This document shows positions 1 through 64,000 of a stretch of 64,000 nucleotides of DNA, piece after piece; positions within the stretch are counted from its first letter, which is position 1, and the number at the start of each line of letters is the position of its first letter. Both the position numbers and the translations under genes were made by a program. The notes beneath the pieces were generated by a model. The model had not been told where the DNA came from. It saw only the letters and a list, made by a program, of their open reading frames with translations, and ran no database searches. This DNA is from Clostridia bacterium (GTDB taxonomy: Bacteria > Bacillota > Clostridia > Christensenellales > Aristaeellaceae): positions 1 to 64,000 of the forward strand of contig JAGBFR010000012.1 in NCBI GenBank assembly GCA_017936375.1, written 5' to 3'.

Positions 1-213
1 AATATCAGGCTTTTTTGTCAATAAAACTGTGATTTTATCTGCAAAAACAGCTTCCTAAACCCGCAAAGTTTGGGGGTTACGTGATGGAGAGACGAACAAA
101 ATGTTTACTCCAAACACGAACAACGACTTTGCACCAGCACAAAAACCATCGTAAGACAAGCCTCTTTATCCCGTCAGAGGCCAGGTCGTCCATCCTTCAG
201 ATGAATAAACAAC

Positions 214-245
214 GAGTCCATGAAGAAGCCTTTCTTCATGGACTC
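214..245 (-). terminator. Terminator of the AraC-family gene
   Basis: A perfect inverted repeat with 14-bp arms (GAGTCCATGAAGAA and its complement) and a 4-base loop lies 6 bases past the stop codon at 251. On the minus strand it is followed by a moderately T-rich stretch. The bases before it (1-213) are less GC-rich than the rest of the window, and I see no gene in them. Confidence 0.7.
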
Positions 246-250
246 ATTTG

Positions 251-1486
251 TTATGGATTCATCTGTTGTCTGTACTCCTGCGGGGTCATGCCGTAGGCTT
301 CTTTAAAGATGCGCGTAAAATACCGCCGGTCGACAAAACCTGTCTTTGCAGCAATGTCTGTGACCCTATCCTGCGTTGTTTCAAGCAGATGGCAGGCATA
401 CTCCATGCGGATCATCTGCTGATACTGCTTGATGGTCATGCCTGTCTGCTGATGAAAGAGATTGGAGAGGTACGCCGGTGTGGTATCGGCAAATGCAGCG
501 ATCTCCGGAAGGGAGACGTCCTTACCGATATTGCTGCGCAGGAAATATGCCGCATAGGCCACCGCATCGGACCACGCGCCTGTGCGCTGCACAGCGTGAC
601 ACAGGCGTGTCAGCACGGGAAGGATGGCTTCGCAGCATTCCTCAATGATGATATAGGAGGATGCGCTGCACAGTGCAGTCAGGTCGGTTTCGTCCTTTGG
701 AAGGTGAACGCTCAGGCGAATGGAAAGGAACTGCTTGATGTAGGAGAGTGCATCGCGGACGAGCTCCATGTCATAGCTGTGCTTGAGAAGGTCGAGGAAA
801 AGCTGCTCGGCAAGGGCGAGCATTTTGGCGTCCTCTCCCTGTGCGGCAGCACGGCACAGCGAGCGGGTCAGGTTCATGGCATCGCGATAGGTAGCGTTGT
901 TTTTGAGAGAGGCCAGCCGTTCGGCGGTCATCACGCCCGGGGTCATGCGGAAGAAGGAGGAGGCTTTGAGAGCTTCGGTTTGCAGGTAACCGTCACGGAC
1001 ACCCTTTATGCCTGTTACCGGTTCAGAAAGCGCTGTGGTGTTGCAATAGCGGCTTGTGTGCTGGGGAAAGTGGTGCTCATACTCCGCCTGAGTCGCTTTA
1101 TCAAACAACTCCGCGAGGGCAAGCGGAGAAATCCGGGAGGCATCTGTCGGCTGGAAGATAAGGCAGATTTCCTTTTCATCATCTGTAATCATGAACGGCG
1201 CACCCGTATAGCCGTTTGCCCTTAACATATTCTGGAGCTTTGGGGCGATGTGGAGTTCAAAGATGTCGCTATATATCTTTCCGTCGATCCCAAGCCTGTG
1301 CGTATATATGCGTTTAGGCAGACCAGTCTGGCATATATAGTATTCCATTTGCCCATCCACGCAGGCAAATGGAAACAGAGGTTCTTTCGATTCCGGATAA
1401 CTGTCTATCAGCAGCGGCATCAGGATGCTCCATATCCGCTGCTGTTCTGATGCGGCGTGATACATGGATTCAAGCAGGTTATTCAT
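251..1486 (-). CDS. AraC-family transcriptional regulator
   Basis: A 411-residue DNA-binding regulator. The last ~100 residues form the two helix-turn-helix units of the AraC/XylS family, with VSLPEIAAFADTTPAYLSNL as the first recognition helix region and TDIAAKTGFVDRRYFTRIFK as the second, ending in the usual GMTPQEYR. The N-terminal ~300 residues resemble a long sensor domain and lack a receiver motif. I chose the ATG at 1486 because GGAGGT lies 4 bases upstream; an in-frame ATG at 1516 has no such site. It is transcribed divergently from the secreted flavin reductase across 170 bp, so that gene is its most likely target. Family known, ligand unknown. Confidence 0.9.
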   Translation of the reverse strand: MNNLLESMYHAASEQQRIWSILMPLLIDSYPESKEPLFPFACVDGQMEYYICQTGLPKRIYTHRLGIDGKIYSDIFELHIAPKLQNMLRANGYTGAPFMITDDEKEICLIFQPTDASRISPLALAELFDKATQAEYEHHFPQHTSRYCNTTALSEPVTGIKGVRDGYLQTEALKASSFFRMTPGVMTAERLASLKNNATYRDAMNLTRSLCRAAAQGEDAKMLALAEQLFLDLLKHSYDMELVRDALSYIKQFLSIRLSVHLPKDETDLTALCSASSYIIIEECCEAILPVLTRLCHAVQRTGAWSDAVAYAAYFLRSNIGKDVSLPEIAAFADTTPAYLSNLFHQQTGMTIKQYQQMIRMEYACHLLETTQDRVTDIAAKTGFVDRRYFTRIFKEAYGMTPQEYRQQMNP

Positions 1487-1572
1487 AGGCACCTCCATTA
1501 TACCCATAGTATACAAGAGTTTTTATAAATGCGGAGGGGGAATTTCTTGCGATTCGAGAAAAATTGTCAATC

Positions 1573-1599
1573 TTGTTTTTTCTGATATCAAAATATAAT
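1573..1599 (+). promoter_or_regulatory. Possible promoter of the flavin reductase gene
   Basis: A perfect TATAAT at 1594-1599 lies in an A/T-rich stretch, with TTGTTT at 1573-1578 only 15 bases upstream. A better -35 match (TTGTCA, 1564) is too far away. The start codon is 57 bases downstream and AAGGAG precedes it. The weak spacing may mean that activation by the divergent AraC protein is needed; that is inference. Confidence 0.4.
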
Positions 1600-1656
1600 C
1601 TATTGTAAGATAGAAACCCCTATATATTGGGCAAAAATCGAAAGGAGAAAACAGAG

Positions 1657-3561
1657 ATGAAGAAATTCATGGCAATGCTGCTTTGCGCCATGATGCTGCT
1701 GTGCAGCGTCTGCGGCGCGATGGCAGACGGCATCACCACCACCATGACCGTTGAGTGGGACGGCGCGTACGACGTGGTCGTCATCGGCTTTGGCGGCGCT
1801 GGCGCAATTGCAGCCAAGAATGCGGCGGAAGCCGGCGCGAAGGTGCTGATCGTGGAAAAGGCTCCGGAGGGCAGCGAGGGCGGCAACACCCGTTTCTGCG
1901 GCCAGATGTTCGTTTACGGCAAGGGCAATGTGGAGGCGACCCGCGAGTACTACAAGGCGCTGGGCGGCAGCCGCGATATTCCGGAGGGCATCTTCAACGT
2001 TTATACGGAAAAGATCGCCAACATGGCGGAGATTGTTGCGGAAGAGACCGGCCTTGATCCGGCGAACTTCGGCGACGCCAAGGCGATTTCTACTGCCGTT
2101 ATTGCGTACAGCCCGGAGTATCCGGAGTTCCCGGGTGCGGAGTCCATTGAACTGTGGGCGACCCATCAGGACGGCATCAGCGACGGTTACCTCTGGACAA
2201 AGCTGCGCCAGAATGTCGTTGACAACAGCGAAAACATCGACGTCTGGTTTGAGTCGCCGGCCAAGCACCTGATTCAGGAGCCGACCACGGGCACCATTCT
2301 GGGCGTTCAGGTGGAGCGCGGCGGCGAGCTGCTCAACATCAAGGCCAACAACGGCGTCGTCATGGCGCTGGGCGGCTTTGAAAACAGCCAGGAAAAGGTG
2401 GAAACCTACCTCGGCCTGAGCAAGGTGGCCGTGCAGGGCAGCCTGTACAACACCGGCGACGGCATCGATATGGCGCTGGAAGTCGGCGCGGATCTGTGGC
2501 ACATGAATGTCTGGGAGGGCATGGGCGCTGCGCTTGGCGCGACCACCGTGTATCCGGGCGATGGCAAGCAGGTCAGCTACTATACCAGCTATATGCCGCC
2601 GTGCACGTCCGGCAGCGTGATGATGGTCGCGGGCGATGGCGCGCGTTTCATCAATGAGACTGAGTACACCCGTCATGGTCATATCAAGCATCACGATGCG
2701 TGGGAAAACCCGCATTATCCGCAGAGCATGTATCTGGTGATGAGCAACGAGAACTACCAGACCGCGCTGGCCTATCAGGTTGCGGTTCCGGCTGACGGCA
2801 GCTACACCTATTCCGGCAACACCGTCGAAGAGCTGGCTGCTGCCATTGGCGTGGACGCTGCGACGCTGGCGGATACCTTTACCAAGTTCAACAGCTACGC
2901 CGAGACCGGCATGGATGTGGAATTTGGCCGCAATGCGGAATCCATGAAGGCTTTCCCGGCCGAAGGTCCGTATTATGCGGTGGAGCTGGTTCCGCAGATG
3001 CTCAATACGCAGGGCGGCGCCAAGCGCAATGAGAACGCCGAGGTGCTTAATACCGAAGGCAACCCGATCCCGCACCTGTACTCCGCCGGCGAATTCGGCG
3101 GCATCTGCTCCCTGCATTATCAGGGCGGCGGCAACATCGCGGAGGTCATCATCTTCGGCCAGCTGGCCGGTCAGAACGCGGCTGCCGCAAAGGAAGCCCT
3201 GCCTGAGGGCCTTGTGACCGACGTGATGACGGACGCCAAGTATACCCCGGGCGTCATGACCGATATCGTGGTCGCCGATTACAGCCACATCGAGCTGGGC
3301 GAAAACGAGTACCTCGGCATTGGCGAGGGCGGCATGGGCGGCGTTGTCGTCTGCAAGGTCAAGATCGTGGACGGCAAGATCGAGGAGATCGAGGTCGTCG
3401 AGCACGCTGAAACCGCCGGCATCTCCGATCCGGCGATCGCCAACATGCCGGGCAAGATCATCGAGGCCCAGTCCGTCGAAGTCGATAACGTCTCCGGCGC
3501 GACCCTGACCTCCACCGCGATCAAGAACGCTGTAGCGGACGCGATGTCCAAGGCGAAGTAA
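1657..3561 (+). CDS. Secreted FAD-dependent reductase with covalent-FMN domain
   Basis: A 634-residue exported flavoprotein of the fumarate/urocanate reductase (FAD_binding_2) family. A signal peptide (residues 1-24, cleavage after AMA) precedes the FAD-binding Rossmann motif VVIGFGGAGAIAA at ~40-54. GARFINE is the conserved central motif. Residues ~540-634 are an FMN-binding domain carrying DNVSGATLT, the motif flavinylated on Thr (here Thr616) by ApbE/Ftp. Such secreted proteins pass electrons to small organic acceptors in anaerobic respiration. The loop that normally supplies a substrate-binding Arg reads HYQGGGN (His487), so the acceptor is probably not fumarate. The FMN domain is C-terminal, not N-terminal. 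Start chosen from AAGGAG before 1657. No ApbE gene in the window. Confidence 0.85.
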   Translation: MKKFMAMLLCAMMLLCSVCGAMADGITTTMTVEWDGAYDVVVIGFGGAGAIAAKNAAEAGAKVLIVEKAPEGSEGGNTRFCGQMFVYGKGNVEATREYYKALGGSRDIPEGIFNVYTEKIANMAEIVAEETGLDPANFGDAKAISTAVIAYSPEYPEFPGAESIELWATHQDGISDGYLWTKLRQNVVDNSENIDVWFESPAKHLIQEPTTGTILGVQVERGGELLNIKANNGVVMALGGFENSQEKVETYLGLSKVAVQGSLYNTGDGIDMALEVGADLWHMNVWEGMGAALGATTVYPGDGKQVSYYTSYMPPCTSGSVMMVAGDGARFINETEYTRHGHIKHHDAWENPHYPQSMYLVMSNENYQTALAYQVAVPADGSYTYSGNTVEELAAAIGVDAATLADTFTKFNSYAETGMDVEFGRNAESMKAFPAEGPYYAVELVPQMLNTQGGAKRNENAEVLNTEGNPIPHLYSAGEFGGICSLHYQGGGNIAEVIIFGQLAGQNAAAAKEALPEGLVTDVMTDAKYTPGVMTDIVVADYSHIELGENEYLGIGEGGMGGVVVCKVKIVDGKIEEIEVVEHAETAGISDPAIANMPGKIIEAQSVEVDNVSGATLTSTAIKNAVADAMSKAK

Positions 3562-3595
3562 GCCTTCCCCTGCGCAGCGACGCAATTATCATCAA

Positions 3596-3627
3596 CCCGG
3601 AAATCAAGCAGCAGCTCGATTTCCGGG
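3596..3627 (+). terminator. Terminator after the flavin reductase
   Basis: Arms CCCGGAAATC and GATTTCCGGG are separated by a 12-base loop and followed by a CTTCTTTTTG tract, 34 bases after the stop codon. This isolates the reductase from the GH35 gene. Confidence 0.7.
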
Positions 3628-3717
3628 CTTCTTTTTGTTTGCGCCCCTCCCCCCGCAGGATTCTCCCCTGCCTGCATCGAACTGAACGCATACCGCATCA
3701 TTCAAGGAGGACGGAGC

Positions 3718-5784
3718 ATGCACATCCGTTTTAATCCCTATACCCCCTCGCCCATCCTGCGCGGCCATCTGAAGGTCGGCGGCTCAAATCCGACGGGCGA
3801 GCGCATCGATGTGAACAGCCTCTATATCGAGCGCGGCGGCAAGCCGTGGATGCCCGTGATGGGCGAATACCACTTCGTCCGCGACAGCCGCAGCCGCTGG
3901 CGCGCCGAGCTGGCGAAGATGAAGGCCGGCGGCGTCAGCGTCGTGGCGACGTATCTGTTCTGGATCTATCACGAGGAGATCGAGGGCGAATTCGACTTTT
4001 CCGGCGACAGGGATATCCGCGCCTTCGTCATGGAATGCGCCGCACAGGGGCTTGAGGTGATGCTGCGCATCGGCCCGTGGGCGCATGGCGAATGCCGGAA
4101 CGGCGGCTTCCCGGACTGGCTGCTCGCCAAGGACTTCCCCCTGCGCGAGAGCAATCCCGGTTACATGCGCTATGCGCGCATCTGGTATGAGCGCATCTAT
4201 GAGCAGGTGAAGGGGCTGTTCTATCCGGACGGCGGCCCGATTATTGGCGTCCAGTTTGAAAACGAGCTGGTGGACAACGCCCGGCACCTGCTCGATCTCA
4301 AGCGCATGGCGCTTGAGATTGGCTATAACGCGCCCCTCTATACCCTCACCGGCTGGAACAGCCGCTACGGCGCGCGCATCCCCGTGGACGAGGCGCTGCC
4401 CGTCTTCGGCGCGTATGTCGAGGCGCCGTGGGCGGATCACCTTGAGCCTCAGCCGCTCTCCGCGCACTATGCCTTCGACCCCAACCGCAACGACGCAGCT
4501 GTGGGCATGGACATCATGCGCGATCATGCAGAGGACGGCTGGCGCCTGCCGTATGAGCGCTATCCCTTTGCCACCTGCGAGTTGGGCAGCGGCCTGCAGA
4601 ATACCCATCACCGCAGGCTCGTCATCCGCGGGATGGACGCCTATGCGATGGCCCTCGCCAAGCTGGGCAGCGGCAACAACCTGCCGGGCTACTACATGTA
4701 CCATGGCGGCACGAACAAGATCGGCCGTCTGAGCACCCTGCAGGAATCCCGCGCCACACATTATCCCAACGATCTGCCGATCCTCGATTATGACTTCATG
4801 ACCTGCCTCGGCCAGTATGGCCAGGCGCGGGAGCAATATGGTCTGCTGGCCATGCAGCATCTGTTCATTCAGGACTTTGGCTCCCGCCTCGCCGCCATGG
4901 AATATGTGCCGCAGGAGTCGCCCGTCCCCTGCACGGACACAGAGCGCCTGCGCTGCGCCCTGCGCACGGATGGAACCAGCGGCTTCGTCTTCGTCAATCA
5001 CTACCAGCGGCGCGCGCGCATCGCGGATATATACGGCGCAGAAATCCACGCGCTGGGCGTCGATCTTCCGGCGATGGACGTTGTGGGCGACGTCGCCTTC
5101 ATCCTCCCGGTCAGGATGGAGATTGGCGGCATCATGCTGCGCTGCGCCACGGCGCAGCCGCTCTGCAGGGCGGGGAACACCGTTTTCTTTGCGCAGATCG
5201 ACGGCATTCCCGCGCAGTACCAGTTCGACATGGCGGATGGCACGGTGAAGACCGTCGCCGCGCAGGCCGGGATGAACGCAGGCTTTGAGATAGGCGGCGT
5301 GCGCATCGTGACGCTCCCGTGGAATACGGCCAGATACCTGCGCCGGCTGAATGGGCAGATCATCGTCGGCGAGGGCTGCAACGTCTACGCGCTGGACGGC
5401 GCGCTTCACGCCATCGAGGACGGATCCTTCGCCTATGCCCGCTGGACGGGCGAGGGCTTTGAGCGCGCAGAGGTGCAGATCCCGTTTGAGCAGGCCGTGC
5501 TGACGCTCGAGCCGGCGGACGAGCCCTTTACACCGCCCTATGAGGAGGAACTCACCCTCGGCGGCCCGCGCAGGCGCTGGTGGCAGCGGATGGCCGTCTC
5601 CACGCCGGAGGGTCTTGTCGCCATCCATGGCGATTATGACGCCGCGCAGATCTACGCGGACGGTCAGCTCGCCGCGGATCACTTCTGCAACGGACAGCCG
5701 TGGCAGGTGCCCGCGTCGCTTCTGTACGGGCGCGAATGCTATCTGGTCATGTCCGAAAGGAAGGACGGCGTCTACTTTGAGTAA
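3718..5784 (+). CDS. Beta-galactosidase, GH35
   Basis: A 688-residue glycoside hydrolase of family 35, removing terminal beta-galactose, for example from galactan side chains of pectin. The TIM barrel is seen in residues ~30-360: a GPWAHGECRNGGFPDWLL-type strand motif (GH35 signature region), VQFENEL with Glu183 as the likely acid/base, and ATCELGSG with Glu288 as the likely nucleophile. Beta-sandwich domains follow. There is no signal peptide, so it should be cytoplasmic and act on imported oligosaccharides. AAGGAGG lies 7 bases before the ATG. It is a single-gene unit between two terminators. The exact linkage preference cannot be read. Confidence 0.85.
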   Translation: MHIRFNPYTPSPILRGHLKVGGSNPTGERIDVNSLYIERGGKPWMPVMGEYHFVRDSRSRWRAELAKMKAGGVSVVATYLFWIYHEEIEGEFDFSGDRDIRAFVMECAAQGLEVMLRIGPWAHGECRNGGFPDWLLAKDFPLRESNPGYMRYARIWYERIYEQVKGLFYPDGGPIIGVQFENELVDNARHLLDLKRMALEIGYNAPLYTLTGWNSRYGARIPVDEALPVFGAYVEAPWADHLEPQPLSAHYAFDPNRNDAAVGMDIMRDHAEDGWRLPYERYPFATCELGSGLQNTHHRRLVIRGMDAYAMALAKLGSGNNLPGYYMYHGGTNKIGRLSTLQESRATHYPNDLPILDYDFMTCLGQYGQAREQYGLLAMQHLFIQDFGSRLAAMEYVPQESPVPCTDTERLRCALRTDGTSGFVFVNHYQRRARIADIYGAEIHALGVDLPAMDVVGDVAFILPVRMEIGGIMLRCATAQPLCRAGNTVFFAQIDGIPAQYQFDMADGTVKTVAAQAGMNAGFEIGGVRIVTLPWNTARYLRRLNGQIIVGEGCNVYALDGALHAIEDGSFAYARWTGEGFERAEVQIPFEQAVLTLEPADEPFTPPYEEELTLGGPRRRWWQRMAVSTPEGLVAIHGDYDAAQIYADGQLAADHFCNGQPWQVPASLLYGRECYLVMSERKDGVYFE

Positions 5785-5841
5785 GGATAAGCCGCGCCCA
5801 TTCTGCGCTGCCGTCTCCCAGACTTTTCCATACAGAAAAAA

Positions 5842-5865
5842 GGAGCTGTCCCAGCGGACAGCTCC
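5842..5865. terminator. Terminator between GH35 and GH105
   Basis: GGAGCTGTCC and GGACAGCTCC arms with a 4-base loop, flanked by an A-run on one side and a T6 tract on the other. It can serve the two converging genes in both directions. Confidence 0.8.
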
Positions 5866-5879
5866 CTTTTTTATTTGCT

Positions 5880-7046
5880 TTACATCGCGTCGATCGCGGC
5901 GAGCGTCTCCTTTGCCGCCTCGCCGGCCTGCAGCAGCTCCGTATAGCACATCAGGAACGGCGCAAGGCCCTTCGCATCATTCTGCACGATGGGTTCGGAG
6001 ATATAGTACTCATAGCTGCCGTCGCGGCGGCGGTTATTCTCCGGGCCAAGGCCTGCGACGAGGCAGATGCCGCCCAGATTGAGCTTGCCGTCTGTCTCGG
6101 AGAGGTAGCGCCTGCAGATGCTCAGGAAGATCTTCGCGCCGACCTCGGCGTACTTCGCGTCCAGCATGCCAAGGCGCGCGCCCTTGAGGTAGAAATAGGC
6201 GATCATCGCCGAGCCGGAGGTCTCCGGATAGTTGCCCTCTCGGCCGATCTGATTGGGCACCTGATAGAGCATGTTCGTCTCCTCGTCGATGTAATCGAGG
6301 AGATTCTGCGCATGCTCGCGGGCAATGGCGATCATATCATTGCGGAAATCGTCGTGGCCGGGGGCGATCTCCGCCGTCACGTCGATCAGCGCCGCGCTGA
6401 ACCAGCCGAGGCTGCGCAGCCACGGATAGCGGGAGCGGCCGCTCTCATCCGCCCAGAAGGCCTTGCCGCTGGCGTCATAGCCGTGGCGGTAGAGGCGCAT
6501 CTCGGGATCATACATCTTCTCGCGCACGACGCGGAACTGATTGCGGATATCCTCATAGCCGCGGCAGTCCTCCATCTGCGTGGTATAGCGGGTATAGAAG
6601 ACCTGCGCCATGTACAGGCCGTCCAGCCAGACCTGATTGGGATAGATCTGCTTGTGCCAGAAATTGCCCTCATGCGTGCGCGGCTGGCGCAGAATCTGGC
6701 CATAGAGGGTGTCGATGGCCTTGCGGTACTTCTCCTTGCCGCTGAGCTGATAGACGTCAAAGAGCACGCGGCCCTCGCAGATGCTGTCGAGGTTGTACTC
6801 CACCTCGCTGAAGCCGCGCAGGCTGCCGTCCTCAAAGACGTAATGGTCAAGGAAACGCTCGGCGAACTCATAATAGCGCGCCTCGCCGGTGATGCGGTGC
6901 ATATTCAGCAGGGCGATCATCATGCAGCCGTCGATATAGTTCCAGCCATTCTCCTTGCCTGCGTTGATTTTCTCAATGTTCCACAGCGGCCTGTCCGGCG
7001 CGGACTCCGCCATCATACGCTCCACATAGCGCTCTATAATGTTCAT
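5880..7046 (-). CDS. Unsaturated rhamnogalacturonyl hydrolase, GH105
   Basis: A 388-residue (alpha/alpha)6-barrel enzyme of family GH105 (YteR/YesR type). It hydrolyses the unsaturated uronic acid from disaccharides made by rhamnogalacturonan lyases, releasing rhamnose. The family hallmark HKQIYPNQVWLDGLYMA spans residues 131-147; Asp142 matches the catalytic Asp of YteR. ENGWNYIDGCMM near residue 32 is the N-terminal substrate-site strand. No signal peptide is present, as expected for a cytoplasmic oligosaccharide enzyme. It has its own promoter and a GGAGG site. This is the clearest evidence that the strain consumes pectin RG-I. Confidence 0.9.
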   Translation of the reverse strand: MNIIERYVERMMAESAPDRPLWNIEKINAGKENGWNYIDGCMMIALLNMHRITGEARYYEFAERFLDHYVFEDGSLRGFSEVEYNLDSICEGRVLFDVYQLSGKEKYRKAIDTLYGQILRQPRTHEGNFWHKQIYPNQVWLDGLYMAQVFYTRYTTQMEDCRGYEDIRNQFRVVREKMYDPEMRLYRHGYDASGKAFWADESGRSRYPWLRSLGWFSAALIDVTAEIAPGHDDFRNDMIAIAREHAQNLLDYIDEETNMLYQVPNQIGREGNYPETSGSAMIAYFYLKGARLGMLDAKYAEVGAKIFLSICRRYLSETDGKLNLGGICLVAGLGPENNRRRDGSYEYYISEPIVQNDAKGLAPFLMCYTELLQAGEAAKETLAAIDAM

Positions 7047-7083
7047 GGGGGGTCATTCCTCCTTGCGTATCGATTGTGTATTC

Positions 7084-7112
7084 AGTATACCGTCTTTGGC
7101 TGCATATTGCAA
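7084..7112 (-). promoter_or_regulatory. Promoter of the GH105 gene
   Basis: On the minus strand TTGCAA (7107-7112) and TATACT (7084-7089) are separated by 17 bases, a good sigma-70/SigA match, 38 bases upstream of the start codon. Confidence 0.7.
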
Positions 7113-7140
7113 GAACACAGGCCCTTTTACGCTGTTCTCT

Positions 7141-8166
7141 TTATTCCATCAGCCAGCCCTGCACGCTGCCCACGCCCTCGACAAAGGGCGCGAGGTCGTA
7201 CTTCGTGTCGTGCTGGATCTGCCGCATGACCTGCGCGGCCTCCTCGCCGGCGGCCCAGTAGGGCTGGTAGTTGTTGCGGTCATAGGTGCCGGTGTTGATC
7301 GCCGGGAGGATCGTCAGCCGCTGCCCGGCGTATTTTCCCTCCTCAAAAGCCATCTCCACCTGCACCGCCATCGACTGCACCTGATCGCTCACGATCCTGC
7401 GGCTGCCGCCGAAGCAGAAATTGCCCAGCGAATAGACGATGTTGCGGTTTTCGTAGATCTCCACGCCCTGTATGACGTGCGGGTGATGCCCGATCACCAG
7501 ATCCGCGCCCGCGCGGATGGCGCTCTGCGCGTAGTGCCGCTGCTCGGAGGTGTGCTTTTCCCTGTATTCCACGCCCGCATGGATGCAGACCACGACCGCC
7601 GCGCAGCCCTGTTCCTCCTTCAGCGCGGCGATGATCTCGGGCATGCGCTTCTCCCTGTCGCTGTAGTAATTGGACAGGTAGCTCAGCACACCGATGCGCA
7701 CGCCGTTTTTTTCAAAGATATAGGCGTCGTCGTTGAGCGCCCAGCCGACATCCGCCGCCTCCAGCGCGGCCTTCGTGCTCGCCTGGCCGGGCTTGCCAAA
7801 GTCGTTGATGTGGTTGTTGCCCATGACGGCCAATTCCACGCTCGCCTCCCGCAGGATATGGGCATACGCCGTCGCCCCGCGAAAATTATACTTGCGCCCG
7901 CTCATGATGCCCTCGTCCGTATCGGCGAGCACGCCCTCAAGGTTGACGACCGTCAGATCGTCCGCGGCAAAGACGTCCCGCACGAGCCTGAAGGGATGTT
8001 CCATGCCCTCCTGCGCGATCACATTGGGGAAGGCGCGCTCATCGTCAAGCCAGTCCACGTCGCAGCCGAGCGTGCAGTCGCCGACGAAGGTCATGGTGAT
8101 CGTCTCTCCGAGCGCGGCGGGCGCGGCAAGGAGAAGAAGCAGCACAGCAAAAAGGCGTTTCATCAT
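7141..8166 (-). CDS. CapA-family secreted phosphoesterase-like protein
   Basis: A 341-residue protein of the PgsA/CapA family, calcineurin-like metallophosphoesterase fold, named for a role in poly-gamma-glutamate capsule synthesis. Visible metal-site motifs in order: FVGDCTLG, VVNLEGVL, GNNHINDFG, CIHAGVEY and GHHPHVIQG. A signal peptide covers residues 1-20 (cleavage ALG|E), so it acts outside the membrane. No capB/capC partners lie nearby, so a true capsule role is doubtful; many Clostridia carry solitary CapA homologues of unknown substrate. GGAGG precedes the start. It lies downstream of the secreted protein gene at 8257, after a terminator. Confidence 0.85.
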   Translation of the reverse strand: MMKRLFAVLLLLLAAPAALGETITMTFVGDCTLGCDVDWLDDERAFPNVIAQEGMEHPFRLVRDVFAADDLTVVNLEGVLADTDEGIMSGRKYNFRGATAYAHILREASVELAVMGNNHINDFGKPGQASTKAALEAADVGWALNDDAYIFEKNGVRIGVLSYLSNYYSDREKRMPEIIAALKEEQGCAAVVVCIHAGVEYREKHTSEQRHYAQSAIRAGADLVIGHHPHVIQGVEIYENRNIVYSLGNFCFGGSRRIVSDQVQSMAVQVEMAFEEGKYAGQRLTILPAINTGTYDRNNYQPYWAAGEEAAQVMRQIQHDTKYDLAPFVEGVGSVQGWLME

Positions 8167-8216
8167 GATGAAAATCCTCCCGGGGCAAGTATTCTGTGTG
8201 CATCATAGCATAATGA

Positions 8217-8244
8217 AAAGCCGTATGCAAGGACATACGGCTTT
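8217..8244 (-). terminator. Terminator of the two-component/secreted protein operon
   Basis: Arms AAAGCCGTATG and CATACGGCTTT with a 6-base loop, followed on the minus strand by T4. It lies 12 bases past the stop of the gene at 8257. Confidence 0.75.
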
Positions 8245-8256
8245 GCTGATGGTTGG

Positions 8257-9612
8257 TCACTCCGCCACAGCCGGCCCGGCGCTGATCTCAAGGCCGTGGA
8301 CCTTCGCGTCATCCTGACCAATGTAAACGGTCATCCATTCGCCATCGCCAAGATACGCGCGCACGATGCGGCAGGGACCCCAGTTCGTCCATGTATCCTG
8401 CCCCTGCGGGTACCACGTCATGGCGTTCAGACCGAGGCGCGCCTCGACGGTCTTCGCCGCCTCTACCGCCTGTGCGTCGGTGATTTCCATTTTCGAGAGA
8501 TCCCACGCTTCATCGTTGCCGATCTCACGGTTCTCGGTCACGAAGAGATTCACCATCTCGCCCGTCTCGCCGTCAAAGACCGCGTAGACAAAGACCTGAT
8601 TGCCGTTCTCATTCACGTATTCAAAGTGCGCGCCCTTGGCCGTGCGGGAAGGCATGGCATTGTCCTCCCAGATTTCCTCCACTTCGCCGGTTTCCGTGTA
8701 GCGCTGGGGCATGTACGTCCAGTCCGAAATGTAGCTGAGCTTCATGCTCTTGGGCAGGCCGAGGCGGGCAGAAAGCTGCGCGCGGGCCTCGCGCTCAATC
8801 CCCTCAAAGTCAATCTCAGCCGTCTCGTCGTGCACGCCGTTTGAGACGAGCACGGCGATCATCTCCTCATCGGTCATCCTGCGATAGGGGCGCAGGGTGA
8901 AGCTGTCCAGCCCGTTAAAGTAGCCCATATTCAGCGTCACCGTGACGACGCCCGTCTCCCCGTCCGGCTCGGGCTTCAGCAGGCCGCGGCGGATGAGATT
9001 GGCCATTTCGCTGTTCCTCTCGCGCTCCTCTTCGGTGTAGAATCGGGTGGACTCGATGCCGCCGCCTCGCATGCAGTTGCGGTAGGTCAGGCTTTCCGGG
9101 TCAAAGGTCTTCCCCATCTGCGCATAGGCGTCGATGACGCCGAGGAGCTCCTCGTCCCGAAGGCTCGTGCCCGGGAGGATGTGGAACACGCTCTCCCCGT
9201 CGTACTGCGCGGGATCGAGCGCATACACGCCGATAGTGACGTCCTCCGTCTTTCCCAGCAGGGGTTCGCCCTCGTATGCCGCCTCGCCCGCCGCATAAGC
9301 CGCCATGAGCTTCTTCGCGCGGATGATCTCGCCCGCCGTCAGACAGGGCATCTGCGTGACCTCATGAAAATAACCGTCCTCATCCGGCTCCTGCGCAAAG
9401 TGCGTCTCCAGCGCGTCCCACGACACCTTCCAGTCGCCGTAGCCCGCGTAGTAGCTGGCGTCCGGCAGGTAGGAGACCTCCGCCGCATCCTGCGGCGCGT
9501 TCAGGTCGACGGCGGGCGCATCCTCGATCACGCCCTCCGTCACAGCCAACGCGAGCGCCGGCAGCAGCAGCAGCGCCGCAAGCAGCGCCATCCAGTTCAT
9601 CTTGTTCTTCAT
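8257..9612 (-). CDS. Secreted protein of unknown function
   Basis: A 451-residue exported protein that I do not recognise. A clear type I signal peptide covers residues 1-23 (MALLAALLLLPALALA ending AVTEG). The rest is acidic and Tyr/Trp-rich, without visible enzyme motifs. The second half has two stretches of the style V-x-A-V-F-D-G-E-T-G-E-M and similar, recalling PepSY-like or YcdB-like extracytoplasmic domains; this is a weak impression. The ATG at 9612 has AAGGAAGG upstream; an in-frame ATG at 9678 would place the hydrophobic stretch inside the protein. It directly follows the sensor kinase gene (62 bp), so it may be an accessory or target of that system. Confidence 0.7.
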   Translation of the reverse strand: MKNKMNWMALLAALLLLPALALAVTEGVIEDAPAVDLNAPQDAAEVSYLPDASYYAGYGDWKVSWDALETHFAQEPDEDGYFHEVTQMPCLTAGEIIRAKKLMAAYAAGEAAYEGEPLLGKTEDVTIGVYALDPAQYDGESVFHILPGTSLRDEELLGVIDAYAQMGKTFDPESLTYRNCMRGGGIESTRFYTEEERERNSEMANLIRRGLLKPEPDGETGVVTVTLNMGYFNGLDSFTLRPYRRMTDEEMIAVLVSNGVHDETAEIDFEGIEREARAQLSARLGLPKSMKLSYISDWTYMPQRYTETGEVEEIWEDNAMPSRTAKGAHFEYVNENGNQVFVYAVFDGETGEMVNLFVTENREIGNDEAWDLSKMEITDAQAVEAAKTVEARLGLNAMTWYPQGQDTWTNWGPCRIVRAYLGDGEWMTVYIGQDDAKVHGLEISAGPAVAE

Positions 9613-9674
9613 CTGCAAAACCTTCCTTTCTCTTAAGGTAAGGTCATTGTATCGCGCAGCGCGTTGCAAAGTCT

Positions 9675-10997
9675 TCACGCGGTTGTATCAAAGTGGTAAA
9701 CAACGCTCGTCCCCTCTCCCGGCAGGCTGGTGATCGACAGATCGCCCCCGTGCAGCTGCGCAATGCGCCGGCAGAGCGTCAGCCCCAGCCCGGCGCCGCC
9801 CGCCGCGCGGCTGCGCGCCTTGTCCGCCTTGTAGAAGGGATCAAACGCCCGCGCGATCTGCTCGCGCGTCATGCCGCAGCCCCTGTCCGCGACGACAAAG
9901 CCGTCCCGCCTCATCGTCACCGTCACGGGATCAATCCCGCCCGCGCGGATGGCGTTGACCACCAGATTGCGCAGCAGCAGGATCGTCAGCTCCCGCTCGG
10001 CGGTAAAGACCTCATCCTCGCCCTCGAGCGCCACGCCGTCAAAGACGGAGACGGCCTCGCGCGCCATCTCCATCGAGGAAAAGGCCGTTTTCTCCATCTG
10101 CTCATGCTCAAGCCGCGTCAGCTGCAGCAGCCGCTCGTCCATGCCGGAGAGGCGCAGCGCCTCCTTAGCGATCATATCCAGCAGCTCGCCGCGCTTGTCC
10201 TCGGGCAGATTCGCCTGCTGCAGGAGGCGGCTCGCGCCGACAATCGCCGTCAGCGGCGTGCGCATCTCGTGGGCAAGCGCGTCGATGAGCTCCTGCCGCC
10301 GCGCCGCCTGCTCGCGCAGCTCGTTTTCTCTCGTCTGCACGGCCTGCGTCATCGCAGAAAAAGCCTGTGTCAGATCGCCGATTTCATCCCGTCCTGCTGT
10401 GGGCAGCGCAGTGTCGTATTTTCCCGAAGCAAGCCCCTTCGCCGCGGCGGCCAATTGGCGGACGGGCCGCGCCAGCGCGCCGGAGATCCACACGGCGAGC
10501 AGCGCCGCCAGCAGCACGCCCGCCAGACACAGCAGCGCCGCCCGTCGGATCAGCCCGTCGCGCAGGGCATAGACGGGCGATACATCCGACACGAGAAGGA
10601 GCGTCAGCGTATCGTTTATATCATGGGCGATCACGAGCCTGCGGGACGCGCCGTCCAGCAGCGTCGCGCGCCCCTCGCGGGCGAGCAGCGCCTCCAGATT
10701 GTCGACAGCGGGCAGCGTCCGCCCCGCCATTGGCACGCCGCTGCGCAGGAGGATGACCTCCAGCGTGTCCGAGCCGTAGCGGCCCTGCAGCCCCTGCGCC
10801 GCGGCATAGAGCGCCTCGCCGCTCAATGCCCCGATCTCCGCCGTCACCGCGCGGGCAATCGCCGCCTCCTCGGAGAGGGCGCGCTCCCTCTCGCGGGTGA
10901 GCATCAGGTCAAACCCGCTCCTGACGACAAGCCCCATCCCCAGCGGAAAGAGCAGCATCACCAGCAGCATCATGCCCGCCGCCATGCGTTTTCTCAT
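9675..10997 (-). CDS. Sensor histidine kinase
   Basis: A 440-residue membrane kinase. Order: TM1 (~8-26), an extracytoplasmic domain (~27-150), TM2 (~152-174), HAMP (~175-228), HisKA with ALAHEMRTPLTAIVGAS (phospho-acceptor His243), and HATPase_c with NLVVNAIRAG (N box), VADRGCGM (G1) and GGAGLGLTLC (G2). It autophosphorylates and passes phosphate to the response regulator encoded just upstream. GGAGGAT precedes the ATG at 10997, 22 bases after the regulator's stop. The signal is unknown; the linked secreted protein at 8257 may help sense it. Confidence 0.93.
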   Translation of the reverse strand: MRKRMAAGMMLLVMLLFPLGMGLVVRSGFDLMLTRERERALSEEAAIARAVTAEIGALSGEALYAAAQGLQGRYGSDTLEVILLRSGVPMAGRTLPAVDNLEALLAREGRATLLDGASRRLVIAHDINDTLTLLLVSDVSPVYALRDGLIRRAALLCLAGVLLAALLAVWISGALARPVRQLAAAAKGLASGKYDTALPTAGRDEIGDLTQAFSAMTQAVQTRENELREQAARRQELIDALAHEMRTPLTAIVGASRLLQQANLPEDKRGELLDMIAKEALRLSGMDERLLQLTRLEHEQMEKTAFSSMEMAREAVSVFDGVALEGEDEVFTAERELTILLLRNLVVNAIRAGGIDPVTVTMRRDGFVVADRGCGMTREQIARAFDPFYKADKARSRAAGGAGLGLTLCRRIAQLHGGDLSITSLPGEGTSVVYHFDTTA

Positions 10998-11019
10998 CGC
11001 AATATCCTCCGTGCCGCCG

Positions 11020-11679
11020 TTATGCCCCCGGCGCGCTGAATCTGTAGCCGAATTTATAGACGGTATCGATGTACGCCTGCCCGATCTTGCTGCGCAGGCG
11101 CTGGATGTGCACATCCACCGTACGCGTCTCGCCTGCGTAGTCATAGCCCCACACGCCGACAAGCAGCTCCTCCCGGCTCATGGCGACATTGCGCCGCCTA
11201 GCGAGCATGGCCAGCAGGTCGTATTCCATCGCAGTCAGCGCGACCTCCTCCCCGCGAAGGAGCACGCGCCGCGCGTCAAAGTCGATCTCGAGTTCCCCGC
11301 AGAGAAGGCGCGCATCCTCCCCGCGCGTGCGGCGCAGGATGTTTTCCACCCGGGCCAGCAGCTCCGCCGGCTCAAAGGGCTTGAGGATGTAATCCTGCGC
11401 GCCCATCTGCAGCCCGCGCACGCGGTCGGCGACGGCCGTCCTCGCCGTGACGAAGAGCACGGGGATCTGCGCATCCAGAAATGCCCGGGCGAGGGAAAAG
11501 CCGTCCTCCCCCGGGAGCATGATATCCAGCACGGCCAGCTGCGGGCGGCCTCCGGCAAGCAGCGCGCGGGCGGCCTGCGCGTCCTCCGCCTCAAGGACGC
11601 TGTGCCCGACCAGTTCAAGGTGTATCCTGATGATCTGCCTGACCGGCGCGTCGTCCTCGACAATCCATATCTTCGCCAT
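11020..11679 (-). CDS. OmpR-family response regulator
   Basis: A 219-residue two-domain regulator. The receiver domain has acidic residues Glu8-Asp9-Asp10, phospho-acceptor Asp52 (AVLDIMLPGEDG), Thr78 and Lys100 (ILKPFEP). The C-terminal winged helix (~125-217) ends with HIQRLRSKIG and DTVYKFGYRF, typical of OmpR/PhoB. It is first in an operon with the kinase and the secreted protein. No operator could be assigned in the ~120 bp before it. Confidence 0.95.
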   Translation of the reverse strand: MAKIWIVEDDAPVRQIIRIHLELVGHSVLEAEDAQAARALLAGGRPQLAVLDIMLPGEDGFSLARAFLDAQIPVLFVTARTAVADRVRGLQMGAQDYILKPFEPAELLARVENILRRTRGEDARLLCGELEIDFDARRVLLRGEEVALTAMEYDLLAMLARRRNVAMSREELLVGVWGYDYAGETRTVDVHIQRLRSKIGQAYIDTVYKFGYRFSAPGA

Positions 11680-11805
11680 GTTCCCTCATCCTCCATGGTA
11701 TCATTATAGCACGGCCAAGGCGCGCCGCCTGTAACAATGTTGTAAATCATCCTCTGCGTATCACGACGTACCGCGCGCCCCTTTGTTTCATTCTGCCGCA
11801 CAAAA

Positions 11806-11834
11806 AACACGCCGGACGACCCGCCCAGCGTGTT
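11806..11834 (-). terminator. Terminator of the GH4-GH3 operon
   Basis: Arms AACACGC and GCGTGTT flank a GC-rich loop, followed on the minus strand by T6. It lies about 20 bases past the GH3 stop codon. Confidence 0.65.
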
Positions 11835-11854
11835 CTTTATATTCAGTTGGCTGC

Positions 11855-13996
11855 TTACAGCGCGAACTTCACCGTCAGCAGATCCGCGTCCTTCGAGCTG
11901 TGGCCGACCATCAGCATAAATTCGCCCGGCTCGACCACGCGCTCCTCGCGGCGGTTGACGAGGGCGAAGTCCATGCGCTCGAGCTTAATCTCAACCGTCT
12001 TCGTCTCGCCCGGGGCGAGCTCGACCTGCTTATAGGCGATCAGGTTCTTCACCGGGGTCATGACGGAGGAGACCAGATCGCGGAAATAGACCTGCACCGT
12101 CTCAAGGCCCGCGCGCGCGCCGGTATTGCTCACCTGCACGCTCGCCTTCATCGTCTGCGGGTCAAAGGTCATATTCTCATACGCAAAATCCGTGTAGGAC
12201 AGGCCCTCGCCGAAGACATACAGCGGCGTCTCCGGCAGGTCGCAGTACTTCTGCTTGTCCACCAGCTTGTGCCAGCCCGGCAGCTGGTTGTAATACACCG
12301 GCACCTGACCGGAATGCCTCGGGAAGGAGATCGGCAGCCTGCCGGAGGGATTGATCTCGCCAAAGAGCGCCTGCGCGACGGCCTTGCCGCCGGTCGCGCC
12401 GCCGTTGAAGGCGACGACCACCGCGTCCGCCTGCTCCGCCGCATCGCCCATGGCCAGCGGCTTGGAGGCGCAGAGCACCGTGACCAGCGGGATATTGAGC
12501 GCGCGCAGCTGACGGAAGAGCTCCGTCTGCCTGCCGGAGAGGGAGAGATCCGCGCGGTCCTTGCCCTCGCCGACCTGGGAGACCACATCGCCCACGACAT
12601 AGACGATCACGTCCGCGCCCTTCGCGGCCTCGACGGCGGACGGCAGATCGTCCTCGTCCGAGGCGATCGGGCCGCAGCCGCGGGCATAGACGCACGAGGC
12701 GCCCTTTGCCTTCGCCAGCTCCTCGACGCCCTCGCGGATCGTCGTGTACGGCCTCACCGGCACATGATCCGGGTCCGGCAGCGGATGGGTGAAGTATGTC
12801 CAGTCGCCGTACTGCGCACGGACGTCGTCCGCATTCGCGCCGATGACGGCGATCTTTTTGCAGGAGGGCGCGATGGGCAGCACGCCGTCGTTCCTAAGGA
12901 GGGTGATGCTCCTCTGCGCCGTGCGCAGCGCCGCGTCCATATGCTCTGCGCAGCCGAAGCAGCCCGGTCGGCCCTTCTTCTCCGGATGCTCGAACAGGCC
13001 CATCTTCGCCTTGATCGTCAGGATATGCAGCACAGCCTCGTCGATGACGGCCTCGTCGAGCCTTCCTTCGCGGACGAGCTTCACCGCGCTGTCATAGAAC
13101 GCCACGCTGGTCATGATCATATCGTTGCCGGCCTCTGCGGCAAGGCGGGCCGCCTCATCCGTATCCTCGGCGACGAACTGCTGCTTCACAAGGCTGGACA
13201 TGTTGTCCCAGTCGGTCACAACGAAGCCCTCAAAGCCCATTTCGTCCCGCAGGATATCCTTGAGGGAATGGCGGTCGATGGTCAGCGGCGTGCCGTCGAT
13301 GGAGCCGTAGGCGGTCATGAAGGAGGCGCAGCCCGCGTCCACCGCCTTCTTGAACGGGGGCAGGAAGACCTCGCGCGCCTTGCGGTAGGTGATTTCAGAA
13401 TCGCAGGCGTCCCTCGCGCCGACGGCCTCGCCGTAGGCGTAATAATGCTTTGCACAGGCGAGGATGCTCTCCTCGTCGTCGAGGCTGTCGCCCTGATAGC
13501 CCTCGATGATCGCCGCGGCGAGCTCGCCCGTCAGGTACGGGTCCTCGCCGAAGGTCTCATTCACGCGGCCCCAGCGCGTATCGCGCGAGAGGCACAGCAG
13601 CGGGGAGAATGTCCAGTGCAGGCCGTCGGTGGCGACCTCGCGCGCCGTCACGCGGCCCATCTCGCGGGCAATCTCCCTGTCCCACGTGCAGGCGCAGGCC
13701 AGCTGCGTGGGGAATACTGTGGCGTGATCATTGAGCGCATGGCCGCGGACGGCGTCGATGCCAAAGATGACCGGGATGCCAAGGCGGGTGGAGCAGGCGG
13801 CCTGCTGCACCTCTCGCGCGTCGTCGCCCAGCACATGCAGGAAGGAGCCCGCGCCCAGCTTCGCCCAGCGCAGCGCCTCCTCGCGGCCAACCATCGCATA
13901 GGGCACCTGCACCATCTGCGCGACCTTCTCCTCAAGCGTCATCTGCGCGAGAATCTCCTTTGCGCGGGCGATATACGCGGCATTCTTCGATTCCAT
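11855..13996 (-). CDS. Beta-glycosidase, GH3
   Basis: A 713-residue exo-acting beta-glucosidase/xylosidase-type enzyme. The N-terminal TIM barrel shows RWGRVNETFGEDPYL, CAKHYYAYG (KH motif) and FVVTDWDNM with Asp262 as the nucleophile. The alpha/beta sandwich follows, and a fibronectin III-like domain closes the protein (residues ~600-713). No signal peptide, so intracellular. The GH4 gene lies 39 bp upstream in the same operon. Substrate could be beta-glucosides, beta-xylosides or arabinosides; GH3 sequences do not settle this by eye. Confidence 0.88.
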   Translation of the reverse strand: MESKNAAYIARAKEILAQMTLEEKVAQMVQVPYAMVGREEALRWAKLGAGSFLHVLGDDAREVQQAACSTRLGIPVIFGIDAVRGHALNDHATVFPTQLACACTWDREIAREMGRVTAREVATDGLHWTFSPLLCLSRDTRWGRVNETFGEDPYLTGELAAAIIEGYQGDSLDDEESILACAKHYYAYGEAVGARDACDSEITYRKAREVFLPPFKKAVDAGCASFMTAYGSIDGTPLTIDRHSLKDILRDEMGFEGFVVTDWDNMSSLVKQQFVAEDTDEAARLAAEAGNDMIMTSVAFYDSAVKLVREGRLDEAVIDEAVLHILTIKAKMGLFEHPEKKGRPGCFGCAEHMDAALRTAQRSITLLRNDGVLPIAPSCKKIAVIGANADDVRAQYGDWTYFTHPLPDPDHVPVRPYTTIREGVEELAKAKGASCVYARGCGPIASDEDDLPSAVEAAKGADVIVYVVGDVVSQVGEGKDRADLSLSGRQTELFRQLRALNIPLVTVLCASKPLAMGDAAEQADAVVVAFNGGATGGKAVAQALFGEINPSGRLPISFPRHSGQVPVYYNQLPGWHKLVDKQKYCDLPETPLYVFGEGLSYTDFAYENMTFDPQTMKASVQVSNTGARAGLETVQVYFRDLVSSVMTPVKNLIAYKQVELAPGETKTVEIKLERMDFALVNRREERVVEPGEFMLMVGHSSKDADLLTVKFAL

Positions 13997-14035
13997 ACGG
14001 ATCCCATTCCTTTCGTCGTTTTGGATAGGAGGCTA

Positions 14036-15355
14036 TCAATTGAACTTCGGCAGGTAATCGCCGTGCGCGGCGATCAGCTCGTCGACCATCTTCCTGATGT
14101 CGTCGATGCTCAATTCGGCCGCGGTGTGCGGGTCGAGCATCGCCGCCTGATAGACATGGTCGAGCTTTCTCGTCCTCGCCGCCTCGATGGTCAGCAGCTG
14201 GACGTTGATGTTGGTCATGTTCATCGCCGCGCACTGCACCGGCAGCGCGCCGACGCGGCAGGGATGCACGCCGTAGCCATTGACCAGACAGGGCACCTCC
14301 ACGCAGGCCTCCTGCGGCAGGTTGGCGATCAGATGGCCGGTATTGAGGACATTGCCGCCGATCTGATACGGCTTCCCGGTGACGATGGCCTCCATGATGT
14401 GGGAGGCATATTCATTGGAGCGCGTGTGCTCCTTGACGCCCTGCTCCATCATCTCGGCGTATTCCTTCTTCCAGCCCTCGATCTGATTGACGCAGCGGCG
14501 GGGATACTCGTCCAGCGGGATGTTATAGCGGTCGATCAATTCCGGATAGCGGCTCTTGATGTAGAAAGGATTGTACTCGGCGTTGTGCTCGCTCGACTCC
14601 GTGCAGTAGTAGCCGAAGTGGCGGATATACTCAAGGCGCACCTTATCCTTAAAGTCCGGGTCGGCGATCTTCTCCCCGATGCGGGCCTTGATCTCGGGGT
14701 AGAGGTCGTTGCCCTCCTTATCGCGGATGTCCAGCAGCCACGCCATGTGGTTGATGCCGGCGATGAGCTCCTTCCTGCCCTCGAGCTTGTCCTCCATGCC
14801 CAGTTCACCAAGCAGCGTCTGCGAGCAGACCTGCACGCTGTGGCAAAGGCCCACGGTCTTCACCGGGGTATAGCGCAGCATGTAGCCGGTGAGCATGGCC
14901 ATGGGGTTGGTGTAGTTGAGCAGCAGCGCGTCGGGGCAGACCTCGGCCATGTCCCGCGCAAAGTCCTCCATCACCGGGATCGTGCGCAGCGCGCGCATCA
15001 CACCGCCGATGCCCAGCGTATCGCCGATCGTCTGGCGGAGGCCGTACTTCTTCGGCACCTCAAAGTCGATGATCGTACAGGGATCATAGAGGCCGACCTG
15101 AATCGCATTGATGACAAAATCCGCGCCGCGCAGGGCATCCTTCCTCTGCTCCGTGCCGAGGTAGCATTCGATGCGGCCGCAGCCGCCCTTCGCCGCGCGC
15201 ATGGCCTCAAGGATCGTCTGGCTCTCCTTCAGCCGGTCGGCGTTAATATCATACAGGGCAAATGTGCTGTCCTTCAGCGCCTCGGTACACATGCAGTCGC
15301 CGATAACATTGCGGGCAAAGACCGTGCTGCCCGCGCCCATAAACGTGATCTTCAT
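14036..15355 (-). CDS. NAD-dependent alpha-glycosidase, GH4
   Basis: A 439-residue enzyme using the GH4 redox mechanism (NAD+ and Mn2+). The N-terminal Rossmann motif is FMGAGSTVF; LLLNYTNPM and GLCHSVQ follow, with Cys171 and His172 as metal ligands, and AGINHMAW with His203. CHSVQ is the version found in MelA alpha-galactosidases and LplD alpha-galacturonidases, unlike 6-phospho-specific members. The neighbouring pectin enzymes make alpha-galacturonidase attractive, but alpha-galactosidase is equally possible. AAGGAGG lies 8 bases before the ATG at 15355; an in-frame ATG at 15409 lacks a site. Confidence 0.88.
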   Translation of the reverse strand: MKITFMGAGSTVFARNVIGDCMCTEALKDSTFALYDINADRLKESQTILEAMRAAKGGCGRIECYLGTEQRKDALRGADFVINAIQVGLYDPCTIIDFEVPKKYGLRQTIGDTLGIGGVMRALRTIPVMEDFARDMAEVCPDALLLNYTNPMAMLTGYMLRYTPVKTVGLCHSVQVCSQTLLGELGMEDKLEGRKELIAGINHMAWLLDIRDKEGNDLYPEIKARIGEKIADPDFKDKVRLEYIRHFGYYCTESSEHNAEYNPFYIKSRYPELIDRYNIPLDEYPRRCVNQIEGWKKEYAEMMEQGVKEHTRSNEYASHIMEAIVTGKPYQIGGNVLNTGHLIANLPQEACVEVPCLVNGYGVHPCRVGALPVQCAAMNMTNINVQLLTIEAARTRKLDHVYQAAMLDPHTAAELSIDDIRKMVDELIAAHGDYLPKFN

Positions 15356-15491
15356 GCCGGAATCCTCCTTGTAAACGATGAATAGACGGTGATTCATGAT
15401 TATCCTCATTTTACCAGATTCATCAGAAAAAGAGAATGCCCCCGGCAGACAAAACGGGCGGGAATTCTTCCGCGTTTATTCTCCCTCCTCA

Positions 15492-15520
15492 TTGCGCCCT
15501 GCCGTATTTCATTGTAGAAT
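15492..15520 (+). promoter_or_regulatory. Promoter of the heparinase-like gene
   Basis: TTGCGC (15492-15497) and TAGAAT (15515-15520) with 17-base spacing, 40 bases before the start codon, in the 204-bp divergent gap facing GH4. Confidence 0.55.
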
Positions 15521-15559
15521 GTAAGCATCCGATTAACAGCCGCAGCGAGGTGACATGAT

Positions 15560-17392
15560 ATGTTTACCGAATACCTTCGCACGCATGACCTGAGCGCGCT
15601 GCTGGGCGCGCCGGGCAGCTATCGTCCCTTCCCGAAGGCGGAGGACAGAGCCGCATGGGAGGGGCTCGCCCCCGATGTGCGGCAGGCCATCCTCGCATGG
15701 GGCGGGGAGGCGAAGCAGGGCTATCCGCCGGTGACGGCGACGCAGTTCCTCGCCTTCGTCCGCACGGGAGACAGGCAGATCTTTGAGCGCCCCTACTTCG
15801 GGCGCAGGAAGCTGCTCATCGGCGCGGCGCTGGCGGAATGCGTGCTCGGCGACGGAACGCACATGGACGCGGTGATCGACGGCCTGTGGACGATCTGCGA
15901 GGAGAGCACATGGGTCATCAGCGCGCACAACGACGCGCGCCACCCGATGAGCCCCGCGCCCGGCGACCGCGTGCTGCCCGATGTGGAGGACCCGTACATC
16001 GACCTCTTCGCCGCGCAGACCTCCGCGACCCTCGCCTTCGTCCTCTACTTCCTTGAGGACAGGCTCAACGCCGTCTCCACCCGCATCGCCCGCCGCGTGC
16101 GCCATGAGATCGAGCGGCGCATCCTCCGCCCCTTCCGCATCCATGACGATTTCTGGTGGATGGGCATGATCCGCAAGGACATGAACAACTGGACGCCGTG
16201 GATCCTCTCCAACCTGCTGTATACCATCCTGCTGCTCGAGCGCGACGGCGTGCTTCGGTGCGAGATGACGGCGCGTGCCATGCGCATGCTGGACAGCTAC
16301 CTCGCCGTCATGCCCGAGGACGGCGGCTGCGACGAGGGCGCGGGCTATTTCAACATGGCGGGCGCGTCGCTGCTGGACTGCCTGGAGGCGATTTACGAGG
16401 CGACGGACGGGCGCGTGAGCTTCTACCACGAGCCGCACATCCGCGCGATCTTCTCCTTCCCGCTCAAGGCGCACATCGACGGCGCATACTACCTGAACTT
16501 CGCCGACTGCGACGCCCGACCCACACTCGACGGCGAACCGCTCGTGCGCTGCGGCCTGCGCACAGGCATTGAGCCGCTCTGCGCGCTGGGCGCGGCCATC
16601 CGCCGCCGCAGAGGGCGCCTCCCGCAGATTGCGGATACCCCGCAGATGAACCGCGTGCTCTATACGCTCTTTGACCCCATTCCCGACCTGCCGCAGCCCG
16701 AGGCGCCCGCCTTCATGCAGATGCCCGATCTGCAGGTCTTCGCATGGAGACGCGGCGGGCTCTACGCCGCCATCAAGGGCGGCAGCAACAACGAGAGCCA
16801 CAACCACAACGACGTCGGCGCCTTCATCCTCTATGCGGGCGGCGAGCCGCAGGTGGTGGACATGGGCAACATGGTCTACACCGCCAAGACCTTCGGCCCG
16901 GAGCGCTACACGCTCCTCAATACCCGCTCGATGAACCACAACGTCCCGCTGATCGGCGGCGTCGAGCAGTGCGAGGGCGCAGAGCATATTGCCAAGGACG
17001 TATCTGCCGACGAATGCGGCGCACGCATGGATATCGCCGCCGCGTATCCCGGCGAGGCGGGCGTCACGAGCGCCGTGCGCAGCCTGCAGATCACCGAAAA
17101 CGGCGCATCGCTCAAGGACAGCATCTCGCTTGCGCAGGCGAGGGATGTGCAGTGGGTCTTCATCCTGCGCGATAAGCCGGCGCTTGCCCCGGGCAAGGTC
17201 CGCTTCGGCCGGATGGCGATGCGCCATGACCCACAGCTTGTGCAGGCGGTCCGCGAGATGCCCGTGACCGACGCGAGAATGATGAAGAGCTACCCCGGCA
17301 GCCTCTGGCGGCTCACGCTGAGCGCCCCGGCGGCCTGCGCCCACAGCGCAGAATTCAGCTTTACCCTGACGGACAAGGAGGCCAGCATATGA
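15560..17392 (+). CDS. Heparinase II/III-like polysaccharide lyase
   Basis: A 610-residue protein with an alpha/alpha toroid N-terminal half and a beta-sheet C-terminal half of the heparinase II/III family. Recognisable parts are FWWMGMIRKDMNNWTPW and DEGAGYFNMAG in the toroid, and GGSNNESHNHNDVGAFIL (around 412-429) plus VVDMGNM in the C-terminal domain. Members are uronate-cleaving lyases (PL12, PL15, PL17, PL21 types). There is no signal peptide, so it likely acts on imported uronic acid oligosaccharides. The next gene overlaps its stop by 4 bases (ATGA), indicating translational coupling. The exact polymer cannot be assigned. Confidence 0.78.
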   Translation: MFTEYLRTHDLSALLGAPGSYRPFPKAEDRAAWEGLAPDVRQAILAWGGEAKQGYPPVTATQFLAFVRTGDRQIFERPYFGRRKLLIGAALAECVLGDGTHMDAVIDGLWTICEESTWVISAHNDARHPMSPAPGDRVLPDVEDPYIDLFAAQTSATLAFVLYFLEDRLNAVSTRIARRVRHEIERRILRPFRIHDDFWWMGMIRKDMNNWTPWILSNLLYTILLLERDGVLRCEMTARAMRMLDSYLAVMPEDGGCDEGAGYFNMAGASLLDCLEAIYEATDGRVSFYHEPHIRAIFSFPLKAHIDGAYYLNFADCDARPTLDGEPLVRCGLRTGIEPLCALGAAIRRRRGRLPQIADTPQMNRVLYTLFDPIPDLPQPEAPAFMQMPDLQVFAWRRGGLYAAIKGGSNNESHNHNDVGAFILYAGGEPQVVDMGNMVYTAKTFGPERYTLLNTRSMNHNVPLIGGVEQCEGAEHIAKDVSADECGARMDIAAAYPGEAGVTSAVRSLQITENGASLKDSISLAQARDVQWVFILRDKPALAPGKVRFGRMAMRHDPQLVQAVREMPVTDARMMKSYPGSLWRLTLSAPAACAHSAEFSFTLTDKEASI

Positions 17393-18162
17393 CGACGATC
17401 CGACTGATCCGAAACGGCGAGGTGCTCGCCGAGGCCCGCGCGATGAAGGAGGCGCAGCTGCTCTACCGCGGAGAATATATTCCCGGCGACGAGCTCCTCT
17501 TTGAGACGGACTATGAGTATGCCGTGGTGCAGGTCGATCAGGCCGTCGCGCCCGCGCATGTGTATCTGCCCGGCCGCAGCTTTTCCTACAGGCTGCCGCT
17601 TGCGGACGATAATCTGATCATCTACGCGCCCGGCGCATTCAAGGGCGGCATGCACCTGTGCTCCATCCGCCCGGACACGGCGCGCGGCTACCGCAACCTC
17701 GCCTGCAACCCCGCCGACCAGCGCGGGGACGTGACCTGCTATCCGCATGCCACCGCGAACGTGGAGACCCGCAATGAGAGCTGCTTCTGCGCACGCAACG
17801 TCATCGACGGCGAGCATATCGCAGACGGCCACGGCGAGTGGCCCTACGGCAGCTGGGGTATCGGCGCGCGCACGGACGCGGAGCTGACGCTCGACTTTGG
17901 CCGCGAGGTGGAGGTCGACCGCATGGTGCTTTACCTGCGCGCGGACTTCCCGCACGACGCGTACTGGATTCACGGCTCCGTGCTGCTTGACGACGGCTGC
18001 GAGATCGACTTCCCGCTTGAGGGTATCGACGGCCCGCAGGAGATCTCCCTCGGCGGCAGCCACCGCATCCGCACGCTCAAGCTCTATAAGCTCATCAAGT
18101 GCGACAACCCCTCCGCCTTCCCCTCGCTGCGCCAGCTCGAGGTCTACGGCAAGGATATCTGA
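17389..18162 (+). CDS. Discoidin-like sugar-binding partner protein
   Basis: A 257-residue protein with no catalytic motif that I can identify. The C-terminal ~130 residues (from NVIDGEHIADG to the end) resemble an F5/8-type C (discoidin) beta-sandwich: an NVIDG start, a central LTLDFGREVEVDRMVLYLR strand pair and a closing LRQLEVYG. No signal peptide. Its start codon overlaps the stop of the lyase-like gene, so the two proteins are made together and may form a complex. A perfect terminator follows. Confidence 0.65.
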   Translation: MTTIRLIRNGEVLAEARAMKEAQLLYRGEYIPGDELLFETDYEYAVVQVDQAVAPAHVYLPGRSFSYRLPLADDNLIIYAPGAFKGGMHLCSIRPDTARGYRNLACNPADQRGDVTCYPHATANVETRNESCFCARNVIDGEHIADGHGEWPYGSWGIGARTDAELTLDFGREVEVDRMVLYLRADFPHDAYWIHGSVLLDDGCEIDFPLEGIDGPQEISLGGSHRIRTLKLYKLIKCDNPSAFPSLRQLEVYGKDI

Positions 18163-18171
18163 CAACGCCAA

Positions 18172-18203
18172 CAGCGCCCCCGGAGCATGCTCCGGGGGCG
18201 CTG
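18172..18203. terminator. Strong hairpin terminator between converging genes
   Basis: A 32-base perfect palindrome built on CAGCGCCCCCGGAGC and its complement, centred between the converging genes ending at 18162 and 18223. It is followed by three tandem copies of a TATTCTC-like heptamer. Confidence 0.75.
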
Positions 18204-18222
18204 TCTATTCTCTATTCTCTAT

Positions 18223-18912
18223 TCACAGGCCAAAGCTGATCTCGGCCTTATCCGCATTCCGGATATGTGCCGCATCGGCGAAGAGCTCCAGCTGCGGCGC
18301 GACCAGCGCGCCCTGTTCCTTAGAGAGGGAGACGACGGTCACGGACGTAAAATCCGCAGGCATCGACGCGCAGACGAAGGGGAACGGCAGATTAAACAGC
18401 CTGCTGAGCATCGCCGAGGAGGAGCCGCCGTGGCTGAAGACGGCGACCGTCCCATATGGCTGCCCCGTCACCCTGTAATACAGCCCCTCGCGCGCATAGC
18501 CCAGCGACGCCATGAAATCATCCATCTCCCGCGCGATCATTTTGGCGTAACCCGTCGCCCTGTTTCGGTCAAAGGGCGGCCTGTCCGCCCAGTCCGGGCG
18601 CAGCAGATCCTCCTGCGCGCCGACCATATCCAGCGCCGTATTCCACGGGTGTCCGTCGTGCGCAATCGGCTCGCCGTCCACAGCGCCCCAGCGGATCTCA
18701 TGCATGAAGTCAAGCGCCGTAACCTCAAGCCCCAGCGCCTGCGCGGTGTATGCCGCCGTCTCGCGTGCGCGCCCCATGGGCGAGGAAAAGATGCGCTCAA
18801 TCCCCTCGCCCTTCAGCCGCTCGGCCGCGGCCCTTGCCTGACGATGCCCCAGCGGGGTGAGGCAGTCCTTTTCATAATCGGGATGTCCGTGACGGACGAA
18901 GATGATCCGCAT
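18223..18912 (-). CDS. Histidine phosphatase family protein
   Basis: A 229-residue member of the phosphoglycerate mutase-like phosphatase superfamily. FVRHGHPD provides the RHG motif with His8 as the nucleophile; LTPLGHRQA, IFSSPMGRARETA and VFSHGGSSS (second catalytic His) follow in the usual order. Likely a small-molecule phosphatase; the substrate is unknown. I place the start at 18912, 8 bases after GGAGG; the ATG at 18918 is too close to that site. It follows the SGNH lipoprotein gene by 26 bp in the same operon. Confidence 0.85.
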   Translation of the reverse strand: MRIIFVRHGHPDYEKDCLTPLGHRQARAAAERLKGEGIERIFSSPMGRARETAAYTAQALGLEVTALDFMHEIRWGAVDGEPIAHDGHPWNTALDMVGAQEDLLRPDWADRPPFDRNRATGYAKMIAREMDDFMASLGYAREGLYYRVTGQPYGTVAVFSHGGSSSAMLSRLFNLPFPFVCASMPADFTSVTVVSLSKEQGALVAPQLELFADAAHIRNADKAEISFGL

Positions 18913-18938
18913 CGCCATGCCTCCTCATGTTATCCTCA

Positions 18939-20120
18939 TTATTTCGCCGCGCCGATATCCAGCAGGATGAAGTCCCTGTCCTCCTCGCCCTCCGCCATGC
19001 GGATCTCGACCATGTGCGTGCCCTCGCCAAGCTCATAGAGCCTTGTGACGGGGTTGCCCCATGCCTTTTCGTCGTGCCCGCTCATCGTGTCGCGCAGCGC
19101 GCCGTCGATATAAACCTCCGCCGTGCCGAACTTTTTGTTGTTCTGCTGCATGAAGACGAGGGTCATATACGCGGCGTCCACGCGCAGGGACAGCGGTTCC
19201 TTGCCCGCACCCCTGTCGCCCCAGTGCCGCCAGCCCTGGCGGTAGGTATAGCACTTGACCGCCGCGGAGGGGAAGGAGCCCTCGCCGGCAATCGCCGGGT
19301 CGCCCTTTCTGATATTGTCCAGCGGCTCCAGCGCAGCGCTGTACACCGGCGCATCGGGCAGGGCATATTCCTGCGGCGCAGTCTCCTGCGCCCTGTCGAA
19401 ATAATGCCCGATCAGCCCGGCGACAAAGGCATGCCCCGCCGTGCCGGGGTGGGACTCATCCGGCGAGTAATCCTCCCACGTGAGCGATCCGTCCTTGAAG
19501 GTGGGCGTGAGCGCATCGCCGACGGAGATCATGCCCAGATCGTAATGCGCGCCGATCTTCTGCATGTGCGCCTGCGCGGTGTAGCCATTCTTGAGGATGG
19601 TGAACAGCAGGATCACCGCCGGCTCCGACTCGCTCTTAAGAAGCTTCCTCACGAGCGATTCATACGCCATGTGCGCGTCCGCATCGCTCGCGTCGTTGAC
19701 GGCAAATTCGACGAAGACGACGTCCGGCGCCTTAGCGATCACATCCGCCGCGCAGCGCATCACGCCCAGCAGCGACGGCGTGCCGGAGATGCCGGCATTG
19801 ACATAGACAAGCTGCTGCGCGTCGGGCATGTACTTGTCTGCAAAGATCTGCGCGGAGAGGGCCGCATAGCACTGCGTCTCCCTCATCTCGGCATACAGGC
19901 CCTCGGTGATCGAGCCGCCGATATAGGCGATCGTCACCTTTTCGCCCGCGCGCGCCTTGTCGATTGCCCGGTGCAGCCGCTGGGTATTGCCCGCGCTGAC
20001 ATACGAGCGCTCCGTCATCTCCCTGGTAAAGACGCCCTGCGCCGCCGCGCCGCCCGTGCAGCCCAGCAGCAGCGAGCCGGAAAGCGCGAGTCCAAGCACG
20101 CGCCTGATCATTCTCCTCAT
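18939..20120 (-). CDS. SGNH/GDSL hydrolase lipoprotein
   Basis: A 393-residue surface lipoprotein. The signal peptide ends in a lipobox LLGC (Cys21). The SGNH blocks are IAYIGGSITEG (nucleophile Ser70), YVNAGISG, FAVNDASD and PDESHPG (Asp and His). The last ~110 residues look like a beta-sandwich accessory domain. This architecture matches extracellular carbohydrate esterases, so deacetylation of plant polysaccharide or cell-surface glycan is likely but not proven. GGAGG precedes the start. Confidence 0.82.
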   Translation of the reverse strand: MRRMIRRVLGLALSGSLLLGCTGGAAAQGVFTREMTERSYVSAGNTQRLHRAIDKARAGEKVTIAYIGGSITEGLYAEMRETQCYAALSAQIFADKYMPDAQQLVYVNAGISGTPSLLGVMRCAADVIAKAPDVVFVEFAVNDASDADAHMAYESLVRKLLKSESEPAVILLFTILKNGYTAQAHMQKIGAHYDLGMISVGDALTPTFKDGSLTWEDYSPDESHPGTAGHAFVAGLIGHYFDRAQETAPQEYALPDAPVYSAALEPLDNIRKGDPAIAGEGSFPSAAVKCYTYRQGWRHWGDRGAGKEPLSLRVDAAYMTLVFMQQNNKKFGTAEVYIDGALRDTMSGHDEKAWGNPVTRLYELGEGTHMVEIRMAEGEEDRDFILLDIGAAK

Positions 20121-20253
20121 ACTCCTGTCCTCCGTGATTCACAGTCTGATACAGGTATCATACCACGCCCGGGCCGCCTGGCGCAATGCATTTGACCGCC
20201 TGTCATCTTCCGCACAAATCTGCACCAAATATGATCCTTCGGCAAATGCCGTC

Positions 20254-20282
20254 TTGCCCCGGCACGCATCCTCCTCTATAAT
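20254..20282 (+). promoter_or_regulatory. Promoter of the epimerase gene
   Basis: TTGCCC (20254-20259) and a perfect TATAAT (20277-20282) with 17-base spacing, about 90 bases before the start codon, leaving room for a leader. Confidence 0.6.
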
Positions 20283-20373
20283 AAGATCAGCACAATTCCG
20301 GCCGACGCAACGACAACACCAGCACCGGACGAAGGGGTTTTTCCTCCGTCTGAGAGAAGGGAGAACGACCATT

Positions 20374-21396
20374 ATGAAAGCCCTGTTTATCGGCGGCACC
20401 GGCACCATCAGCATGGCCATCACCCGCCAGCTTGCATCCAATCCCGACTGGGAGCTCTACCTGCTCAACCGCGGCACCCGCGCGCAGGAGCTGCCCGAGA
20501 ATGTCAAGACCATCACCGCGGACATCGGCGACGAGGCCGCCGCTGCGAAGGCGCTTAACGGCATGAGCTTTGACTGCGTGTGCGACTTCATCGGCTTTGT
20601 CCCCGCGCAGCTGGAGCGCGACTATCGCCTCTTCGCAGGGAAGACGAAGCAGTTCATGTACATCTCCTCCGCCTCGGCGTATCAGAAGCCGCTGGCCAAT
20701 TACCTGATCACCGAGAGCACGCCGCTGGCCAATCCCCACTGGGAATACTCCCGCAACAAGATCGCCTGCGAGGACTTCCTCATGCGCATGTACAGGGAGA
20801 ACGGCTTCCCGGTGACGATCATCCGCCCGAGCCACACCTATGACGAGCGCAACGTTCCCCTCGGCGCGCACGGCGACAACGGCTCCTGGCAGGTCATTAA
20901 GCGCATCATGGAGGGCAAGCCCGTCATCATCCACGGCGACGGCACGACCCTGTGGACCGTGACGCACAACACCGACTTTGCCAAGGCCTTCATCGGCCTG
21001 ATGGGCAATGTCCACGCCATCGGCGAGGCCTTCCACATCACCAGCGACGAGTCCGTCACATGGAATCAGATCTACGCCATCATCGCCGACGAGCTGGGCT
21101 GCGAGCTGAAGCCCTATTACGTCCCCTCCGATTTCCTGCATGCGGTCGGTAAGTACGACTTTGAGGGCGGGCTTATCGGCGACAAGGCGAATACCGTCGT
21201 CTTTGACAACAGCAAGGTCAAGCGCGCCGTGCCGGGCTTCACCTGCACCATCCGCGCGGATCAGGGCCTGCGCCGCTGCGTGCGCCATATGCTGGTCACG
21301 CCCGCGCTGCAGAAGGAAGACCCGGAGTTCGACGCCTTCACCGACAAGGTGATCGCCGCGATGGAAAACGCCAAGAAGGCGATCCTTGAAGGCTGA
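20374..21396 (+). CDS. NAD-dependent epimerase/dehydratase family protein
   Basis: A 340-residue extended short-chain dehydrogenase. The Rossmann motif FIGGTGTIS opens the protein; ISSASAYQ and EYSRNKI (YxxxK equivalent) carry the Ser/Tyr/Lys catalytic set. Such proteins epimerise, reduce or dehydrate sugars or nucleotide sugars. It follows its own promoter, with AGAAGGGAG before the ATG at 20374; the frame is open further upstream but without a start signal. The next gene, the beta-helix enzyme, starts 47 bp later. The exact reaction cannot be assigned. Confidence 0.82.
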   Translation: MKALFIGGTGTISMAITRQLASNPDWELYLLNRGTRAQELPENVKTITADIGDEAAAAKALNGMSFDCVCDFIGFVPAQLERDYRLFAGKTKQFMYISSASAYQKPLANYLITESTPLANPHWEYSRNKIACEDFLMRMYRENGFPVTIIRPSHTYDERNVPLGAHGDNGSWQVIKRIMEGKPVIIHGDGTTLWTVTHNTDFAKAFIGLMGNVHAIGEAFHITSDESVTWNQIYAIIADELGCELKPYYVPSDFLHAVGKYDFEGGLIGDKANTVVFDNSKVKRAVPGFTCTIRADQGLRRCVRHMLVTPALQKEDPEFDAFTDKVIAAMENAKKAILEG

Positions 21397-21443
21397 GCGA
21401 TCCACTGCGATCAACGGATTATGAACATCATGGAGGAATGATC

Positions 21444-23417
21444 ATGATTTATTACGTCAATCAGGCCGCCCCGCGCGAGGGCGACGGCACGAAGCAGCGC
21501 CCCTTCCGCCACATCAGCGAGGCCGCGAAGCTCGCCCTGCCGGGCGACGAGGTCCTCGTCTATCCGGGCGTATACCGCGAGTGCGTCAGCCCCGAGCACG
21601 GCGGCACCGAGGACGCGCGCATCACCTACCGCTCCGTGGAGCCGCTGGGCGCGGTCATCACCGGAGCGGAGATCGTCACCGGATGGCAGCGCCTTGACAA
21701 CGGCCTGTGGACCGTGCGCATAAGCAACGGCGTCTTCGGCGACTTCAATCCCTATACCACCGAGGTCTACGGCGACTGGTACTTCGCCCCCTCCGTGCGC
21801 CACACCGGCTGCGTCTACCTCAATGACCGCGCGCTCTACGAGGCCGAGACCATGGAGGAGTGCATCGCGGGCGAGGTCTACAAGCCCTCCTGGGAGCCGG
21901 AGTACTCCGTCTACAAGTGGATCAGCGAGCAGGACGGCGACGAGACCGTCATCTACGCCAACTTCAAGGACGTCGACCCGAACACGCAGAAGACCGAGAT
22001 CAACGTCCGCCGCCGCTGCTTCTTCCCGGAGGAGACCGGCAGGGGCTACATCACCTTCAGCGGCTTCAAGGTCGAGAAGGCCGCGACCACCTGGGCGCCG
22101 CCCGCCGCCTTCCAGGACGGCATGGTCGGCCCGCACTGGTCCAAGGGCTGGATCATCGAGGACTGCGACATCAGCAACAGCAAGTGCTGCGGCATCTCTC
22201 TGGGCAAGTACTATGACCCGGAGAATGACCACTACTTCACCACCCGCCACCTCAAGAGCCCGACGCAGATGGAGCGCGACGCCGTCTGCCGCGGCCAGTA
22301 TCACGGCTGGGTGAAGGAGGAGGTCGGCTCCCACATCGTGCGCCGCTGCAATATCCATCACTGCGAGCAGACCGGCATCGTCGGCCGCATGGGCGCTGTG
22401 TTCTCCCTGATCGAGAATAACCACATCCACCACATCAACAACATGCAGGAGCTCGGCGGCGCGGAGATCTCCGGCATCAAGCTGCATGCCGCCATCGACG
22501 TGACCATCCGCCGCAACCACATCCATCACTGCACGATGGGCATCTGGTGCGACTGGCAGGCGCAGGGCACCCGCCTCTCCCAGAACCTGCTGCACCACAA
22601 CGAGCGCCCGGAATACTGCGAATGGGCCGAGGGCGGCATGGAGAGCCAGGATATCTTCATCGAGGTCAGCCATGGCCCGACGCTGATTGACAACAACATC
22701 ATGCTCTCCCGCGTCAGCGTCCGCCTCGCCACGCAGGGCGCCGCGCTGGTGCATAACCTGATGACCGGCACATTCACCTTTGTCGGTGAAGGCACGGGCA
22801 TGCGCTACACGCCCTATCACATCCGCCACAGGACGGAGGTCGCCGGCTTCATGACCTTCCTGCACGGCGACGACCGATTCTACAACAACGTCTTCGTTCA
22901 GGGCAATCCGCTTGACTACCTTGTCCGTCAGGGCGAGCCGAGGGAAGAGGAGCGCGTCGTGGGTACGTGGCAGTTTGACGAGTATCCGACCTATGACGAG
23001 TGGATCAAGTGGTTTGATCTGGACGTCAAGCGCCCGGATATGGGCAAGCTCGGCGAGTATCACGAGCGCCGCCATCTCCCCGTCTGGGCGGCGGGCAACG
23101 CCTACCTCGCCGGCGCGAAGGCATGGAAGCACGAGAGCGACAAGATGGAAAGCGAAGATAAGCCCGTCATCGAGCTCGTCGAGAAGGACGGCCAGTACTT
23201 CGTCAAGACCAATCTCTTCGATGTGCTGGGCGACTACGCCTCCGGCGTCGTCAACAGCGATATCCTCGGCTATGCCTTTGAGCCGGAGCAGCGCTTTGAA
23301 TCCCCGGATGGATCCGCCATCATCTTTGACACCGACTACTTCGGCAATCACCGCGGCCTGCGCGCCGTGCCCGGCCCCTTTGCCTCGAAGGAATGCCTCG
23401 AGGCGGCGGTCTGGTAA
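21444..23417 (+). CDS. Right-handed beta-helix glycosidase, GH120-like
   Basis: A 657-residue parallel beta-helix protein that looks most like GH120 beta-xylosidases. The N-terminus has the family-style DGTKQRPFRHISEA. Asparagine/histidine-rich helix turns follow (NNHIHHIN, RNHIHHC). The candidate catalytic pair is Asp370 in GIWCDWQAQGTR and Glu407 in DIFIEVSHGP. The spacing exceeds the usual GH120 spacing because of a ~14-residue insertion. No signal peptide. GH141 or a polysaccharide lyase fold are alternatives. The ATG at 21444 has 7 bases after GGAGG; the ATG at 21438 is too close to it. Confidence 0.65.
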   Translation: MIYYVNQAAPREGDGTKQRPFRHISEAAKLALPGDEVLVYPGVYRECVSPEHGGTEDARITYRSVEPLGAVITGAEIVTGWQRLDNGLWTVRISNGVFGDFNPYTTEVYGDWYFAPSVRHTGCVYLNDRALYEAETMEECIAGEVYKPSWEPEYSVYKWISEQDGDETVIYANFKDVDPNTQKTEINVRRRCFFPEETGRGYITFSGFKVEKAATTWAPPAAFQDGMVGPHWSKGWIIEDCDISNSKCCGISLGKYYDPENDHYFTTRHLKSPTQMERDAVCRGQYHGWVKEEVGSHIVRRCNIHHCEQTGIVGRMGAVFSLIENNHIHHINNMQELGGAEISGIKLHAAIDVTIRRNHIHHCTMGIWCDWQAQGTRLSQNLLHHNERPEYCEWAEGGMESQDIFIEVSHGPTLIDNNIMLSRVSVRLATQGAALVHNLMTGTFTFVGEGTGMRYTPYHIRHRTEVAGFMTFLHGDDRFYNNVFVQGNPLDYLVRQGEPREEERVVGTWQFDEYPTYDEWIKWFDLDVKRPDMGKLGEYHERRHLPVWAAGNAYLAGAKAWKHESDKMESEDKPVIELVEKDGQYFVKTNLFDVLGDYASGVVNSDILGYAFEPEQRFESPDGSAIIFDTDYFGNHRGLRAVPGPFASKECLEAAVW

Positions 23418-23431
23418 ATCCTCACGCCTTC

Positions 23432-23455
23432 AGCGTCCCCTGAAAAGGGGACGCT
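23432..23455 (+). terminator. Terminator after the beta-helix gene
   Basis: AGCGTCCCC and GGGGACGCT arms, short loop, followed by T7. It ends the epimerase/beta-helix unit. Confidence 0.85.
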
Positions 23456-23457
23456 TT

Positions 23458-23490
23458 TTTTCCACAATCTTGACGATCATGTGGATAACT
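23458..23490. other. Isolated DnaA-box-like sequences before nadE
   Basis: A perfect TGTGGATAA (complement of TTATCCACA) lies near 23481-23489, and a TTTTCCACA one mismatch away lies just before it, in the 212-bp gap upstream of nadE. With only two sites this is weak; see the denser clusters at 54.4 and 56.9 kb. Confidence 0.3.
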
Positions 23491-23629
23491 CTTCCCGATT
23501 TCCTTCCACAAAAAGGGGAAGGAGTTCGCCGCATAAACAGCGAACAATATCCATGTACGGCCTATTTTAAGGCCCTTATCACAGACGCCTGAAACAACAT
23601 CAAATCAAGACATAAAGGATGGGTTCATC

Positions 23630-24409
23630 ATGCAGGCATACAGCTTCTGCGCAGAAACCGTGCGCGACAATCTGATCGCAGCCCTCAAAAAACTTGCGAA
23701 GGAACAGGGATTTACAAAGGTCGTCATCGGTATCTCCGGCGGCAAGGATTCCACCGTCGCGGCGGCGCTGTGCGCCCGCGCGCTGGGCAGGGAGAACGTC
23801 TACGGCGTAATGATGCCCGACGGCGTGCAGCGCGACATCAGCGACAGCGTCCGCGTGTGCGAGGCGCTGGGCATCAACAGCCGCACGATCAATATCGGTC
23901 CCATCCACACCGCGCTGCGCGAGGCGACCGACCAGCTCGCCTGCACGGCGAAGGAGGGCGAATTCGCCATCCCCTATAACCGCGAGAGCGACGTAAACGT
24001 CGGCCCGCGCCTGCGCATGACCACCCTGCGCTACATCGCCCAGAGCCTCGGCGCGCGCCTCGTCGGCACGGGCAATCTGTCCGAATTGACCGTGGGCTAC
24101 TGCACCAAGGACGGCGATACCTCCTGCGACTTCTCGATGTTCGGCAAGATCACCAGCGTCGAGGTCGTCAAGGTGGGCCTTACGATGGAGGAGCTGCCGC
24201 GCGATCTGGTCGAAAAGACCCCGACGGACGGCCTCTCCGGCAAGAGCGACGAGGAGCGCCTCGGCCTGACCTACAGCGATATCCACAAGGTCATCCGCTT
24301 TGGCACCTGCGGCGACGCAGCGACGGACGAGAAGATCCTCAACAAGGAAAAGTGGAACATGCACAAGCGCCGCATGCCCACGATCCTCGATCCCTTCGCC
24401 GCAGAATAA
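23630..24409 (+). CDS. nadE: NH3-dependent NAD+ synthetase
   Basis: A 259-residue enzyme converting nicotinate adenine dinucleotide, ATP and ammonia to NAD+. The PP-loop is GISGGKDS (34-41). Other conserved parts are VGTGNLSELTVGYCTKDGD and EKTPTDGLSGKSDEERLG. The N-terminal glutaminase domain of long NadE proteins is absent, so free ammonia is the expected donor. AAGGATGG precedes the start. pncB follows 38 bp later, making a two-step Preiss-Handler salvage unit in the middle of saccharide genes. Confidence 0.95.
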   Translation: MQAYSFCAETVRDNLIAALKKLAKEQGFTKVVIGISGGKDSTVAAALCARALGRENVYGVMMPDGVQRDISDSVRVCEALGINSRTINIGPIHTALREATDQLACTAKEGEFAIPYNRESDVNVGPRLRMTTLRYIAQSLGARLVGTGNLSELTVGYCTKDGDTSCDFSMFGKITSVEVVKVGLTMEELPRDLVEKTPTDGLSGKSDEERLGLTYSDIHKVIRFGTCGDAATDEKILNKEKWNMHKRRMPTILDPFAAE

Positions 24410-24447
24410 GCGCAGGCTCAAGCATCACCCTCAAGGAGGACATTCAA

Positions 24448-25644
24448 ATGAAACTCGATCCGATCATCGTCTCCCTGCTGGATACGGACCTGTATAAATT
24501 CAACATGGATCAGGTCATCTTCCACAAGCACACGGACCTGTGCGGCGAATACTACTTCCGTTGCCGCAACGAGGACGTCGTCTTCACCCGGGAGATGTTC
24601 GACGAAATCAACGCTCAGATCGATTACCTCTGCCGCCTCAAGTTCACGAAGGAGGAGCTTGACTACCTGCGCTCCATCCGCTTCATCAAGCACGACTATG
24701 TGGAGTTCCTGCGCCTGTGGCGTCCCATCCGCGACTATGTGACGACCTCTCTCTCCGAGGATGGAAAGCTCTGCATCGTCGTCAGCGGCCCGCTCTTCTC
24801 CGCCATGCAGTTTGAAATCTATCTGCTGGAGATTGTCAATGAGGTCTACTTCCGTATGAAGTATGACTATGAAGCCCTTCGCGCCGCGGCGACCGAGCGC
24901 CTCAACGCCAAGATCGCGGACTTCAAGTCCGGCAAGTACACCTTCAAGTTCGCCGAATTCGGCTGCCGCCGCCGCCTCTCCCGCGAATGGCAGGACGTCG
25001 TCGTCCGCCGCCTCGTGCAGGAGACGGGCCACTGCATGGGCACCTCCAACGTGTCCCTCGCCATGAAATACGGCATCAAGCCCATCGGCACCTATGCGCA
25101 TGAATTCGTGCAGATGTATCAAGGCATCGACTCCATCCCGCTCGCCTATACCAACCACTACGCGTTGGAGGACTGGTACAACGAGTACAAGGGCGACAAC
25201 GGCACCGCGCTGACGGATACCATCACCACCGACCTCTTCCTCATGGACTTCAACCGCTCGATGGTCAATAACTTCTCCGGTGTGCGCCACGACAGCGGCG
25301 ATCCCTTCGAGTGGGGCGAAAAGATGATCGCGCACTACGAGCGTTACGGCGCGGACCCGCGCACCAAGCAGCTGCTCTTCTCCGACAGCCTCGACTTTGA
25401 CCGCGCGCAGGCACTCTACGATCACTTCCACGACCGGGCGAAGGTCACCTTCGGCATCGGCACCTACTGCTCCAACGACACCTGCGAAAAGCCGCTCAAT
25501 ATCGTCATCAAGCTTCAAACGGTCAACGGGCGCGCCGTCGCCAAGCTGTCCGACACCCCCGGCAAGGCCATGTGCCGCGACGAGGAATACCTCGAATACC
25601 TGCGCCGCTCGGTCAATTTCCGCCTCAAGCGCGAGCACGACTGA
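24448..25644 (+). CDS. pncB: Nicotinate phosphoribosyltransferase
   Basis: A 398-residue enzyme making nicotinate mononucleotide from nicotinate and PRPP, the entry step of NAD salvage. LLDTDLYKFNMDQ at the N-terminus, GTYAHEFVQMYQG and GVRHDSGDPFEWGEKMIAHYE-type motif in the C-terminal half are the family marks; the length matches the ~400-residue PncB class. AAGGAGGA lies 7 bases before the ATG at 24448. It is co-transcribed with nadE, while the middle enzyme of the pathway is encoded 37 kb away in fused form at 61238. Confidence 0.93.
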   Translation: MKLDPIIVSLLDTDLYKFNMDQVIFHKHTDLCGEYYFRCRNEDVVFTREMFDEINAQIDYLCRLKFTKEELDYLRSIRFIKHDYVEFLRLWRPIRDYVTTSLSEDGKLCIVVSGPLFSAMQFEIYLLEIVNEVYFRMKYDYEALRAAATERLNAKIADFKSGKYTFKFAEFGCRRRLSREWQDVVVRRLVQETGHCMGTSNVSLAMKYGIKPIGTYAHEFVQMYQGIDSIPLAYTNHYALEDWYNEYKGDNGTALTDTITTDLFLMDFNRSMVNNFSGVRHDSGDPFEWGEKMIAHYERYGADPRTKQLLFSDSLDFDRAQALYDHFHDRAKVTFGIGTYCSNDTCEKPLNIVIKLQTVNGRAVAKLSDTPGKAMCRDEEYLEYLRRSVNFRLKREHD

Positions 25645-25673
25645 GCACACGAACCAAAAAGGAGAATACGACC

Positions 25674-26336
25674 ATGAAGCTTCAGGGCATGACCATCAAT
25701 TTCCTCGGCGACAGCATCACCGAGGGCTCCGGCGCAAGCTGCACCGAGAATCGATACACCGACGTCTTCGCGCGGACATACGGCGTGAAGGTCAATAACT
25801 ACGGCATCGGCGGCACGCGCATCGCGCGGCAGGTGAAGCCCACTGTCCCCAGACACGATCAGGACTTCTGCATGCGCATGGAGGAAATGGACGAGAGCGC
25901 CGACGCGGTCGTCGTCTTCGGCGGCACCAATGACTTCGGCCACGGCGACGCACCCTTCGGCACGCCGCAGGACCGCGACCCCTCCACCTTCTACGGCGCG
26001 TGCCATTACCTGATGCGCGGCCTTGTCGAGCGCTACTGCGGCAAGCCCGTGGTCATCCTCACTCCGCTGCACAGGCTCGGCGAGGACAGCCCGGCCGGCG
26101 ACGGCGGCGGACTGCGCAACCCCGAGAGCACGGAGGTGCTTGTCGACTACCGCCGGGTCATCATGGAGGTCGCGGCGTATTACTCCCTGCCGGTGCTCGA
26201 CCTGTATGCCGTCAGCGGCATGCAGCCCGCCATCCCCGCCGTGCAGGAAAAGCTTATGCCCGACGGCCTGCATCCCAACGACGCGGGCCATGCGCTCCTT
26301 GCCGCCCGCATCGGCGGCTTCCTCTCCGCGCTGTAA
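25674..26336 (+). CDS. Cytoplasmic SGNH/GDSL hydrolase
   Basis: A 220-residue esterase-like protein. SGNH blocks: INFLGDSITEG (Ser14), NYGIGGTRI, VFGGTNDFG and PDGLHPNDAGH (Asp/His). There is no signal peptide, unlike the lipoprotein at 18939. Likely removes acetyl or other acyl groups from imported oligosaccharides. AAAAGGAG precedes the ATG; it lies 29 bp after pncB and is ended by a good terminator. Confidence 0.85.
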   Translation: MKLQGMTINFLGDSITEGSGASCTENRYTDVFARTYGVKVNNYGIGGTRIARQVKPTVPRHDQDFCMRMEEMDESADAVVVFGGTNDFGHGDAPFGTPQDRDPSTFYGACHYLMRGLVERYCGKPVVILTPLHRLGEDSPAGDGGGLRNPESTEVLVDYRRVIMEVAAYYSLPVLDLYAVSGMQPAIPAVQEKLMPDGLHPNDAGHALLAARIGGFLSAL

Positions 26337-26348
26337 TCTGATGCATGT

Positions 26349-26373
26349 AACCGCCTGTCTCAGGACAGGCGGT
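26349..26373 (+). terminator. Terminator of the nadE-pncB-SGNH unit
   Basis: AACCGCCTGTC and GACAGGCGGTT arms with a 3-base loop followed by T6, 12 bases past the stop. Confidence 0.85.
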
Positions 26374-26420
26374 TTTTTATTGATACAGGATCCAGCTATT
26401 CATGTACCGGCGTCAACCTC

Positions 26421-26576
26421 CCGCATTCTCCATTCGTCAGCTCCGCTGACACCTTCCTCCCGGAGGAAGGCCTGAAAAATTGATGTCATGCACATCACCA
26501 TTCTGTCTGCTCATGTATCTCATACGAACAGGCTCCCTCTGGGAGGGAGCTGGCTGCCGAAGGCAGACTGAGGGAG
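26421..26576. repeat. Composite interspersed repeat, copy A
   Basis: A 156-bp element filling most of the 396-bp gap before GH43. It has two outer units of ~50 bp that are imperfect inverted copies of each other. Each holds two hairpins: GTCAGCTCCGCTGAC and CCTTCCTCCCGGAGGAAGG on the left, GGCTCCCTCTGGGAGGGAGC and CTGCCGAAGGCAG on the right. A less conserved ~55-bp middle separates them. It matches copy B (29985-30141) in layout and length. No transposase is encoded. This is a BIME- or MITE-like element. Confidence 0.75.
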
Positions 26577-26732
26577 ACGACAGCCTCATGTTTTTGTATC
26601 CGCAAAAACGTCCTGCGAATCTGACAAAAAGTCATTGCAGGCAAGGCCCGTCTATGCGAAAATAGAATCAGCAAAACACGACGTTTCACCCGATCAAAAC
26701 GCTCAATTACCGCATGAAAAGGAGTTGCCCAT

Positions 26733-28163
26733 ATGGCTTATATGACCGACCATCAGCTCGTCAATCCCTATCTGCCCTCCTGGGAATTCATCCCCGACGG
26801 CGAGCCCTATGTCTTTGGCGACAGGGTGTATGTCTATGGTTCCCACGATCGATTCAACGGCTGGGTCTTCTGCCAGAACGACTATGTCTGCTGGTCCGCG
26901 CCGGTTAACGATCTGTCCCAGTGGCGCTATGAGGGCGTCATCTACCGCAAGGAGCAGGACCCGCGCAATCCCGACGGGCATATGTGCCTCTACGCGCCGG
27001 ACGTCACCGTCGGCCCGGACGGGCGCTATTACCTGTACTATGTGCTTGACAAGATCAGCATTGTCTCCGTCGCCGTGTGTGATACGCCGGCGGGAAAATA
27101 TGAATTCCTCGGCTATGTCCACGACAGGGACGGCGGCCTGCTCGGCGAGCGCCCCGGCGATGAGCCGCAGTTTGACCCCGGCCTTCTGACCGAGGGGGAC
27201 AGAACGTATCTGTACACCGGCTTCTGCGCGGCGGGCGACACGAGCCGCCACGGCCCGATGTGCACCGTCCTCGGCCCGGATATGCTCACCATCGTCGAGG
27301 AGCCGGTCTTCCTCATGCCCAGCCAGCCCTATGCAGCGGGCAGCGGCTATGAAGGACACGAGTTCTTCGAGGCGCCCTCCATGCGCAAGCGCGGGGATAC
27401 GTATTATTTCATCTACTCCTCCATCCCCTCCTGCGAGCTGTGCTACGCTGTCAGCGATAGGCCGAACGGCGGCTTCACCTATGGCGGCGTGATCGTCAGC
27501 AACAACGACGTGGGCATCGATACCTACAAGCCGGCCTCAAAGCCCATGGCCTACGGCGGCAACAACCATGGCAGCATGGTGGAGATTTTAGGCCAGTGGT
27601 ATATCTTCTATCACCGCCAGTCTAACGGCCACAACTTCTCCCGCCAGGGCTGCGTGGAAAAGATATATTTCACCGAGGACGGCGCGATCCCGCAGGCGGA
27701 GATTACGTCCTGCGGCGGCAGGGCTACCCCGCTTAAGGGCCGCGGCGAATACCCGACCTACATCGCCTGCCACCTGACGGCAAAGGAAGAGCGCGCCTAC
27801 GTCGGCTATGATACCGCCTTCATGCCGCCGGAATTCCCGAAGATCACCAAGGAGGGCGGCGACGGCGACGAGACGCTCGGCTTCATCTTCAACATGAAGG
27901 ACGGCGCGACGGCGGGCTTTAAGTACTTTGACTGCCGCGGCGTGAAGGGCGTCTCCATCAAGACCCGCGCCTATGCCAACGGCCATGTCGCCGTGAAGCT
28001 CGCCCACGACGGCGAGGCGCTCTGCCGCATCCCCGTGCGCGGCGCGAACATCTGGACCGAGAGCCGCGCGGATGTTTCGATCCCCGACGGCGTGCATGCG
28101 CTGTACTTCACCTTTGAGGGCACGGGCACGCTGTCCTTCGGCTTCTTCACGCTGGAAGTGTAA
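26733..28163 (+). CDS. Arabinosidase/xylosidase, GH43
   Basis: A 476-residue glycosidase. The five-bladed propeller of GH43 covers residues ~10-320; candidate catalytic residues are Asp22 (FIPDGEPYV), Asp149 (PQFDPGLL) and Glu213 (FFEAPSM). The C-terminal ~110 residues look like a CBM6-type beta-sandwich. No signal peptide, so it should trim imported arabino- or xylo-oligosaccharides. GGAG lies 8 bases before the ATG at 26733. Two downstream genes follow on the same strand with short gaps (47 and 12 bp). Confidence 0.88.
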   Translation: MAYMTDHQLVNPYLPSWEFIPDGEPYVFGDRVYVYGSHDRFNGWVFCQNDYVCWSAPVNDLSQWRYEGVIYRKEQDPRNPDGHMCLYAPDVTVGPDGRYYLYYVLDKISIVSVAVCDTPAGKYEFLGYVHDRDGGLLGERPGDEPQFDPGLLTEGDRTYLYTGFCAAGDTSRHGPMCTVLGPDMLTIVEEPVFLMPSQPYAAGSGYEGHEFFEAPSMRKRGDTYYFIYSSIPSCELCYAVSDRPNGGFTYGGVIVSNNDVGIDTYKPASKPMAYGGNNHGSMVEILGQWYIFYHRQSNGHNFSRQGCVEKIYFTEDGAIPQAEITSCGGRATPLKGRGEYPTYIACHLTAKEERAYVGYDTAFMPPEFPKITKEGGDGDETLGFIFNMKDGATAGFKYFDCRGVKGVSIKTRAYANGHVAVKLAHDGEALCRIPVRGANIWTESRADVSIPDGVHALYFTFEGTGTLSFGFFTLEV

Positions 28164-28210
28164 GCGATCCATAGCATCCAAAAGACATTGACCAATGGAG
28201 GAAAATGCCT

Positions 28211-29104
28211 ATGAATACCCTTGGCACCGTATCATCCGACGCGATCACCCGCGCATACATCGACAGCATCCTCGTCGAGGTGCGCCATCTGGATGCGGTC
28301 ACGCCGTCCACCGAGATGACCGTCTACGGCAAGACCTTTTCCACTCCCGTCGCCACCGCCGCGCTCTCCCATCTGAACGGGCACTACCCCGACGGCATGG
28401 CGCAGATGGCGCTGGGCGCACATCAGGCGAATGCGCTCGTCTTCAGCGGCATGGGCGCCAATGAGGAATTGACCGGCATGACCGCGACCGGCGCGTCCGT
28501 CATCAAGATCATCAAGCCCTACGCCGACAGAGAATTCATCCGCGCGCGGATCCGCCACGCGGAGGCCGCCGGCGCGCTGGCCGTGGGCATCGACATCGAC
28601 CACGCCTTTGACCGCAGGCACGGCTACGACGTCATCGAGGGCATGGAGATGCGCCCGATGACCACCAGGGAAATTGCCGAGCTCGTCAAATATACCTCTC
28701 TGCCCTTTGTCATCAAGGGTGTGCTCAGCCGTCAGGACGCGCGCAAGTGCCTCGACGCCGGCGTGCGCGGCATGGTCGTCTCCCATCACAACGGGCGGCT
28801 GGACTGCGCCGTGCCCCCGCTGATGATCCTTCCCGAGATCGCGCAGGAGACGAAGGGGAAGGTTCCGCTGTTCGTCGACTGCAGCCTGAAGACCGGTCTT
28901 GACGTCTTCAAGGCGCTGGCGCTGGGCGCGACCGCCTGCTCCGTCGGCAGGCCGCTGATGGCGCGCCTGAAGGAGAAGGGCGCGCAGGGCGTGCGCGAGG
29001 GCATTGAGGAGATCACCCGCGACCTCGCCTACACGATGGCGATGACCTGCTCGCCCGATCTTGCGCATATCGACCCGAGCGTCCTGCACGTGGGCGCGCT
29101 GTAA
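28211..29104 (+). CDS. FMN-dependent alpha-hydroxyacid oxidase-like protein
   Basis: A 297-residue TIM-barrel flavoprotein related to lactate/glycolate oxidases. Lys169 (FVIKGVL) and the SHHNGRLD block (His192/193, Arg196) match the catalytic Lys, His and Arg of the family, and DCSLKTGLDVFKALALGA matches the FMN phosphate loop. At 297 residues it is shorter than the usual 350-380, and the N-terminal tyrosine-containing segment is not evident. GGAGG is 9 bases before the ATG at 28211 and only 3 before that at 28205. Its place between GH43 and a sugar isomerase-like gene suggests a role with sugar acids. Confidence 0.78.
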   Translation: MNTLGTVSSDAITRAYIDSILVEVRHLDAVTPSTEMTVYGKTFSTPVATAALSHLNGHYPDGMAQMALGAHQANALVFSGMGANEELTGMTATGASVIKIIKPYADREFIRARIRHAEAAGALAVGIDIDHAFDRRHGYDVIEGMEMRPMTTREIAELVKYTSLPFVIKGVLSRQDARKCLDAGVRGMVVSHHNGRLDCAVPPLMILPEIAQETKGKVPLFVDCSLKTGLDVFKALALGATACSVGRPLMARLKEKGAQGVREGIEEITRDLAYTMAMTCSPDLAHIDPSVLHVGAL

Positions 29105-29116
29105 GGAGGGCTGGCC

Positions 29117-29947
29117 ATGAGAATCGGCGGATCCGTCATGAAACCATACAACAGCCCGAAGGAATGGCTCGGCCATGTGCGCGAGCTGGGCTATGGGGCG
29201 GTCATCTTCCCCGTGGACAGCAGCGCAGACCATGCAGCCCGGCAGGACTACCTGCGCTGCGCGCAGGACAATGATCTCGTCATCGGCGAGGTCGGCGTCT
29301 GGCGCAACTGCATGTCCCGCAATCCCGAGGAGAAGGAACAGCACATTCAGTACGCCATCCGTCAGCTCGAGCTGGCGGAGGAGGTCGGCGCGCGCTGCTG
29401 CGTGAATATCGCGGGCGCGTGGTCTCCCCTCTGGGACGGCTACGACCCCGGGCACGGAACAAAGGCCTTCTACGACGAGGTCGTGGAGACGACGCAGCGC
29501 ATCATCGACGCCGTGCAGCCGAAGAACACCTGCTTCTCTCTGGAGCCGATGCCGTGGATGTGCCCGGAATCGCCGCAGGAATACCTGCAGCTGATGCGCG
29601 ATGTGGACCGCGAGGCCTTCAAGGTGCATCTGGACTTTGCCAACATGATCAGCAGCCTTGAGCGCTACCGCAATGCCTCCGCGTTCATCACCGAGTGCTT
29701 CTCCCTGCTCGGCCCGCACATCCGCAGCATCCACGCCAAGGATCTGCTCATCGACGACCATGTCCTCCCGCTGTGCATCCGCGAGGTGCCGCCGGGAGAG
29801 GGCAGCATCGATCTTATGCTGGCGCTGCGCCTCGCCGCGCAGCTGGAGGGCGACGTGCCGGTCTTCGTCGAGCACCTTGACAGCCATGAGCAGTATCTCG
29901 CCGCGGCAAAATATATGCGAGGGCTGGCGGCTGAATTGAATTTGTAA
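29117..29947 (+). CDS. Sugar phosphate isomerase/epimerase-like TIM barrel
   Basis: A 276-residue protein of the AP endonuclease 2/xylose isomerase-like TIM-barrel family. Expected metal ligands are visible: Glu in FSLEPMPW, His and Asp in VHLDFAN, His in SIHAKD and Glu in VFVEHLD. Members isomerise or epimerise keto sugars and inositol derivatives. AAGGAGG precedes the ATG and the gap to the oxidase is 12 bp, so the three genes from GH43 onward form one operon. The substrate is unknown. Confidence 0.82.
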   Translation: MRIGGSVMKPYNSPKEWLGHVRELGYGAVIFPVDSSADHAARQDYLRCAQDNDLVIGEVGVWRNCMSRNPEEKEQHIQYAIRQLELAEEVGARCCVNIAGAWSPLWDGYDPGHGTKAFYDEVVETTQRIIDAVQPKNTCFSLEPMPWMCPESPQEYLQLMRDVDREAFKVHLDFANMISSLERYRNASAFITECFSLLGPHIRSIHAKDLLIDDHVLPLCIREVPPGEGSIDLMLALRLAAQLEGDVPVFVEHLDSHEQYLAAAKYMRGLAAELNL

Positions 29948-29984
29948 TCACAAGACCAAACTTATCACACATTCAAATCAAGCG

Positions 29985-30141
29985 CCCGCATTCTCCATCC
30001 GTCAGCTTCGCTGACACCTTCCTCCCGGAGGAAGGCAAAACAAATCCATATTCTTCAGATCAGCATGCTGATTTGCTCATGTTATTCAACATAATGGCTC
30101 CCTCCGGGAGGGAGCTGGCTGCCGAAGGCAGTCTGAGGGAG
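29985..30141. repeat. Composite interspersed repeat, copy B
   Basis: A 157-bp element in the 290-bp gap between convergent genes. The left unit (29985-30036) and right unit (30096-30141) match copy A nearly base for base, including the paired hairpins GTCAGCTTCGCTGAC, CTTCCTCCCGGAGGAAG, GGCTCCCTCCGGGAGGGAGC and CTGCCGAAGGCAG. The middle shares TGCTCATGT with copy A but has otherwise drifted. Nothing else is seen in this gap apart from the terminator at 30191. Confidence 0.75.
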
Positions 30142-30190
30142 ATCTCGGGCAGATAAGCTGCAGAAATGAAAAAAATGGAACCTAAACAAA

Positions 30191-30220
30191 AATCAGCCTC
30201 CGGACATCCGGGGGCTGATT
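30191..30220 (-). terminator. Terminator of the ior operon
   Basis: AATCAGCCCCCGGA-type stem and its complement, followed by a T5 tract on the minus strand, 17 bases after the ACT protein stop codon. Confidence 0.75.
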
Positions 30221-30237
30221 CTTATTTGCCTGAAAGC

Positions 30238-30666
30238 TTACTTGATGCCGAGCTCCTCATTGCCGGCCAGCGCAACGCCGTGCGCGGTGACGAGTGCCTT
30301 GAACTTTTCCTCGTCCGCGGTGCGGAAGACCATGTAGGCCTTGCCGTCCCTGTGGGTGAAGAGGGAATACATGTACTCGATGTCCATATTGCCCTCGGCG
30401 AGCGCCTCAAGTACCGGGGAGAGGCCGCCGGCCTGATCCGGCACCTCAACGACGGTCACCGGGGTCTTGGAGAGGATGAATCCATTCTCCAGCAGCACGT
30501 TGGTCGCCTTGTCCGCGTCGTCCACGATCACGCGCAGCACGCCGTAATCGCTGGTCTCGGCGATGGAGATGGCGCGCATATCCACGCTATGATCCGCGAG
30601 CACGCGGGTCACCTGCGCCAGCTGGCCGGCGCGGTTCTCCAGGAAGATCGAAATCTGATGAATCAT
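30238..30666 (-). CDS. Tandem ACT-domain protein
   Basis: A 142-residue protein made of two ACT domains (starting MIHQISIFLENRAGQLAQV and again near residue 70 with TVVEVPDQAGGLSPVL). ACT domains bind amino acids as allosteric effectors. This small form is often encoded beside PaaK-like CoA ligases and indolepyruvate oxidoreductases, where it may sense an aromatic or branched amino acid. AAGGAGG precedes the start; the gap to the ligase gene is 12 bp. It is the last gene of the operon. Confidence 0.88.
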   Translation of the reverse strand: MIHQISIFLENRAGQLAQVTRVLADHSVDMRAISIAETSDYGVLRVIVDDADKATNVLLENGFILSKTPVTVVEVPDQAGGLSPVLEALAEGNMDIEYMYSLFTHRDGKAYMVFRTADEEKFKALVTAHGVALAGNEELGIK

Positions 30667-30678
30667 GCCTCTGCCTCC

Positions 30679-31977
30679 TTAAATCTTGCGCTTGTCGATG
30701 ATGCGGACGGCCTTGCCCTCGGAGCGGGTGATGCTCTTCGGAGAGACGATGCGGACCTTCGCATAGATGCCCAGCATGGTCTTGAGGGCAGCCACGAGCT
30801 TCTTCTCCTCATCGTGGATGTCGGCGAGGGAGTCGGAGAACTTCTCCGGCGACATCTCGACCATGACCTCGAGGGTATCGGAGTGATTGACGCGGTCGAC
30901 GATGATCTGATAGTTGGCCGGATAGCCCTGCTCGAGCAGGACGGTCTCAATCTGGGACGGGAAGACGTTGACGCCCTTGATGATGAGCATATCGTCGCTG
31001 CGGCCCATCGGCTTGGACATCTTCACATGCGTGCGGCCGCAGGAGCAGGGCTTGCGGGTGAGCACGCAGATATCGCGGGTGCGATAGCGCAGCAGCGGGA
31101 AGGCTTCCTTCGTCAGAGACGTGAAGACCAGCTCGCCCTTGCTGCCCTCGGGCAGGACCTCTCCCGTCTCCGGGTCGATGATCTCGGCGAGGAAGTGGTC
31201 CTCGTTGATATGCATGCCGGTCTGCTCGCTGCACTCATAGGCCACGCCGGGGCCGGAGGTCTCGGTCAGGCCGTAGATATCATACGCCTTAATGCCCAGA
31301 GAATTCTGGATATCGCGGCGCATCTCCTCGCTCCATGCCTCCGCGCCGAAGATGCCGGCCTTGAGCTTGATCTTATCGCGCAGGCCCGCCTCGGCGATGG
31401 ACTCGCCCAGGTATGCGGCATAGGACGGCGTGCAGCAGAGGATGGTCGTCTCAAGATCGGTCATGAACTGCAGCTGACGCTCAGTATTGCCGGAGGACAT
31501 CGGCAGGGTCAGGCAGCCCACCTTGTGGGAGCCGCCGTTGAGGCCGGGGCCGCCGGTAAAGAGACCATAGCCATAGGCAACCTGAACGACGTCCTCCTTC
31601 GTGCCGCCGGCGGCGACGATCGCGCGGGCGCAGCAGTCCTCCCAGAGATCGACGTCATGCTGGGTGTAGAAGGCGACGACGCGGCGGCCGGTGGTGCCGG
31701 AGGTCGACTGGATACGGACGCACTCGCTCAGCGGCATGCCCAGCAGACCGTAGGGATAGGCGTCGCGCAGGTCCGCCTTGGTCAGGAAGGGGAGCTTGTG
31801 CAGATCGGCGATGGACTTGATGTCCTCCGGGGTCACGCCCTTCTCTTCCATTTTGGCGCGGTAGTAGGGAACATTGTCCCATACGTGCTTGACCTGCTTG
31901 ACCAGGCGCTCATTCTGCCAGGCCAGAATCTGCTCACGGGAAGCAGTTTCTATTTCAGGCTGATAGTAATTCGGCAT
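30679..31977 (-). CDS. paaK: Phenylacetate-CoA ligase-like enzyme
   Basis: A 432-residue AMP-forming CoA ligase of the PaaK type. The ATP-binding loop is STSGTTGRR; GLTETSGPG, RYRTRDI and the cysteine pair in KPCSCGRTH follow; the C-terminal region ends with GKAVRIIDKR in place of the usual lysine motif region. Beside IOR it may run in reverse, turning aryl-acetyl-CoA to arylacetate with ATP formation, as proposed for archaeal ADP/AMP systems, or activate arylacetates. AAGGAGG lies before the ATG. Symbol given for family similarity only. Confidence 0.88.
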   Translation of the reverse strand: MPNYYQPEIETASREQILAWQNERLVKQVKHVWDNVPYYRAKMEEKGVTPEDIKSIADLHKLPFLTKADLRDAYPYGLLGMPLSECVRIQSTSGTTGRRVVAFYTQHDVDLWEDCCARAIVAAGGTKEDVVQVAYGYGLFTGGPGLNGGSHKVGCLTLPMSSGNTERQLQFMTDLETTILCCTPSYAAYLGESIAEAGLRDKIKLKAGIFGAEAWSEEMRRDIQNSLGIKAYDIYGLTETSGPGVAYECSEQTGMHINEDHFLAEIIDPETGEVLPEGSKGELVFTSLTKEAFPLLRYRTRDICVLTRKPCSCGRTHVKMSKPMGRSDDMLIIKGVNVFPSQIETVLLEQGYPANYQIIVDRVNHSDTLEVMVEMSPEKFSDSLADIHDEEKKLVAALKTMLGIYAKVRIVSPKSITRSEGKAVRIIDKRKI

Positions 31978-32005
31978 GGTGATCTCCTCCTTGTGTATGT
32001 GATGT

Positions 32006-32578
32006 TCAGGCTTCTCTTCCGAGTATAAACGCCTTCTTATTCAGCTCGAGGAACTTGGCCGGGACGGACTGCTCGATCGCCTCCATCCACTCCTCCAGCG
32101 TAAAGTCGAAATAGCGGGAAAGGTGGCCCATCAGCACGATGTTGACCGCCTTGGACGAGCCGGCGGCCTCCGCCTTTTCAAGCGCGTTGAATTCATCGAC
32201 CGTCACGCCCTTGTCACGCATCTTCGCCACGAGCTCCTGCGGATAGGCAGCCGCGCCGGTGATGACGGGCATGGGGTTGATCTGCTGGGTATTGGTGACG
32301 ATCCTGCCGCCCTCGCGCAGGTACTCCGTCCAGCGGGCGGCCTCCAGCAGCTCAAAGGAGACGATGAAATCCGCCTCGCCCTTGTCGATGACGGGGGAAT
32401 AGACCTTCTCGCCGTAGCGCACATAGGTCACGACGCTGCCGCCGCGCTGGCTCATGCCGTGCACCTCAGAGACCTTGACGTCATAGCCCTTGGTGATCAG
32501 CAGACGGCCCAGCAGCTTGGAGGCGAGCAGGCTGCCCTGACCGCCGACGCCGACGATCATGATGTTCTTCGTGTTCAT
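32006..32578 (-). CDS. iorB: Indolepyruvate ferredoxin oxidoreductase, beta subunit
   Basis: A 190-residue subunit of the gamma-type pyruvate ferredoxin oxidoreductase fold. IMIVGVGGQGSLLASKLLG at the N-terminus is the hallmark of this subunit, followed by EVHGMSQRGGSVVTYVR. With IorA it oxidatively decarboxylates aryl-pyruvates to aryl-acetyl-CoA, reducing ferredoxin. Its start follows the iorA stop by 2 bases, so the subunits are translationally coupled. GGAGG precedes the ATG. Confidence 0.93.
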   Translation of the reverse strand: MNTKNIMIVGVGGQGSLLASKLLGRLLITKGYDVKVSEVHGMSQRGGSVVTYVRYGEKVYSPVIDKGEADFIVSFELLEAARWTEYLREGGRIVTNTQQINPMPVITGAAAYPQELVAKMRDKGVTVDEFNALEKAEAAGSSKAVNIVLMGHLSRYFDFTLEEWMEAIEQSVPAKFLELNKKAFILGREA

Positions 32579-32580
32579 GC

Positions 32581-34323
32581 TCAGTCCTCCTTGCCTTCGT
32601 GCAGTGCGTCAAAGCGGCACAGCTGGGTGCAGACGCCGCAGCCGGTGCACAGCGTGTTGTCGATGCAGGCCTTTCCGTCCTTCATGAAGATGGCCGGACA
32701 GCCAACCTTCATGCACAGGCGGCAGGAGCGGCACTTGTCGCTTTCCACCACGACGGGCTTCTTGTGCTTCACATACTTGAGCAGCGCGCACGGACGGCGG
32801 CTGATGATGACGGAGGTCTCCGGCGCAGCGAGCTCCTCTTTGATCGCGTCCTCGGTCTCCTTGAGGTTGTACGGATCGACCACGCGAACGCGCTTGACGC
32901 CGACGGCGCGGCAGAGCGTCTCCAGATCGATCTTCGCGCAGGGATCGCCCTTGAGGTTATAGCCCGTGGTCGGGTTCTGCTGGTGGCCGGTCATGCCGGT
33001 GATGGAGTTATCCACGATGATGATCGTGGAGGCGGACTCATTGTAGACCGCGTTGATCAGGCCGGTCACGCCGGAATGCATGAACGTGGAATCGCCGATG
33101 ACCGCGACGGTGCGGTTATCCGCCGCGCCGCCCTGCGCCTTGGTGAAGCCATGGATGCCGGAGACGGACGCGCCCATGCAGATCGTGGTATCCAGCGCGC
33201 CCAGCGGCGGCACGGCGCCCAGCGTGTAGCAGCCGATATCGCCCAGCGCAGTGATCTTGTTCTTTGCCAGCGTGTAGAACAGGCCGCGGTGCGGGCAGCC
33301 GGCGCACATGACCGGCGGGCGGGCCGGGATGGCCGCGTCGACCGCGCCCTCGCCCTGCGGGACGGGCATGCCCAGCTTCTCGGCGACGAGATTCTGGCTG
33401 AATTCACCGATGCAGGGGAAGAGGGACTTGCCTGTGACCTTCAGGCCCAGGCTCAGGCAGTGCGCCTCGATGAAGCTGTCCAGCTCCTCGACGACGACGA
33501 GCTCGTCGACCGACGCGGCAAAATCGATGATCTTCTTTTCCGGCATCGGCCAGATCATGCCCAGCTTGAGCACGGGATACTTGTCCCCGCAGACCTCCTT
33601 GACGTACTGATAGGAGGTGGAGGAGGTGATGATGCCGCGGGAGTGATCGCTGCCCGCCTCGATGCGGTTGATCTCCGCCGTCTCCGCCCACTGCACGAGC
33701 GCGCGGGTGCGCTCCTCGACGACGGGATGGCGCTTGCGCGCGTTGCCCGGCATCATGATGTACTTGCCGGGGTTCTTTTCGTAGGTCTTCTGCACCTCCA
33801 CGCGCTCGCCGGTCTCCACGAGGCTCTGGCTGTGCGCGATGCGGGTGCACATCTTCATGATGAACGGCGTATCAAACTGCTCGGAGAGCTCGTAGGCCAG
33901 CTTCGTGAAGGCAAGCGCCTCGGCGGAGTCGGACGGCTCGAGCATCGGGATCTTCGACGCGCGGGCGTAGTGGCGGGAATCCTGCTCATTCTGAGAGGAA
34001 TGCATGCCGGCGTCGTCCGCAACGGCGATGATCATGCCCGCGTTCACGCCGGTATAGCCGATGGTAAAGAGCGGATCGGCCGCAACGTTGAGGCCGACAT
34101 GCTTCATACCGCAGAAGCTGCGCCTGCCCGCGAGGCACGCGCCAAACGCCGCTTCCATCGCGACCTTCTCATTGGGCGCCCATTCGGCGATGATTTCCTG
34201 ATATTTAGCCACAGTCTCAGTGATCTCCGTGGACGGAGTGCCGGGATAGCTGGAGACATACGCGCAGCCGGCTTCGTACAGTCCCCGGGCAACGGCGGCG
34301 TTGCCCAGCATAAGCTGCTTCAT
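32581..34323 (-). CDS. iorA: Indolepyruvate ferredoxin oxidoreductase, alpha subunit
   Basis: A 580-residue TPP enzyme. MLGNAAVARGLYEAG and SYPGTPSTEI open the protein; GDIGCYTLG and IGDSTFMHSG with VDNSITGMTG are the TPP-binding region. The C-terminus has two [4Fe-4S] motifs, CRSCRLCMKVGCP and CTGCGVCTQLC, which carry electrons to ferredoxin. Substrates are transamination products of Trp, Phe and Tyr. The ATG at 34323 has AAAGGAGG 7 bases upstream; the frame is open beyond it but without a site. Confidence 0.95.
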   Translation of the reverse strand: MKQLMLGNAAVARGLYEAGCAYVSSYPGTPSTEITETVAKYQEIIAEWAPNEKVAMEAAFGACLAGRRSFCGMKHVGLNVAADPLFTIGYTGVNAGMIIAVADDAGMHSSQNEQDSRHYARASKIPMLEPSDSAEALAFTKLAYELSEQFDTPFIMKMCTRIAHSQSLVETGERVEVQKTYEKNPGKYIMMPGNARKRHPVVEERTRALVQWAETAEINRIEAGSDHSRGIITSSTSYQYVKEVCGDKYPVLKLGMIWPMPEKKIIDFAASVDELVVVEELDSFIEAHCLSLGLKVTGKSLFPCIGEFSQNLVAEKLGMPVPQGEGAVDAAIPARPPVMCAGCPHRGLFYTLAKNKITALGDIGCYTLGAVPPLGALDTTICMGASVSGIHGFTKAQGGAADNRTVAVIGDSTFMHSGVTGLINAVYNESASTIIIVDNSITGMTGHQQNPTTGYNLKGDPCAKIDLETLCRAVGVKRVRVVDPYNLKETEDAIKEELAAPETSVIISRRPCALLKYVKHKKPVVVESDKCRSCRLCMKVGCPAIFMKDGKACIDNTLCTGCGVCTQLCRFDALHEGKED

Positions 34324-34374
34324 GGAGGTTCCTCCTTTGGTAAATTGACCTTCAAAAGGCCCATAATCCGCGCA

Positions 34375-34399
34375 GCCGGCTGTGCAGAGCACAGCCGGC
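34375..34399. other. Perfect hairpin between symporter and iorA
   Basis: GCCGGCTGTGC and GCACAGCCGGC arms with a 3-base loop lie in the 98-bp space between the symporter stop and the iorA start. No T-tract follows on the minus strand. It could stabilise or process the operon mRNA so that symporter and oxidoreductase are made at different levels; that is inference. Confidence 0.45.
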
Positions 34400-34421
34400 A
34401 GAATCGCACAAATATTCAATA

Positions 34422-35975
34422 TTAATTCGACTGTTTTCCGATGGATTCCTTCACAGTAACGGTGATTTTCCGCTCATAGCAGGAGAAAACGCCGTCAAGA
34501 TGCTGTTTAGAAAGCTTCGGCGTGATCAGGCTGACCACGGGTACGATCACAAGGCCGGCGAACATGCAGAACGCGCCCGCATTGATCGGGGACTGAAGGA
34601 TCGTCGGGAAGCTGCTCTTGACAAAGATATTCGCCAGCATGACCACGGTGGAGAAGGCAAAGCTCGCCCAGACGGAGAGCTTCGTCGCGCCCCTCCAGTA
34701 CAGGCCGTAGAGGAACGGCGCGAGGAACGCACCCGCCAGCGCGCCCCAGCTCACGCCCATCAGCTGAGCGATGAAGGTGACGCTGGATTTATACTGCAGG
34801 ATCGCCAGCACGACGGAGATCGCGATGAAGACGACGATCAGCGCGCGCATGACCTTGAGCTGCTTCTTCTCGTCCATATTCTTGACGATCTTGCCCTTGA
34901 TAAAGTCGAGCGTCAGCGTGGAGGAGGAGGTCAGCACGAGGGAAGAGAGCGTGGACATCGACGCGGAGAGCACGAGCACCACGACCACAGAGATCAGGAA
35001 TGGGGACAGGCCGGAGAGCATCGTCGGGATGATCGCGTCATAGCCCTGCGCAGCGACGTCCACCTGATCGGAAAAGAGCCTGCCGAAGCCGCCGAGGAAG
35101 TAGCAGCCGCCGGCGACGACCGCGGCAAAGAGGGTGGAGATGACCATGCCCTTGTTGATGGCGTCCTCGCTCTTGATGGCGTAGAATTTCTGTACCATCT
35201 GCGGCAGACCCCATGTGCCCAGCGAGGTAAGCATCACCACGCCGAGGAGATTGACGGGATCCGGGCCGAAGAAGGAGGCAAACACGCCTGGCGTCGCGCT
35301 CACGGCAGGATCGGACACCCGAGCGAGTTTATCCAGCGCCTCCATAAAGCCGCCCTGCCCCTTGAGCACGGCCATGATAACAGCGACGATGCCCGCGAGC
35401 ATGATGATGCCCTGAATGAAATCATTGACCGCGGTAGCCATGTAGCCGCCGGCAATGACGTAAATCGCCGTCAGCACCGCCATGACGAGCACGCAGACGC
35501 TGTAATCGATGTCAAAAGCCATACCGAACAGGCGGCTGAGGCCATTGTACAGGGAAGCGGTGTAGGGAATGAGGAAGATGAAGATAATGGCAGAAGCGGC
35601 CGTCCTGAGCGCCGGGCTGTCAAAGCGCGTGCCGAAGAACTGCGGCATGGTCGCGCTGCCCAGATGCTGAGTCATCACGCGCGTCCTGCGGCCGAGGAAG
35701 GCCCACGCCATCAGCGAGCCAATCAGTGCATTGCCGATGCCCGCCCATGTGGCGGCGACGCCGTACTTCCAGCCGAACTGACCGGCATAGCCGACGAAAA
35801 CAACAGCAGAAAAATAGGAGGTGCCGTAAGCGAAGGCCGTCAGCCACGGGCCGACGCTGCGCCCGCCGAGAACAAAGCCATTGACGTCCGTCGCATGCTT
35901 CCGGCAATACAGACCGACACCTATCGTCACAGCGAAAAACACGGCCAGCATGGCAATCTTGATCAGCATATCCAT
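34422..35975 (-). CDS. Sodium:solute symporter (SSS family)
   Basis: A 517-residue membrane transporter with about 13 transmembrane helices, LeuT fold. Family features are the first helix with GVGLYCRKHATDVNGFVLGGRSVG, GTSYFSAVVFVGYAG in helix 2, and VLVLSASMSTLSSLVL (the SxxST-type Na+ site region in helix 8). SSS members import amino acids, organic acids or sugars with Na+. Position in the ior operon points to an aromatic amino acid, aryl-acid or other carboxylate. I use the ATG at 35975, 9 bases after AAGGAGG; the ATG at 35984 overlaps that site. Confidence 0.9.
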   Translation of the reverse strand: MDMLIKIAMLAVFFAVTIGVGLYCRKHATDVNGFVLGGRSVGPWLTAFAYGTSYFSAVVFVGYAGQFGWKYGVAATWAGIGNALIGSLMAWAFLGRRTRVMTQHLGSATMPQFFGTRFDSPALRTAASAIIFIFLIPYTASLYNGLSRLFGMAFDIDYSVCVLVMAVLTAIYVIAGGYMATAVNDFIQGIIMLAGIVAVIMAVLKGQGGFMEALDKLARVSDPAVSATPGVFASFFGPDPVNLLGVVMLTSLGTWGLPQMVQKFYAIKSEDAINKGMVISTLFAAVVAGGCYFLGGFGRLFSDQVDVAAQGYDAIIPTMLSGLSPFLISVVVVLVLSASMSTLSSLVLTSSSTLTLDFIKGKIVKNMDEKKQLKVMRALIVVFIAISVVLAILQYKSSVTFIAQLMGVSWGALAGAFLAPFLYGLYWRGATKLSVWASFAFSTVVMLANIFVKSSFPTILQSPINAGAFCMFAGLVIVPVVSLITPKLSKQHLDGVFSCYERKITVTVKESIGKQSN

Positions 35976-36017
35976 AACAAGCATCCTCCTTTTTCAAGCT
36001 TTTGGAAACAACGATGA

Positions 36018-37655
36018 TCAGCCGGTGATCTGTGCCTCGACAAGGCTGCCCTTGCAGTAGCGTTCGCGCAGCACGGGCTTTTCGATCTTTCCGGTCGGGT
36101 TGCGCGGCACCTTGTCAAAGATGACCCTGCGCGGGCGCTTATAGCGCGGCATGCCCTCGCAGAAGGCGTTGATCTCCTCCTCCGTACAGGTGACGCCTTC
36201 CTTGATCTCCACAATCGCCGCGGCGATCTCGCCAAGGCGCGGATGCGGCAAACCGATGACCGCGACGTCCTTGATCTTATCGAAGGCGCGCATGAAGTCC
36301 TCGATCTGAACGGGGTAGAGATTCTCACCGCCGGAGATGACGACGTCCTTCTTTCTGTCGACGAGGAAGATGAAGCCGTCCTCGTCCATGCGCGCCATGT
36401 CGCCGGTATAGAGCCAGCCGCCGCGCAGGACCTCGTTGGTCGCCTCTTCATTCTTATAGTAGCAGAGCATGACGCCGTCGCCGCGGACGATCAATTCGCC
36501 CACGTCGCCCTGCGCGACCTCCACGCCGTCGGGAGAGACGATCTTCGCCTCCCAATTGTGTCCCGGCTTGCCGATGGCGCCGACCTTGTGCACATTCTCC
36601 ACGCCCAGATGCACGCAGCCCGGGCCGATGGACTCGGAGAGGCCATAGTTGGTGTCATACTGGTGATTCGGGAAGACCTTAAGCCAGCGATTGATAAGGC
36701 TCGGCGGCACGGGCTGCGCGCCGATGTGCATCAGCCGCCACTGCTCGGTGGCATAGTCGTCAAGATTCACGCGGCCGGAGTCGATCGCATCGAGCATATC
36801 CTGCGCCCACGGCACCAGCAGCCAGACGATCGTGCAGCGCTCGTCATTGACCGCGCGCAGGATCCATTCGGGCTTCACGCCGCGCAGGAGCACGGCCTTG
36901 CCTCCGCAGTGCAGCGAGCCGAACCAGTGCATCTTCGCACCGGTGTGATACAGCGGGGGAATGCAGAGGAAGACGTCGTCCTTCGTCTGTCCGTGGTGCG
37001 CCTGCTCCACCTCGCAGGCATGCGCCAGCGCGCGGTGATTGTGCAGGATCGCCTTGGGGAAGCCGGTCGTGCCGGAAGAAAAATAGATTGCCGCGTAGTC
37101 GTCATCCTTGAGCAGGACGGGCGGCGCGGAGGAAGAGCAGTACGTCGTCAGGCGCATGCAGTCCTCAGCGTAGGCGGGGCCGTTCTTTCCGACGAAGAAC
37201 ATGAAGCGAAGGCCGTCGAGCTCCTGCTCGATGGCGTCCATACGGCTGATAAACTCAGGGCCGAAGACCAGCACCTCGACGTCCGCCAGCTCAAGGCAGT
37301 ACTTGATCTCGTCGCTGGAATAGCGGAAATTCATCGGCACGGCGATGCAGCCCGCCTTGAGGATGCCAAAGTAAATCGGCAGCCACTCCAGGCAGTTCAT
37401 CATCAGGATGGCCACCTTCGTCCCGCGCGCAATGCCGCGGGAAAGGAGCAGATTGGCAAAGCGGTTGGCCCGCCGGTCAAAGTCCCTCCAGCTGATCTCA
37501 CGGCGGTAGGGGGCGTCCGGATTCGCCATCTCAATCAGATTAAACTCGCGCCAGGTTGTGGCCTGATCGCGCTCTTCAGAAGGGTTGATTTCCACCAGCG
37601 CGGTGTCCATCCCCCATAATCTGGCATTTCTCTCGAGGTAATCGGTCAGCAGCAC
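36018..37655 (-). CDS. AMP-forming acyl-CoA synthetase
   Basis: A 545-residue class I adenylate-forming enzyme. Motifs in order: IYFSSGTTGFPKAI (P-loop), YGLSESIGPG, GWLYTGDMARMDEDGF and RNPTGKIEKPVL with the catalytic Lys near the end. It activates a carboxylic acid to its CoA thioester, outer-membrane-free cytosolic reaction. I chose a GTG start at 37655, 8 bases after AAAGGAG; an ATG at 37679 lies upstream without a site. First gene of the operon, so the cluster carries two different CoA ligases. A medium-chain or aryl acid substrate is likely. Confidence 0.88.
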   Translation of the reverse strand: MLLTDYLERNARLWGMDTALVEINPSEERDQATTWREFNLIEMANPDAPYRREISWRDFDRRANRFANLLLSRGIARGTKVAILMMNCLEWLPIYFGILKAGCIAVPMNFRYSSDEIKYCLELADVEVLVFGPEFISRMDAIEQELDGLRFMFFVGKNGPAYAEDCMRLTTYCSSSAPPVLLKDDDYAAIYFSSGTTGFPKAILHNHRALAHACEVEQAHHGQTKDDVFLCIPPLYHTGAKMHWFGSLHCGGKAVLLRGVKPEWILRAVNDERCTIVWLLVPWAQDMLDAIDSGRVNLDDYATEQWRLMHIGAQPVPPSLINRWLKVFPNHQYDTNYGLSESIGPGCVHLGVENVHKVGAIGKPGHNWEAKIVSPDGVEVAQGDVGELIVRGDGVMLCYYKNEEATNEVLRGGWLYTGDMARMDEDGFIFLVDRKKDVVISGGENLYPVQIEDFMRAFDKIKDVAVIGLPHPRLGEIAAAIVEIKEGVTCTEEEINAFCEGMPRYKRPRRVIFDKVPRNPTGKIEKPVLRERYCKGSLVEAQITG

Positions 37656-37700
37656 GTCGCATTCTCCTTTGTGATTCATAATAGGACTGATACGCGTTCC

Positions 37701-37729
37701 ATTCTACCATCTTCCATATAAAAAGTCAA
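37701..37729 (-). promoter_or_regulatory. Promoter of the acyl-CoA synthetase/ior operon
   Basis: TTGACT (37724-37729) and TAGAAT (37701-37706), 17-base spacing, on the minus strand. A second TTGACA sits 11 bases further upstream, so the TTGAC sequence is repeated. Confidence 0.7.
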
Positions 37730-37761
37730 CAATCTGTCAATATTCATTTTTGTCATTTTTC

Positions 37762-37790
37762 TTGACTTTTTTCTTCTTATGGCGTAAACT
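37762..37790 (+). promoter_or_regulatory. Promoter of the amidohydrolase gene
   Basis: TTGACT (37762-37767) and TAAACT (37785-37790) with 17-base spacing, 24 bases before the start codon. It faces away from the promoter at 37701, so the two operons share a 159-bp AT-rich control region. Confidence 0.7.
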
Positions 37791-37814
37791 GGCAAAAGCA
37801 AAGGAGATTTTCCT

Positions 37815-38756
37815 ATGATTATTGATATTCATACGCATACCTTTCCCGATCGAATCGCCGCAATAGCAGTTGACAAATTGAAAAAAGCAAGCCGCTGCTC
37901 CTCCATGTCCGATGGAACGAGGGACGGCCTCCTCCTGGCGATGCGTCGCGCGCAGGTGGACAGGGCCGTCGTGCTGCCCGTAGTGACCAATCCCGTCAAG
38001 GCCGCCTCCATGAACGACGTCTCCATCAGCCTTACACAGCAGGATGGGCTCATCTATTTCGGCGGCATCCATCCCGACACGCCCGACGCCGGCAGCGAGC
38101 TCAAAAGAATCGCCGATGCGGGGCTCAAAGGCGTCAAAATCCACCCCGTCTATCAGGGAACGGACATCGACGATCCCCGCTTCCTGCGCATCCTTGAAAA
38201 GGCAGGCGAGCTGGGGCTGATCGTGCTGATGCACGCGGGCGAGGACATCGGCTTCCCCGGCGTGATCCGCTGTTCGCCGGAGCAGACGGCGCATGCGCTC
38301 GATCAGGTCGGCCCGGTCAGGATGATCTGCGCGCACATGGGCGGCTGGAGAAACTGGGATGAAGTGACGGATTGTCTCGCCGGACGCGGGCTCTATCTGG
38401 ACACAGCCTTCACCCTTGAGCGCATCACGCCTCTTTATGAGGGCGCCTATGACGACGATTTCCTCAACATGCTTGATAAAGAGACATTTTGTCATCTCGT
38501 CAACACCTTCGGTGCAGACCACATTCTCTTCGGATCGGACAGCCCGTGGGGCGACCCGGCGAAGACCATCGCCCTCATCCGCTCCATGCCTCTGCCTGCA
38601 GAGCAGATCGACGCCATTCTCGGCGGGAATGCTCAGAAGCTGCTGGGGATATCATTCATTTCTCGTTCATTGCAGCTGTGTATCACTCCCTCCACCAGCC
38701 TGACGGCCGATCCCCCTCCCTCAAGAGGGAGCTGGCACGGCGGCAGTCATGACTGA
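37815..38756 (+). CDS. Amidohydrolase (TIM-barrel metal hydrolase) with repeat-derived tail
   Basis: A 313-codon gene of the amidohydrolase_2 (ACMSD-like) family. DIHTHTF opens the metal site; LMHAGEDIG, ICAHMGGW and FGSDSPWGDP carry further His and Asp ligands. Members decarboxylate or hydrolyse cyclic or aromatic acids. Family members usually end soon after the NAQKLLGI motif, here residues 273-279. The remaining ~34 codons run into intergenic sequence, and the TGA stop (38754-38756) lies inside a copy of the dispersed repeat. The tail is therefore probably acquired and not functional. AAAGGAG precedes the ATG. Confidence 0.82.
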   Translation: MIIDIHTHTFPDRIAAIAVDKLKKASRCSSMSDGTRDGLLLAMRRAQVDRAVVLPVVTNPVKAASMNDVSISLTQQDGLIYFGGIHPDTPDAGSELKRIADAGLKGVKIHPVYQGTDIDDPRFLRILEKAGELGLIVLMHAGEDIGFPGVIRCSPEQTAHALDQVGPVRMICAHMGGWRNWDEVTDCLAGRGLYLDTAFTLERITPLYEGAYDDDFLNMLDKETFCHLVNTFGADHILFGSDSPWGDPAKTIALIRSMPLPAEQIDAILGGNAQKLLGISFISRSLQLCITPSTSLTADPPPSRGSWHGGSHD

Positions 38757-38759
38757 GGG
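38716..38759. repeat. Interspersed repeat, partial copy C
   Basis: A 44-bp match to the right unit of copies A and B: CTCCCTCAAGAGGGAGCTGG followed by GGCAGTCATGACTGAGGG. A weaker left-hand part may lie at 38686-38710. It overlaps the 3' end of the amidohydrolase reading frame and supplies its stop codon. Confidence 0.6.
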
Positions 38760-38801
38760 CGTGTATCCAAGCTGCATCATTCTGTATCTTTGAAATAACT
38801 T

Positions 38802-38842
38802 AAGCGCATCGGCCTTCCATGATCCGGAAAGCCGATGCGCTT
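38802..38842. terminator. Bidirectional terminator between amidohydrolase and GH51
   Basis: AAGCGCATCGGC and GCCGATGCGCTT arms with an internal partly paired loop, followed by T7 on the plus strand. It separates convergent genes. Confidence 0.8.
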
Positions 38843-38855
38843 TTTTTATTCTTTT

Positions 38856-40352
38856 TTATCTGATCTCAATCACATTGACAGAATGCGGCTCGAGAGAAAT
38901 CACAAGCTCGCCCTCGCACAGGCCCAGCTTCGTCTCCTTCACCGTAACGCCGTCGTGATCCACGTCGTTGTAGGCGTCCTTCGAGTCGCCGTTGAGCGTG
39001 AGGACGGTCACATTCGCCGGGGCGGCCAGCGGGATGCGGATTGCATGCGCCGCATCAGGGTCCTTATTGACGGCAGATACTGCCATGCCCGGCCGGTCGG
39101 AGAAGGTCGTCGCCAGCAGGTCGAGCGTATCGACGGTGACAATGTGGCCCTGCTTGTGCGGGACGTCCATCGTCCTCTTCTCCGTCTGCCAGAGGTCGAC
39201 CACCGTGTCGCCCATGTGATTGACGAAGAGATCAAACACATGATACGTGCTGCGCAGGACGATGCCCTTGTCATGGCTGTAGATGCAGCCGCGGGTGTTG
39301 AGGATCGGCGCAAAATTCGCCATGCCGACGATGTCGCAGTTCCTGTTCATGGCATTGAGGAAGCAGGCGGTAAAGACCGCGTCCGCCATGGTATAGGTGC
39401 TGTTGATGTCGTTTTTGTCGCGCGGGGTGACGTAGCTCTCCTTCCCCACGCCCTGACGGATGGTATGGACGTTGGGATGATGCCAGGAGCGCAGATTCCA
39501 CTCGTCAAAGGCGATCTTGATCTTGCCGTCGAGCTTGAGGGCGGCGAGCATGCCGCGCACCTCGTGCACGGAGTGGTCGATCCTGTCGGTGAAGGCCATG
39601 CACTTTTCGTAGGAGGAGGGCTCGTTCTTCTCCGGCATCATGTCCCAGTACTCGTGGATGGAAATCCAGTCAAGGTGCTTGCCGCAGTGCATGAGCAGGT
39701 TCATATTCCACGCGGGGTCGGACAGCGCGGCGGCGCTCAATTCCGCCGTCGGGTCGACGTGGGAGATCATCTTCGCCGATTCGAGCACCAGCCGGCCCCA
39801 TTCCTCGGCGGACTTGGCGCCGATCTCCCAGAAACCGTAGTTCTCATTGCCGATCGACCAGTAATGGACGGCGTGCGGCTCCTTATGCCCATTGGCGATG
39901 CGCCACTTCGCATACTTTCCCTCGTTTTCGAGGTTGCAGTATTCGACCCAGTCGCTCATCTCCTCCGCGCTGCCGGTGCCGGCATTGGTGCAGATGTACG
40001 GCTCGCAGCCGATCTTGCGGCAGAGGGCGACATACTCGTCCGTGCCGAAGGAGTTGGGGTCCTCCACACGCCATGCCTTGTCGAACATGGGATTGCGCTG
40101 CGGGCCGACGGCGTCCTTCCAGTGATAGGCGGAGACGAAGCAGCCGCCCGGCCAGCGGAGAATCGGCACGCGGATGCGCCTCATCGCCTCGAGGATATCG
40201 GTGCGGAAGCCGTCCTCATCCGACAGCGGATGACCCGGCTGAAAAATGCCGTCATAGATCTGGCGGTGAAAATGCTCGATGAAATGCCCGTAGAGCATCT
40301 CGCTGCGCACGCCGATGCGGCGCTCGGGATTGATATGAACGGTCACAGGCAT
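38856..40352 (-). CDS. Alpha-L-arabinofuranosidase, GH51
   Basis: A 498-residue arabinofuranosidase that releases arabinose from arabinan and arabinoxylan oligosaccharides. RWPGGCFVSAYHW (66-78), WSIGNENYG with acid/base Glu170, and AFDEWNLRSW with nucleophile Glu284 are the family markers; a C-terminal beta-sandwich closes the protein. No signal peptide, so intracellular. The ATG at 40352 follows GGGAGG by 8-9 bases; the ATG at 40379 lacks a site. It complements GH43 at 26733. Confidence 0.94.
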   Translation of the reverse strand: MPVTVHINPERRIGVRSEMLYGHFIEHFHRQIYDGIFQPGHPLSDEDGFRTDILEAMRRIRVPILRWPGGCFVSAYHWKDAVGPQRNPMFDKAWRVEDPNSFGTDEYVALCRKIGCEPYICTNAGTGSAEEMSDWVEYCNLENEGKYAKWRIANGHKEPHAVHYWSIGNENYGFWEIGAKSAEEWGRLVLESAKMISHVDPTAELSAAALSDPAWNMNLLMHCGKHLDWISIHEYWDMMPEKNEPSSYEKCMAFTDRIDHSVHEVRGMLAALKLDGKIKIAFDEWNLRSWHHPNVHTIRQGVGKESYVTPRDKNDINSTYTMADAVFTACFLNAMNRNCDIVGMANFAPILNTRGCIYSHDKGIVLRSTYHVFDLFVNHMGDTVVDLWQTEKRTMDVPHKQGHIVTVDTLDLLATTFSDRPGMAVSAVNKDPDAAHAIRIPLAAPANVTVLTLNGDSKDAYNDVDHDGVTVKETKLGLCEGELVISLEPHSVNVIEIR

Positions 40353-40420
40353 AAAGCCGCCTCCCTTCTTTACCATCAAGCATATCAGAAAAGCTAAGCG
40401 GGATCAATATATAAATACCG

Positions 40421-40441
40421 ATTGTCCTATACGAATTGTCC
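40421..40441. promoter_or_regulatory. Direct repeat, possible operator of GH51
   Basis: Two identical ATTGTCC heptamers, 14 bases apart, in the 188-bp divergent gap between GH51 and the gene at 40541. Direct repeats of this spacing are used by AraC-type regulators. Weak on sequence alone. Confidence 0.3.
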
Positions 40442-40460
40442 CCTGCCGCTAACGCCCTTC

Positions 40461-40489
40461 TTGCCTTCGCGCGCGGAACGTGATATTCT
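40461..40489 (+). promoter_or_regulatory. Promoter of the gene at 40541
   Basis: TTGCCT (40461-40466) and TATTCT (40484-40489), 17-base spacing, 52 bases before the start codon. Confidence 0.5.
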
Positions 40490-40540
40490 GTTTTCAGATT
40501 CATTCAGATCCATTTCATCCCATCATTTTGGAGGCCGACT

Positions 40541-41200
40541 ATGGAAAACCGTCCCGTCTTCCGCTGCCATTACAGGGCAAGGCTCACGCAGGAAAGCCCG
40601 GAGGGGCTTTCTGCCGCCGTCGCCGCATGCAAAGAAAGCGCCCGCCGCATGATCGGGGAAGGAAAGCTCATGACCGCGGCGCTCTATCCCTACGGCCGCC
40701 AGCTCTTTCTCTATTACGAGGCGCTGGGCGAAGTCATCCGCCCGGAGGCCTTCATGGCCCCGCTCACGCCGCTGCTCGATCTCTGGCCGCAGAAGGAGGA
40801 GACCTTCCCCTGGGCGCTGATGCACAACATCTACTGGCACAACGTCCCGCAGGGCGAGCAGGACTGGCGCAGGCCTCAGCCGCCCGAAAAGCGCAGGGGA
40901 CGCATCGCCTATCTGAAGCCGGAGACCATGTTCCGCTATGTCTATCATCACTTCGCCATCGTGGAGGAGGGGCTGCTTGAGGGGGACAGGTATCAGTCCA
41001 TCGCGCTGCACGAGGACGTGCTCTTCAGTTACTTTGAGGAGCCGAAGACCATGAGCAACATCCGCCGCGACCCCACGCAGCCCTCCCGCGCCATCGAGGA
41101 CTGGATTGCCGTTGATCCCGAGTCGCATTTCATCCCCCTGCCCGGCAGCAATGGGCAGAATTTCCTGCTGCTTGATCCCCTCTTTGCGCTCGGCGAATGA
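40541..41200 (+). CDS. Conserved-looking protein of unknown function
   Basis: A 219-residue soluble protein that I do not recognise. It is rich in Trp, Tyr, Pro and charged residues, with no signal peptide, membrane segment or nucleotide-binding motif. The first half (YPYGRQLFLYYEALG, LTPLLDLWP) has the rhythm of a small alpha/beta ferredoxin-like fold as in mutarotase-type proteins; this is only an impression. It is divergent from GH51 with its own promoter and ended by a strong terminator, and its codon use matches its neighbours. Confidence 0.65.
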   Translation: MENRPVFRCHYRARLTQESPEGLSAAVAACKESARRMIGEGKLMTAALYPYGRQLFLYYEALGEVIRPEAFMAPLTPLLDLWPQKEETFPWALMHNIYWHNVPQGEQDWRRPQPPEKRRGRIAYLKPETMFRYVYHHFAIVEEGLLEGDRYQSIALHEDVLFSYFEEPKTMSNIRRDPTQPSRAIEDWIAVDPESHFIPLPGSNGQNFLLLDPLFALGE

Positions 41201-41223
41201 TTTTCTGTATTCTCCGTATGATA

Positions 41224-41249
41224 AAAGCCCTTCCGGACGGAAGGGCTTT
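41224..41249. terminator. Terminator between the 40541 gene and tatC
   Basis: AAAGCCCTTCCG and GGAAGGGCTTT arms; A-run upstream and T-rich downstream, so it can act on both converging units. Confidence 0.8.
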
Positions 41250-41264
41250 GCTCTTTAATTTTCA

Positions 41265-42029
41265 TTACGCCGCGCGGCGGTTCTTTGTGAAGCGGGAGAC
41301 CTGCACGCCGACCTCGTAGAGCACGAACATCGGCAGGCCGAGCATGATCTGGGAGATGACGTCCGGCGGGGTCAGGATGGCCGCCAGGACGAAGATGCCG
41401 AAGAAGACGAACTTGCGATTTCTCGCCAGTCCTTCATAGCTCACAAGGCCCATGCGCGTGGCCATGTAGATGGCGATCGGCAGCTCAAACACCACGCCGA
41501 AGGGCAGGATGAAGGAGAAGAGGAAGCTGACGTATTTGTCGATGGAGAGCATCGGCGTGGCCAGCCCTTCGCCGGAGACGAGGAAGAAATTGATCGCCAG
41601 TTCGTACACGTAGTTGTAGCAGAAGAAAATACCCAGCAGGAACAGGAACAGCGCGATAAAGAACATGCTCCTGAACAGGCGGATCTCATTGTCATAGAGC
41701 GCAGGCTTAATGAACGCCCAGATCTGATAGAAGATGAACGGGCTCACGCAGACGACGCCCGCCATCAGGGAGACCTTCAGCTGGGTGGTCAGCGCCTCGC
41801 TCATCGCGGTGTAGATGATCTGGATGCCGCGCGCCTCGATGGGCGACATGATGAAATTCATCAGCGGCGTGCAGAGGAAATAGAACGCGCCGACAAAGCC
41901 GACCAGCACTGCAATCAGGCAGGAAACGACCAGCTTTCGCATCGCCATCAGATGGGAAAGAATCGGCTGCGCATTGGCATTCACGTTTTCATCGTGGGTG
42001 CTGGCGCTCTTATCCTTCTTCTTGAACAT
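41265..42029 (-). CDS. tatC: Sec-independent protein translocase TatC
   Basis: A 254-residue membrane protein with six predicted helices, the twin-arginine signal receptor of the Tat pathway that exports folded, often cofactor-bearing proteins. ILSHLMAMRKLVVSCL at the N-terminus is the family's HLxELR-like region, and FELPIAIYMATRMG and AAILTPPDVISQIMLGLPMFVLYE are classic TatC segments. GGAAGGG precedes the ATG at 42029. Last gene of tatB-tatA-tatC. None of the exported proteins in this window has a clear RRxFLK signal. Confidence 0.93.
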   Translation of the reverse strand: MFKKKDKSASTHDENVNANAQPILSHLMAMRKLVVSCLIAVLVGFVGAFYFLCTPLMNFIMSPIEARGIQIIYTAMSEALTTQLKVSLMAGVVCVSPFIFYQIWAFIKPALYDNEIRLFRSMFFIALFLFLLGIFFCYNYVYELAINFFLVSGEGLATPMLSIDKYVSFLFSFILPFGVVFELPIAIYMATRMGLVSYEGLARNRKFVFFGIFVLAAILTPPDVISQIMLGLPMFVLYEVGVQVSRFTKNRRAA

Positions 42030-42110
42030 GATAAAAAACCCTTCCATCAGGTGATTGATATACAGGACAAAAACCGGCGGGCGCTCAATGGGGCGCCCGC
42101 CGCATGATGA

Positions 42111-42278
42111 TTATTCGCCCTTCTTCTCTTCGGTCTTCTTGTCGTCGGTCTTGACCTCATCCTTGAACTCGCGGATGCTCTGGCCCAGAGCCTTGCCCAC
42201 ACCGGCAATCTTGCCGCCGCCGAAAATGACCAGCGCCAGCACGAGGATCAGTACGATTTCCATGGTTCCCAGTCTCAT
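42111..42278 (-). CDS. tatA: Twin-arginine translocase TatA
   Basis: A 55-residue single-span protein, short and easily missed. One N-terminal membrane helix (EIVLILVLALVIF) is followed by a hinge FGGGKIAGVGKALGQSIREF and a charged Lys/Glu tail. This is the TatA pattern, with FGGGK in place of the usual FGPxK. It forms the transport pore assembly with TatC. AGGAGG precedes the ATG at 42278. It lies between tatB (66 bp) and tatC (81 bp). Confidence 0.9.
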   Translation of the reverse strand: MRLGTMEIVLILVLALVIFGGGKIAGVGKALGQSIREFKDEVKTDDKKTEEKKGE

Positions 42279-42344
42279 AATATATTCCTCCTTAGAGATT
42301 CCTCTCTGATTTACTGAATTTGATGCTTTCTGAGAGATGATTGC

Positions 42345-42677
42345 TTATGATTCGCTCTTGATGTCCTTCTCAATCCCGCGGACGTCGACTTCCTTCGCCA
42401 CGTCCTTGATCTCCTTGTCGATATCGGCCTTCGTCTGCTTGAGGTCCTCGCGGATATCGACGGAGCGCATGGTGTCCTTGACTTCCTTTTCCACGCCCTT
42501 GAGCTCGTCCGCCAGCTCGCTGAAGCCGGTTTCCTTCGAGATCTCACGAATCATGTTGCGTGCATACTTGATGAAGCGGCCAATCGCGCGGGCGACCTTG
42601 GGCAGATCCTTCGGACCGACGACAGTGAACGCGATCAGCAGAATCAGAATCAATTCGGCAGCGCCGATGTTGAACAT
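42345..42677 (-). CDS. tatB: Twin-arginine translocase TatB-like protein
   Basis: A 110-residue TatA/B-family protein. MFNIGAAELILILLIAFTVV is the membrane helix with Glu8, the residue conserved in TatB, and VVGPKDLPKVARAIGRFI is the TatB-style hinge and amphipathic helix. A long charged coiled-coil-like tail follows. Many Firmicutes use only TatA and TatC, so a separate TatB-like gene is of interest. First gene of the operon, with its own promoter. Confidence 0.85.
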   Translation of the reverse strand: MFNIGAAELILILLIAFTVVGPKDLPKVARAIGRFIKYARNMIREISKETGFSELADELKGVEKEVKDTMRSVDIREDLKQTKADIDKEIKDVAKEVDVRGIEKDIKSES

Positions 42678-42712
42678 GTCACTCTTCCTCCAGACCAGAC
42701 AATTACCTGTAC

Positions 42713-42742
42713 ATTATACCCTATTCTCAAACGGTTTGTAAA
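42713..42742 (-). promoter_or_regulatory. Promoter of the tat operon
   Basis: TTTACA (42737-42742) and TATAAT (42713-42718) on the minus strand, 18-base spacing, ~36 bases before the tatB start. Confidence 0.6.
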
Positions 42743-42857
42743 CCACTAAAGAGATGAAAATAACTGATATGTCAAATACAACTTGTTAATTTTACGCATT
42801 TCTAACAAAATACTTTATTACGCAAAAGCGCTCTCCCTATTATCAGGGTTTTAATGG

Positions 42858-42863
42858 TATAAT
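42858..42863 (+). promoter_or_regulatory. -10 element before the HTH gene
   Basis: A perfect TATAAT sits 30 bases before the start at 42894 in an AT-rich stretch, but no clear -35 lies at the right distance. The AT-rich divergent gap (42678-42893) contrasts with the GC-rich surroundings. Confidence 0.4.
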
Positions 42864-42893
42864 ATTGTTAATAACCTGACAGGAGGAACCGCC

Positions 42894-44360
42894 ATGCAGA
42901 CATTCCCCGAAGCGCTTGCCGAGATTCTCAAGCGCAGACAGATGTCCGCCTCTGTCGCGGCGGCAGCGCTCGGCTATTCGAGCAAGACCGCGCTGCTGCG
43001 CATTCTCAATGCAGAGAGCAAGCCCTCCAGCTATAAAAAGTGCTTCGACGCCATCAAGGCCGCAGAATCCTTCTCACTGACCGGCGAGGAAGAAGAGCGC
43101 CTCGAGCGCGCGCTGCAGGTCAGCACCTTCGGCAAGACGCTCTATATCGTCAACAGCCTCCTGGATAGCCTCCTGCATCCGCCGGTCATCGGCGAGGATC
43201 CCGCCGGGCAGAAGATCGAGGGGCTCAGAGGCGTATCGGTCTTTGAAGACCTGATCGGGAGCATTCTCAATCTGAACGGTATCGAAATCCATATCCACGG
43301 AAGATGCCCTGTCCCGCTGATCAACCGCCTCTCCCGCCTGGCAGATCATCCGTCCGTCAGCGGCGTCTATCAGATCATCGCCGTGCGCGCGGACGACCCG
43401 GAGGATTACCGCACGGTCGGCGATTCCAGCCACATCATCTTCAGCTCCAAATACTCGCTCTACACCTATGTAACCAAGACGGATGATGTGCGCAACTGGG
43501 CCTTCCACAGCGGCATCATCCTGATCACCGGCGTCGGGAATGACGGCGTGCGGCACAGCTACATGCTCACGCCGCTGGACAGCGAGTGCTACTACTGCAT
43601 CCATGAGACGAACGACAGCATCCTCGGCCTGCGGGACAGGATCATCGAGCAGGCCGGGGACCGCATCCAGCCCATCAAAACCAACAGGAATTACCCCGAC
43701 GAGCCCTTCCCGCTCAATTACATCCAGTTTATCGACGATTACCGGCGCATCGAGCATAACCGGGAAATCCTGACCGTCAAGCCGGATCTTCCGTTCTTCT
43801 GCATTCCGCCGGATCTGCTCTTCCCGATCGTCCTCAATGCATTCTCCTCCGTGAGCGCCATGGAATCGGGCGACATCGCCTTCACAAGGCTGTACAATAT
43901 CCAGAAGAGCCGATATGACAATCTCTTTGAAAAAAGCAAGGATACCCATATCATCCTCAGCCGGGAGGCCATGGAGCTCTTCGCCCGGACGGGTAAGCAG
44001 GAGGATCACTTTTTCCTCATCCGCCCATACACGCCGCAGGAGCGCGTGATCATCCTGAGCAATCTGCTGGAAAAGATGCAGACCTGCCCGAATTTCCATA
44101 TCTGGTACATCAGGAATTCTTCGATCACCATCGACAAGGAAATCACCGGATATGAAAACTATGCGCTGGCGATCGTCCAGTCCGGCACATCGTGGAATAT
44201 CGGCAGCGACCATCAGGAGATCCTGCTGGAGAGCAAGCTCGTCGCCTCCTGCTTCAGCGATTATTACCTCAATCATCTGCTCAAGAACGACGTCTGCTCC
44301 TTCAAGGAGAATATCGCCATCATGAGGGAGCTCATCGAGATCGCAAAGAGCGCAGAATAA
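42894..44360 (+). CDS. HTH-containing protein with large unknown domain
   Basis: A 488-residue protein. The first ~55 residues (FPEALAEILKRRQMSASVAAAALGYSSKTALLRILN) look like a Cro/C1-type helix-turn-helix with the order helix-turn-recognition helix and a downstream helix. The remaining ~430 residues have no motif that I know; they contain regular alpha/beta stretches and conserved-looking GIEIHIHG and LYTYVTKTDD. A large effector-sensing transcription factor is the best guess. AGGAGG precedes the start. It stands alone, divergent from tat. Confidence 0.65.
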   Translation: MQTFPEALAEILKRRQMSASVAAAALGYSSKTALLRILNAESKPSSYKKCFDAIKAAESFSLTGEEEERLERALQVSTFGKTLYIVNSLLDSLLHPPVIGEDPAGQKIEGLRGVSVFEDLIGSILNLNGIEIHIHGRCPVPLINRLSRLADHPSVSGVYQIIAVRADDPEDYRTVGDSSHIIFSSKYSLYTYVTKTDDVRNWAFHSGIILITGVGNDGVRHSYMLTPLDSECYYCIHETNDSILGLRDRIIEQAGDRIQPIKTNRNYPDEPFPLNYIQFIDDYRRIEHNREILTVKPDLPFFCIPPDLLFPIVLNAFSSVSAMESGDIAFTRLYNIQKSRYDNLFEKSKDTHIILSREAMELFARTGKQEDHFFLIRPYTPQERVIILSNLLEKMQTCPNFHIWYIRNSSITIDKEITGYENYALAIVQSGTSWNIGSDHQEILLESKLVASCFSDYYLNHLLKNDVCSFKENIAIMRELIEIAKSAE

Positions 44361-44366
44361 CAAAAT

Positions 44367-44390
44367 CCGCCCTTCCGCAAGGAGGGGCGG
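44367..44390. terminator. Terminator between the HTH gene and the TRIC gene
   Basis: CCGCCC and GGGCGG arms with an imperfect inner stem and a short T-containing tail; 6 bases past the plus-strand stop codon and 5 before the minus-strand one. Confidence 0.5.
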
Positions 44391-44395
44391 GTTAT

Positions 44396-45037
44396 TTATA
44401 TCGCCTTCGGCAGATTCCACTTGAAGACCGTCGCCATCAGCCGCAGAATGGTCGTCACCGCCCAGCCGATTCCATAGGCCAGCATGGAGGAGACGCCAAA
44501 GTGATTGAGCACGGAGAAGGTCAGCGCGCCGAGGAGCGCCGCGACGGCGTAGATGCGCTTCTTCAGGACGAAGGGCATCTCCTGAAGCATCACATCGCGC
44601 AGCATGCCGCCGCCGACAGCGGTCGTCATGCCGAGGAACGTCAGCAGGAAGATGTTATCGCTGAAGCCCGCGTCCGCGCCGATGCGCGCGCCGGAGACGG
44701 CAAACACGCCAAGGCCGATCGCATCGAAGATGTTGTTGATCTGCTCGATGCGCTTCTCGTCCTCAAAGAAGCGCTCCCTGTTCATCCTCGCGTAGATAAA
44801 GACGATCAGCGCGCAGACGACGGAGAGAAACACATAATGGAAATTTTCAAACATGTGCGGCGGAACATGGCCGATGAGGATATCCCGGATCGTGCCGCCG
44901 CCCAGCGCCGTAAAGACCGCCAGCAGCAGCACGCCGAAGATGTCCGTCCGCTTCTCAACGGCGACCATCGCGCCGGAGACGGCGAACGCCGCCGTGCCGA
45001 TCCACTCGCCGATCTGAAAGAACAGATTGATGCTCAT
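44396..45037 (-). CDS. TRIC-type (UPF0126) membrane protein
   Basis: A 213-residue inner membrane protein with about seven helices and an internal duplication: AFAVSGAMVAV with ALGGGTIRDIL in the first half, FAVSGARIGAD with AVGGGMLRDVM in the second. This matches the prokaryotic trimeric intracellular cation channel family (YadS/UPF0126), which conducts K+ or carries small solutes. Its start overlaps the stop of the HD gene by 4 bases, so it is translationally coupled. Confidence 0.88.
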   Translation of the reverse strand: MSINLFFQIGEWIGTAAFAVSGAMVAVEKRTDIFGVLLLAVFTALGGGTIRDILIGHVPPHMFENFHYVFLSVVCALIVFIYARMNRERFFEDEKRIEQINNIFDAIGLGVFAVSGARIGADAGFSDNIFLLTFLGMTTAVGGGMLRDVMLQEMPFVLKKRIYAVAALLGALTFSVLNHFGVSSMLAYGIGWAVTTILRLMATVFKWNLPKAI

Positions 45038-45699
45038 GCTTCTTCTCTTTTCTTCTCATTCTGAGGGGATGCAGGCCTGTCATAGAATGCCTCCAGCCTG
45101 TCGCGGAGGTAGGCCTCCTCCTCGTCGCCGGTGTTCGTCCCGGCCTTGCCGCGCGCGTCGCACACGGCAAGCAGCGCCAGCTCCTGCGGGCAGACGGAGA
45201 GCACGAAGATCTTGTTGGTGCTCTTCGCCTTCGCCTTTCCGTAGAAGCAGGTGTGCACGCGCATGTGCAGGCGGCACATATTGATGCAGTATTCCACCAT
45301 CTCGTGCGCATAGCCCAGCGGCCGCAGCATTCTGGAGATCAGCGGCACGCCGGTGTTTTCATGCCCGATGGCCGTCCAGTTCCCCTTGTCGTTGAGGCAG
45401 GTGGAGACCTTCTTGCCAAGATCGTGCGTGAGCGCGGCGAGCATGAAGGCCAGCGGATCGGACGCGCGGTCCTTGACCTTCGCTGCCTCCTCGATGACGA
45501 GCATCGTGTGCTCAAAGGCGTCGCCCTCGGGGTGATACTTCGGATTCTGCGGCACGCCGCGCAGCGCCAGCAGCTGGGGCAGCCACGGCGCGCAGGGATG
45601 GCTTTCATCGATCGCATCAAAGAAGGCGCGCGGATGCTCGCCGAGCAGCGCAGCGCTGATCTCGCGCCTCGCCTCGTCCTTTGTCCATCTTCCGCTCAT
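45034..45699 (-). CDS. HD-domain phosphohydrolase
   Basis: A 221-residue metal-dependent hydrolase. FEHTMLVIEEA and ALTHDLGK provide the H...HD...D motif of the HD superfamily, as found in the HD domains beside CCA-adding enzymes. Likely a phosphohydrolase on a nucleotide or RNA end. The start overlaps the small gene at 45696 and the stop overlaps the TRIC gene, each by ATGA. Confidence 0.82.
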   Translation of the reverse strand: MSGRWTKDEARREISAALLGEHPRAFFDAIDESHPCAPWLPQLLALRGVPQNPKYHPEGDAFEHTMLVIEEAAKVKDRASDPLAFMLAALTHDLGKKVSTCLNDKGNWTAIGHENTGVPLISRMLRPLGYAHEMVEYCINMCRLHMRVHTCFYGKAKAKSTNKIFVLSVCPQELALLAVCDARGKAGTNTGDEEEAYLRDRLEAFYDRPASPQNEKKREEA

Positions 45700-45920
45700 T
45701 CCAATTCCCCCTGATCGCCGCGCGCATACGCCGCCGTCAGCACCTGCGAAAGCGCATAGCGCGACTCCCGCTTCCTGCCCGGCAGCAGCGCCGTGAATCC
45801 GTCGTCATCCACCGACGTGACCTGCATATTCTTCTTGATCATCGCGCCGCCCTCGTCCATCAGCACGACGCAGATCTTCCTCTCCCGCTCCAGGGAGTAT
45901 TTGAGAAACCGCTCGATCAA
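45696..45920 (-). CDS. Small conserved-looking protein
   Basis: A 74-residue protein, starting MIERFLKYSLERERKICVVL, with a WYL-like or Sm-like beta rhythm and ending YARGDQGE. I believe proteins of this kind recur in Clostridia but cannot name a function. It overlaps both neighbours by 4 bases (membrane protein gene upstream, HD gene downstream), so it is in a tightly coupled four-gene operon. Confidence 0.75.
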   Translation of the reverse strand: MIERFLKYSLERERKICVVLMDEGGAMIKKNMQVTSVDDDGFTALLPGRKRESRYALSQVLTAAYARGDQGELE

Positions 45921-47848
45921 TTCTTACTCTCTCCCGTGTCCCCGACGCGGTAGATCCGCACGTCCGGGTTTTCGTATACCAGCTCATACATTTCATCCAG
46001 CGCATCATAGTCGACGTCAAAATCCGCCCGCTCATAGTCGCTCACGTAGATGTAATCGACGCCGTACTGCTCAAGGATCTGCCCGTTCTCCTCCGGGAAT
46101 TCGTAAAAGCTGCGGCAGGCCCGCGCCTGTGCGCCGTAGTCAAGCCCATGGAAGTAGACGTAGAGATCGCTGCCGCAGATGATCTGCCTGCCGGCAAGCG
46201 AAGCGACCGGATTGATGTGCTGCTGGCCGGTCATGAAGACGTCGTCTCTGTCCGTGTTCTCGCTGATCCATTTGCCCGCCGCGACGGCATTCCTGCCGAA
46301 GAGCTGATAGCCGGAGACGACCTCGCGCGCGATGGACAGCCCGCCGGAGAGCGTGCTCACGAGGATGAAGAGCGCCGCCAGCAGCCTGCGCCCGCCGAGC
46401 CCGGCCAGGCGCTGCATGATGATCGAGCCGTAATCCGCCGCGAGGATCGCGCCGAACATGTACCAGATGTAGAAGAGCTTGTTGTTGTCGTATTCATTGG
46501 GCTGGAAGAGGATCGTCTCCGCAACGACGTAAATTGCCGTCATGCCCAGCAGGATATCGGCATAGCCGCGCTTCCTCGCATGGAAGCAGGCGCAGAGGAT
46601 CAGCACGAAGGGCAGACCCACGTTCTTGATCCAGAAGAAGAAGTATCCGTCGATCATCCCGCGCCCGCCGCTGTTGTTCACCCAGTTAAACTGCAGGCGG
46701 AGCGAGCCGCCCTCCACCGTCTGGCGGATGGCGTTGCCCAGCAGCTGCGGCAGGGCGAGGACGAGCACAATGCCCAGATACACGCATGCGCGCAGGAGAA
46801 TCCCCTTCACATCCTCCGGCTTTATGATCATCCTGCCCAGCAGGAAGCCGCCGGAGAAAAGCGCCAGCGCGAGGAAGGTGTGCGTATGCACCAGCGGCAG
46901 CGCGCTCGCCCAGATGGCCAGCATCACCGTCTGGCGCATGGAGCGCGCCCGCGCGGAGGAAATCAAGAGATACAGCGCCGGCAGCACCATCGCCCAGCCG
47001 CCCAGCAGCGCGCGCTGGGGAATCATCAGATCCGCGATGACATTGGACCAGCGCAGGTTGTGGTCAGGCTGATTGGCCGGGGTCTTGTAATACCCGGTGA
47101 AGATCTCGCTGATCTTGGCGAAATGATCGCGCCCCGCCATGTCAAAGTCATAGAGGAAGCCAAGGCCGCCATTGAGGAAGAAGAGCAGCGCCGCCACGGC
47201 GATCGCCTTCCCCCTGTCGCCCATGATCTGATGAGCGAGGATCATATAGCCCGCATAGGTCAGCGCCATGAGCATCGTGCCCGGGACGATGACCGCCATA
47301 TTGAGCTCCATACCAAAGAGCAGGAACGTCGTGCTCAGCGAATCCGCCATGTACGGATAGGACAGCGCCGTATCCGCCAGCAGATTATAGCTCGGCGGGA
47401 AGGACATATTTTCAAGCGACGTGATGAAGGACAGGTGCATGCACAGGTCGCCGTAGGTGGACTGGCCGCACCAGTAGGATCCGTCCGCGGCGGGCATGAT
47501 CATATGCGTATACTGCAGATAGCCCGAGAGCAGCGTCAGCGGCACGCAGACCGCCGCCATCGCGCCGAGAAGACGCCAGTCCTCCCCGCGCATCATCGCC
47601 GCCTCGCTCCTCTCCCGAAGGAAAAAGCAGCCGCCGGTCATCGCCATCAGCAGGGCCGCAGCCGCAGCATGCGCCTTGAGCGAAAAATCAAAGGCATACG
47701 CCATGAGCGCGGGCAGCTGCATCAGCAGCAGGAAGCCGAGCGACACGCCCAGCCAGACCCGCACGACCGGGCTCTTTTTCGGCAGCAGCATGCGGATGAT
47801 CGCCGCGCCGCTGATCAGATAGAGAAGCAGATAACAGATTGCCGCCAT
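45917..47848 (-). CDS. Large polytopic membrane protein, GT-C-like
   Basis: A 643-residue protein with about 12 predicted membrane helices in the first ~510 residues and a soluble C-terminal tail. Extracytoplasmic acidic loops (SYWCGQSTYGDLCMHLSFI; FLYDFDMAGRDHF) and the overall layout resemble GT-C glycosyltransferases or YfhO-like membrane enzymes that use lipid-linked sugars. No catalytic residue can be fixed by eye. AGGAAAGG precedes the start. First gene of the four-gene coupled operon down to 44396. Confidence 0.7.
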   Translation of the reverse strand: MAAICYLLLYLISGAAIIRMLLPKKSPVVRVWLGVSLGFLLLMQLPALMAYAFDFSLKAHAAAAALLMAMTGGCFFLRERSEAAMMRGEDWRLLGAMAAVCVPLTLLSGYLQYTHMIMPAADGSYWCGQSTYGDLCMHLSFITSLENMSFPPSYNLLADTALSYPYMADSLSTTFLLFGMELNMAVIVPGTMLMALTYAGYMILAHQIMGDRGKAIAVAALLFFLNGGLGFLYDFDMAGRDHFAKISEIFTGYYKTPANQPDHNLRWSNVIADLMIPQRALLGGWAMVLPALYLLISSARARSMRQTVMLAIWASALPLVHTHTFLALALFSGGFLLGRMIIKPEDVKGILLRACVYLGIVLVLALPQLLGNAIRQTVEGGSLRLQFNWVNNSGGRGMIDGYFFFWIKNVGLPFVLILCACFHARKRGYADILLGMTAIYVVAETILFQPNEYDNNKLFYIWYMFGAILAADYGSIIMQRLAGLGGRRLLAALFILVSTLSGGLSIAREVVSGYQLFGRNAVAAGKWISENTDRDDVFMTGQQHINPVASLAGRQIICGSDLYVYFHGLDYGAQARACRSFYEFPEENGQILEQYGVDYIYVSDYERADFDVDYDALDEMYELVYENPDVRIYRVGDTGESKN

Positions 47849-47961
47849 GAAATAGCCTTTCCTGACGAAATGATATTCCGTCCGTCAATGAGTGAAGCGC
47901 CCCGCCGCTGATGCGGCGGAGCGTCGTATTGGAATTCTGAATCCATTCCGCCGGAGCGCCC

Positions 47962-48139
47962 TCTGCGCGTACGGCGCCTGTCAGCCTCGTGCGCAGAAAA
48001 ATGATCGTCGAACACTTCCGTCGGAACCGGGTGCGGGCACAGCCCGCTTATCTGCGCGTACGGCGCCTGTCGGCCTCGTGCGCAGAAAAATGATCGTCGA
48101 ACACTTCCGTCGGAACCGGGTGCGGGCACAGCCCGCTTA
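47962..48139. repeat. 89-bp tandem duplication
   Basis: Two head-to-tail copies, 47962-48050 and 48051-48139, identical except for one base (TCAGCC against TCGGCC). Each contains hairpins CTGCGC...GCGCAG and GCGGGCTGTGCCCGC. On the minus strand the unit starts exactly with the TAA stop codon of the gene ending at 48137. The rest of this 288-bp gap holds another GC hairpin (~47893-47918) and nothing else. Confidence 0.9.
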
Positions 48140-48811
48140 GTTTGCCTGATCCCCGTGAATGACCTGCAGCGCAGGCTTGCGCCTGCGGCGGCGCGGAGAA
48201 TCGGAATCCTCCCCCGCCTCCTCATTTTCTTCTTCAGCCTCCTGCATGCGCACGGGCGGCCTGTAGCCGCTGCGCATGGACGCGGGCGGGACGATGGTGG
48301 TCGTCTGCGGGGTGCGTGCGGCGCTCACCGCGGGCGCGGTGCGCTCAATCCTGTGCATCGGCGCGGCGAGGTCGTCGTCCTCCGGCTCGACCTCGTCCTC
48401 CTGCCCATGCATCTGGCGGAGACCGGCCTGCGCGATGCGCGTCACATCCTCCCCGCCCAGATCCTTATGGATGCCGGCAAGGTCGGAGAGCGCCTTCTTC
48501 CGGCGCTTCTGCTCGCCCATGTCGCGGCGCATCTCCCGCGCGGACGCCTCGGTACAGATCGCCTGGCTGAGCAGCATCAGGTAATAGCTGCGCGAGAAGG
48601 CGATGATGATCGTATCGAGCGCGGCGATCAGCACGAGCATCAGCGGCACCATCCAGAGCTGGCCGATGCCAAGGATGACCGTGTATACGCCCAGCGCAAG
48701 GGTCAGCACAATCACGCCGATGAGGCTGATCTTTTCAATCCGCTTTGCGCTCCTGCGCAGGGCGAGCGCCGTCCTGTTCGTCAGGCGGATGGCGTCTTTG
48801 CTATGGCTCAT
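48137..48811 (-). CDS. Two-span membrane protein with disordered tail
   Basis: A 224-residue protein of unknown function. Two hydrophobic helices (IGVIVLTLALGVYTVIL and VPLMLVLIAALDTIIIAF) lie between residues ~30 and 72. The C-terminal half is low-complexity, rich in Glu, Pro, Met and Arg, ending in an RRRRRK cluster and so probably cytoplasmic and disordered. I place the start at the ATG at 48811 (GAGGG 5 bases upstream); a GTG at 48823 overlapping the upstream stop is possible. It follows three peptidase genes. Confidence 0.7.
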   Translation of the reverse strand: MSHSKDAIRLTNRTALALRRSAKRIEKISLIGVIVLTLALGVYTVILGIGQLWMVPLMLVLIAALDTIIIAFSRSYYLMLLSQAICTEASAREMRRDMGEQKRRKKALSDLAGIHKDLGGEDVTRIAQAGLRQMHGQEDEVEPEDDDLAAPMHRIERTAPAVSAARTPQTTTIVPPASMRSGYRPPVRMQEAEEENEEAGEDSDSPRRRRRKPALQVIHGDQAN

Positions 48812-48819
48812 AGAATCCC

Positions 48820-49809
48820 TCACTTCTGCACGACGGCCAGCAGCAATTCATACGCCGCCTGCACGTCGCGGATATCGACGGTTTCCGCCGCGCTGTGAAT
48901 GTAGCGGCAGGGGATGGAGATCACGCCGGAGGGCACGCCGCCGCGCGTCTTCTGGATCGCGCCCGCGTCCGTTCCGCCGTAGGGCAGCACCTCGCGCTGC
49001 ACCATAATGCCGTTCTCCTTCGCGGTGTCCAGCATGAGATCGACCACGGCGGGCGTGCAGATGAGGCTCCTGTCCATGATCTTGACCGCAGCGCCCTTGC
49101 CAAGCGCCATCGGCACATGGTTTTCATGCCCCGGGATATCGCCCACGCCGGTCACGTCCAGCGCGATGCCCATATCCGGCTCAGCAGCGAAGGCCGCCGT
49201 CTGCGCGCCGCGCAGGCCGACCTCCTCCTGGACGGAGAAGACGGCGACGATCTCATTTTTCACCTGCCGGGGCAGGTCGAGCAGCATCTGCGCCTGAATG
49301 AAGCAGGCGATGCGGTCGTCCATCGCGGGCGAAGAGAGGCGATGCTCGCCCAGCTTCTTCACGCTCGGGGCATAGACGGCGATCTCGCCGATCGGTGCGA
49401 TGGCAAGCGCCTCCTCGCGGCTCTCCGCGCCGACGTCGATGTAGAGATGACGGATTTCGGGGCTCTTTTCATTCTCATCGGCGAAGACCACGCCCGCAGC
49501 GCCGTTTTCAAAAACGACCTGCTGGCCGATCATATTCGCCGGGCGGATGCCGCCGACATTGCACACGCGCAGGAAGCCCTTCTCCTCCGCGTCCATGACG
49601 ATCAGACCGATGTGATCCATGTGCGAGGAGAGCATGATGCGCCTGCCCGTGCCGTCGCCCTTGCGCACGGCGATCAGGTTGCCCATCACGTCCGTGGTCA
49701 GGCTGTCGACATGGCCCTCAAGCGCCTTTGCGATGACCGCGCGCACGCCGTCCTCGCGGCTGGTCGCGCCGTAGGCGGTCAGAATGGATTCAAGGAGCTG
49801 CATATTCAT
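48820..49809 (-). CDS. M42-family aminopeptidase (paralogue 1)
   Basis: A 329-residue metallo-aminopeptidase of the TET/FrvX family, cytosolic and usually dodecameric. Metal and catalytic residues visible: LSSHMDHIGL (His, Asp), AMDDRIA (bridging Asp), QEEVGLRGA (Glu-Glu), ALDVTGVGD (Asp) and CRYIHS (His). It cleaves N-terminal residues from peptides. GGAGG precedes the start. Third in a row of three paralogues, 36 bp after the previous one. Endoglucanase annotations for this family are historical. Confidence 0.92.
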   Translation of the reverse strand: MNMQLLESILTAYGATSREDGVRAVIAKALEGHVDSLTTDVMGNLIAVRKGDGTGRRIMLSSHMDHIGLIVMDAEEKGFLRVCNVGGIRPANMIGQQVVFENGAAGVVFADENEKSPEIRHLYIDVGAESREEALAIAPIGEIAVYAPSVKKLGEHRLSSPAMDDRIACFIQAQMLLDLPRQVKNEIVAVFSVQEEVGLRGAQTAAFAAEPDMGIALDVTGVGDIPGHENHVPMALGKGAAVKIMDRSLICTPAVVDLMLDTAKENGIMVQREVLPYGGTDAGAIQKTRGGVPSGVISIPCRYIHSAAETVDIRDVQAAYELLLAVVQK

Positions 49810-49845
49810 AGGATTTGCCTCCTGATTGTTTGATCTTCTATCTGC

Positions 49846-50880
49846 TTAAAGACGCCCGATCTCCTCAAGCATCGCCAGCGTCAGCGCGCGCAGCGCGTCG
49901 ACGTCGCTCAGCTTGCATACGCTCGAGGGCGAATGGATGTAGCGGCAGGGGACGGCCATCACCAGCGACGGAATGCCGCCCTGCGCCAGATGGATGGAGC
50001 CCGCATCCGTGCCGCCGGCGACATAGCGCTTATACTGCACGGGGATGCCGCGCGACTTCGCCGTGCTCATCGCCATTTCGCGCAGCGGCCTGTTCATGAT
50101 GACGCTCCTGTCCATCAGGCTGACCACGGCGCCCTTGCCGCAGGCTGTCACCTGCAGATGCTCCGGCACATCGCCCATGTCATTGGAGGTCGTGCCCTCA
50201 AGGATCAGCGCGAGGTCGGGCTTCACCCTGTTGGCGGCGATCTTCGCGCCGCGCAGGCCGCATTCCTCCTGCACGGTAAAGACGCAGGTCATATCGCCCG
50301 CGTAATCGCTCTTTTCCAGCGCGTCAAGCAGGATCAGGCAGCCGACGCGGTCGTCCAGCGCCTTCGCCTTGGCAAAGCCGTCGCCGAATTCCACATAATG
50401 GCTGTCAAACGTCGCATACGTGCCCGGCGGGCAGAGCTTCTCCGCCTCCTCCTTGGAGGACGCGCCGATATCGATGCTCAGCCGGTCGTAGCCCGGGGCG
50501 GTGCTGAATTCCTCGTCGGTCATCAGGTGAATGGCCTTGAAGCCGATCACGCCCGGCACCCTGTCCTTGCCGATGAGCACCCGGCGGGAGGCGATCACCC
50601 GCGGGTCGATTCCGCCCACGGGCGCAAAGCGCAGCATGCCGCTCTCCGTGGCGAAGCGGATGATGAAGCCCACCTCGTCCATATGCGCACAGAGCATCAC
50701 GTGCTTTTTGCCCGCATCCCTGCCCGGGCGGTGGGCATAGAGATTGCCCATCGTGTCGGTAAATACCTTCGCGCCCTCGCAGCCGGCGAGCAGGCGCTCC
50801 GCCTCTTTTTTCAGCGCCTCGCGCGCCTCTTTTTCATATCCGGCGGGGCCGCGCAGCGCGGTGATCTCCCTCAGCAGCAC
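49846..50880 (-). CDS. M42-family aminopeptidase (paralogue 2), GTG start
   Basis: A 344-residue M42 peptidase. LCAHMDEVGF, KALDDRVG, QEECGLRGA, ILEGTTSND (Glu at the position where the other two have Asp) and CRYIHS give the two-metal site. The GTG at 50880 follows GGAGGG by 6 bases and overlaps the upstream gene by 10 bases, implying coupled translation. The Asp/Glu difference may reflect a distinct metal or residue preference. A start further upstream would lie inside paralogue 3 and is unlikely. Confidence 0.9.
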   Translation of the reverse strand: MLLREITALRGPAGYEKEAREALKKEAERLLAGCEGAKVFTDTMGNLYAHRPGRDAGKKHVMLCAHMDEVGFIIRFATESGMLRFAPVGGIDPRVIASRRVLIGKDRVPGVIGFKAIHLMTDEEFSTAPGYDRLSIDIGASSKEEAEKLCPPGTYATFDSHYVEFGDGFAKAKALDDRVGCLILLDALEKSDYAGDMTCVFTVQEECGLRGAKIAANRVKPDLALILEGTTSNDMGDVPEHLQVTACGKGAVVSLMDRSVIMNRPLREMAMSTAKSRGIPVQYKRYVAGGTDAGSIHLAQGGIPSLVMAVPCRYIHSPSSVCKLSDVDALRALTLAMLEEIGRL

Positions 50881-51914
50881 AGCAATCCCTCCCAGTCTTC
50901 TCCGATGCTGCAGATGACCTCTGCGAGCAGGTGCGCCTGCGCATGCATGACGCTCTCGTCGCAGGTCTCCACGGTCGTGTGCATGTATTTGAGCGGCAGG
51001 CTCATCAGAGCGCAGGGCACGCCCTCGCGGGAAATCTGAATCTCCCACGCGTCGGTGTAGGTGTTGCCGGGGCAGACCTCGGTCACCGTCTTCACGCGCA
51101 GCCTCTCCGCCTGCTTTCTGATCAGATTTGTCAGCCCCTCATGCAGATTCGGGCCGACAGCCAGCGCCGTGCTGTCAATCGGGCAGGTCTCGCCGTTTCC
51201 GCTGCCCTCCATGGGCGCATGGGTCACGTCGAGCACGACCGCCATATCCGGCTTAATGCGATAGGCACTGGTGATCGCGCCAAGGGAGTCGATCTCCTCC
51301 CGCGCGGCGCAGACGTAATAAATATCTGCGTCATGCTGCCTGCGGGCCATCTCCTGCGCGCACTCGAGCAGGATCGCCGCGCAGGCGCGGTCGTCCATCG
51401 TCTTGCCGGAGAGCAGGCCGCCGGAGAGCGCCGTCGTCTCGCCCGTCAGCTGCACGGGCGTGCCCGCCGGCACAAGGCGGCGCACCTCATCCGGCGTAAG
51501 GCCGGTATCGATGTAAAGCTCCTCGACCGTGTAGGCCTTCTTCCGCTCGTCCGCGCCGAGCAGATGCGGCGGCTTCGCCCCGATGACGCCAAAGAGCGCG
51601 CCCTCCCGCGTGAGCAGGCGGACCTCTTGCGCCGGCAGGATCTGCCGCGCCACGCCGAGGGAGATGAAGCGGACGCTGCCGTCCTTCTCCACGCTCGTGG
51701 TCATCAGGCTCACCTCGTCAAGATGCGCGCAGAGCATGATCTTCGGCCCCTTGCCCGTGCCGCGCTGCACGGCGGTCATCGAGCCCATGGCGTCGACGGC
51801 CGCCTCGCCGCAATAGGGCGCAAACGCCTCGCGAAGCGCCTCGGCGACCTGCATTTCATTGCCGCTGGTGCCGGGCACAGCCGTGATCTCCCGCAGGAAT
51901 TTCAGCATTTCCAT
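50871..51914 (-). CDS. M42-family aminopeptidase (paralogue 3)
   Basis: A 347-residue M42 peptidase and the most divergent of the three. LCAHLDEVSL, KTMDDRACA, AREEIDSLGA, VLDVTHAP and LKYMHTT mark the site; the usual QEEvGLRGA is replaced by REEIDSLGA and CRYIHS by LKYMHTT. Metal ligands appear intact, so activity is likely with altered specificity. The ATG at 51914 lies 6 bases after GGAGA; the ATG at 51920 is too close. Confidence 0.9.
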   Translation of the reverse strand: MEMLKFLREITAVPGTSGNEMQVAEALREAFAPYCGEAAVDAMGSMTAVQRGTGKGPKIMLCAHLDEVSLMTTSVEKDGSVRFISLGVARQILPAQEVRLLTREGALFGVIGAKPPHLLGADERKKAYTVEELYIDTGLTPDEVRRLVPAGTPVQLTGETTALSGGLLSGKTMDDRACAAILLECAQEMARRQHDADIYYVCAAREEIDSLGAITSAYRIKPDMAVVLDVTHAPMEGSGNGETCPIDSTALAVGPNLHEGLTNLIRKQAERLRVKTVTEVCPGNTYTDAWEIQISREGVPCALMSLPLKYMHTTVETCDESVMHAQAHLLAEVICSIGEDWEGLLCC

Positions 51915-51950
51915 GTCCATTCTCCGTTCCGCACTGCGATGCAGCGCGCC

Positions 51951-52124
51951 TTATTCCTCGTTGCCTTCGCCGGCGTAGTCAAGCGTCTGATTGGCGCAGA
52001 CCTGACGATCCGCCGGGGAAAAATGCATCTGCTCGTGCGTGTCCTCCGGAGAATAGCTCATCCAGTAGCTGGGCACCTGATGGACATAGCCGCACGCAGC
52101 GCAGCGATAGTAATACACTTCCAT
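51951..52124 (-). CDS. Small zinc-ribbon-like protein
   Basis: A 57-residue protein, short enough to be missed by length filters. It begins MEVYYYRCAACGYVHQVP, with a CxxCG knuckle (Cys8, Cys11) and one more Cys at 43, followed by an acidic tail. The pattern recalls rubredoxin-like or half zinc-ribbon proteins. GGAG lies 9 bases before the ATG and the stop is 36 bp before paralogue 3, so it probably heads or joins the peptidase operon. Function unknown. Confidence 0.75.
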   Translation of the reverse strand: MEVYYYRCAACGYVHQVPSYWMSYSPEDTHEQMHFSPADRQVCANQTLDYAGEGNEE

Positions 52125-52182
52125 ACCGATCGGCTCCTTTACCGCAATTTGATTGAATTATGACCGTCCATCTCTGATCATC

Positions 52183-52887
52183 TCAGAAGACGCCCTGCAT
52201 GCTGCTGCCGAGCACATGCAGGATCATCTGCCCGTCAAACAGGGGCGCCAGGGTCGACTGATCGATCAGCGTCTGCAGATGCTCGACCGGCGCGACCGCC
52301 AGCACGATGGGCACGAGCATAAAGAAGATGAACACCAGCAGCACGCCGCGCATCAGGCCGAATACGCCGCCCACCAGCGCGTCCAGATGACGCAGCACCG
52401 GCAGCTCAAAGACGTAGGCAATCAGATGGATCACAAACGTCAATACGGCATAGGCGAGGGTGAAGCAGATCAGATAGCTGAGGATGGAGATCGTGACGCT
52501 CACGATCGTCTGAGAGAGCAGCTGGGAGATGGTCATGCCGTTTCCGGCCAGGCTCAGGCGCGAGATGAACGCGCTGGCAAAGGCGTCCGGCAGATTCGCG
52601 CCCTGCAGGATCTGCGTGAGCGCGCCCTCCGTCACCTGCGCCGCCGGCATGAGCGAGAGATTGAGATCGCTGATGCGGCTGCCCGCGTCGGTGTAGTACA
52701 TCAGCGTATCCACCAGCGCGGTGCTGCTCTCAAGGAAGGCGGTCAGCTGCCCGCTGAGCATGAAGGCCAGCAGCGCAGAGCCGATCAGCGCCGCGAGGCT
52801 GAGCACGCCGGAGATAAAGCCCCGGTACAGCCCAAGCAGCACATTGACGGCGATGACCACGAGAATGATGATATCGACGATATTCAT
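52183..52887 (-). CDS. CvpA-family membrane protein
   Basis: A 234-residue inner membrane protein. VDIIILVVIAVNVLLGLYRGFISGVLSL at the N-terminus and the glycine-rich helices near the C-terminus match the colicin V production (CvpA) family, which has four to five helices and is linked to envelope integrity. AAAGGAG precedes the start. It lies between a DUF5711-like gene and the zinc-ribbon gene on the same strand. Confidence 0.85.
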   Translation of the reverse strand: MNIVDIIILVVIAVNVLLGLYRGFISGVLSLAALIGSALLAFMLSGQLTAFLESSTALVDTLMYYTDAGSRISDLNLSLMPAAQVTEGALTQILQGANLPDAFASAFISRLSLAGNGMTISQLLSQTIVSVTISILSYLICFTLAYAVLTFVIHLIAYVFELPVLRHLDALVGGVFGLMRGVLLVFIFFMLVPIVLAVAPVEHLQTLIDQSTLAPLFDGQMILHVLGSSMQGVF

Positions 52888-52933
52888 GTATTCTCCTTTC
52901 CCGATGATTCCAAATATCGATGAAGGGCCGTGA

Positions 52934-54130
52934 TCAGGTCGGCAGCTCGATGACGTAGACGTCCGAGCCGGAGGTGACCACAGCGCGGTTATCCGAGATC
53001 ATGCCCAGCACGGAGGTCACATTGACCGGCAGCGCATAGGACTTGAACATCGTTTCCCCATACCGGCAGACATAGACCGCGCCGGAGGAGAAACCGTAGA
53101 CCGAGCGCGTGCCCAGCTCCACGGCGAGGCACTCGCCCGGCAGGTGCAGTACGCGGTCCTGATTGCCATAGATCAGGCGGACATTGTTGATGCGGACGCC
53201 CTCGTCCTGCTCCTGTGCGGGGATCAGCAGCTGATAGGTCGTCCCGCGGTACTCCTTGACGCGCTCGAGCGTATAGCCATAGATGAGCGTCGGGTTCTGC
53301 TGCTCGATGATGCGGTAATTATAATGCGCAATCTGGCGCGTATCCACCACATTGAGGATGCCGTCGGCAAAATAGACGGCGTAGGCGATATTCTCGCCCA
53401 GAGAGCTCTTGCCCGTGGCGAGCTTGCCCGGCTGGAAGGTCTGCAGCTCGGTGGAGATGACCGTGCCGCTCGTATCCAGCCCGAGCGCCCAGAGCATCTC
53501 CGTCTCCTGCGTGCTCGAGGTCGTGGGGGACTTGAAGAAGCCCATGTTGAGCATTGTCTGATTCTCGACCGTGATGTTGTCCACGATCTGACCCTCGTCG
53601 TTGAAGACGCTGATGACGCCGTTATCCGGGTCGCCGATGAAGGCCGCGACATAATCCTCGCCCGCGCTGGCGAACTGGATGCTGTCGCTCAGGTTATCGT
53701 TGAAGATCAGATTGCCGCGGCTGCCGAGCATGTAGATGTCATTGCCCGACCATGCGACGATGTGCTCGTCCGTCGCGTCATAGTCGGCGTTCAGGCCGAT
53801 CTGATAGCTCCACAGATTGCTGCCCGACGGGCTGACGCAGTAGAGCGTCGTGCCGTCGTAGAAGACGACGCTGTCCCCGAAGGGCACGACATTCTGGCTG
53901 AGCGTCGCGCCGACGCGCGTCACGCGGCCCACGTCGCTGCGGCCCGAGCCCGAGAGCGTATACCCCAGCACGACCAGCACAAAGACGACAAGCGCCGCAG
54001 CCGCAAGAATCGCCCTGAAGCGCCCGGAGACGCCCTTCTTCTTTTTCTTTTTTCCGCCGTCAAGGCCATATCCGCCGTAGGTGTGGTTCACGCCCGTGAC
54101 GACGGGGTTTCTTCTCTTTCTGCGATCCAT
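52934..54130 (-). CDS. DUF5711-like membrane-anchored beta-propeller protein
   Basis: A 398-residue protein. A basic N-terminus with KKKKKK is followed by one membrane helix (~41-60, AILAAAALVVFVLVVLGYTL) and an extracytoplasmic domain with repeated beta strands (FGDSVVFYDGTTLYCVSPSG; DYDATDEHIVAWSGNDIYML), typical of PQQ/WD-like propellers and of the DUF5711 family in Clostridia. Function unknown; a cell-envelope role is plausible. AAGGA precedes the ATG. Co-directional with recF-dnaN upstream. Confidence 0.78.
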   Translation of the reverse strand: MDRRKRRNPVVTGVNHTYGGYGLDGGKKKKKKGVSGRFRAILAAAALVVFVLVVLGYTLSGSGRSDVGRVTRVGATLSQNVVPFGDSVVFYDGTTLYCVSPSGSNLWSYQIGLNADYDATDEHIVAWSGNDIYMLGSRGNLIFNDNLSDSIQFASAGEDYVAAFIGDPDNGVISVFNDEGQIVDNITVENQTMLNMGFFKSPTTSSTQETEMLWALGLDTSGTVISTELQTFQPGKLATGKSSLGENIAYAVYFADGILNVVDTRQIAHYNYRIIEQQNPTLIYGYTLERVKEYRGTTYQLLIPAQEQDEGVRINNVRLIYGNQDRVLHLPGECLAVELGTRSVYGFSSGAVYVCRYGETMFKSYALPVNVTSVLGMISDNRAVVTSGSDVYVIELPT

Positions 54131-54406
54131 GCATGTTCCTTTCAGCCGTCAGCCCTTCGCTTCCGGGCTGTTGTTTTCCTTGAATATTACCCTGAAGCGC
54201 CCTGAGACGCCCGCCTGCGCGGGAGGATAAACAGCGATTTTATACACATCGGACGACTTTTCCACTTTTGGAAAATCAACAGCCGCACGGTGTTTTCTGC
54301 ATTTTGGTATTCCCCAAAAATCCTTTTTATCATCAGGATTTTTGGCATTCTCCTTCCATCGCTGTCCGCAGGCTGGTTTTGGGTTTTCCCATGGGTTGTC
54401 CCCGAG

Positions 54407-54471
54407 TTTTCCACACTTTTGTCCACAGATTTGTGGAAAACTGTTGATAAATTGTGGATGACCGTGGAAAA
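54407..54471. other. DnaA-box cluster, recF side (candidate origin half)
   Basis: Within the 417-bp gap upstream of the DUF5711 gene, five nonamers resemble TTATCCACA: TTTTCCACA (54407), TTGTCCACA (54419), TGTGGAAAA (54432), TGTGGATGA (54453), each with one mismatch, and CGTGGAAAA (54463) with two. The gap is AT-richer than its surroundings and holds no other gene. See the matching cluster at 56896. Confidence 0.6.
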
Positions 54472-54547
54472 CTCCAAAAAATCTAATCATTACTGGAAAA
54501 AATAAACCTCTCCCAAAAAGGTCAGACCTATTTTTCCCCTTCTATGC

Positions 54548-55675
54548 TTACAGCGGCTTTACAATCTCCGCTGCGCCGCCCATGATTTCCAGCGTTCCGG
54601 CCTGCACCTGATAGACGGCGTCCTGCCTCGCGCCCGCCAGATCGGACAGATCCGTGCAGGTGACGAATGTCTGCACCCGGTCGATCCGCTCGATCAGCTG
54701 GCGGCGCCTGCCGGGGTCCAGTTCGCTCATCACGTCGTCAAGCATGAGGATCGGGGCCTCTCCCCGCTCCTTCCATGCCAATTCCAGCTGGGCGAGCTTG
54801 AGGGCGAGCACGGCGCTGCGCTGCTGCCCCTGTGAGCCGAACAGGCGCGCCTCCCTGCCATTGATGGAGATGCCGATATCGTCGCGATGGACGCCCACGC
54901 TCGTGGTCATCCGCCGCAGATCCTCGCTCCTGGCGGCGTGCAGCCGCTCAAGCAGGCGCTCGCGCGGATTCTGCGCGTCCGCCGCCTGCGAAATGTACCA
55001 CAGCCGCAGCTCCTCCCGTCCGCCGGTCAGCGAGGCATGGACGGAGGCGGCGTACTGCGAGAGCTTTTCGATGGCCTCGCGGCGGTTTTCTGCGATGATC
55101 GCGCCGCAGTCGGCGAGCTGCTCGTCCCACAGATCCAGCGTGCGCAGGAGCGAGCCGTCGCGGGCGATCTCCTTGAGCAGCGCATTGCGCTGGCTAAGGG
55201 TCTTGACCGCGCGCTGAAGGGCATAGAAATACGCCGGGCGCAGCTGCGAGAGCTGCATGTCAATGAAGCGGCGCCGCTCGGACGGGCCGCTCTTGACGAT
55301 TTGAAGATCCTCCGGGGAGAAGAGCACCCCGCAGACATGCCCGAAGAGCTCGCCGATGCGCTCCGCCTGCCGGCTGCCGATGCGCACGGTCTTCTTTTTT
55401 TTCTGATTCTTGGCCAGCAGGATGGTCACCTCATGCGTGCCGTCCCGCTGCTCGGTGAGGATATTGACCTTCGCCGCCTCCTTGCCCCAGCGCACAAGCT
55501 CCTCATCGCGCGGGGTCCTGTGGCTGCGGCCGAGGCAGCACAGGTGCAGCGCCTCAAGGACGTTGGTCTTGCCCTGTGCGTTCGGCCCGGTGAAGACGGT
55601 CACGCCCTCCCCGGGCTCGATGGCTGCATGAGCATAATTGCGGAAATTGGTCAGCTGTAATGACTTAACGCGCAT
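54548..55675 (-). CDS. recF: DNA replication and repair protein RecF
   Basis: A 375-residue SMC-like ATPase that loads RecA at gapped DNA. Walker A is GPNAQGKTN (~30-38), the signature is GSQGQQRSAVLALKLAQ and Walker B is ILMLDDVMSELD. It follows dnaN by 57 bp; the S4-domain gene (yaaA) often found between them in Firmicutes is absent. No clear ribosome binding site, so it may depend on translation from dnaN. Confidence 0.96.
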   Translation of the reverse strand: MRVKSLQLTNFRNYAHAAIEPGEGVTVFTGPNAQGKTNVLEALHLCCLGRSHRTPRDEELVRWGKEAAKVNILTEQRDGTHEVTILLAKNQKKKKTVRIGSRQAERIGELFGHVCGVLFSPEDLQIVKSGPSERRRFIDMQLSQLRPAYFYALQRAVKTLSQRNALLKEIARDGSLLRTLDLWDEQLADCGAIIAENRREAIEKLSQYAASVHASLTGGREELRLWYISQAADAQNPRERLLERLHAARSEDLRRMTTSVGVHRDDIGISINGREARLFGSQGQQRSAVLALKLAQLELAWKERGEAPILMLDDVMSELDPGRRRQLIERIDRVQTFVTCTDLSDLAGARQDAVYQVQAGTLEIMGGAAEIVKPL

Positions 55676-55732
55676 ACGTACCCGTCACATTCATTGTATT
55701 GATTCTTCTGCCCCCGGACGGGGCTAAGGCCT

Positions 55733-56836
55733 TTACGCGCCGAAGACGCGGACCGGCAGCACCAGATACAGGTAGCTCTCACCCTCCGTCGGGCAGACCA
55801 CACAGGGGCTGACGTTGGAGTTGAAGCGCATGGCGATCTCGTCGTCAGAGACGGCCTTGAGCACGTCGGTGATGTAGCGGACATTGAAGGCGATGGTCAG
55901 GTCCTTGCCCTCGGTGGTCACGCCGATCTTCTCCTCGACATCGCCCATCTCGGAGTTGGAGGTGACGGTCATCATCTCGCCGTCGATCCTGAAGCAGACG
56001 AGGTTGCTCTTGCCCTCGCGCGCGATGAGGCTGGCGCGGTCGATCGCGCTGGCCAGCTCGCTGCGGCCGATGATCACGCGGGTCTGCCACTCCTGCGGCA
56101 GAATCTGGCGGTAGCGGATGAATTCACCCTCGAGCAGGCGGGCGACGATCTGCGTGCCGCCGATGCTCATCTTCACATGGCTGCGGCTGAAGCAGAGGCT
56201 GACCTCGTCCTCGGTGTCGCCGAGGATCTTGGCGATATCGCCCAGCACCTTGCCGCCAACGACGGCGCTGACCTCCTGCTCCGGGCCGGCGATCATCTCG
56301 CGGCGCATGGCCAGGCGGAAGCCGTCCAGCGCGACAACGCGCATCTCCTCGCGGCCGATCTCCATCAGGCAGCCGGTGAGGATCGGGCGGCTCTCATCCA
56401 CGGCGATGGCAAAGAGCGTACGGGCGATCATGTCGCGCAGCGTGCTCTGCGGCATGGCAAAGCTCTGGCCGGAAACCTGCGGCAGCTCCGGGTATTCTAC
56501 CGGGTCAAGGCCGGTGATCGTGGTGCGGGAGGATGCGCAGCGGATAGTCGTCTGCAGGCGGTCGCTGATCCTGAATTCGGCGACGCCGGAAGGCAGCTTG
56601 CGCACGACCTCGCACAGCAGCTTGCCGGGCAGGACGACGCGGCCCTCTTCTTCAATCGTCGCGGGAATGACGGTCTCAATGCCCAGCGCAAGATCCGTAC
56701 AGATCAGGCGCAGGCCCTCATCACAGGATTCAAAGAGGATACCCTCCAGAATGGGCTTAGGGGAGCGGACGGCGAGCGCACGGCTGACGACGGACAGACT
56801 CGCATTCAGATCGTTGGTATCGCAGGTAAAACGCAT
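55733..56836 (-). CDS. dnaN: DNA polymerase III sliding clamp (beta subunit)
   Basis: A 367-residue clamp that tethers polymerase to DNA. Three repeated clamp domains are visible: MRFTCDTNDLNASLSVVSRAL with SPKPILEGILFE at the start, TLFAIAVDESRPILTGCLME in the middle and YLYLVLPVRV at the C-terminus. GGAGGT lies 8 bases before the ATG at 56836; the frame is open beyond it without a site. dnaA, its usual partner upstream, is not present here. Confidence 0.97.
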   Translation of the reverse strand: MRFTCDTNDLNASLSVVSRALAVRSPKPILEGILFESCDEGLRLICTDLALGIETVIPATIEEEGRVVLPGKLLCEVVRKLPSGVAEFRISDRLQTTIRCASSRTTITGLDPVEYPELPQVSGQSFAMPQSTLRDMIARTLFAIAVDESRPILTGCLMEIGREEMRVVALDGFRLAMRREMIAGPEQEVSAVVGGKVLGDIAKILGDTEDEVSLCFSRSHVKMSIGGTQIVARLLEGEFIRYRQILPQEWQTRVIIGRSELASAIDRASLIAREGKSNLVCFRIDGEMMTVTSNSEMGDVEEKIGVTTEGKDLTIAFNVRYITDVLKAVSDDEIAMRFNSNVSPCVVCPTEGESYLYLVLPVRVFGA

Positions 56837-56895
56837 ATTGATCAACCTCCATTGGGTAGTAGCAGAATATAAATCAGCAGTAGGAGCCGTAGTGC

Positions 56896-57010
56896 GGTGG
56901 ATAAGTGGGATAACTCCCAAAAAGCCAAAACACGCCTGACTTTTTGGCTGTGGATAAATCCCTGAAAACGGACGAAGATATCCACGTGTTTTCCACAGAA
57001 CGGTGGATAA
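56896..57010. other. DnaA-box cluster upstream of dnaN (candidate oriC)
   Basis: In the 531-bp gap between dnaN and the GntR gene lie five nonamers: GGTGGATAA (56896, one mismatch), TGTGGATAA (56949, perfect), ATATCCACG (56978, two mismatches), TTTTCCACA (56989, one) and GGTGGATAA (57002, one). A less GC-rich stretch follows at ~57060-57180 and could be the unwinding element. GC hairpins (57039-57058; ~57143) lie beside it. Together with the cluster at 54407 it brackets dnaN-recF, as in bipartite bacterial origins. Confidence 0.65.
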
Positions 57011-57311
57011 CCTGAGGAGAGTTTTTAAGAATCTCCGCACCGCGGCCGAAGGCCGCGGAAGAGAGGTTTTTCCATCCGCATATTCCGATAATTTGGGCAT
57101 ATTCGTTCATATTCAATATTCTCTGAATACCCCTTGAATTCCTGCCGCAAAAGCGGCGCATATCAATAAGAACTCTTTTTTGAGCAGCCGCCCCGGAAAA
57201 AGCGGCGCGTTATGCAGGCCGGGCGGAGCGCCCGACCGTCGAAGAGCGCATCAAAAAAGCGGAAAGAATGGTCTGTTCATCAGACCATTTGGATATTTTT
57301 GCGTAAATCGG

Positions 57312-57340
57312 TTGAGTAATCAAGTAAAACATGCTATAAT
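57312..57340 (+). promoter_or_regulatory. Promoter of the GntR gene
   Basis: TTGAGT (57312-57317) and a perfect TATAAT (57335-57340) with 17-base spacing, 28 bases before the start codon. Confidence 0.75.
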
Positions 57341-57343
57341 ATC

Positions 57344-57357
57344 ACTCACGAATGTGA
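57344..57357. promoter_or_regulatory. Possible operator of the GntR regulator
   Basis: CTCACGAATGTGAG is a perfect inverted repeat (CTCAC/GTGAG with a 4-base centre) immediately after the -10 box, at the expected transcription start, and runs into the ribosome binding site. Binding there would block its own transcription. Autoregulation is common for FadR-type regulators. Confidence 0.5.
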
Positions 57358-57367
57358 GGTGTTCATG

Positions 57368-58072
57368 ATGGAAAGCATCAGAAAGACCAGAAAACTTCCC
57401 GAGCAGATCGCTGATAAGCTGCGCGAGATGATCATCCACGAGGAGATCAAGACCGGCAGCAAGCTGCCTGCCGAGGCGGAGCTGATGACGCGCTTCGGCG
57501 TGAGCCGCTCCACCGTGCGCGAAGCGGTCAAGATCCTGCAGACGGAGCATATCGTTGATATCAGACAGGGTCAGGGCACGTTCCTTTGCGCCATGCCCGG
57601 TCTTGCGAAGGATCCGCTCGGCCTGCGCTTCACTGATCAGAATGAGCTGACCGGCCAGCTGCTGGAGACCCGGCTGATCATCGAGCCCAATGTCGCGGCC
57701 ATCGCAGCGCAGCGCCGCACGCCCGAGCAGATCGCGGCGATGAAGGTGCTGCTGGATAAGATGGACAACGCCTATCTGCACGGCGAGGACTATACCCCCT
57801 TTGATATCGAATTCCACTCCATCATCGCCCAGTGCACGGGCAATGACGTCGTTCAGCGCCTGCTGCCGACGATCCATGAGTCGATTCAGGCCGGATATCG
57901 CCATACCCAGCGCGTGGAGGGCAGCTATCAGCGCGCCAGCCAGTGCCATTTGGAGATGTATCGCGGTATTGTCGAGCATGACAGCGAGCGCGCCCGCCTT
58001 GCAGCCCAGCGCCATATGCTGCAGACGATGCACGATTCCGGCGTCGAGGTGCCGCAGGTGCTGCTCAGATAA
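57368..58072 (+). CDS. GntR-family regulator, FadR/FCD type
   Basis: A 234-residue regulator. The N-terminal winged helix (RKLPEQIADKLREMIIHEEI, GSKLPAEAELMTRFGVSRSTVREAVKIL) is GntR; residues ~85-225 form the all-helical FCD domain, with FDIEFHSII and HLEMYRGIVEHDSERA as candidate metal/ligand residues. FadR-type members sense sugar acids and organic acids, fitting the pectin theme, although no such gene is adjacent. GTG and ATG codons precede 57368; I chose the one 7 bases after GAGGT. A palindrome overlaps its promoter. Confidence 0.9.
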   Translation: MESIRKTRKLPEQIADKLREMIIHEEIKTGSKLPAEAELMTRFGVSRSTVREAVKILQTEHIVDIRQGQGTFLCAMPGLAKDPLGLRFTDQNELTGQLLETRLIIEPNVAAIAAQRRTPEQIAAMKVLLDKMDNAYLHGEDYTPFDIEFHSIIAQCTGNDVVQRLLPTIHESIQAGYRHTQRVEGSYQRASQCHLEMYRGIVEHDSERARLAAQRHMLQTMHDSGVEVPQVLLR

Positions 58073-58115
58073 GCCTGAATGGGCTTCGAATGGGTTTCTC
58101 TTGGTGAAAAAAATT

Positions 58116-58140
58116 CTCCTTCCGCCGAAGGCGGAAGGAG
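58116..58140 (+). terminator. Terminator after the GntR gene
   Basis: CTCCTTCCGCC and its complement form a near-perfect 25-base palindrome followed by a T-rich tail. Confidence 0.75.
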
Positions 58141-58190
58141 CTTTCTTCTTTTTGATTTTATGACCGTCCGATCACGGACAGGAGCCTGAC

Positions 58191-58868
58191 ATGCACATCA
58201 TCGCCCGCATCAAAAGCGATTTCAAAGAGAAATTCGGCATTCCCCGCCAGAGCGGCCTTGTGCCGCAGCTGACCTCCCGCATTGTATTTGAGCGCGCGTA
58301 CCGCAATGCCGACGCGCTGCGCGGGATCGAGGGATTTTCCCATCTGTGGCTGATCTGGGAATTTTCCGAGGCAAAGCGCGACACGTGGTCGCCCACGGTG
58401 CGCCCTCCGCGCCTTGGCGGCAATACGCGCATGGGCGTCTTTGCCACGCGCTCGCCCTTTAGGCCCAATCCCATCGGCCTGTCCTGCGTGGAGCTTGTGC
58501 GGGTGGAATGGGACGCGCCGGACGGCCCGGCGATCATCGTCGGCGGCGCGGATCTGATGGACGGCACGCCGATTTATGACATCAAGCCTTACCTGCCGTA
58601 TGTGGACAGCCATCCCGAGGCAAGGGGAGGCTTTGGCTCCGAGCGGGCGGGCTATGGGCTTGAGGTGGTCTTCCCCGAGGCGCTGGCCGCGCAGATTCCG
58701 GAGAACAAGATCGAGGGCCTTCGCGGCGTGCTTGCGGGCGATCCGCGCCCTTCCTATCAGGAGGATCCGCAGCGCGTATACGGCGTGTCCTTCGCCGGGA
58801 AGAATGTGACCTTCACCGTGTCGGACGGTGTACTGACTGTCACGGGCGTCAAGGACGAGGAGCCGTAA
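58191..58868 (+). CDS. trmO: tRNA (adenine-N6)-methyltransferase TrmO/TsaA family
   Basis: A 225-residue protein of the TsaA/UPF0066 family. TrmO N6-methylates the threonylcarbamoyl adenosine (t6A) next to the anticodon of some tRNAs. Markers: IEGFSHLWLIWEF, GNTRMGVFATRSPFRPNPIGLS-type SAM-binding motif around residues 82-103, and DLMDGTPIYDIKPYLPY. The C-terminal extension is of usual length for the family. GGAG precedes the start. Single-gene unit between terminators. Confidence 0.9.
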   Translation: MHIIARIKSDFKEKFGIPRQSGLVPQLTSRIVFERAYRNADALRGIEGFSHLWLIWEFSEAKRDTWSPTVRPPRLGGNTRMGVFATRSPFRPNPIGLSCVELVRVEWDAPDGPAIIVGGADLMDGTPIYDIKPYLPYVDSHPEARGGFGSERAGYGLEVVFPEALAAQIPENKIEGLRGVLAGDPRPSYQEDPQRVYGVSFAGKNVTFTVSDGVLTVTGVKDEEP

Positions 58869-58880
58869 AAAATAAAACCT

Positions 58881-58908
58881 GCCCTCCGCAGCATTCGCTG
58901 CGGAGGGC
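58881..58908. terminator. Terminator between trmO and the MBL-fold gene
   Basis: GCCCTCCGCAGC and GCTGCGGAGGGC arms with a 4-base loop between converging genes; A-rich before and T-rich after. Confidence 0.85.
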
Positions 58909-58913
58909 TTTGC

Positions 58914-59723
58914 TTATTCTTCTTTTTGATCGGACGTATCTTCAGCGCTTTCTTCGCCGAAGCTCTCGTCGGCCAGCAGATCCCGCAGCCGCTTGTCCGG
59001 CGCAGAATCGTCGTCGTCCGGCAGGCTGAGGTCGATGCGCTCGCCCGGCTCCTTGAGGGCGATGACCTGCGTAACGGCGCTGCTGTTCGCCGCGGCGAAG
59101 CGGACGGCCACATCCGCACGCCCCTGGAAGTGCATGGGGATCATGACCTTCGGCTTGACGGTCATAATGAAGTAGCCCGCGCCCGCGTCGTACATGCTGC
59201 CCTGCCGCGGATCGACGGGGAAGAACGCGACGTCGATTGTCCCGACGGGGATCGGAGCGACGCAGTCATAAAAATCGCGCTCCGCCTTTTCAATCTCGGT
59301 GATGGAGGACTCGTCGCGCCAGTGCCACAGGTTCAGATCGCCCGCGTGGAAGAGGGTGATTCCCGCCATCTCGACAAGGAAGGAGACGCCCTCGTCCGTG
59401 GAGCCGAAGGCCCTTACATGCACCGGGCCGAAGCCGCGCTCCTCGCCCGGCTCCATGCGCACGCCGCGATGGGGATGGGGCAGGTCATAGCCCGCGATGT
59501 AGATGGCCTCGCTGCCGCAGAGGCTGTATATGCTTTCTGAAAAATGGTCGTCATGCCTGTGGGAGATGAAGACATACAGCCGGCGATAGGCGGCCAGCCT
59601 CTCCCGCTCCGGGAGGATGCGCGCGTCGCCGCCGTGCTCGCTCGCGTCAAAGAGAAGACCGATATCGCCGAGCGAAACGAGAAATCCGCTGCCTCCCAGA
59701 TATTCAACCGCAATGTCTTTCAT
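58914..59723 (-). CDS. Metallo-beta-lactamase-fold hydrolase
   Basis: A 269-residue MBL-fold protein. FISHRHDDHFS carries the HxHxDH zinc motif, FHAGDLNLW has the His/Asp ligand region and MIPMHFQGR a further His, in the order found in UlaG-like hydrolases. A Glu/Asp-rich tail follows from residue ~235. Metal-dependent hydrolase of unknown substrate (phosphodiester or lactone). It has its own strong promoter and shares no operon. Confidence 0.85.
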   Translation of the reverse strand: MKDIAVEYLGGSGFLVSLGDIGLLFDASEHGGDARILPERERLAAYRRLYVFISHRHDDHFSESIYSLCGSEAIYIAGYDLPHPHRGVRMEPGEERGFGPVHVRAFGSTDEGVSFLVEMAGITLFHAGDLNLWHWRDESSITEIEKAERDFYDCVAPIPVGTIDVAFFPVDPRQGSMYDAGAGYFIMTVKPKVMIPMHFQGRADVAVRFAAANSSAVTQVIALKEPGERIDLSLPDDDDSAPDKRLRDLLADESFGEESAEDTSDQKEE

Positions 59724-59767
59724 GATGCATATGCTCCTTTCATGCGTGACAGAGAGTTGTTATCTCC

Positions 59768-59795
59768 ATTTTATCCATTTTTTACCACTTGTCAA
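59768..59795 (-). promoter_or_regulatory. Strong promoter of the MBL-fold gene
   Basis: Perfect TTGACA (59790-59795) and TAAAAT (59768-59773) on the minus strand with 16-base spacing, 44 bases before the start codon. The rest of the gap up to 59939 is AT-rich and shows nothing else. Confidence 0.75.
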
Positions 59796-59939
59796 TCCAT
59801 TGTGCCTGTTTTTCTCCACTTGCACACCATTAAAACGTGAAAAATGCGTCGTTTTCTGTCAAAAGAAACCACTTTATTGCGAATCGGATGATTCTGAAAA
59901 ATGTATGAGGCGTCTGACGGGGCGCCCGTACAAATGGCT

Positions 59940-59970
59940 CGCCGCCGCAAGGCATAGCCTTACGGCGGCG
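59940..59970. terminator. Hairpin after the RNase Z gene
   Basis: CGCCGCCG and CGGCGGCG arms with GGC/CCT pairing inside; 7 bases past the minus-strand stop. The T5 tract lies on the plus-strand side, so termination of the minus-strand gene through it is uncertain. Confidence 0.5.
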
Positions 59971-59977
59971 ATTTTTC

Positions 59978-60886
59978 TTATTCCTTGTCAAACTGCAGGG
60001 TGATGCTCTCGCCGTCCGCAGCGGCCAGCGTGCCGGGGAAGATCTCGCGAAGCGCCTCTTCGTATTCAGCGGGATCGGATGTGGCGGGGCTGTAATGCGT
60101 CAGCCACAGGCGGCGCGCGCCCGTCTCTGCGGCGATGGCCGCCGCCTCCTGCATCATCATGTGGTGCGTGTATTCCGCGCGAGCCTGCTTTTCCTCCTCG
60201 CCGTACATGCCCTCAAGGATCATCAGATCGGCCTCTTTGCCATATTCGGCGATGGCGGGCACGGGCCTTGTGTCCGTGGCATAGAGCACGCTCAGGCCGC
60301 GCCGGGGCGCGCCGAGAACGTCCTCGGGCGTGTAGCCGTCGATGCTTTCGCCCTTCTGCAGGCGGCTCCAGAGCGGCTGCGGGATGCCGAGCGCCTTCGC
60401 CTTGCGGGCGTCAAATTTGCCGGGGCGCTTCAATTCCATCCTGTAGCCCAGGCAGGGGATGGTGTGATCGACGGGGAAGACGGTCACCTCAAGCCCCGCC
60501 AGCGGGAACTGCGCCGCATTGAGCGTCTCCGGGTCGTATTCGTGGTAGACGATCTCATAGGGCAGCTCCGGCACGATCGCGCGAAGCGATGTGACGGTGC
60601 TTTCAAGGCCAGCCGGGCCGAACATGTGCAGCGGGCCGGTGCGGTCCTCATTGCCCAGGGTCAGGAGCAGGCCGGGCAGGCCGCTGATGTGGTCGGCATG
60701 GAAATGGGTGATCAGGATGCCTTCGATATTCTTAAAGCGAAGGCCGCTCCTGCGGATGGCGGTCTGCGTGCCCTCACCGCAGTCGATGAGCAGCGCCTGT
60801 GCGCCGCAGCGGACGTAGAGCGAGGTCAGGCTTCGCTCGGGAAGGGGCAGCATGCCGCCCGTGCCAAGAAGGGTGATATCCATCAT
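59978..60886 (-). CDS. rnz: Ribonuclease Z
   Basis: A 302-residue tRNA 3'-processing endonuclease of the MBL fold. ITLLGTGGMLPLPERSLTS opens the protein, ILITHFHADHISGLPG carries the HxHxDH zinc motif, LYATDTRPV the next metal Asp, and LWLTHYSP the final His. It removes 3' trailers from tRNA precursors. GGAGG lies 9 bases before the ATG at 60886; a longer reading frame upstream has no start signal. Confidence 0.93.
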   Translation of the reverse strand: MMDITLLGTGGMLPLPERSLTSLYVRCGAQALLIDCGEGTQTAIRRSGLRFKNIEGILITHFHADHISGLPGLLLTLGNEDRTGPLHMFGPAGLESTVTSLRAIVPELPYEIVYHEYDPETLNAAQFPLAGLEVTVFPVDHTIPCLGYRMELKRPGKFDARKAKALGIPQPLWSRLQKGESIDGYTPEDVLGAPRRGLSVLYATDTRPVPAIAEYGKEADLMILEGMYGEEEKQARAEYTHHMMMQEAAAIAAETGARRLWLTHYSPATSDPAEYEEALREIFPGTLAAADGESITLQFDKE

Positions 60887-61115
60887 GGGCTTTCGCCTCC
60901 TTAATCGTTGGTTGGTATAGGAGAATGTATGTGAAGCAGGCATGAAGGGTCGGTGCGCGGGCATGCTGCCGCCGGCCGTCCGCCGGATCGGGGCCCGCAG
61001 ATTCCCGCCTGCCATGTCAATGTATCATGCTGAGCGCAGGCCGCTCTCTACCCGCGCGATACATTCTTTTCTTCTTCTATTATATCCTTGCGCTGCCTGC
61101 CGCGCAAGGCGCGGA

Positions 61116-61144
61116 TTGCCCGGCTGCGCGCGGCGTGATACAAT
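61116..61144 (+). promoter_or_regulatory. Promoter of the NMNAT-NADAR gene
   Basis: TTGCCC (61116-61121) and TACAAT (61139-61144) with 17-base spacing, leaving a ~90-base leader. A second TATAAT (61200) without a good -35 lies nearer the start. The 351-bp gap 60887-61237 shows nothing else that I can name. Confidence 0.6.
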
Positions 61145-61237
61145 AACAGAAAACACAGATTTCTCTACCGGCAGGATAGTGCGCATCCGCCGGGAAGCGT
61201 ATAATGGCGTCATCCAATCAAGAAAGGAGGACAAAAG

Positions 61238-62290
61238 GTGGAAGTATGTAAAGGGCGCATCGTCGTCATGGGCGGCTCATTCAACCCGCCGACGCTGGCG
61301 CACCTTCAATTGCTTGAGCAGGCGGTCGAGGCCTCCGGCGCGCGGCTTGGCATTTTCGTCCCGGTGAGCGACGCCTATCTGACGCGCAAGATGCGCCGCA
61401 GCGGCGGCAGGCAGCTCCGCCTGAGCGAGATGCAGCGCTATCGCATGCTCTGCGCCATGTGCGCGGATTATCCGCAATTGACGGTCTCCCCTGTGGAATT
61501 TGGCACCGTCCGCGCGCAGACGCGCGAGACGATGGCGCAGCTGGCGGATCAGTATCCGCAGGACGAGATCTTCTTCCTCATCGGGGCGGATAAGCTCGGC
61601 ATGGTCGCCGGCTGGTTTGAGCATCCGGAGCGGATTCCGCCCTTCTGCCTGCTGGTTGTCTGCCGCGATGGGATCGACGCCAAGGCCTTTATCGCCTCCG
61701 ATCCGCGCACATCGGCGTACACAGATCGATTCCTCATCCTGAATATCGGCGAGGGGATGGAAACAGTCAGCTCCACCCGCGTGCGCGCCTGCATGGAGGA
61801 GGGGACGCCTCTTGATGATCTTGTGCACCCGTCTGTTGCACGGATGCTTGAGGGGATGGAGGATGCGTTCTTTGAGGAGATCACGCGCTTTAAGGATGAA
61901 TATGCCTTCCTCGCGCTCTCTTTCCCGTCTCCGGTTGAATATGAGGGTGTGGTCTATCCCAGCGCGGAGGCGGCGCTCTATGCCGCGCGCTGCGCAGAGG
62001 AAAGCGACAGGGCGAGATTTCTGCGAGGGACAAATCCAGCGGCGACCGCCGCGAAATGCACGCCGCGTGCGGACTGGGCAGAGATTCACAGAGATGTGCT
62101 GGAGGAGATTGTCCGCGCGAAATTTGAGCAGCATCCCGGGCTCGCAGCGCAGCTGCTCGCCACGGGCGATGCGAGGCTTATCGCCGGAGGCATGAAGGAT
62201 CTGCTCTTCGGCGTGGATTTGTATACCTGCAGGGGGGAGAACCTCCTCGGGCGGGTGCTGATGGCGATCCGAGAAGAAATGAAAGCCTGA
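61238..62290 (+). CDS. NMN adenylyltransferase fused to a NADAR domain
   Basis: A 350-residue fusion, GTG start with AAAGGAGG 7 bases upstream. Residues 1-~205 are a nucleotidyltransferase making NAD or NaAD from the mononucleotide and ATP: GGSFNPPTLAH (12-22), IGADKLGMVAGW and SSTRVR (178-183). The first His of the usual bacterial HxGH is Thr, as in eukaryotic-type NMNATs (TxxH). Residues ~219-347 are a NADAR/YbiA (DUF1768) domain: SFPSPVEYEGVVYPSAE (Glu244), AAKCTPRADW, KFEQHPGLAAQLLATGD and GENLLGRVLMAIRE. NADAR proteins act on ADP-ribosyl or ribosyl-type N-glycosides. The window also encodes PncB and NadE, so all Preiss-Handler steps are here. Confidence 0.88.
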   Translation: MEVCKGRIVVMGGSFNPPTLAHLQLLEQAVEASGARLGIFVPVSDAYLTRKMRRSGGRQLRLSEMQRYRMLCAMCADYPQLTVSPVEFGTVRAQTRETMAQLADQYPQDEIFFLIGADKLGMVAGWFEHPERIPPFCLLVVCRDGIDAKAFIASDPRTSAYTDRFLILNIGEGMETVSSTRVRACMEEGTPLDDLVHPSVARMLEGMEDAFFEEITRFKDEYAFLALSFPSPVEYEGVVYPSAEAALYAARCAEESDRARFLRGTNPAATAAKCTPRADWAEIHRDVLEEIVRAKFEQHPGLAAQLLATGDARLIAGGMKDLLFGVDLYTCRGENLLGRVLMAIREEMKA

Positions 62291-62313
62291 AATAAAGGCA
62301 TGAAAAAGAAAAA

Positions 62314-62342
62314 AGCACGGCTCCCCTTTGGGGAGCCGTGCT
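62314..62342. terminator. Terminator between NMNAT-NADAR and the GT-C gene
   Basis: AGCACGGCTCCCC and GGGGAGCCGTGCT arms, 3-base loop; A-run upstream and T-rich downstream, serving both converging genes. Confidence 0.85.
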
Positions 62343-62345
62343 GCT

Positions 62346-63878
62346 TTATTCATGGATGGATTCGTTTTTCTTCTTTTTGATTTGGAGGAAGCCTGCGTCT
62401 GCCAGCGCCGCCGCGCTGAGCAGAATCATCTCGGCAAAGAAGAAATACCGCGCGCGCGTCTCCCACAGGGTGAGGATGATGAACACGCCGACGAGCGCGA
62501 CGAACAGCGGCGCGGCGTCCGTCCTCTTCCTGCGGATCTGCTGGACGCAGGCGATGCAGGCGATGACCATCTGCGCCATGAACAGCGCCGTGCACAGGTG
62601 CCAGTACGGCCTGAAGAGCGCGCCCTTGGAGAAGATCACCTGCTTGACCGGGTTGTCGGCGACATTCCTGTCCGACTGGATGATCTCATTGAGCGCAAAG
62701 GAGCCCACGCTGAAGGTCGACAGATTCTTTCTGGAGACCATGTGCAGAAGGCGGTTGGGGTAGCGCAGGTAGTACACGCGGTCGATGAACTCGGTGAGCA
62801 GCGCTTCGTCGCGCTCCTTCGGGTTCTCAAAGGAGGTGCTGAAGATCAGCCATCCGCCGTCGCCGTACTGGCCGTAGCCCTCGTCCACCTGCACCGGCAG
62901 GCCCATGACCATGTAGTGCAGCTTGGGCAGCTCGTTCTTTTCGATGGCTTCCTTGGGCAGATGGGTGTAGGTGTAGGCGTCCATCGCCGCGCCGCCCGCC
63001 GTGAAGACCACAGCCATTGCCGCCGCGCAGCAGGCAAGCTGCCGCCATCTGCGCTCAAAGAGCAGCCAGATGACGCCCGCAATCGCCGCGATGACGACGG
63101 TAAAGCGGATCTGCGCGCCGATAAAGGCGGCCAGCGCGGCAAGCAGCGCAAAGCCCGCGCGCGCCCGCACTGTCTCCGCCTCGCGCAGGCGGAAGAGCAG
63201 GTAGATGACGATCATCGGGAATGCGGCGGAGAAGACGTCGGTATACAGTTCGCTCGTGCAGTAGAGGAAGGGCAGGCACGAGGCAAAGAGCAGCAGCAGC
63301 TTCGCCTGTGCGCGCACGCCTCCCAGCCTGCGGCACACGCGTGCGCTGCACAGCAGCCCCAGCGTGAAGAACAGCCCGGCGACGAGCGCCGCCTGCATGA
63401 ACCGGTCGCCCCAGCCGATGAGGCCGAAGAGCTTAAAGACCCCGGCGAGCAGGTAGACAAAGCCCAGATTGTGCGGATAGCGGGTGAAATAGATGAACGA
63501 GCGCTCGTTATTCCCGAATGTGCCGGTATCCGCCAGCAGCTGCGCGGCGGTGTAGCACTGCTCCGCATCCGTCCTCGGCTCAAAGCGCAGGGCGGCGGCC
63601 ATCACAAGCTGCACGACGAAATAGAAGAGCGCGGCGATGACGAGCATCTTCTTTTCATGCCGGAGGAGGAAATCCTCCCGCCGGTCGATGACCCGCATGG
63701 CGGCAAGCAGCGCCGCCGTGCACAGCGGCGTGAGGATCACAAGCGCAAGCTGATTGCGCTTATAGAGCGGCCACGGGGACAGGAGCACATTGCCCACGGT
63801 GAAGAGGTAGCACGGGATCATCAGCCCCATGCCCAGCAGCAGAAGCCGCCGCAGCCAGATCGGGATTCGCTTGGTCAT
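62346..63878 (-). CDS. GT39/GT-C-like membrane mannosyltransferase
   Basis: A 510-residue polytopic protein with about 11 helices. An extracytoplasmic loop near the N-terminus (RFEPRTDAEQCYTAAQLLAD) followed by FIYFTRYPHNLGFVYLLAG resembles the acidic first loop and following helix of GT-C enzymes of the PMT/ArnT type, which move sugar from a polyprenyl carrier. The basic C-terminus is cytoplasmic. The ATG at 63878 has AAGGGA 6 bases upstream; an ATG at 63902 overlaps the previous stop (TGATG) and could be the coupled start instead. Confidence 0.75.
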   Translation of the reverse strand: MTKRIPIWLRRLLLLGMGLMIPCYLFTVGNVLLSPWPLYKRNQLALVILTPLCTAALLAAMRVIDRREDFLLRHEKKMLVIAALFYFVVQLVMAAALRFEPRTDAEQCYTAAQLLADTGTFGNNERSFIYFTRYPHNLGFVYLLAGVFKLFGLIGWGDRFMQAALVAGLFFTLGLLCSARVCRRLGGVRAQAKLLLLFASCLPFLYCTSELYTDVFSAAFPMIVIYLLFRLREAETVRARAGFALLAALAAFIGAQIRFTVVIAAIAGVIWLLFERRWRQLACCAAAMAVVFTAGGAAMDAYTYTHLPKEAIEKNELPKLHYMVMGLPVQVDEGYGQYGDGGWLIFSTSFENPKERDEALLTEFIDRVYYLRYPNRLLHMVSRKNLSTFSVGSFALNEIIQSDRNVADNPVKQVIFSKGALFRPYWHLCTALFMAQMVIACIACVQQIRRKRTDAAPLFVALVGVFIILTLWETRARYFFFAEMILLSAAALADAGFLQIKKKKNESIHE

Positions 63879-63901
63879 GATCGTTCCCTTCATGTTGTCC
63901 A

Positions 63902-64000
63902 TCAGTGAATCAGCCTGCGCAGCTGATAGGTGCCGCGCGAGTCAACGAATTCATACTGCATCTCAAAGAGCTCCGCGACGCGCGCGTCATACGGCGGGCC
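63902..64000 (-). CDS. C-terminal end of a further gene (cut by the window edge)
   Basis: The last 32 codons of a minus-strand gene, ending RLIH and TGA at 63902-63904. The stop overlaps the first possible ATG of the membrane glycosyltransferase gene, so the two are in one operon. The tail (ELFEMQYEFVDSRGTYQLRR) resembles the soluble C-terminal ends of membrane glycosyltransferases such as the one at 45917, but 32 residues are too few to classify. Confidence 0.65.
   Translation of the reverse strand, partial: GPPYDARVAELFEMQYEFVDSRGTYQLRRLIH

Follow-up and report, generated by a model that had tools for sequence, protein, structure and literature searches.

NMNAT-NADAR fusions are a patchy family of the Clostridia, and the genomic evidence points to a link between this family and NAD-linked RNA repair rather than NAD-nucleotide damage control. 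The member studied here, P0001, is encoded in a 64,000-nucleotide stretch of DNA that was analysed as a whole (the window), and its own genome (G000) consists of 2.85 Mb on 75 contigs and is about 81% complete. We give an even chance to the reading that P0001 is an accessory NMN/NaMN adenylyltransferase whose NADAR domain is dead in catalysis and retained for binding, and which acts in a network of NAD synthesis, ADP-ribose removal and RNA repair. The fusion reported in the preliminary description of this DNA is real; it recurs in the Clostridia and coexists with a separate NadD. The active NADAR half assumed in that description is not borne out for P0001.

The fusion gene and its two halves

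P0001 is a single unbroken frame of 350 codons with a GTG start, a good ribosome-binding site and a TGA stop (Table 1). Both halves score above their Pfam cut-offs and lie in one frame in the assembly rather than in separate genes, and the motifs quoted earlier (GGSFNPPTLAH, SSTRVR, Glu244, TGD at residues 309-311 and GENLLG) were found where they had been placed. An alternative start at 61268 is favoured by a codon-score gene caller; this score, used for gene calls in GC-rich loci, is a simple one trained on eight genes of G000, seven of them from the window. Both an orthologue of the same architecture (60% identity) on contig C16 of G005, a second genome from the genus, and the 29 tabulated fusions described below speak against a chimera or chance frame, which we rejected as unlikely.

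Table 1. Features of P0001 and of its surroundings in the window; the last three rows are given for context only.
Feature	Position	Strand	Basis
NMNAT-NADAR fusion gene P0001, 350 aa	61238..62290	+	Reading frame, Pfam; 60%-identity orthologue in G005
NMNAT/NadD-like half	61238..61861	+	PF01467 above cut-off; TIGR00482 below cut-off; alignment A4
NADAR half, probable pseudo-hydrolase	61913..62281	+	PF08719, 66.1 bits; residue table; residue roles per PMC11543638
Shine-Dalgarno-like AGGAGG	61225..61230	+	7 bases 5' of the P0001 GTG; from sequence
Hairpin in the gap between P0001 and the convergent gene	~62309..62347		-28.7 kcal/mol; sequence and fold
RNase Z, divergent neighbour	59978..60886	-	NF000801, 337 bits, cut-off 252; synteny with L035
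NAD synthase nadE	23630..24409	+	TIGR00552, 156 bits, cut-off 63.65
Nicotinate phosphoribosyltransferase pncB, adjoins nadE	24448..25644	+	NF003704, 497 bits, cut-off 379

P0001 is flanked by one divergent and one convergent gene. The hairpin between P0001 and the convergent gene may be a terminator common to the two; of its T-runs, the one that suits the minus-strand gene is the better. RNase Z is divergent to the G005 orthologue as well (locus L035). In G005, the RNase Z-fusion pair adjoins genes that in the window sit just past pncB, and therefore a rearrangement separates the two genomes here. The nadE and pncB genes (23630-25644 in the window) stand side by side about 36 kb from P0001. 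A gene for TrmO, a tRNA methyltransferase (58191-58868 in the window), lies 2.4 kb from P0001 and near RNase Z; TrmO and RNase Z are perhaps coincidental tRNA-related neighbours.

The first half of the protein matches PF01467 (CTP_transf_like) at residues 10-183 with 33.9 bits against a cut-off of 21. Its motifs are GGSFNPPTLAH (residues 12-22), Y-x3-K, GADK...W and VSSTRVR (177-183); the nucleotidyltransferase motifs GxFxPxxxxH and SSTxxR are thus present, and the positions that are invariant across the 21 sequences of alignment A4 are kept. A solved NadD is matched by the NMNAT-half profile with an E value of 1.6e-17. TIGR00482, the NadD equivalog, gives 91.8 bits, which is below its cut-off of 112.45, and so NMNAT/NadD-like is the safe name for this half. 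An ordinary NadD is also present in G000, on contig C13, where TIGR00482 gives 165.5 bits and is above the cut-off; P0001 is therefore an accessory copy. The NMNAT half of P0001 is probably active.

The second half has a significant match to the NADAR profile (PF08719, residues 226-348, 66.1 bits against a cut-off of 35.1). For NADAR catalysis we rely on passages of Schuller et al. (PMC11543638), in which the catalytic residues of the E. coli C7 NADAR are E88, K95 and D171 and in which E43 and E125 of the P. nicotianae NADAR structure sit at the distal ribose, while K50 sits at the pyrophosphates. According to the same passages, changing D171 of C7, the structural equivalent of E125, to Ala or Asn abolishes efficient activity. 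The catalytic set Glu43/Lys50/Glu125 is given here in P. nicotianae numbering, with Lys50 mapped from C7 K95 by spacing. In P0001 the first Glu is kept as Glu244, Lys is replaced by Arg251, the second Glu by Ala316 and a Trp by Phe324; D321 and GENLLG are also retained. The active-hydrolase set is therefore incomplete, with two of the three catalytic positions substituted, which leaves an active NADAR half unsupported in P0001, and both substitutions, Arg and Ala, recur in the G005 orthologue. We conclude that the NADAR half of P0001 is probably a pseudo-hydrolase that has lost catalysis and that most likely it binds ADP-ribose or a partner protein.

Compared with its G005 orthologue, P0001 has an NG86 dN/dS of about 0.29 in the NADAR half and 0.35 in the NMNAT half. 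By this measure the half taken to be dead is no less constrained than the live one, though its identity is slightly lower (57% compared with 61%). These values bear on another explanation, that P0001 is a spare NadD of ordinary NAD synthesis, that its NADAR half is a functionless relic and that any link to repair belongs to other members of the family. We regard this as unlikely, as a normal NadD is already present in the genome, the NADAR half has stayed open-framed and under purifying selection with Glu244, D321 and GENLLG in place, and in the tree a long branch (1.63 + 0.66) separates the NMNAT family from four housekeeping NadDs. However, the position of P0001 between a divergent and a convergent gene with no repair genes beside it would suit a spare NadD, as would the presence of pncB and nadE in the same window and the existence of related NMNAT genes that have no NADAR half, in G018 and G021.

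Distribution of the family and its paralogues

Of the 308 genomes of the host's family, 17 have both halves together according to a profile built from five fusions. Among 395 sampled genomes of the order, five match at 1e-40, and of these only G000 has both halves. A wider scan of genome contigs gave 62 loci, 18 of which span both halves, three of these being frame-split. The 18 come from Lachnospiraceae, Oscillospiraceae, other Clostridia and one Synergistales MAG; L105, which is frame-split, is titled Prevotella. Named isolates with the fusion are Lachnoclostridium An131 and An138 and Pseudoflavonifractor phocaeensis An569.

The residue table comprises 29 fusions that have both halves in one frame, the split loci L102, L105 and L116, and the two NMNAT-only genes of G018 and G021. 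Duplicates of G-genome loci (L090, L095, L096, L097, L101, L103 and L104) were dropped before tabulation; An131 and An138, which are near-identical, contribute two fusions each to the 29, and the one from G217 is cut by a contig end. The motifs GGS[FY][NH]PPTxAH and [IV]SSxxxR are retained in 26 of the 29. Of the 29, 21 keep and eight lack the Glu that corresponds to P. nicotianae E125, which is missing from the frame-split L105 as well. In the NADAR tree, pocket loss is limited to a single clade (99/99) formed by the Glu-less NADARs; a multiple origin of the Glu-less fusions was dropped for this reason. In the NMNAT tree the Glu-less group does not form one clade: it encloses the unfused G018 gene, and the P0001 pair has no firm position. 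In the sister clade that has adjacent NADARs, the Trp of GADxxxxLxxW is gone in all eight NMNAT halves (G173, G223, G105, G306, G308, G309, L105 and G018), and so the NMNAT substrate there may differ; P0001 retains the Trp.

Some relatives have more elaborate architectures. For example, an 808-aa Lachnospiraceae protein (L089:4639-7065, + strand) is the most elaborate version of the fusion seen, with leucine-rich repeats and a phage gp30.3-type domain in front of NMNAT-like and NADAR domains. Lachnoclostridium An131 has a triple fusion of ADP-ribosylglycohydrolase, NMNAT and NADAR (L092:6244-8418, + strand) in the same run as a second NMNAT-NADAR. G009 encodes an ADP-ribosylglycohydrolase-NADAR fusion and a NADAR-macrodomain fusion (L037:12411-13877 and L038:9017-10222), and an Oscillospiraceae protein (L115:5965-6963) is a NADAR-macro fusion by Pfam; about 12 loci between L109 and L134 with NADAR in frames of 333-395 aa may be NADAR-macro likewise. 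In G464, which belongs to a different family within the order, a protein related to the NMNAT half (L207:1348-2448, + strand) scores 132 bits with TIGR00482, above the cut-off, and is followed by about 110 residues that have no Pfam or NCBIfam match.

A phage origin of P0001 was also considered and rejected, since 204 phage records match it and none of the 50,697 does so over 80% of its length. P0001 also matches 16 viral contigs; the single wider match among them (L166) is to a NADAR within a very long phage protein.

G000 has a second fusion, on contig C53, in which the situation is reversed: the NMNAT half has lost its motifs (TDPFYPATLRH, no SSTxxR), whereas the NADAR half retains the catalytic residues. 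G005 carries the equivalent pair, with the P0001 type on C16 and the C53 type on C15. In both genomes the locus of the second fusion encodes, on the same strand and 5-9 kb away, an HD-polynucleotide kinase (HD-PNK), an RNA ligase and a SIR2 protein; in G000 the HD-PNK and RNA ligase genes are at a distance of 5-8 kb. The first of these proteins combines HD with a P-loop kinase, and the kinase portion matches T4 polynucleotide kinase (E 1e-4). The Pfam RNA_ligase match was shown for the L092 relative of the ligase; the C53 copy itself has no PDB match. In both genomes a DUF3793 protein (L034:15187-15744 and L036:3923-4513; 183 bits for the L034 copy) is encoded next to the HD-PNK, on the other strand.

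A stand-alone intact NADAR is also present in G000, on contig C42. Genes of this kind, with the full E/K/E set, lie directly 3' of seven of the eight assessable Glu-less fusions and of none of the 20 Glu-keeping ones (Fisher p 7e-6); as the Glu-less fusions group together in the NADAR tree, the pattern amounts to about one evolutionary event. The sole exception among the eight is P0001. The count includes the split L105; it leaves out the G005 orthologue, whose contig ends about 0.5 kb further on, the cut G217 gene, and the split L102 and L116, both of them Glu-keeping and without a neighbouring NADAR. The NADAR-less NMNAT gene of G018 also adjoins such a stand-alone NADAR. The C42 NADAR groups with the fusion-adjacent NADARs (100/100) in a tree in which YbiA is the only other stand-alone NADAR.

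Association with RNA-repair genes

Mapping by phmmer covered 30 fusion loci of about 6-20 kb, three of them (L035, L093 and L105) with a smaller query set. An RNA ligase is present in eight of the 30 and an HD-PNK in nine, and at least one gene for a ligase, HD-PNK, cassette methyltransferase, KptA, macro, ARH or PARG is present in 16. Three loci have an adjacent NADAR only, and 11, including that of P0001, have neither an adjacent NADAR nor any of the queried genes. For P0001 this covers about 20 kb around the gene (L042), in which none of the queried repair genes was found; for the G005 orthologue, none was found with the smaller query set on the 11 kb of its locus. Part of the relatives of P0001 sit among ADP-ribose-processing genes.

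Two loci illustrate the arrangement. In L092 the order is NMNAT-NADAR, methyltransferase, RNA ligase, HD-PNK and ARH-NMNAT-NADAR, and in L169 it is NMNAT-NADAR, macro, ARH, an LMWP/2H-like protein, a broken NADAR, KptA and two RlaP. The broken NADAR (L169:4616-4939, - strand, G203) appears to be internally deleted; the fused NADAR of G203 keeps its catalytic residues. An identification of the cassette methyltransferase as Hen1 was dropped, as Pfam and NCBIfam give general or distant methyltransferase matches only.

Co-occurrence across the 308 genomes of the family displays the same tendency. An RNA ligase is present in 11 of the 17 fusion genomes and 26 of the 291 others, KptA in 12 of the 17 and 23 of the 291, and both together in 10 of the 17 and four of the 291 (G018 among the four), with p 1e-11 in a test that ignores phylogeny and on genomes that are incomplete. 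The control, Cas1, is present in three of the 17 and 73 of the 291 (p 0.77). Among the genomes counted, one for KptA and two for Cas1 score below the curated cut-offs, and one ligase match is partial. At the genus level, the one count that takes phylogeny into account, six of 50 genera have the fusion and all six hold a ligase somewhere (p 5e-4). G000 itself holds KptA (C47) and, on C53, the RNA ligase and HD-PNK; the neighbourhoods of its C47 KptA and C42 NADAR contained nothing telling.

The association bears on two other readings of the family. The first is that the fusions carry out quality control of NAD-like nucleotides, the NMNAT half making dinucleotides and an active NADAR half or partner hydrolyzing alpha-anomers, hydrated forms or non-nicotinamide ribosides. 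YbiA cleaves reactive riboflavin intermediates (passages of PMC11543638), the base-ADP-ribose made by an NMNAT should have the general form of a NADAR substrate, and the NADAR catalytic Glu is, as noted above, kept in most of the fusions. However, this reading leaves the association with RNA ligase, HD-PNK and KptA unexplained, and Glu and Lys are both lost in P0001, so we consider it distinctly improbable.

The second is that the loci are anti-phage or toxin-recovery islands, in which, following an attack by NADases, ART toxins or tRNases, the fusions would replenish NAD and remove ADP-ribose, with RNA repair as one arm. Such islands would be consistent with the way NAD synthesis, ADP-ribose hydrolases and RNA repair occur together and with the patchy spread (17 of 308 genomes), and phage NADARs occur near NadM and NadV according to parts of PMC9503650. 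PADLOC, however, gives the NADAR half just weak matches to PDC-M42C, among the neighbours mapped with the repair and ADP-ribose queries none was recognised as a toxin gene, and as indicated above no phage record matches over 80% of P0001; islands of this type are possible, though we lean against them.

Proposed role and relation to known systems

Returning to the reading in which P0001 is an accessory adenylyltransferase with a binding NADAR domain, and starting from the observed architecture, residue losses, paralogue, adjacency and co-occurrence, we infer enzymatic activities, a partnership in trans and a role in RNA repair that could fit together as follows. KptA would spend NAD+ in clearing 2'-phosphates from RNA, and nicotinamide is also released in its reaction. 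The NAD+-dependent removal of RNA 2'-phosphates by KptA, with release of ADP-ribose phosphate, is described in PMC9503650 (section 3.7.3). The ADP-ribose would be removed or processed by NADAR, macro, ARH and PARG domains; according to passages of PMC11543638 and PMC11833690, NADARs strip ADP-ribose from guanine in DNA and RNA. Broken RNA would be healed and sealed by RNA ligase, HD-PNK and RlaP, and the dinucleotide would be rebuilt by the NMNAT half, much as NMNATs are termed 'feeders' that replenish NAD+ for ADP-ribosylation pathways in part of a review (PMC10789625). The common fusion would thus have both activities in one chain, so that restocking and ADP-ribose clearance could occur at the site of RNA repair. 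In the P0001 clade the NADAR activity would be supplied in trans, in G000 by the C53 fusion and/or the C42 NADAR. Restocking alone is likely to be left to P0001, whose NADAR half would serve as a binding or docking domain.

A more specific version of this role, in which P0001 and the C53 fusion are a reciprocal half-dead pair in one hetero-oligomeric machine serving RNA repair, we hold to be very improbable. In its bolder form, the live NMNAT would re-adenylylate phosphoribosyl adducts on RNA bases to ADP-ribosyl adducts and the partner NADAR would remove them, which it might do since a NADAR substrate and the NMNAT product are alike in form. That the two paralogues have lost opposite halves is in any case a natural experiment on the role of each half. 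As the fusion is recurrent, tied to RNA ligase, HD-PNK and KptA, and present in named isolates, the questions about it become testable.

A role of NADAR in RNA repair has already been proposed (PMC9503650), and part of PMC8383183 states that a giant virus encodes NMNAT and NADAR, with no mention there of a fusion. The parts of the literature searched, including those of PMC11125620 and PMC7824862, do not mention an NMNAT-NADAR fusion; an earlier notice of it is possible. The family hints at an uncharacterised link between NAD supply and RNA repair.

With E. coli YbiA and the NADAR superfamily (PF08719; structures 2b3w and 8bau), P0001 shares the profile match, the order of motifs, Glu244, TGD and GENLLG, but it differs from them in having an NMNAT-like domain fused and in the absence of the catalytic Lys and Glu and of the Trp. 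The DarTG1 NADAR antitoxins, as described in passages of PMC11543638, belong to the same superfamily, and reversal of guanine ADP-ribosylation would be possible for the intact relatives of P0001; P0001 itself, unlike these antitoxins, is fused and has no catalytic Glu. The GGSFNPPTxAH, SSTxxR and GADK...W motifs are those of NadD/NMNAT (TIGR00482, PF01467), for which many structures are solved. Compared with the NadD of its own genome, however, P0001 has TLAH rather than HLGH, Y-x3-K rather than PPHK, a lower TIGR00482 score (91.8 compared with 165.5 bits) and a NADAR half. In plan it resembles NadM-Nudix and NadR as given in parts of PMC9503650, in which an NMN adenylyltransferase is joined to a second domain related to NAD or ADP-ribose; that domain is NADAR in P0001 rather than Nudix or a kinase, and no homology is claimed for it. 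Finally, the fusion loci resemble the KptA- or sirtuin-linked RNA-repair neighbourhoods of PMC9503650 (section 3.7.3), which combine RNA ligase, 2H and KptA or sirtuin. The systems described there, however, are from phages and the section names no NMNAT-NADAR fusion.
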